The notes under the pieces: model-generated
Databases searched by the model: none
Told to the model about the DNA's origin: nothing
What the model saw: the letters and a program-made list of their open reading frames with translations, nothing else
Assembly (NCBI GenBank): GCA_900556795.1
Contig: USQD01000022.1
Coordinates: forward strand, 1 to 13,644
Reading direction: 5' to 3'
DNA from: an uncultured Prevotella sp.
GTDB lineage: Bacteria; Bacteroidota; Bacteroidia; Bacteroidales; Bacteroidaceae
Length of the DNA: 13,644 bases
Program-made: the position numbers and the translations under genes
Shown here: positions 1 through 13,644 of the stretch, in pieces
Numbering within the stretch: the first letter of the stretch is position 1
Layout: each line of letters opens with the position of its first letter

Positions 1-5
1 AATTT

Positions 6-11
6 CCTCCT
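6..11 (-). promoter_or_regulatory. possible ribosome binding site of an off-window gene
   Basis: On the minus strand this reads AGGAGG followed by AAATT up to the window edge. A perfect Shine-Dalgarno core about 60 nt past the stop of the flippase-like gene suggests that a further minus-strand gene starts just beyond the left edge, which would continue the operon. No start codon is visible, so this rests on the motif and its placement alone. Confidence 0.3.
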
Positions 12-69
12 TTTTATTATTTTTTTCGTCTATGGACGAAAATCTTAAGCAAGAAAGATTGCCTCATTC

Positions 70-1095
70 TTATTTCTTAGCAATCCATTTCGGCAAAACC
101 AAGGTGCCCATTACCAGGAATGGGTAATAGAAGATGGCGCGCCAGAGCATGGCGGCAAGGATGGCTACAGAGGCATCGGGCAGGAAATCGGCATAATAAA
201 GGCGGAACATCAACTCCGCCACGCCGCTTCCGCCGGGCGTAGGACTCAGAATGGAAATCATCCACATCACCCATTGTCTGCACCACGCCACCAGCATGTT
301 GCCCTGACAATGGAAGGCTACGAGAATGGCTACTACAATGGCGAATCTAGACAACCACGCCAGGGAAGTATACCCCATCAGCTGCAGCCAAAATCTTCCA
401 CCCTCCTGCTTCGCCTCTTTCGAAGCCATCGTCATCTCCTCAGAGAACTTCTCTACCTTGGGCAGGAATCTATGAAGGAAAGGAATCTTGCAGCATCCCT
501 TCAATACCCAGCCCAGAATCTGAGGGCGATGCAATAACAGGAGGTAGAGAATGGCGGTCCAAACAGCCACGATAAGGGTGCTGATGATGAAGATGACCTG
601 CACTCCGCCCTTGATCCATTCGTTCGTTGCATCCGCAGAAATTCCCACCTCATCTGCCAAACTGAAAAGCAGATGCGATGGAACACAGAAATAGAGCAAC
701 AGGCAGCTGATGGCAAGAAAAGCCTCGTCGGCAAGCAGGGCTGCAAACATGGTGAAGATACTTCTGCCCATCGAAATTCCCTCGCGGTTCAGATAGACAA
801 AGGCCAAACCGCTTCCACCCACCGCGGAAGGAGTGACGGCAGAAGTAAACTCGCAGAGCACATTGATGCGAAACCCCTGCGCTATCGACAACTTGCGCTG
901 ACAAAGATGTCGGAAGCGAAGGGTGAGCATCAGATTCTGAACCGCAAAGAGCAACACGCCCATTACTACCCCCAGGAAGAACCTGGGAGACAAATCTATC
1001 CTGCTCAAAGCTTCCACATCAAACTCCCGAATCATCATTCCAGCGATGACCACCAGTCCGATGGAAGCCGCCAACCACAAATGCCATTTTTTCAT
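70..1095 (-). CDS. flippase-like integral membrane protein (LPG_synthase_TM / UPF0104 family)
   Basis: This 341-residue polytopic membrane protein has hydrophobic segments near residues 6-22, 38-58, 112-138, 163-188, 240-262 and 308-336. Two signatures of the family (PF03706; the membrane domain of MprF, also YbhN/AglD-like proteins) are visible: TPSAVGGSG at residues 88-96 and SPTPGGSGVAE at 284-294. Characterised relatives move or synthesise lipids, for example lysyl-phosphatidylglycerol in MprF; stand-alone bacterial members are usually described as putative lipid flippases. The soluble aminoacyl-transferase domain of MprF is absent, so lysylation is unlikely. It is the last visible gene of a unit with two glycosyltransferases, 49 nt after the GT4 gene, which suggests that it handles the glycolipid or lipid-linked glycan they make. 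That role is inferred from context; the family assignment is secure. Confidence 0.85.
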   Translation of the reverse strand: MKKWHLWLAASIGLVVIAGMMIREFDVEALSRIDLSPRFFLGVVMGVLLFAVQNLMLTLRFRHLCQRKLSIAQGFRINVLCEFTSAVTPSAVGGSGLAFVYLNREGISMGRSIFTMFAALLADEAFLAISCLLLYFCVPSHLLFSLADEVGISADATNEWIKGGVQVIFIISTLIVAVWTAILYLLLLHRPQILGWVLKGCCKIPFLHRFLPKVEKFSEEMTMASKEAKQEGGRFWLQLMGYTSLAWLSRFAIVVAILVAFHCQGNMLVAWCRQWVMWMISILSPTPGGSGVAELMFRLYYADFLPDASVAILAAMLWRAIFYYPFLVMGTLVLPKWIAKK

Positions 1096-1144
1096 ATTAC
1101 TCTCAAAATAAAACTATACCTTATTATATATAGTAATATAACGA

Positions 1145-2329
1145 TTAAATGGCCAATCTATTTTGTTGTCTGTCAATTAAATGCTGATATCTGTCCAAAA
1201 CTTCTACAGCAATGTCCTCCCAAGGGCGCACCAGGGTCTCTGCTGCTCCCTTTGCCGCCCAGGAAATGACGGTTGGACGCTCCAGAATATAACGGAGTCG
1301 GTTGGCAAAGGCAGTTACATCGTTATCCGAAAGGAATCCGTTGATTCCATTCTGGATGATTTCCGCCGTATTGCTGCCCCTAGCCACGATGGAAGGCGTG
1401 AAGAGCGAAGCAGCCTCTCTTACCACCAATGGCGCATTATCGTAGATGGATGGGAAGAGGAAGAGATCGGCTGCCGTATAGATGGTCTGCATCAGTTCGC
1501 GGGACTGCACGCTACCGAAGAAGGTTACCTTATCCATGCGGTAATCGCTGTTTCCCGACAAACCGAGTTTTGCCGCCATCGCCTGCATCTCTGTTCTTGC
1601 GTAACCATCGCCCACGAAAAGGGCATGATAAGGCAAATCCTTCACCTTGGCTAAAGCCTCGATGATGAGCTTTACGTTCTTCTCCCAGATATGCTGACCC
1701 ACGAAAAGGAGCAGAGGTTCATCTACGGCTACATAAAGCTCGTTCTTGGCTGCCCATTTCATCTCATCGGTATAAGGCGCATCGGCAAATTCGGTTCCGT
1801 TATCCACCACTTCGTAGGTTCCCTTGTAGCCATACTCGCGCAAAGTTTCGCCCACGGAAGCCTGAGGCACCCACACCTCATCTACGCTCTCGTAAAACTT
1901 CACCACCTTGCCCACGAGATAATCCACCAGAGCCTTATTGGGAATCACCCGTTCGAAATCGTCACGATATTTGGAATGAAAGGTTGCCACCAATGGAATG
2001 CCCATTCTGCGAGCCATCTTCAGGGCGAAATCACCCGAAGAGAAAGGACAATGGGCGTGTAAGATTTCAAAATTCTGAGCAGCTACCTGCTTCTGGAACT
2101 TGAAATCGAGCGATGGGAAGCCATAGCGGTAAGGATGGCGACCGGGAACCGGGAACGAGCGATACTGGAAGACGGAATAAGGAAGCTGAGACTCATCGAG
2201 TCCTGGCATTTCCGGGGTTACTACCGCCACGTCCCTGCCCTGCTGGTAAAAGCAGCGAGCCAAATTGCTTACCGTGAGTGAAACGCCATCCATGACGGGT
2301 GGAAAACATTCATTGAACAATCCTATCAT
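1145..2329 (-). CDS. GT4-family glycosyltransferase, lipid glycosyltransferase-like
   Basis: This 394-residue cytoplasmic or membrane-associated GT-B enzyme has an N-terminal acceptor domain starting with the loop FPPVMDGVS (residues 9-17). The segment FHSKYRDDFERV (117-128) is typical of diacylglycerol glucosyltransferases and related enzymes. The C-terminal nucleotide-sugar domain starts near FVGQHIWEKN (209-218). The usual EX7E motif appears as DX7E (D297 and E305, in YDNAPLVVREAA). Length is normal for GT4. Related enzymes transfer glucose, galactose or mannose from a nucleotide sugar to diacylglycerol, ceramide or a lipid-linked glycan; the Bacteroides alpha-galactosylceramide synthase also belongs to this broad family. 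The gene lies between an exported phosphatase and a flippase-like protein, with a 73-nt AT-rich gap upstream in which I saw no TAnnTTTG box, so it is probably transcribed from the promoter in front of the GT28-like gene. The exact acceptor and sugar cannot be read from the sequence. Confidence 0.85.
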   Translation of the reverse strand: MIGLFNECFPPVMDGVSLTVSNLARCFYQQGRDVAVVTPEMPGLDESQLPYSVFQYRSFPVPGRHPYRYGFPSLDFKFQKQVAAQNFEILHAHCPFSSGDFALKMARRMGIPLVATFHSKYRDDFERVIPNKALVDYLVGKVVKFYESVDEVWVPQASVGETLREYGYKGTYEVVDNGTEFADAPYTDEMKWAAKNELYVAVDEPLLLFVGQHIWEKNVKLIIEALAKVKDLPYHALFVGDGYARTEMQAMAAKLGLSGNSDYRMDKVTFFGSVQSRELMQTIYTAADLFLFPSIYDNAPLVVREAASLFTPSIVARGSNTAEIIQNGINGFLSDNDVTAFANRLRYILERPTVISWAAKGAAETLVRPWEDIAVEVLDRYQHLIDRQQNRLAI

Positions 2330-2402
2330 AATCTGAAAATCTTATTTTGTTATTATCCTATTTTTGCGTAATATAAAAGCTATTTGAGAATCTTAAAATC
2401 TT

Positions 2403-3401
2403 CTATTTAAGAATCTTATAAATCGGCGAAGCCACCGATTGCTGATTATTATCATTCGTAAACGGAACCTTCAGGATGCTGGCGATGGTGGGAGCCACCT
2501 GCTTGGTGTAGATGGTTCTGCCCCCTTCCATTTCTCCCAGATGCTGGATGTCTTTCCCGAAAGCCACCAGCCAGGTTTGGTTGCTGCCCTTAATTCTTCT
2601 GCCGTGTTCCGCCCAAGAAGCCTGGGAATCTACTTCGCCTCTGTTGGCATGAACGCCCAGGCTCTCTCCCCTGCCATGATCGCAGGTGATAAGAAAGGTG
2701 GTGTTCCCCTTGTAAAATGGGTCTTGCTGACAGCATTCCCATAACTGTCGAATAAACTGGTCGTTCTGATGAGCAGCATTCAGATACTCCTGCCATTTGC
2801 CATGATGTCCGTAATAATCCGTCTCGCAAAACTCTACAAAGAGAAGCTTGGGATGCTTCTCCTTGAGGGTTTTCAAGGCGCGGTTCAAAGTCACACTATC
2901 ATTTCTAACTTGCTTGCTCACCCTGTGAGGAGAGCGGAAATCCACGGGCAATTCGCTCCTGCGATAATTCAGGATATAAGGAACCACATCCCAACTCGCC
3001 ACGGCACTCACCCTGTCCTTATACTCAGAACAAGCCTCAGCCAATTCCAGAACCGAGCGGTTGGGGTTATACTGCTTGCGGTTGTCGAAGATGTGCTCAT
3101 CATTAGTCACACCACAGAGCATCTCGCTGTAACCGGCATAGGATTTCCAAATGCCGTTTGCCACCTCCATCTTCGATTTCCGGTTGCGGTTGCCAATCAT
3201 GCAGCCTTTCTTCCTGCCCATCTCCCAGAGAAACGGCATCAGACTGTCGCGTCTGGCGCCCTCAAACACCTCCTGCCATCTTAAACCATCAATGGCAATC
3301 ACTACCACTCGCGCCTCCTCCTTCTTGCTATCCTTGCCATACACGGCGAGCAGGAACAACAAGGGAAGAAGCAGCAACAATGGAATCATTTTCTTCTTCA
3401 T
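2403..3401 (-). CDS. exported alkaline phosphatase-superfamily phosphatase/sulfatase-like protein
   Basis: This 332-residue protein begins with MKKK and a strongly hydrophobic stretch (residues 6-20), a signal peptide or anchor, so the enzyme acts in the periplasm. The alkaline phosphatase superfamily metal ligands are in order: D38 (VIAIDG), D195 and H199 (ETDYYGHH), D241 and H242 (TCDHG), and H266 (AEHG). The nucleophile should be a serine in the SYAGYSE segment, S87 or S92. It hydrolyses a phosphate (or less likely sulfate) ester; the substrate is unknown. The start is supported by AGGAGA 9 nt upstream, lying inside the end of the preceding glycosyltransferase gene; the two coding regions overlap by 74 nt in different frames. 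Losing the overlap would remove the signal peptide, so the overlap is probably real. Position between two glycosyltransferases suggests a lipid or glycan phosphate substrate, which is inference. Confidence 0.8.
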   Translation of the reverse strand: MKKKMIPLLLLLPLLFLLAVYGKDSKKEEARVVVIAIDGLRWQEVFEGARRDSLMPFLWEMGRKKGCMIGNRNRKSKMEVANGIWKSYAGYSEMLCGVTNDEHIFDNRKQYNPNRSVLELAEACSEYKDRVSAVASWDVVPYILNYRRSELPVDFRSPHRVSKQVRNDSVTLNRALKTLKEKHPKLLFVEFCETDYYGHHGKWQEYLNAAHQNDQFIRQLWECCQQDPFYKGNTTFLITCDHGRGESLGVHANRGEVDSQASWAEHGRRIKGSNQTWLVAFGKDIQHLGEMEGGRTIYTKQVAPTIASILKVPFTNDNNQQSVASPIYKILK

Positions 3402-4506
3402 AAGCCTGGTTCTCCTTTCTATGATAATAAGTTTCGTAAGCGTTTTCTATGGCGGCGATGATTCGGCTTTCAGCATGGTTCTCCCACATTCTGAACTCCA
3501 CATCTTCCTCGTAATCACGGGCAAAAGCCTTCAGTTTATCGATATCGAAATCCTCGCTCACCACGCCAGCCATCTCTCTTTCCGCATCCATCGCATTACA
3601 TTCCTGTTCTACATGAGCCGGAATCAGCATGCATGGCTTGCCCATATAGAGCGCCTCGCAGACGCTCTCGAAGCCGGCGGTGGTGGCGAAAGCCTTGCAG
3701 CCAGCCATCATCTTGAGGAACTTCTCGTCGTTGATGCGATGGAAGGTGAGCGTATCATCTACCATCAGTTCTTCAGGCGCATCCGGCTGATCCCAGAAGA
3801 AATGGAGACGGGTATGGGGATGCTTCTCGTGCCACGCCTTCACATCCTCGGCAAATCCGGCATTCAGCATATAGCCCATGATGTAGTCGCCATGGTGGCG
3901 GATGATGGTCTTGGCTTCCTGACGGAGCAACGGTGGAACTACCTTGATGCCGTGCACAGGATCATCCTCATAGTCACGGATGGAGAGCGCCAACTTGGCT
4001 GTGGCTCCCATACAGGTGATACGGGTAAAGAATTTCAATAAGGATTCTGGTACGGAATACTTTCCAGGCATCTGGAAAGAGGGATGGAGGAAGAGGTACT
4101 GATGACCGATGCAAACCTCTGGGATTCCGAAACGGAAAAGGGAACAGGTAATGCCACACAACACCTCGTAGAAATTGATGATGATGTCGGCTCCGCTCTC
4201 CTGGATATTCTTTCGTATCAAATGGATACTGGAAAGATAGCTCGGAGTAAGAAGCATGTTGTAAGTCAGGGAGCGCAACAGATTGAACTTACGGTTGTCC
4301 TTAGACGGCAAGAAATTAGGACTGTCGAAAACCTCGATAGGAGTACCTATCTGATTCATGAAGAACTCAGGAATCACCCTGTTCTTGCTCTTGCCCACTA
4401 AAACCTTCACTACTTCATGACCCTCGTGCAGAAGCATCTGCTTAAGCGCCAACGCCTGGGTGAGATGACCTCTACCCTCTCCTTGAATTACAAAAATTAC
4501 CTTCAT
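3328..4506 (-). CDS. MurG/GT28-like glycosyltransferase
   Basis: This 392-residue GT-B protein has the N-terminal glycine-rich motif QGEGRGHLTQA (residues 8-18), as in MurG, MGDG synthases and related enzymes. A C-terminal donor-binding segment carries ATTAGFESVCEALYMGKP (274-291) and then PAHVEQECNA (296-305). This pattern matches the Glyco_trans_1_3/GT28-like group, whose members transfer sugars from nucleotide donors to lipid acceptors. The organism's housekeeping MurG would sit in a dcw cluster, and none of that surrounds this gene. It is the first gene of the unit; a TACCTTTG -7 box lies 77 nt upstream of its start. The last 24 codons run under the start of the phosphatase gene, and the C-terminal tail after about residue 365 looks unstructured, perhaps a recent extension. 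An alternative role is capsule or exopolysaccharide assembly. Confidence 0.8.
   Translation of the reverse strand: MKVIFVIQGEGRGHLTQALALKQMLLHEGHEVVKVLVGKSKNRVIPEFFMNQIGTPIEVFDSPNFLPSKDNRKFNLLRSLTYNMLLTPSYLSSIHLIRKNIQESGADIIINFYEVLCGITCSLFRFGIPEVCIGHQYLFLHPSFQMPGKYSVPESLLKFFTRITCMGATAKLALSIRDYEDDPVHGIKVVPPLLRQEAKTIIRHHGDYIMGYMLNAGFAEDVKAWHEKHPHTRLHFFWDQPDAPEELMVDDTLTFHRINDEKFLKMMAGCKAFATTAGFESVCEALYMGKPCMLIPAHVEQECNAMDAEREMAGVVSEDFDIDKLKAFARDYEEDVEFRMWENHAESRIIAAIENAYETYYHRKENQAYEEENDSIVAASSLVVPARRVWQG
3411..3416 (-). promoter_or_regulatory. Shine-Dalgarno site that fixes the phosphatase start
   Basis: The minus strand reads AGGAGA with 9 nt to the ATG at 3401. It lies inside the coding region of the upstream GT28-like gene. 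Shine-Dalgarno motifs are uncommon in the rest of this window, so its presence supports the embedded start and translational coupling. Confidence 0.55.
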
Positions 4507-4583
4507 TTTTCTTTATACATCTTTAAACATCTGATATTTTGCTGGCGAAGCGGCAGATGCAGATCATCGCCCCTTTCCGAGTG

Positions 4584-4639
4584 CAAAGGTATAAGTTTCA
4601 TATTTCAAAGATGTTAGAGAAAAATGAAGATAGGGTTAA
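4584..4639 (-). promoter_or_regulatory. promoter and 11-bp-repeat operator of the glycosyltransferase operon
   Basis: Reading the minus strand from 4639, TTAAC-N6-TTCAT is followed by exactly 32 nt and then the -7 box TACCTTTGCA, whose TACCTTTG core occupies 4591-4584. Within the 32 nt a third 11-bp-phased element, CTAAC, lies 21 nt before the -7 box, where a Bacteroidota -33 TTTG would be expected. The operator overlaps the very end of the pafA-like gene, just before its stop codon. Spacing and repeat order match the two divergent promoters at 6307-6438, which suggests one shared response regulator. The -7 box is well supported; the operator is inferred from the shared geometry. Confidence 0.6.
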
Positions 4640-4642
4640 AAA

Positions 4643-6268
4643 CTAGAATATCGGCTGACCTACGCAGCCATTTGGCGCCTGAACATGAAGCAGGGCGGCG
4701 ATGGTTGGCACAATATCGGTCATGAATGTCTGTCTGGTGGTTGCACCGTGCTGGATTCCCCAACCCATGAAAACCAGCGGAATATGGGTGTCGTATGGAT
4801 TCCACTCGCCATGGTCGGTTCCCTTCATGCCGTGGGCATAGTAATTCGGCTTCAACACGATGGCCACATCACCGCTACGCTCACGGTTGTAACCATTCAC
4901 AATGCGGAACTTCACATCCTCAGGAATGCTCTCTGTCATCGTCTTCTCCATATCGCAGGCGTACTGCACGCAGCTGTCTTCCTTCAAAACATCCACCACA
5001 CTCTGCTTGATCTTGGCGAAATCCAACTTGTTTTCCTTGATGATGTTGCGATTGAAAAACACCTGATAGTTCATCACGGTCTTCACCAAATCACCCACGT
5101 TAGGATACTCCTGAGCCAGGGTTTGATTCAGCTTCTTAGCCATCGCATCACCATCCCAACTGCCCGCAGGAATGCGGCGGTCTTGCAGGAAACGGGCGTT
5201 GTTCATCGCTCCATGATCGGCACTCAGGAAAACCAGATAGTTGCCCTTGCCCACCTTCTCATCGAGATAAGAAAGAAAATCGGCAATCGCCTTGTCAAGG
5301 CGCAGATAAGTATCCTCAGTTTCTACGGCGTGGGTTCCCACCTGATGACCGATATAATCGGTGCTGGAGCAGCTTACCGCCAGCAAGTCGGTTTCATCAT
5401 CAGCACCCAACTGCTCTCCGTCTATCGCAGCCTTCGCCAAATCTATCGTCAGCGAATTGCCGAAAGGAGTCTTGCGGATTATGCTGTAACCATATTTCTT
5501 ATAAAGGGCTGGGAGATTGAGCGGCAGCGTAGCCTTCACACCCTTGCGGATTCCATCCTCATACTCATTCTCATCTTGCGTACTCTCGATGTAAGTATTC
5601 TTAGGATAGAGCGTGCTCCATTTTTCCGAAAGATAACGCTCTGGCAGATGCTGGTTGTTGAAAGCATCCACCCACTTTGGCAACAGGTTCATATAATAAG
5701 AACTGTTGATGAACTTGCCGCTCTCATCATCAAACCAGTAGGCACCATTTGGATTATGTCCGGCAGGAAGGATGGAAGCACGGTCTTTTAAAGCCACACC
5801 CACCACCTTGGCTCTGCCGTTGGATGCAATCTTCATCTCATCGCCAAGAGTCGTAACCCAAAGGTTTCTAGGCGACATCAAGCCCTCCTTACTGCTGGAA
5901 CCCACCGGTTTCACGGTTTCATCATCCGTGCAATACACCTTCTTGCCATTCTTCACAAAATTGTTTCCGGCGATTCCGTGGATAGAAGGCACACTACCGG
6001 TATAGAGACAAGTATGACCGACGGCTGTAACCGATGGAACATACGGAATTCGGGTGTTTTCGCAAGAGAATCCCTCGTTGAGCAACCGCTTGAATCCTCC
6101 TTCTCCATAGCGCTTCTGATAGCGATAGAGATAATCCCATCGCATCTGGTCAACCACAATACCCACTACCAGTTTAGGGCGCTCAACGCCTGATGCATTC
6201 ACCTGCTGGGCAGAAACCATTCCGCATCCCAGGAATGACATCGCAATAAAACTAAATACCTTATTCAT
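4643..6268 (-). CDS. pafA: PafA-type alkaline phosphatase (phosphomonoesterase)
   Basis: This 541-residue periplasmic enzyme starts with a signal peptide (residues 1-20, ending VSA before QQ). The alkaline phosphatase superfamily metal sites are complete: D40 (VVDQMRWDY), D304 and H308 (STDYIGH), D351 and H352 (SADHG), and H486 (TDHG). T81 in PSVTAVGHTC is the expected nucleophile. N102 or N103 (GNNF) and the K161-x-R163 pair (LKDRAS) match the Asn, Lys and Arg that define the PafA monoesterase active site described in Elizabethkingia (Flavobacterium) meningosepticum. Length is as expected for the family. The family removes phosphate from a broad range of phosphomonoesters. In some Bacteroidota PafA is made regardless of phosphate level, but here the promoter carries a tandem-repeat operator shared with neighbouring units, which suggests regulation. 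No hairpin terminator separates it from the downstream glycosyltransferase operon, so read-through is possible. Confidence 0.9.
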   Translation of the reverse strand: MNKVFSFIAMSFLGCGMVSAQQVNASGVERPKLVVGIVVDQMRWDYLYRYQKRYGEGGFKRLLNEGFSCENTRIPYVPSVTAVGHTCLYTGSVPSIHGIAGNNFVKNGKKVYCTDDETVKPVGSSSKEGLMSPRNLWVTTLGDEMKIASNGRAKVVGVALKDRASILPAGHNPNGAYWFDDESGKFINSSYYMNLLPKWVDAFNNQHLPERYLSEKWSTLYPKNTYIESTQDENEYEDGIRKGVKATLPLNLPALYKKYGYSIIRKTPFGNSLTIDLAKAAIDGEQLGADDETDLLAVSCSSTDYIGHQVGTHAVETEDTYLRLDKAIADFLSYLDEKVGKGNYLVFLSADHGAMNNARFLQDRRIPAGSWDGDAMAKKLNQTLAQEYPNVGDLVKTVMNYQVFFNRNIIKENKLDFAKIKQSVVDVLKEDSCVQYACDMEKTMTESIPEDVKFRIVNGYNRERSGDVAIVLKPNYYAHGMKGTDHGEWNPYDTHIPLVFMGWGIQHGATTRQTFMTDIVPTIAALLHVQAPNGCVGQPIF

Positions 6269-6306
6269 TTCTTTCTTTAAAATTACTGTAATACTTTTTA
6301 CCGCTG

Positions 6307-6362
6307 CAAAGGTATTTAAAGGATGTTGCTATCGTGTTACAAAGAGGTGAAAGAAGAGTGAA
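6307..6362 (-). promoter_or_regulatory. promoter and 11-bp-repeat operator of pafA
   Basis: On the minus strand, TTCAC-N6-TTCAC (6362-6347) is followed by exactly 32 nt and then TACCTTTGCA, whose TACCTTTG core is at 6314-6307, a match to the Bacteroidota TAnnTTTG box. A third phased element GTAAC falls 21 nt before the -7 box. A TTTG exists upstream, but 25 nt from the -7 box, longer than the usual 19-21 nt, so the promoter may need an activator. The arrangement mirrors the divergent receptor promoter. Confidence 0.65.
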
Positions 6363-6382
6363 GAAGAAATACCGGTTTTAAC

Positions 6383-6438
6383 TTCATCTTTTCTTCACCC
6401 GAAAGAAACCGTGATGTAACAAAATCATTCTACTTTTG
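6383..6438 (+). promoter_or_regulatory. promoter and 11-bp-repeat operator of the TonB receptor/GDPD unit
   Basis: The plus strand reads TTCAT-N6-TTCAC (6383-6398), exactly 32 nt, then TACTTTTGCA, with the TACTTTTG core at 6431-6438. A third phased element GAAAC lies 21 nt before the -7 box, where no TTTG is present. The repeats would lie roughly 45-60 bp upstream of the expected transcription start, a usual activator position for OmpR/PhoB-class regulators. The geometry is identical to that of the pafA promoter on the other strand. Confidence 0.65.
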
Positions 6439-6475
6439 CACCCGAAAAAAAATTATGCAAGATAATAAATAGGTT

Positions 6476-9202
6476 ATGAACAAATTAAAGATTGTATTGA
6501 TGGCTTCCCTGCTCGTGCAGGGTGCCACATGTCTAGAGGCGAAAGCCGACAACACTCCTGAAGGTAACAAAACTAATTCTAAAGCATTGGGCGTGAATGC
6601 CGTAAGCGGTAAGGTGACCAACGAACAGGGCGAAGCTTTGCCGGGCGTGGTAGTTCGCTGCGGCAACACGAATGTACAGACTGACTTGAATGGCGAGTTC
6701 CACGTCAACGTGAACGATGGCGACAAGCTCACCTTTACTTATATAGGTTACAACACCATCACCAAAGATGCTGACGACAACAACATGAAGGTGGTGATGA
6801 AGGAAAACACACAAGCCCTGGGCGAGGTAATCGTTACTACCCAGAAGAAGAAGCAGAGCAGCCTGGAGATTCCTGTGGCTGTAAGCGCCGTAACCGGTAG
6901 CGTGATGGAGAAACTCAACCTCCACCAGATGGACGACGTGGCTCAGTTTACCCCGGGCGTTCAGATTCAGCTGCAGAGCCCTAACAACCCCGGCTACGTA
7001 ATTCGTGGTGTGACTTCTGATGGCGGCGAGGCTTATTCCCAGCCAAGAGTTTCCGTGTTTATGGATGGCGTTTCAACTTCCCGAAGCCGCTCTTCTGCCG
7101 TAGAACTTTTCGACCTGGAGCGACTGGAAGTAGTAAAGGGGCCTCAGGGAACCCTCTTTGGAAGAGGTGCTGAGATTGGCGGCATCAACATCATCCGCCA
7201 CAAACCCGTAAACGAACTCAAGGGCGAACTCTCCATGAACTACGGAAGCTACAACCAGCGCCAGGTAACAGGTTTCATCAACACCCCAATCATCAAGGAC
7301 AAGCTTGCCAACCGCTTTGCCTTCGACTATGATGCCCGCGACGGCTTCATCAAGAACGAGGCAGGTGGCAGACTGAACGGCAAGAATGCCCTGGCTTTCA
7401 GAAACTCTACCCAATGGTGGGCTAACGATGATACTTCTGTAGGCGTGGTACTCGATTATCAGCACGATGATTATCCAGGCACTTCCTTCCACAGCATCAA
7501 TCCAGCCTTTGGCAATAGCGACCCTAACAGTCCTGCCAACCTGGAAGCCGGCAAGCAGTTGGGCATCAAGCGAAACGTAGGTGGCGCCCTGCTCAACATC
7601 GAGCACAACTTCGGCAAACATTGGGCTTTCAATTCCATCACCGGTTTCAGAGCCTTCAACAGCGATGAGCATTTCGATGCAGACGGTACTTATCTCCCAC
7701 TCCTGCTCTGCGAGGAAAAGGAAAAAGGAACCCAGTTCAGCCAGGAATTCCGTTTCAATTATGATGATAAGAAATTCTTCTCAGGCTTCTTGGGAGCCAA
7801 CTATTTCTACGAGAATTCATCGCAGGATGTCAACGCCAAGGCGAATCTCCAGTACCTCTATCCGGTGTTTATCCAGAAGAGTGTGAAGGCTTCGCTCAGC
7901 AGTCAGATAGATAATGTGAAGGGATTGCTCAGCCAGTATCTTCCTGCCGATTATCAGCCGATGGTGGATTTGACACTCTCACAACTGATGAGCAAATGGT
8001 TCCCAGAGAGCCCGGAAACAGATGCGGACGGCAAACTGAAACCACAGAGCGCCACTCCTGATATCTATGGAGATTTGAAGACTGCCCTGGGTGCTGTGGG
8101 AATGGATTTAGACCAGGTTCTGGCAGGCATGGGCGATAACGGCAAGCTGATTCAGGCTACCCTGCAGGGCATTTCGGGCAAAACGCTCGATACTGCTTAT
8201 ACCGAGCAGGGCAAGAATTACGGTACCAACCAGGCTATTGAGGTCTTCGCTGATGGAACCTTCAAGCTCACCAGGAACCTGAACTTCACCCTGGGTATCC
8301 GCGGAACTTACGAGAACCAGGAAACAGGCTATTCATCTTCTACCATACCAAGCATGTTTGGTGCCGTGCTTTATCACCCTACCGATGGTGGCGCCAAGGT
8401 TACAGCCAAGGACAGCTACTGGTCATGGGTAGGTCGTGCAGCCCTCAACTATATGATTGGCCGCAACAACATCTACGCCAGCGTGGCTCGTGGCCGTCGT
8501 CCGGGAGTGCTCTATTTCAACAACGATCCTAAGGATTTCGAGACTCTCGACCCGGAAATCATCTACAGCTACGAGGCTGGCGTGAAGGGAAGCATCCTGG
8601 AAGGCCGTCTGAACTACGACATCTGTGCTTACTATTATGACTGGTATAATTATCAGACATCGGTTTTCAACGCCACCACCAGCAAATTTGAATACGATGA
8701 TGCAGGTCGTGCCCACAGTCTCGGTCTGGAGGCAAGCATCAACTATTCTCCATGCCGCTACCTCAATCTCTTCGGCAACTGGTCGTACATCGAGGGCAAG
8801 TTCAACGACAAGGATGACAACGGAAACGCACAGCTCTATGCCGGCAACCGCTTCCGCCTTACTCCAAAGAACAGTTTCGCCATCGGTTTCGACTTGAACG
8901 TGCCAGCCGGCGAGAAGGCTTCCTTCTATCTCCGCCCTACCTATTCATGGAAGTCGAAGGTATTCTTCGAGGAGAGCAACGAGTCTGAGTTCACCCAGGA
9001 TGCCTACGGATTGCTCAACTTCACCGCCGGTTATCGTTTCCAGCCAGGTAAGGTTTATTATGAAATCGGTGCCTTCGGCAAGAACGTGCTCGATGAGAAA
9101 TACATCGTGGATGCAGGTAACTCAGGCCGTCAGATTGGTTTCCCAACCTACATTGGCGGTTCCCGTTCCGTGGTCGGTGTGATGTTTAAAATGGGATTCT
9201 AA
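6476..9202 (+). CDS. TonB-dependent outer membrane receptor without SusD partner
   Basis: This 908-residue protein has a signal peptide (about residues 1-24), a carboxypeptidase-regulatory-like domain (about 43-110, VSGKVTNEQGEALPGV), a plug domain (about 116-240, with LGEVIVTTQ, IRGVTSDGG and the conserved VVKGPQGTLFGRGAEIGGINI), and a beta-barrel ending in an aromatic residue (VMFKMGF). It should bring a ligand across the outer membrane using TonB energy. An insertion of about 140 residues near 446-585, helical and not strand-like, probably forms a large extracellular loop. The barrel resembles siderophore/small-molecule receptors more than SusC, and no SusD gene follows. The phosphodiesterase gene 49 nt downstream and the shared operator with pafA suggest a phosphate-containing ligand such as glycerophosphodiesters; this is inference. 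ATG 6476 is chosen because it gives the signal peptide. Confidence 0.9.
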   Translation: MNKLKIVLMASLLVQGATCLEAKADNTPEGNKTNSKALGVNAVSGKVTNEQGEALPGVVVRCGNTNVQTDLNGEFHVNVNDGDKLTFTYIGYNTITKDADDNNMKVVMKENTQALGEVIVTTQKKKQSSLEIPVAVSAVTGSVMEKLNLHQMDDVAQFTPGVQIQLQSPNNPGYVIRGVTSDGGEAYSQPRVSVFMDGVSTSRSRSSAVELFDLERLEVVKGPQGTLFGRGAEIGGINIIRHKPVNELKGELSMNYGSYNQRQVTGFINTPIIKDKLANRFAFDYDARDGFIKNEAGGRLNGKNALAFRNSTQWWANDDTSVGVVLDYQHDDYPGTSFHSINPAFGNSDPNSPANLEAGKQLGIKRNVGGALLNIEHNFGKHWAFNSITGFRAFNSDEHFDADGTYLPLLLCEEKEKGTQFSQEFRFNYDDKKFFSGFLGANYFYENSSQDVNAKANLQYLYPVFIQKSVKASLSSQIDNVKGLLSQYLPADYQPMVDLTLSQLMSKWFPESPETDADGKLKPQSATPDIYGDLKTALGAVGMDLDQVLAGMGDNGKLIQATLQGISGKTLDTAYTEQGKNYGTNQAIEVFADGTFKLTRNLNFTLGIRGTYENQETGYSSSTIPSMFGAVLYHPTDGGAKVTAKDSYWSWVGRAALNYMIGRNNIYASVARGRRPGVLYFNNDPKDFETLDPEIIYSYEAGVKGSILEGRLNYDICAYYYDWYNYQTSVFNATTSKFEYDDAGRAHSLGLEASINYSPCRYLNLFGNWSYIEGKFNDKDDNGNAQLYAGNRFRLTPKNSFAIGFDLNVPAGEKASFYLRPTYSWKSKVFFEESNESEFTQDAYGLLNFTAGYRFQPGKVYYEIGAFGKNVLDEKYIVDAGNSGRQIGFPTYIGGSRSVVGVMFKMGF

Positions 9203-9215
9203 GACAATAAGTGCT

Positions 9216-9233
9216 ATAGAAAAAAGTTTCTAT
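9216..9233 (+). other. small intercistronic hairpin
   Basis: ATAGAAA and TTTCTAT form a 7-bp AT-only stem with a 4-nt loop between the receptor and phosphodiesterase genes. No T-tract follows, so it is not a clear terminator. It might reduce downstream expression or stabilise the receptor message, but it could be chance in AT-rich sequence. Confidence 0.3.
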
Positions 9234-9251
9234 GATAAAAAAATAAGAACA

Positions 9252-10010
9252 ATGAAAAGTATTTTGATTTATATGATGCTGTTGATGGGAGTGATTCTCC
9301 CTTCCTCAGCCAAGGATAGAGCCCAGCAGGTGATTGCCCACAGAGGCTATTGGAAGACAGAAGGTTCTGCTCAGAACTCCATCTCCTCACTTCAGAACAC
9401 CCACAGGATTGGGGTTTACGGCTCTGAGTTTGATGTTCACATCACCCGTGACGGCGAGGTGGTAGTTTTTCATGATGATGACGTAGATGGCATTAAGATA
9501 GAGAATGCCAACTATGCCGACATCAGAGACAAGCGCCTCAAGAATGGCGAGAAGATTCCTACCTTGAAGGAATATCTCGATGCAGCCAAATCATTGGGCG
9601 ATATGAAACTCATACTCGAAGTAAAGGAGCACATCCAGAAGAGCGATGAAGACCGCTGCATCGATGCCACCCTGAAGATGGTAAGAGAGGCGGGACTGGA
9701 AGCAAGAACAGAGTATATTTCCTTCAGCAAGCACTCCTGCGATTATCTGGTTCTCCACGCTCCAGGTGCCAAGGTTTCCTATCTGAACGGAGACCTCGCT
9801 CCGCTCGATGCCAAAGCAGCAGGTTATACAGGCATCGACTACGAAGACAGCGTCTTCTTAGACCATCCAACCTGGATCAAGGAAGCCAAGAAACTCGGTC
9901 TAATCACCAATGTCTGGACTGTCAATAATCTGAAAGCCATCAAATATTTCTTCAAACAAGGCATCGATTACGTAACAACGAATGATCCTGAAAAAGCCAA
10001 GGCTTTATAA
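9252..10010 (+). CDS. secreted glycerophosphodiester phosphodiesterase (GDPD family)
   Basis: This 252-residue protein has a signal peptide (about residues 1-20, ending PSSA) and is therefore periplasmic or surface-exposed. GDPD signatures are complete: catalytic H30-R31 (AHRG), metal ligands E59 and D61 (SEFDVH), second catalytic H74 (VVFHDD), E123 (LEVK), and the late VWTVN and DYVTTNDP segments. The family converts glycerophosphodiesters, the headgroups of deacylated phospholipids, to glycerol 3-phosphate plus an alcohol using a divalent metal. It lies 49 nt after the TonB-dependent receptor, and a strong terminator closes the unit, so the two are probably co-transcribed. Length is normal for a compact bacterial GDPD. 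Substrate preference cannot be read from the sequence. Confidence 0.92.
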   Translation: MKSILIYMMLLMGVILPSSAKDRAQQVIAHRGYWKTEGSAQNSISSLQNTHRIGVYGSEFDVHITRDGEVVVFHDDDVDGIKIENANYADIRDKRLKNGEKIPTLKEYLDAAKSLGDMKLILEVKEHIQKSDEDRCIDATLKMVREAGLEARTEYISFSKHSCDYLVLHAPGAKVSYLNGDLAPLDAKAAGYTGIDYEDSVFLDHPTWIKEAKKLGLITNVWTVNNLKAIKYFFKQGIDYVTTNDPEKAKAL

Positions 10011-10038
10011 CAGGGCTTTCACAGTCAGCAACCTTTTT

Positions 10039-10089
10039 CACTTTTCCAACTAGAGAAATATATTTCTCCAATTGGAAAAGTGTTTTTTT
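10039..10089 (+). terminator. intrinsic terminator of the receptor/GDPD unit
   Basis: CACTTTTCCAA (10039-10049) pairs perfectly with TTGGAAAAGTG (10072-10082), with an inner stem GAGAAA/TTTCTC inside the loop, followed by seven T residues. The T-tract is only on the plus strand; the minus strand reads into A residues, so termination is directional for the GDPD unit. Confidence 0.85.
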
Positions 10090-10127
10090 GCTTATAATCT
10101 CAATCTCAGAGTCTCAGTTGTTTCTAC

Positions 10128-10604
10128 TTACTTCTGCTCCACCTTTACTCCCGTAATGCGGCTCTTAAAATCGCCTGCCTTCTGGAGAGGGAACACCAGC
10201 GTGCGCTGATAATGCATCTTGGCTGAGGGATTATATACGATAGGCTGAGTGGCTGTAGCATCGCCCTTCTGTAATGTAGCCAGGTCTTTCTGCTGCATCG
10301 CATAAAGGGTGAGCGGACCAAGCTCCTCGCACAATTTGTCATTTACATAAAGACAGGTCTTCTTGTTGTCGCCCGTAATCGCCAGAGTTACCTTCCTGCC
10401 CTTCTCTACCCTGTAGTTGAACTTATTAAGATAACCCTCGTGGGCAAAACCAAGCTGGCCGCTTTCAGGGTCGGCAAGATAGAAGGTGGCGTTATCTGAT
10501 GAGAACAACACCGTGCCCTTTGCTTCATCGGCTCCATCAATGGTGAACTCCACCCGATAGCCATAGCCCACTTCCGGTATGGCAATCGCAGGTATGGTAA
10601 TCAA
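10128..10604 (-). pseudogene. 5'-truncated C-terminal fragment, probably of a GH20 beta-N-acetylhexosaminidase
   Basis: An open frame of 158 codons starts only at a TTG right after an in-frame TGA; there is no signal peptide or catalytic domain. The content is beta-rich and resembles the C-terminal concanavalin/LamG-like module found at the end of many Bacteroidota GH20 hexosaminidases: IPEVGYGYRVEFTID, FAHEGYLNKFNYRVEKG, LYVNDKLCEELGP, and an end YQRTLVFPLQKAGDF. I recognise this from family memory rather than a search, so GH20 is likely but not certain. The frame itself is intact to a TAA stop. The broken edge coincides with short inverted and direct repeats at 10598-10627. It is best read as a decayed remnant, though a short independently expressed carbohydrate-binding protein cannot be excluded. 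Confidence 0.55.
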
Positions 10605-10627
10605 TCACATCATTGATTAATTGATTA
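10598..10627. repeat. inverted plus direct repeat at the edge of the truncated gene
   Basis: TAATCAAT (10598-10605), a 6-nt spacer, then ATTGATTA (10612-10619), immediately repeated as ATTGATTA (10620-10627). The first arm overlaps the first codons of the truncated hexosaminidase-like frame. It could be a recombination scar or an operator for the divergent gene at 10694; the sequence does not decide between these. Confidence 0.5.
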
Positions 10628-10693
10628 TCAAAATTCACGATAAAAGATAAAATTCCTTATTTCACATAGTAAAGAAATTTTAAAGTACCAAGA

Positions 10694-11110
10694 ATGATGA
10701 AAAAGAAAATATATTTTGCAGGTTCCATTCGTGGAGGTCGTGACTTTGCCGATCTCTATAGAAAGATGATTGAACACATGCAGATGAAGGACATCGTACT
10801 GACCGAACATATCGGTCAGGCTGGCCTCAACCTCAAGGAAAAAGGAAGAACCAGCGATGCAGAGATTTATAACCAGGATACAGCATGGCTCCAAGAGAGC
10901 GATATGGTCGTAGCAGAGTGTAGCAACCCTTCGCTAGGCGTGGGCTATGAACTGGCCTACGCCGAAAGTAGAGGTATTCCTTGCCACATCTTCTATGACA
11001 AGAGCAAGACTCAGCTTTCAGCCATGCTTACAGGAAACCCCTACTTCGATATTTATCCTTATCAAACAGAGGAAGAACTGTTCTCTTTACTGGATAAGGT
11101 ACTATCATAG
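10694..11110 (+). CDS. DNPH1/Rcl-like 2'-deoxynucleoside 5'-phosphate N-hydrolase
   Basis: This 138-residue cytoplasmic protein of the nucleoside 2-deoxyribosyltransferase superfamily resembles mammalian DNPH1 (Rcl) more than the transferases. Shared segments are IYFAGSIRGGR (residues 6-16), VLTEH (35-39), NQDTAWLQESDMVVAE (60-75), NPSLGVGYEL (78-87) and LSAML (108-112). Residues aligning with the Rcl active site are present: Y7, R13, H39, D62, S80, E86 and S109. Known activity cleaves the N-glycosidic bond of 2'-deoxynucleoside 5'-monophosphates to a free base and 2-deoxyribose 5-phosphate, for nucleotide-pool sanitation or salvage. Length matches the compact family. The start could be either of the first two Met codons. 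It stands alone on the plus strand between two minus-strand elements; no clear -7 box was found upstream. A phosphoribosyl/deoxyribosyl transfer role is the main alternative. Confidence 0.82.
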   Translation: MMKKKIYFAGSIRGGRDFADLYRKMIEHMQMKDIVLTEHIGQAGLNLKEKGRTSDAEIYNQDTAWLQESDMVVAECSNPSLGVGYELAYAESRGIPCHIFYDKSKTQLSAMLTGNPYFDIYPYQTEEELFSLLDKVLS

Positions 11111-11178
11111 ATCCTTTAAGATACCGATCATCTCCTGCCTCAAGTTTTCGGGTTTCAGCACGAATAAGCAATCCTTTT
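11105..11178 (-). pseudogene. possible C-terminal gene remnant (WYL-regulator-like)
   Basis: Between the convergent DUF4112 and DNPH1-like genes, one minus-strand frame reads KKDCLFVLKPENLRQEMI and then GILKDL before a TGA. It looks like a real protein C-terminus and resembles the terminal helix of WYL-domain regulators. It has no start of its own, and the frame is closed upstream within DUF4112. The stretch is short, so coincidence is possible. Confidence 0.25.
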
Positions 11179-11610
11179 TTAGAATAACGAAACAATCCAA
11201 TCATAAACCCAAGTGCTCAAACTGATGGCCCATGAGATAATCAGATAAATCAACCAGCAAAGCACGACGATGAATACTGCCGTCCAGAATGCCTTCTTGT
11301 TTACCTTGTTGATGATCTCCTTATCATCCTCGATATAGCCTGTAATCAGCTTCAAGTTTTCAACATACGAACGCTTGAAGACATCCAGCACATCACCAAT
11401 ATAGAAAGGTATAGCACCAATCAGCACATCCATCAGGATATTATAGATGACAGCCAATGTCAGCGGAATAGACTTAACCACGCACAGACTGTAATAGATG
11501 AATGGGAATGCAAACACGCTCGACAACGCATCACCGACACCGGCAGGAAGAACGAAACCAAGGATAGGATCCAAGAAATACTTGTCCATATACTTTGCCG
11601 TACCTACCAT
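11179..11610 (-). CDS. DUF4112 family membrane protein
   Basis: This 143-residue protein has the DUF4112 pattern: DPILGFVLPAGVGDALSS (residues 14-31, the family's glycine-rich hydrophobic start), and GDVLDVFKRSYVENLKLI (72-89), a conserved segment after the second hydrophobic stretch. Membrane segments lie near 29-48, 48-68 and 108-131. Biochemical function of the family is unknown. The ATG lies 6 nt after the stop of the 50-residue ORF, so the two are almost certainly co-transcribed and perhaps translationally coupled. The family call is from motif memory. Confidence 0.8.
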   Translation of the reverse strand: MVGTAKYMDKYFLDPILGFVLPAGVGDALSSVFAFPFIYYSLCVVKSIPLTLAVIYNILMDVLIGAIPFYIGDVLDVFKRSYVENLKLITGYIEDDKEIINKVNKKAFWTAVFIVVLCWLIYLIISWAISLSTWVYDWIVSLF

Positions 11611-11616
11611 CAGACG

Positions 11617-11769
11617 TTATGATGGCATGTTCATCATCTTCTCGCGCTTTGCAGCTTTTTTATCAGCCCTCGCCTGTTCTTTGGCAAGAGCCGCCTCTCG
11701 CTTTTGATCTTCCTTAGCGAAATCCATACCCAAATCAGCCTGGGCTTGCTGTCTTCTTGAACTTTCCAT
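11617..11769 (-). CDS. 50-residue basic, helical small protein of unknown function
   Basis: A 50-codon frame begins MESSRRQQAQ and ends KMMNMPS, with a lysine/arginine/glutamate/alanine-rich middle (EDQKREAALAKEQARADKKA) that should form one long amphipathic or coiled-coil helix. It starts 5 nt after the upstream gene's stop and ends 6 nt before the DUF4112 start. This tight packing without overlap is the main evidence that it is real. There is no signal peptide or membrane segment. It may assist the DUF4112 membrane protein next door; nothing more can be said. Confidence 0.65.
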   Translation of the reverse strand: MESSRRQQAQADLGMDFAKEDQKREAALAKEQARADKKAAKREKMMNMPS

Positions 11770-11774
11770 ACGCC

Positions 11775-12365
11775 TTATAATTCTATTTGTTTCTTACCAT
11801 TCATAAATTCTGCGAACTCCTGTTCCGAAAGAGAGTAACCGCTCAAATCGCTCATCAATTCCATAGCCTTCTTACGTTCCTCCTCGCTGCCTGCCAGATT
11901 GATACGCTTGAACACCTCACGAAGATAAGCACTCTTGTTGTCTATCTTAGCCATCTCACGCTTAAATTCATCAGTATGTTTCTTCAACTCCTTATCGTAT
12001 GCAGCAGAAGCCAGATTTTCGTTGAGTTGCTGCGCTTTGAGCTTAGCAAAACTGTCAAACAGGGCGATGCCTTTCTGTAAGGATTGTTCCATGGCACCAG
12101 TTGCCTGCATCAACTCCTCCTCACTATATTCAGCAGGATTTTGCTGTGCAGCATTTCCCTCTATCTTCTTCTGATTCTTAGAATATTCAGATACACCATC
12201 AAGCAGATTTCGTGCCATTTCCTTATTTGCATGGAGATTATCTGCCAAAAAGTCTGTGAACTGCGAGAGATTCTGCTCTACATCTGCAGACAATTGAGTT
12301 TTATCCTTGATGTTCGGAATATCAACTGTATGCACCAACTTTTCCAAAGTGCTTGTCAAGCACAT
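11775..12365 (-). CDS. helical protein of unknown function, N-terminus disrupted by a likely frameshift
   Basis: The open frame gives 196 residues, almost entirely helical and charged (for example SAAYDKELKKHTDEFKREM), ending LSEQEFAEFMNGKKQIEL. I do not recognise a domain. The first available ATG (12365) gives an odd start, MCLTSTLEKL. A better start lies in another frame at 12396, after an A-rich leader: MAQMNLTPLDDVL. Removing one T near 12358-12361 would join it as DDVLTSTLEKLVHTV, a plausible amphipathic helix. The 196-residue frame is therefore probably most of a protein of about 206 residues with a one-base insertion, either a true mutation or an assembly error. It is downstream of the AAA15 ATPase and 5 nt upstream of the small basic ORF, suggesting one cassette. 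Confidence 0.65.
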   Translation of the reverse strand: MCLTSTLEKLVHTVDIPNIKDKTQLSADVEQNLSQFTDFLADNLHANKEMARNLLDGVSEYSKNQKKIEGNAAQQNPAEYSEEELMQATGAMEQSLQKGIALFDSFAKLKAQQLNENLASAAYDKELKKHTDEFKREMAKIDNKSAYLREVFKRINLAGSEEERKKAMELMSDLSGYSLSEQEFAEFMNGKKQIEL

Positions 12366-12396
12366 CGTCCAATGGAGTAAGATTCATCTGTGCCAT
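12322..12396 (-). other. out-of-frame original start of the helical protein
   Basis: A 24-codon frame from ATG 12396 reads MAQMNLTPLDDVLDKHFG and stops at a TGA (12322-12324). The AT-rich leader just before the ATG fits Bacteroidota translation starts better than the context of ATG 12365. It is interpreted as the 5' end of the gene at 11775-12365, separated by a single-base frame change. An independent short peptide is the alternative. Confidence 0.45.
12349..12363. repeat. perfect 15-bp palindrome at the frameshift site
   Basis: GTGCTTG T CAAGCAC: 7-bp arms around one base. Removing the single base that would restore the reading frame makes the palindrome imperfect, which is what a quasipalindrome-templated insertion would leave behind. 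Confidence 0.6.
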
Positions 12397-12443
12397 ATAT
12401 TTTTTATTTATGTGTGAAGATAAGTAAAATGCTTCATACTAAG

Positions 12444-13598
12444 CTAAATAGTGAGATTAGATATAGTAGGAATAGCATCAAAGCGTCCCTGCAGATAAGC
12501 CTTCTCCATATCCAGCGTGTCCCGGAAATCCTTGAAATCAAACAGAGAATACAAATCACTGCTTCCATCCTCTCGCTTGTTCACGAAATACACCTGATCC
12601 CTTCGCTGGAAATCAGTGTTCAGCAAATGGGTGTTATGAGTGGTGTATATAAGCTGGGCATGGTCACTATGATTGAACATACCTATCACAAATTCCACCA
12701 GCTGGGTATGGAGACTGTTGTCTATCTCATCGACAAGAAGCATCTTGCCTTCATGGATAATACCAATCATCCTCACCATCATCCGGAACAAAGTCTTGGT
12801 TCCCTCCGACTCTTCCGTCTCGAAATCAAACGCAACGGAAGGGTTGGTACGATGAAAAGTCGTGATGGCATTGTTCTGAATCTTGAAGTCTATGATGTCG
12901 CTATCTGCCGTTCTCAACACCTCCAGCATCTGCTCCTTTCGTTCCTTGAACAAATTATCCAGAGAATCAATGTTAGCCACCTGATAATCAAGCACGATGT
13001 CATTGCAGAAGAACAGGAAAATCTTTTGGGCTATTTCCCTGTCCATCTGACTGGCACGAGAAATATAGAGTGTCTTCTTCGATGTATTGTCAGCTACATC
13101 GAAAGGACGCTTGATGACAGTCTTAAACTCATAGATGTCTTTCTTCTCCGTTCCTCTGCTTTCATCACGGCTGAATACCAGCGACTTGCGACCATTCGGA
13201 TAATAGTACAAAGTCTCGGTGATGATTTCATCATGCATAAAGGAGAAGGAATACTCATACTCTACTCCATTCAGCAGGAAACGGATATAGAAAGAGCTTG
13301 GCTTATTGGCATAATCCTCAAACTTGAAAGGTGAGATGGCAAACCTGGTGTCAACATTATAATTATGTGATGAACGAACCATGTTCACACAAGCTCTGAT
13401 GGCTTTAATCACATTGCTTTTACCCGAAGCGTTGGCTCCAAATAAGGCAACGCTCTTCAACATCTGTTCTCCATCCACGGAAAACAGATTACCTTCAAGC
13501 TCCCTTGCCTTCTTTGTCTGAATCTTGGCAGCCTGCAAATCCAAAGTCACCTCGTCTCGAAACGAGAACATATTGCTTAAACGTATCTCTAAAACCAT
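12444..13598 (-). CDS. RloA-like AAA15 family ATPase
   Basis: This 384-residue ABC-type AAA ATPase (COG1106, RloA/AbiL-like) is complete. It begins MVLEIRLSNMFSFRDEVTLD, the usual start for this family. It has Walker A GANASGKS (residues 54-61), an ABC-like signature ESEGTKTL (263-270), Walker B MLLVDEID (286-293) and the TTHNTHLL segment (319-326). The C-terminal block RRDQVYFVNK, LYSLFDFK, YLQGRFDAIP is typical of RloA-type proteins. Relatives work in phage defence with a nuclease-like partner, classically RloB. No RloB-like gene follows here; the next gene, after 47 nt, encodes an unrecognised helical protein. The partner may be elsewhere, absent, or replaced by the downstream genes. The start is only 13 nt from the adapter sequence, so the promoter and any upstream gene are missing. 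Confidence 0.88.
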   Translation of the reverse strand: MVLEIRLSNMFSFRDEVTLDLQAAKIQTKKARELEGNLFSVDGEQMLKSVALFGANASGKSNVIKAIRACVNMVRSSHNYNVDTRFAISPFKFEDYANKPSSFYIRFLLNGVEYEYSFSFMHDEIITETLYYYPNGRKSLVFSRDESRGTEKKDIYEFKTVIKRPFDVADNTSKKTLYISRASQMDREIAQKIFLFFCNDIVLDYQVANIDSLDNLFKERKEQMLEVLRTADSDIIDFKIQNNAITTFHRTNPSVAFDFETEESEGTKTLFRMMVRMIGIIHEGKMLLVDEIDNSLHTQLVEFVIGMFNHSDHAQLIYTTHNTHLLNTDFQRRDQVYFVNKREDGSSDLYSLFDFKDFRDTLDMEKAYLQGRFDAIPTISNLTI

Positions 13599-13611
13599 TT
13601 TAACCTCGATA

Positions 13612-13644
13612 AGATCGGAAGAGCGTCGTGTAGGGAAAGAGTGT
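13612..13644 (+). other. Illumina TruSeq adapter contamination
   Basis: The terminal 33 bases, from AGATCGGAAGAGC through GTCGTGTAGGGAAAGAGTGT, are the standard TruSeq adapter read-through sequence. They are not genomic. The contig's real sequence ends at about 13611. Confidence 0.97.

Follow-up and report, generated by a model that had tools for sequence, protein, structure and literature searches.

Known Pho boxes and phosphate regulons

In Escherichia coli, Pho boxes precede pst and phosphatase genes, as do the Bacteroidota arrays described below. The E. coli pstS promoter, compared here using the bases which we take to represent its Pho box and −10 box, carries four repeats with an 11-bp period that end 10 nt before TATTTT, and the phoA promoter carries two repeats that end 10 nt before TATAGT; both promoters presumably lack a −35 element. 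The Bacillus subtilis PhoP box comprises four direct repeats that resemble TT(A/C/T)ACA and recur every 11 bp. Its likeness to the present arrays is one of general description, and it belongs to another phylum with another sigma factor.

Closer to the present organism, PhoB of Bacteroides fragilis, a regulator from the same phylum, which is dominant in the gut, was shown by EMSA in 2013 to bind a 512-bp pst fragment; the expression of pst and of a Pit-type permease requires PhoB, and alkaline phosphatases and a porin also depend on it, the available part of that report on PhoRB giving no binding sequence (PMC3547664). In Flavobacterium johnsoniae, phosphate depletion induces TonB receptors, PlcP and a glycosyltransferase, and PafA is described as constitutive, with no motif given for this low-phosphate regulon in the accessible portion of the text (PMC8115612). 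In marine bacteria, PlcP is often encoded in an operon with a glycosyltransferase and associated with predicted Pho boxes, as stated in the excerpted text of PMC4796936. Among the matches listed in the open full-text literature, no published binding sequence for a Bacteroidota PhoB was found.

Four-repeat arrays at three promoters of an uncultured Prevotella

The DNA analysed here (13,644 nt of contig USQD01000022.1 from an uncultured Prevotella sp.; hereafter the window) had been predicted to contain three promoters sharing the consensus TTMAY-N6-TTCAY-N32-TACYTTTGCA, and all three were found where they had been placed. The window contains three copies of the two-repeat element TTMAY-N6-TTCAY (compared with a mean of 0.36 after shuffling; three copies reached in 1 of 200 shuffles), each copy being followed by exactly 32 nt and then TACYTTTGCA. 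With this fixed spacing, the full consensus was present three times, compared with none in 600 dinucleotide shuffles, in agreement with the original prediction. Comparison of all seven TAnnTTTG boxes in the window also bore out that the repeats accompany all three boxes located at the start of a transcription unit, the other four boxes exhibiting 0, 2, 2 and 0 matching repeat positions. The proposed 11-bp period was retained, but the proposed number of repeats was not: since two further repeats are located within the presumed N32 spacer, each array comprises four units. The units conform to nnMAY and recur every 11 bp, with 10 nt separating the fourth from the −7 box TAnnTTTG.

On the reverse strand, the pafA array (TTCAC-N6-TTCAC-N6-GTAAC-N6-GCAAC; positions 6325..6362, with repeats, in the order read, at 6358-6362, 6347-6351, 6336-6340 and 6325-6329) is located 10 nt from the −7 box TACCTTTG (6307..6314). 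The downstream gene (4643..6268, reverse strand) was identified as the alkaline phosphatase gene pafA by its match to NF042991, at 752 bits against a cut-off of 650. Back to back with this array, so that the two together occupy 6325-6420, is the forward-strand array of the TonB receptor unit (TTCAT-N6-TTCAC-N6-GAAAC-N6-GTAAC; 6383..6420, with repeats at 6383-6387, 6394-6398, 6405-6409 and 6416-6420), positioned 10 nt before the −7 box TACTTTTG (6431..6438). This unit encodes a TonB-dependent receptor (6476..9202, forward strand; PF07715, PF13715), followed by a glycerophosphodiester phosphodiesterase, GDPD (9252..10010, forward strand; PF03009). A GDPD gene was also observed beside a site in a second locus, L063.

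The third array (TTAAC-N6-TTCAT-N6-CTAAC-N6-GAAAT; 4602..4639, reverse strand, with repeats, in the order read, at 4635-4639, 4624-4628, 4613-4617 and 4602-4606) is likewise separated by 10 nt from its −7 box, TACCTTTG (4584..4591, reverse strand), and its corresponding site in locus L330 scores 46.6 with the matrix. The first gene of this unit encodes a PF13528 glycosyltransferase (3328..4506), and the next gene on the same strand a type I phosphodiesterase family protein (PF01663; 2403..3401). A further glycosyltransferase (PF13439/PF00534; 1145..2329) and, lastly, an LPG_synthase_TM family membrane protein (PF03706; 70..1095) are encoded by putative members of the same reverse-strand operon, all four assignments being based on Pfam.

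Spacing and sequence of the arrays across Bacteroidaceae

The two-repeat pattern was searched against 101 Bacteroidaceae genomes, with the reversed pattern as control, yielding 18 and 3 matches, respectively. Of the 15 matches outside the nearest genome (G001), five displayed four repeats and two displayed three plus a near miss, while one was ambiguous and seven were chance-like. The genes behind the first seven encode TonB receptors (four), Pit (two) and an unknown protein (one). About half of the matches outside G001 were apparently due to chance. The two-repeat consensus was considered too narrow a search tool, and a four-repeat matrix was used instead. A site common to two Segatella copri genomes (L207 and L215) was rejected; its middle repeats form an inverted pair (GTCAC...GTGAC), a TTTG is located at about the −33 position and the downstream region contains only tiny reading frames.

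Two matrices were employed. The eight-site matrix was built from the three window sites and five sites from the two-repeat genome search, with none from pst or phoB; as it includes the glycosyltransferase promoter of the window itself, the glycosyltransferase set is partly dependent on it. The 15-site matrix includes seven pst sites. For each gene family, the loci correspond to the best-scoring matches listed, up to 30, and pst regions were taken from 20 of 23 genomes first, the remaining three being handled separately.

When 45 combinations of repeat period and gap were compared using the eight-site matrix (at least 12 bits), a period of 11 and a gap of 10 was observed at 15 of the 20 pst loci listed, 18 of the 22 glycosyltransferase loci listed and 20 of 23 phoB promoters, the last being those of the 30 listed loci that remained after omission of seven without a label from the gene-picking rule. 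The other 44 geometries reached at most 5, 6 and 3 loci, respectively. The sites are thus built of direct repeats in tandem, one every 11 bp, and a gap of 10 nt to the box is the sole spacing that stands out; pstS of E. coli exhibits the same spacing and phoA the same gap.

Sequence features were derived from 77 sites picked by score, none of which carries TTTG at a distance of 19-21 nt upstream of the −7 box, where the −33 element would be expected, and we infer that the four-repeat array may functionally replace this element. The half-site consensus was approximately KTMAY, GTAAY, KTMAY and GTAAYA for the four units in order. TTMAY is therefore present as proposed, but the consensus is looser, GTAAY being found as often as TTMAY; similarly, the TAnnTTTG core of the −7 box was recovered, except that its first base varies (nAnnTTTG). 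The letter preceding the constant A was A or C at frequencies of 0.64 and 0.31 in unit 1, 0.65 and 0.29 in unit 2, and 0.42 and 0.47 in unit 3, whereas unit 4 carries A at 0.87. In contrast to E. coli, with its TGTCAY half-sites, GTAAY or TTMAY is more common here, the strict form TGTCA(T/C) does not describe the 77 sites, and the promoter is of the Bacteroidota nAnnTTTG type. In the PhoB helix, compared for the 20 of 35 loci from which a sequence was obtained, DRTVDV is kept and N-I-T-R is found in 19 of 20 sequences in place of E. coli H198-I199-R200-R201, so that residues 198 and 200 are N and T here and H and R in E. coli.

Sites upstream of pst and phoB

The site placement within the family is that expected of a Pho box. 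With the 15-site matrix, the best site of the locus was located before the first gene of the pst operon at 19 of the 20 loci listed, in all cases with at least 15 bits; this count includes the seven training loci, and 12 of 13 held-out loci also carry a site. The predicted enrichment of the fixed spacing upstream of pst was thus confirmed, one of the 20 loci listed having no site. At phoB, the best site of the locus preceded the gene at 25 of the 30 loci listed (at least 10 bits; 23 reach 15 bits), one further locus had its best site before a pstS and four had no site. Among 58 regions upstream of the remaining genes at the phoB loci, only 3 reached 8 bits, the highest-scoring being that of pstS.

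Distribution of pstC followed that of PhoB (NF053854), with 21 of 23 in PhoB-positive genomes (P 6e-4), and the two pstC loci from genomes without NF053854 PhoB carry no site. Neither of the nearest named genomes, S. copri iA622 and iAQ1173, yielded a site at phoB. A search of the 9 kb surrounding the single pstC-like gene of iA622 also gave none, and S. copri pst was rejected as a target; because this gene is located near an EF-Tu-type GTPase gene that appears CysN-like by eye, it may not encode a phosphate transporter.

Putative lipid operon, Pit, TonB receptor and pafA

The best site of the locus precedes a phosphoesterase or glycosyltransferase gene at 21 of the 23 loci listed (at least 10 bits; 17 reach 15), and all 23 glycosyltransferase homologues are found in PhoB-positive genomes (P 4e-6). 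In other Bacteroidaceae, relatives of the PF13528 glycosyltransferase are mostly located downstream of a PF00149/PF12850 phosphoesterase, which was assigned by Pfam family and gene order alone; these relatives show a calcineurin-like phosphoesterase fold, the adjacent glycosyltransferase gene and the box, and no PlcP-specific model was found in the family searches. Compared with the PlcP-Agt arrangement in the available text of PMC4796936, the window operon carries a PF01663 phosphodiesterase in place of such a phosphoesterase. The phosphoesterase-glycosyltransferase operon probably swaps phospholipids for glycolipids.

The enrichment extends to the long form of Pit (~760 aa), for which 4 of 11 loci carry a 20-bit site, as opposed to 1 of 19 loci for the short form (~342 aa). 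For the TonB receptor of the window, a single other homologue was detected at E 1e-100 in the 101 genomes, and this copy is stop-interrupted and has no 15-bit site.

The expected enrichment at phosphatases held for pafA only in some gut lineages. A site of at least 15 bits was present at 5 of 80 pafA loci (genome contigs) and absent from the other 75, including that of the second S. copri PafA homologue, which rules out universal Pho control of pafA; 10 of the 16 closer pafA loci in the family also lack a site of 12 bits. The box at pafA in the window contrasts with the constitutive PafA described for F. johnsoniae in the accessible text of PMC8115612.

Identity of the regulator

Since their spacing is fixed, is shared with E. 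coli pstS and phoA and is encountered at pst, phoB and glycosyltransferase genes, the arrays are interpreted as the form that the Pho box takes in Bacteroidota. We assign a probability of roughly 0.9 to the reading that the three window promoters share such a box of the PhoB/PhoP class, acting by the PhoB mechanism proposed below. The suggestion of a Bacteroidota Pho box in the original prediction is supported by the fixed-spacing sites at pst, long Pit, phosphatase genes and phoB; the binding of PhoB to these sites and their response to phosphate are predicted from sequence.

Direct repeats spaced at 11 bp are recognised by many regulators of the OmpR class, and the arrays could instead be bound by another member of the OmpR family that controls some of the same genes. 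The missing site at S. copri phoB is consistent with this possibility, as is the DAP-seq motif of PhoP from Riemerella, a member of the same phylum, for which the available text reports a core TTTAACA that its authors likened to ArcA (PMC9603813). However, the gene set consists of phosphate genes and phoB itself, the target genes track NF053854 PhoB across genomes and the exact spacing recurs at two E. coli Pho promoters, rendering another regulator unlikely. A recent duplication as the origin of the three promoters, which would leave their likeness without regulatory meaning, appears very improbable: they lie less than 2 kb apart and have the −7 box TACYTTTGCA in common, but the letters outside the repeats and box differ, and the array precedes unrelated genes in other genera. 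A chance occurrence of TTMAY-like words at 11-bp spacing in AT-rich promoters, although compatible with the weakness of the two-repeat motif alone and with the 7 or 8 chance-like matches among 15 in other genomes, is refuted for the four-repeat form by its absence together with the box from the 600 shuffles and by the single geometry that stands out in three gene sets, leaving it a negligible probability.

Proposed mechanism and significance

Under the favoured Pho box reading, PhoB probably binds the four-repeat array and takes the place of the −33 element. Under phosphate scarcity, phosphorylated PhoB would occupy one face of the DNA as two dimers in tandem and would touch sigma, substituting for the absent −33 element. 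It would then start transcription of phoB itself, of pst with a porin-like gene and of Pit, of TonB receptors serving organic phosphate (in the window together with GDPD), of pafA in some gut lineages and of the phosphoesterase-glycosyltransferase operon. Because the 11-bp period and 10-nt gap are common to E. coli, the comparison suggests that the PhoB-sigma contact is old and that the half-site letters and the promoter box have changed.

It is somewhat more probable than not that the Bacteroidota possess a Pho box of their own, whose four half-sites replace the −33 element, that gut species use it to run a phosphate starvation programme including a shift from phospholipids to glycolipids, and that in Segatella and Phocaeicola-like lineages this programme places PafA, otherwise a constitutive phosphatase, under phosphate control. 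With the matrix, which yields few false hits, the Pho regulon can be read from the DNA sequence of a genome alone. Its predictions include phosphate control of a lipid operon in gut Bacteroidaceae and a shift in the control of pafA from one lineage to another, and both would be testable in a tractable commensal.

A four-repeat array upstream of three gene units

According to the original prediction, three promoters of the window share two repeats with an 11-bp period (TTMAY-N6-TTCAY), followed by 32 nt and a TACYTTTGCA box, and all three sites were found exactly as described in position, repeats and box. They precede pafA (4643-6268, minus strand; NF042991 PafA, 752 bits), a TonB receptor gene followed by a GDPD gene (6476-10010, plus strand), and a single run from 4506 down to 70 on the minus strand, encoding a glycosyltransferase (GT; PF13528), a PF01663 phosphodiesterase, a second glycosyltransferase and an LPG_synthase_TM protein. 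The two-repeat word was moderately unusual on its own (three copies also in 1/200 shuffles), and its combination with the fixed spacing and the box occurred three times in the window versus 0 in 600 shuffles. The spacing stood but the repeat count did not, as two more in-register units lie inside the 32 nt. Each array comprises four units separated by 6 nt, with 10 nt between the last unit and TACYTTTG: TTCAC/TTCAC/GTAAC/GCAAC at pafA, TTCAT/TTCAC/GAAAC/GTAAC at the TonB receptor gene and TTAAC/TTCAT/CTAAC/GAAAT at the GT operon. The pafA and TonB arrays adjoin back to back, placing eight units within 6325-6420.

The PafA protein had its closest relatives on an uncultured Prevotella MAG contig, at 99%, and in Segatella copri iA622, at 96%, and the genome nearest to the window, G001, is a MAG that is 59% complete. 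The TonB receptor has one other family homologue at E 1e-100 (L322, L323 in G025), with a stop codon inside. At the right end of the window (about 13611-13644), the letters resemble an Illumina sequencing adapter, and the reading frame there therefore starts in an assembly artefact.

Distribution of the array among family genomes

A scan of 101 family genomes, G001 included, with the exact two-repeat pattern returned 18 matches, compared with 3 for the reversed pattern. Fifteen lay outside G001: five (L059-L063) keep the unit core, MAY, throughout the array, and L056 and L069 keep it in three units, with a near miss in the remaining one. Another seven look like chance; L057 was placed in neither group, having three units but no consistent third one, with a TonB receptor gene downstream. 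The gene downstream of the seven good sites begins 36 to 107 nt away and encodes a TonB receptor at L059-L062 (by Pfam for L059 and L061, by N-terminal letters for the other two), the phosphate permease Pit at L056 (by Pfam) and L069 (the Pit locus L198), and a 213-aa protein with no Pfam match, neighbouring GDPD, at L063. On the opposite strand, the neighbour at L056 is PhoB (NF053854, 296.5 bits; cut-off 270). A strong four-repeat site precedes a 213-215-aa protein in two genomes (L063:1587-2228 and L205:1585-2229), with GDPD beside one; this protein, for which no Pfam match was obtained at either locus, is possibly an unknown Pho-regulon member. A 20.8-bit site (L315 5594-5649, G084) also lies ahead of a 1066-aa reading frame, in a 12-kb stretch that contains the L063 site too.

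With a 15-site matrix (three window, five pattern and seven pst sites), 19 of 20 pst loci carried a site of at least 15 bits, as did 12/13 of those without a training site, the ATG following 22 to 84 nt after the site in all 19. The next gene was pstS (PF12849 in both tested, L036 and L040), pstC (L042, L043) or one for an outer-membrane-type, 'porin-like' protein of about 320-335 aa, which fell below the cut-offs of porin models or gave no match (four tested). A stricter grid used an 8-site matrix of window and pattern sites, one of them the window's own GT promoter, with the period (9-13) and gap (6-14) varied at a 12-bit threshold. Period 11 with gap 10 was found at 15/20 pst and 18/22 GT loci, the best of the other 44 geometries reaching 5 and 6, respectively. 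For phoB promoters the figures were 20/23 and at most 3, the grid covering 23 of 30 loci, as the gene-picking rule left seven unlabelled. The pst promoter of G104 (Phocaeicola) reached just 6.5 bits.

Among the 30 best-scoring PhoB loci, the best site lay ahead of phoB in 25 (10.1 to 28.6 bits, 35-90 nt from the ATG; at least 15 bits in 23) and ahead of pstS in L272, and no site was found in L271, L273, L275 and L276. NF053854 PhoB was detected in 63/101 family genomes. All 23 genomes with a completeness of 90% or more and a GT homologue encode PhoB (P 4e-6), as do 21 of the 23 with pstC (P 6e-4), both values assuming an independence among genomes that does not in fact hold. The two pstC loci from genomes lacking NF053854 PhoB (G019, G038) carry no site, their top scores being 0.4 and -1.1 bits.

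Exceptions in S. copri

With one mismatch allowed, S. copri iA622 gave six matches versus two in the control: the three island sites, one that was dropped and two in which units 3 and 4 do not match. The dropped match (L207/L215) was rejected as an array site, its units reading GTCAC-N6-GTGAC with TTTG near -33; this promoter (L207, about 1501-2000; L215, minus strand), common to two S. copri genomes and followed by very small similar reading frames, probably serves another regulator. No site was found at the phoB promoters of iA622 and iAQ1173 (L320, L319), the GTAAT words upstream of L320 phoB having a spacing other than that of the array, nor at the pstC-like locus of iA622 (L328; G102:C31:18500-27500). 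An EF-Tu-type GTPase gene lies near this pstC-like gene. The pstC-like genes of G019 and G038 score similarly and also lack the box, and these three loci may serve another anion.

Consensus and comparison with E. coli

Across 77 distinct sites, picked by score, the units read about KTMAY, GTAAY, KTMAY and GTAAYA, and the box nAnnTTTG; in unit 4, G occurs in 96% and the latter A of the AA pair in 100%. TTTG is absent 19-21 nt ahead of this box in all 77. Period and gap are as in E. coli pstS (GTCAT-N6-GTCAT-N6-TACAT-N6-GTCAC-N10-TATTTT) and phoA (GTCAT-N6-GTCAC-N10-TATAGT), and phoB is readable as TTCAT-N6-GTCAT-N10-CATAAT; these -10 boxes are presumed assignments. In the E. coli PhoB-DNA complex, residues near 198-203 contact DNA bases. 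The helix concerned (D192 R193 T194 V195 D196 V197 H198 I199 R200 R201 L202 R203) corresponds to DRTVDVNITR in 19/20 Bacteroidota PhoB sequences, the exception being DRTVDVHIAR in the PhoB of L056 (G095). Spacing and helix would fit a PhoB whose docking on sigma is conserved while its base reading is altered, and the array is a putative phosphate-responsive Pho box bound by PhoB.

Lineage-specific control of pafA

At pafA, perfect four-repeat sites occur in L072, from S. copri, and in L071, the MAG contig, and weaker ones at L078, L088 and L089 (range 15.7-27.7 bits); the remaining 75/80 pafA loci have no site of at least 15 bits. A scan of both strands at 78 further pafA loci, 3.03 million positions in all, brought up only three of at least 15 bits, all directly upstream of pafA (two Phocaeicola, one Bacteroides sp. 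record). Within the family, six of 16 closer loci (L282-L297) carry a site of at least 12 bits: L282 (the G001 copy of the window), L283, L284, L286, L287 and L288. One paper describes PafA as constitutive in its plant-associated strains and suggests the same phylum-wide (PMC8115612). Pho control of pafA therefore appears to be a feature of certain gut lineages. S. copri genomes also encode a second PafA homologue (L073, L074; 66% identity), at whose locus nothing reaches 15 bits, and the regulation of this paralogue may therefore differ.

The array beyond Bacteroidaceae and a putative lipid operon

Of 30 PstS-like loci sampled across the phylum, three from another class (L218, L219, L220) carry TTAAC arrays with four, three and three exact units, respectively, an 11-bp period and a 10-nt gap (22.7-25.2 bits), which argues that the geometry probably extends past Bacteroidaceae. 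Behind the L218 and L220 sites stands a gene scoring above the cut-off of PF07396, the phosphate-selective porin model. L223 has a site of 15.2 bits, and the other 26/30 have no site of at least 15 bits. No Bacteroidota PhoB Pho box sequence was found among the matches listed in an open full-text library, or in passages of papers on B. fragilis PhoB (PMC3547664), Riemerella PhoP (PMC9603813), F. johnsoniae (PMC8115612) and PlcP (PMC4796936).

In relatives of the window GT, a phosphoesterase (PF00149/PF12850; by Pfam in L155 and L167, by letters in others) usually lies just before it. Of the 23 loci L152-L174, 18 have their best site ahead of the phosphoesterase and three (L152, L163, L173) ahead of the GT; these 21 sites score between 10.4 and 35.8 bits (17 at 15 or more). 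At L168, the best site precedes another stretch and a second (22.6 bits) the phosphoesterase; no site was found in L174. In marine bacteria starved of phosphate, the gene for the phospholipase C PlcP is often found in one operon with that of a glycosyltransferase (PMC4796936), and PMC8115612 assigns F. johnsoniae PlcP to pf12850 and reports that phosphate depletion induces it and a glycosyltransferase. By analogy, the gut phosphoesterase-GT operons would remodel lipids.
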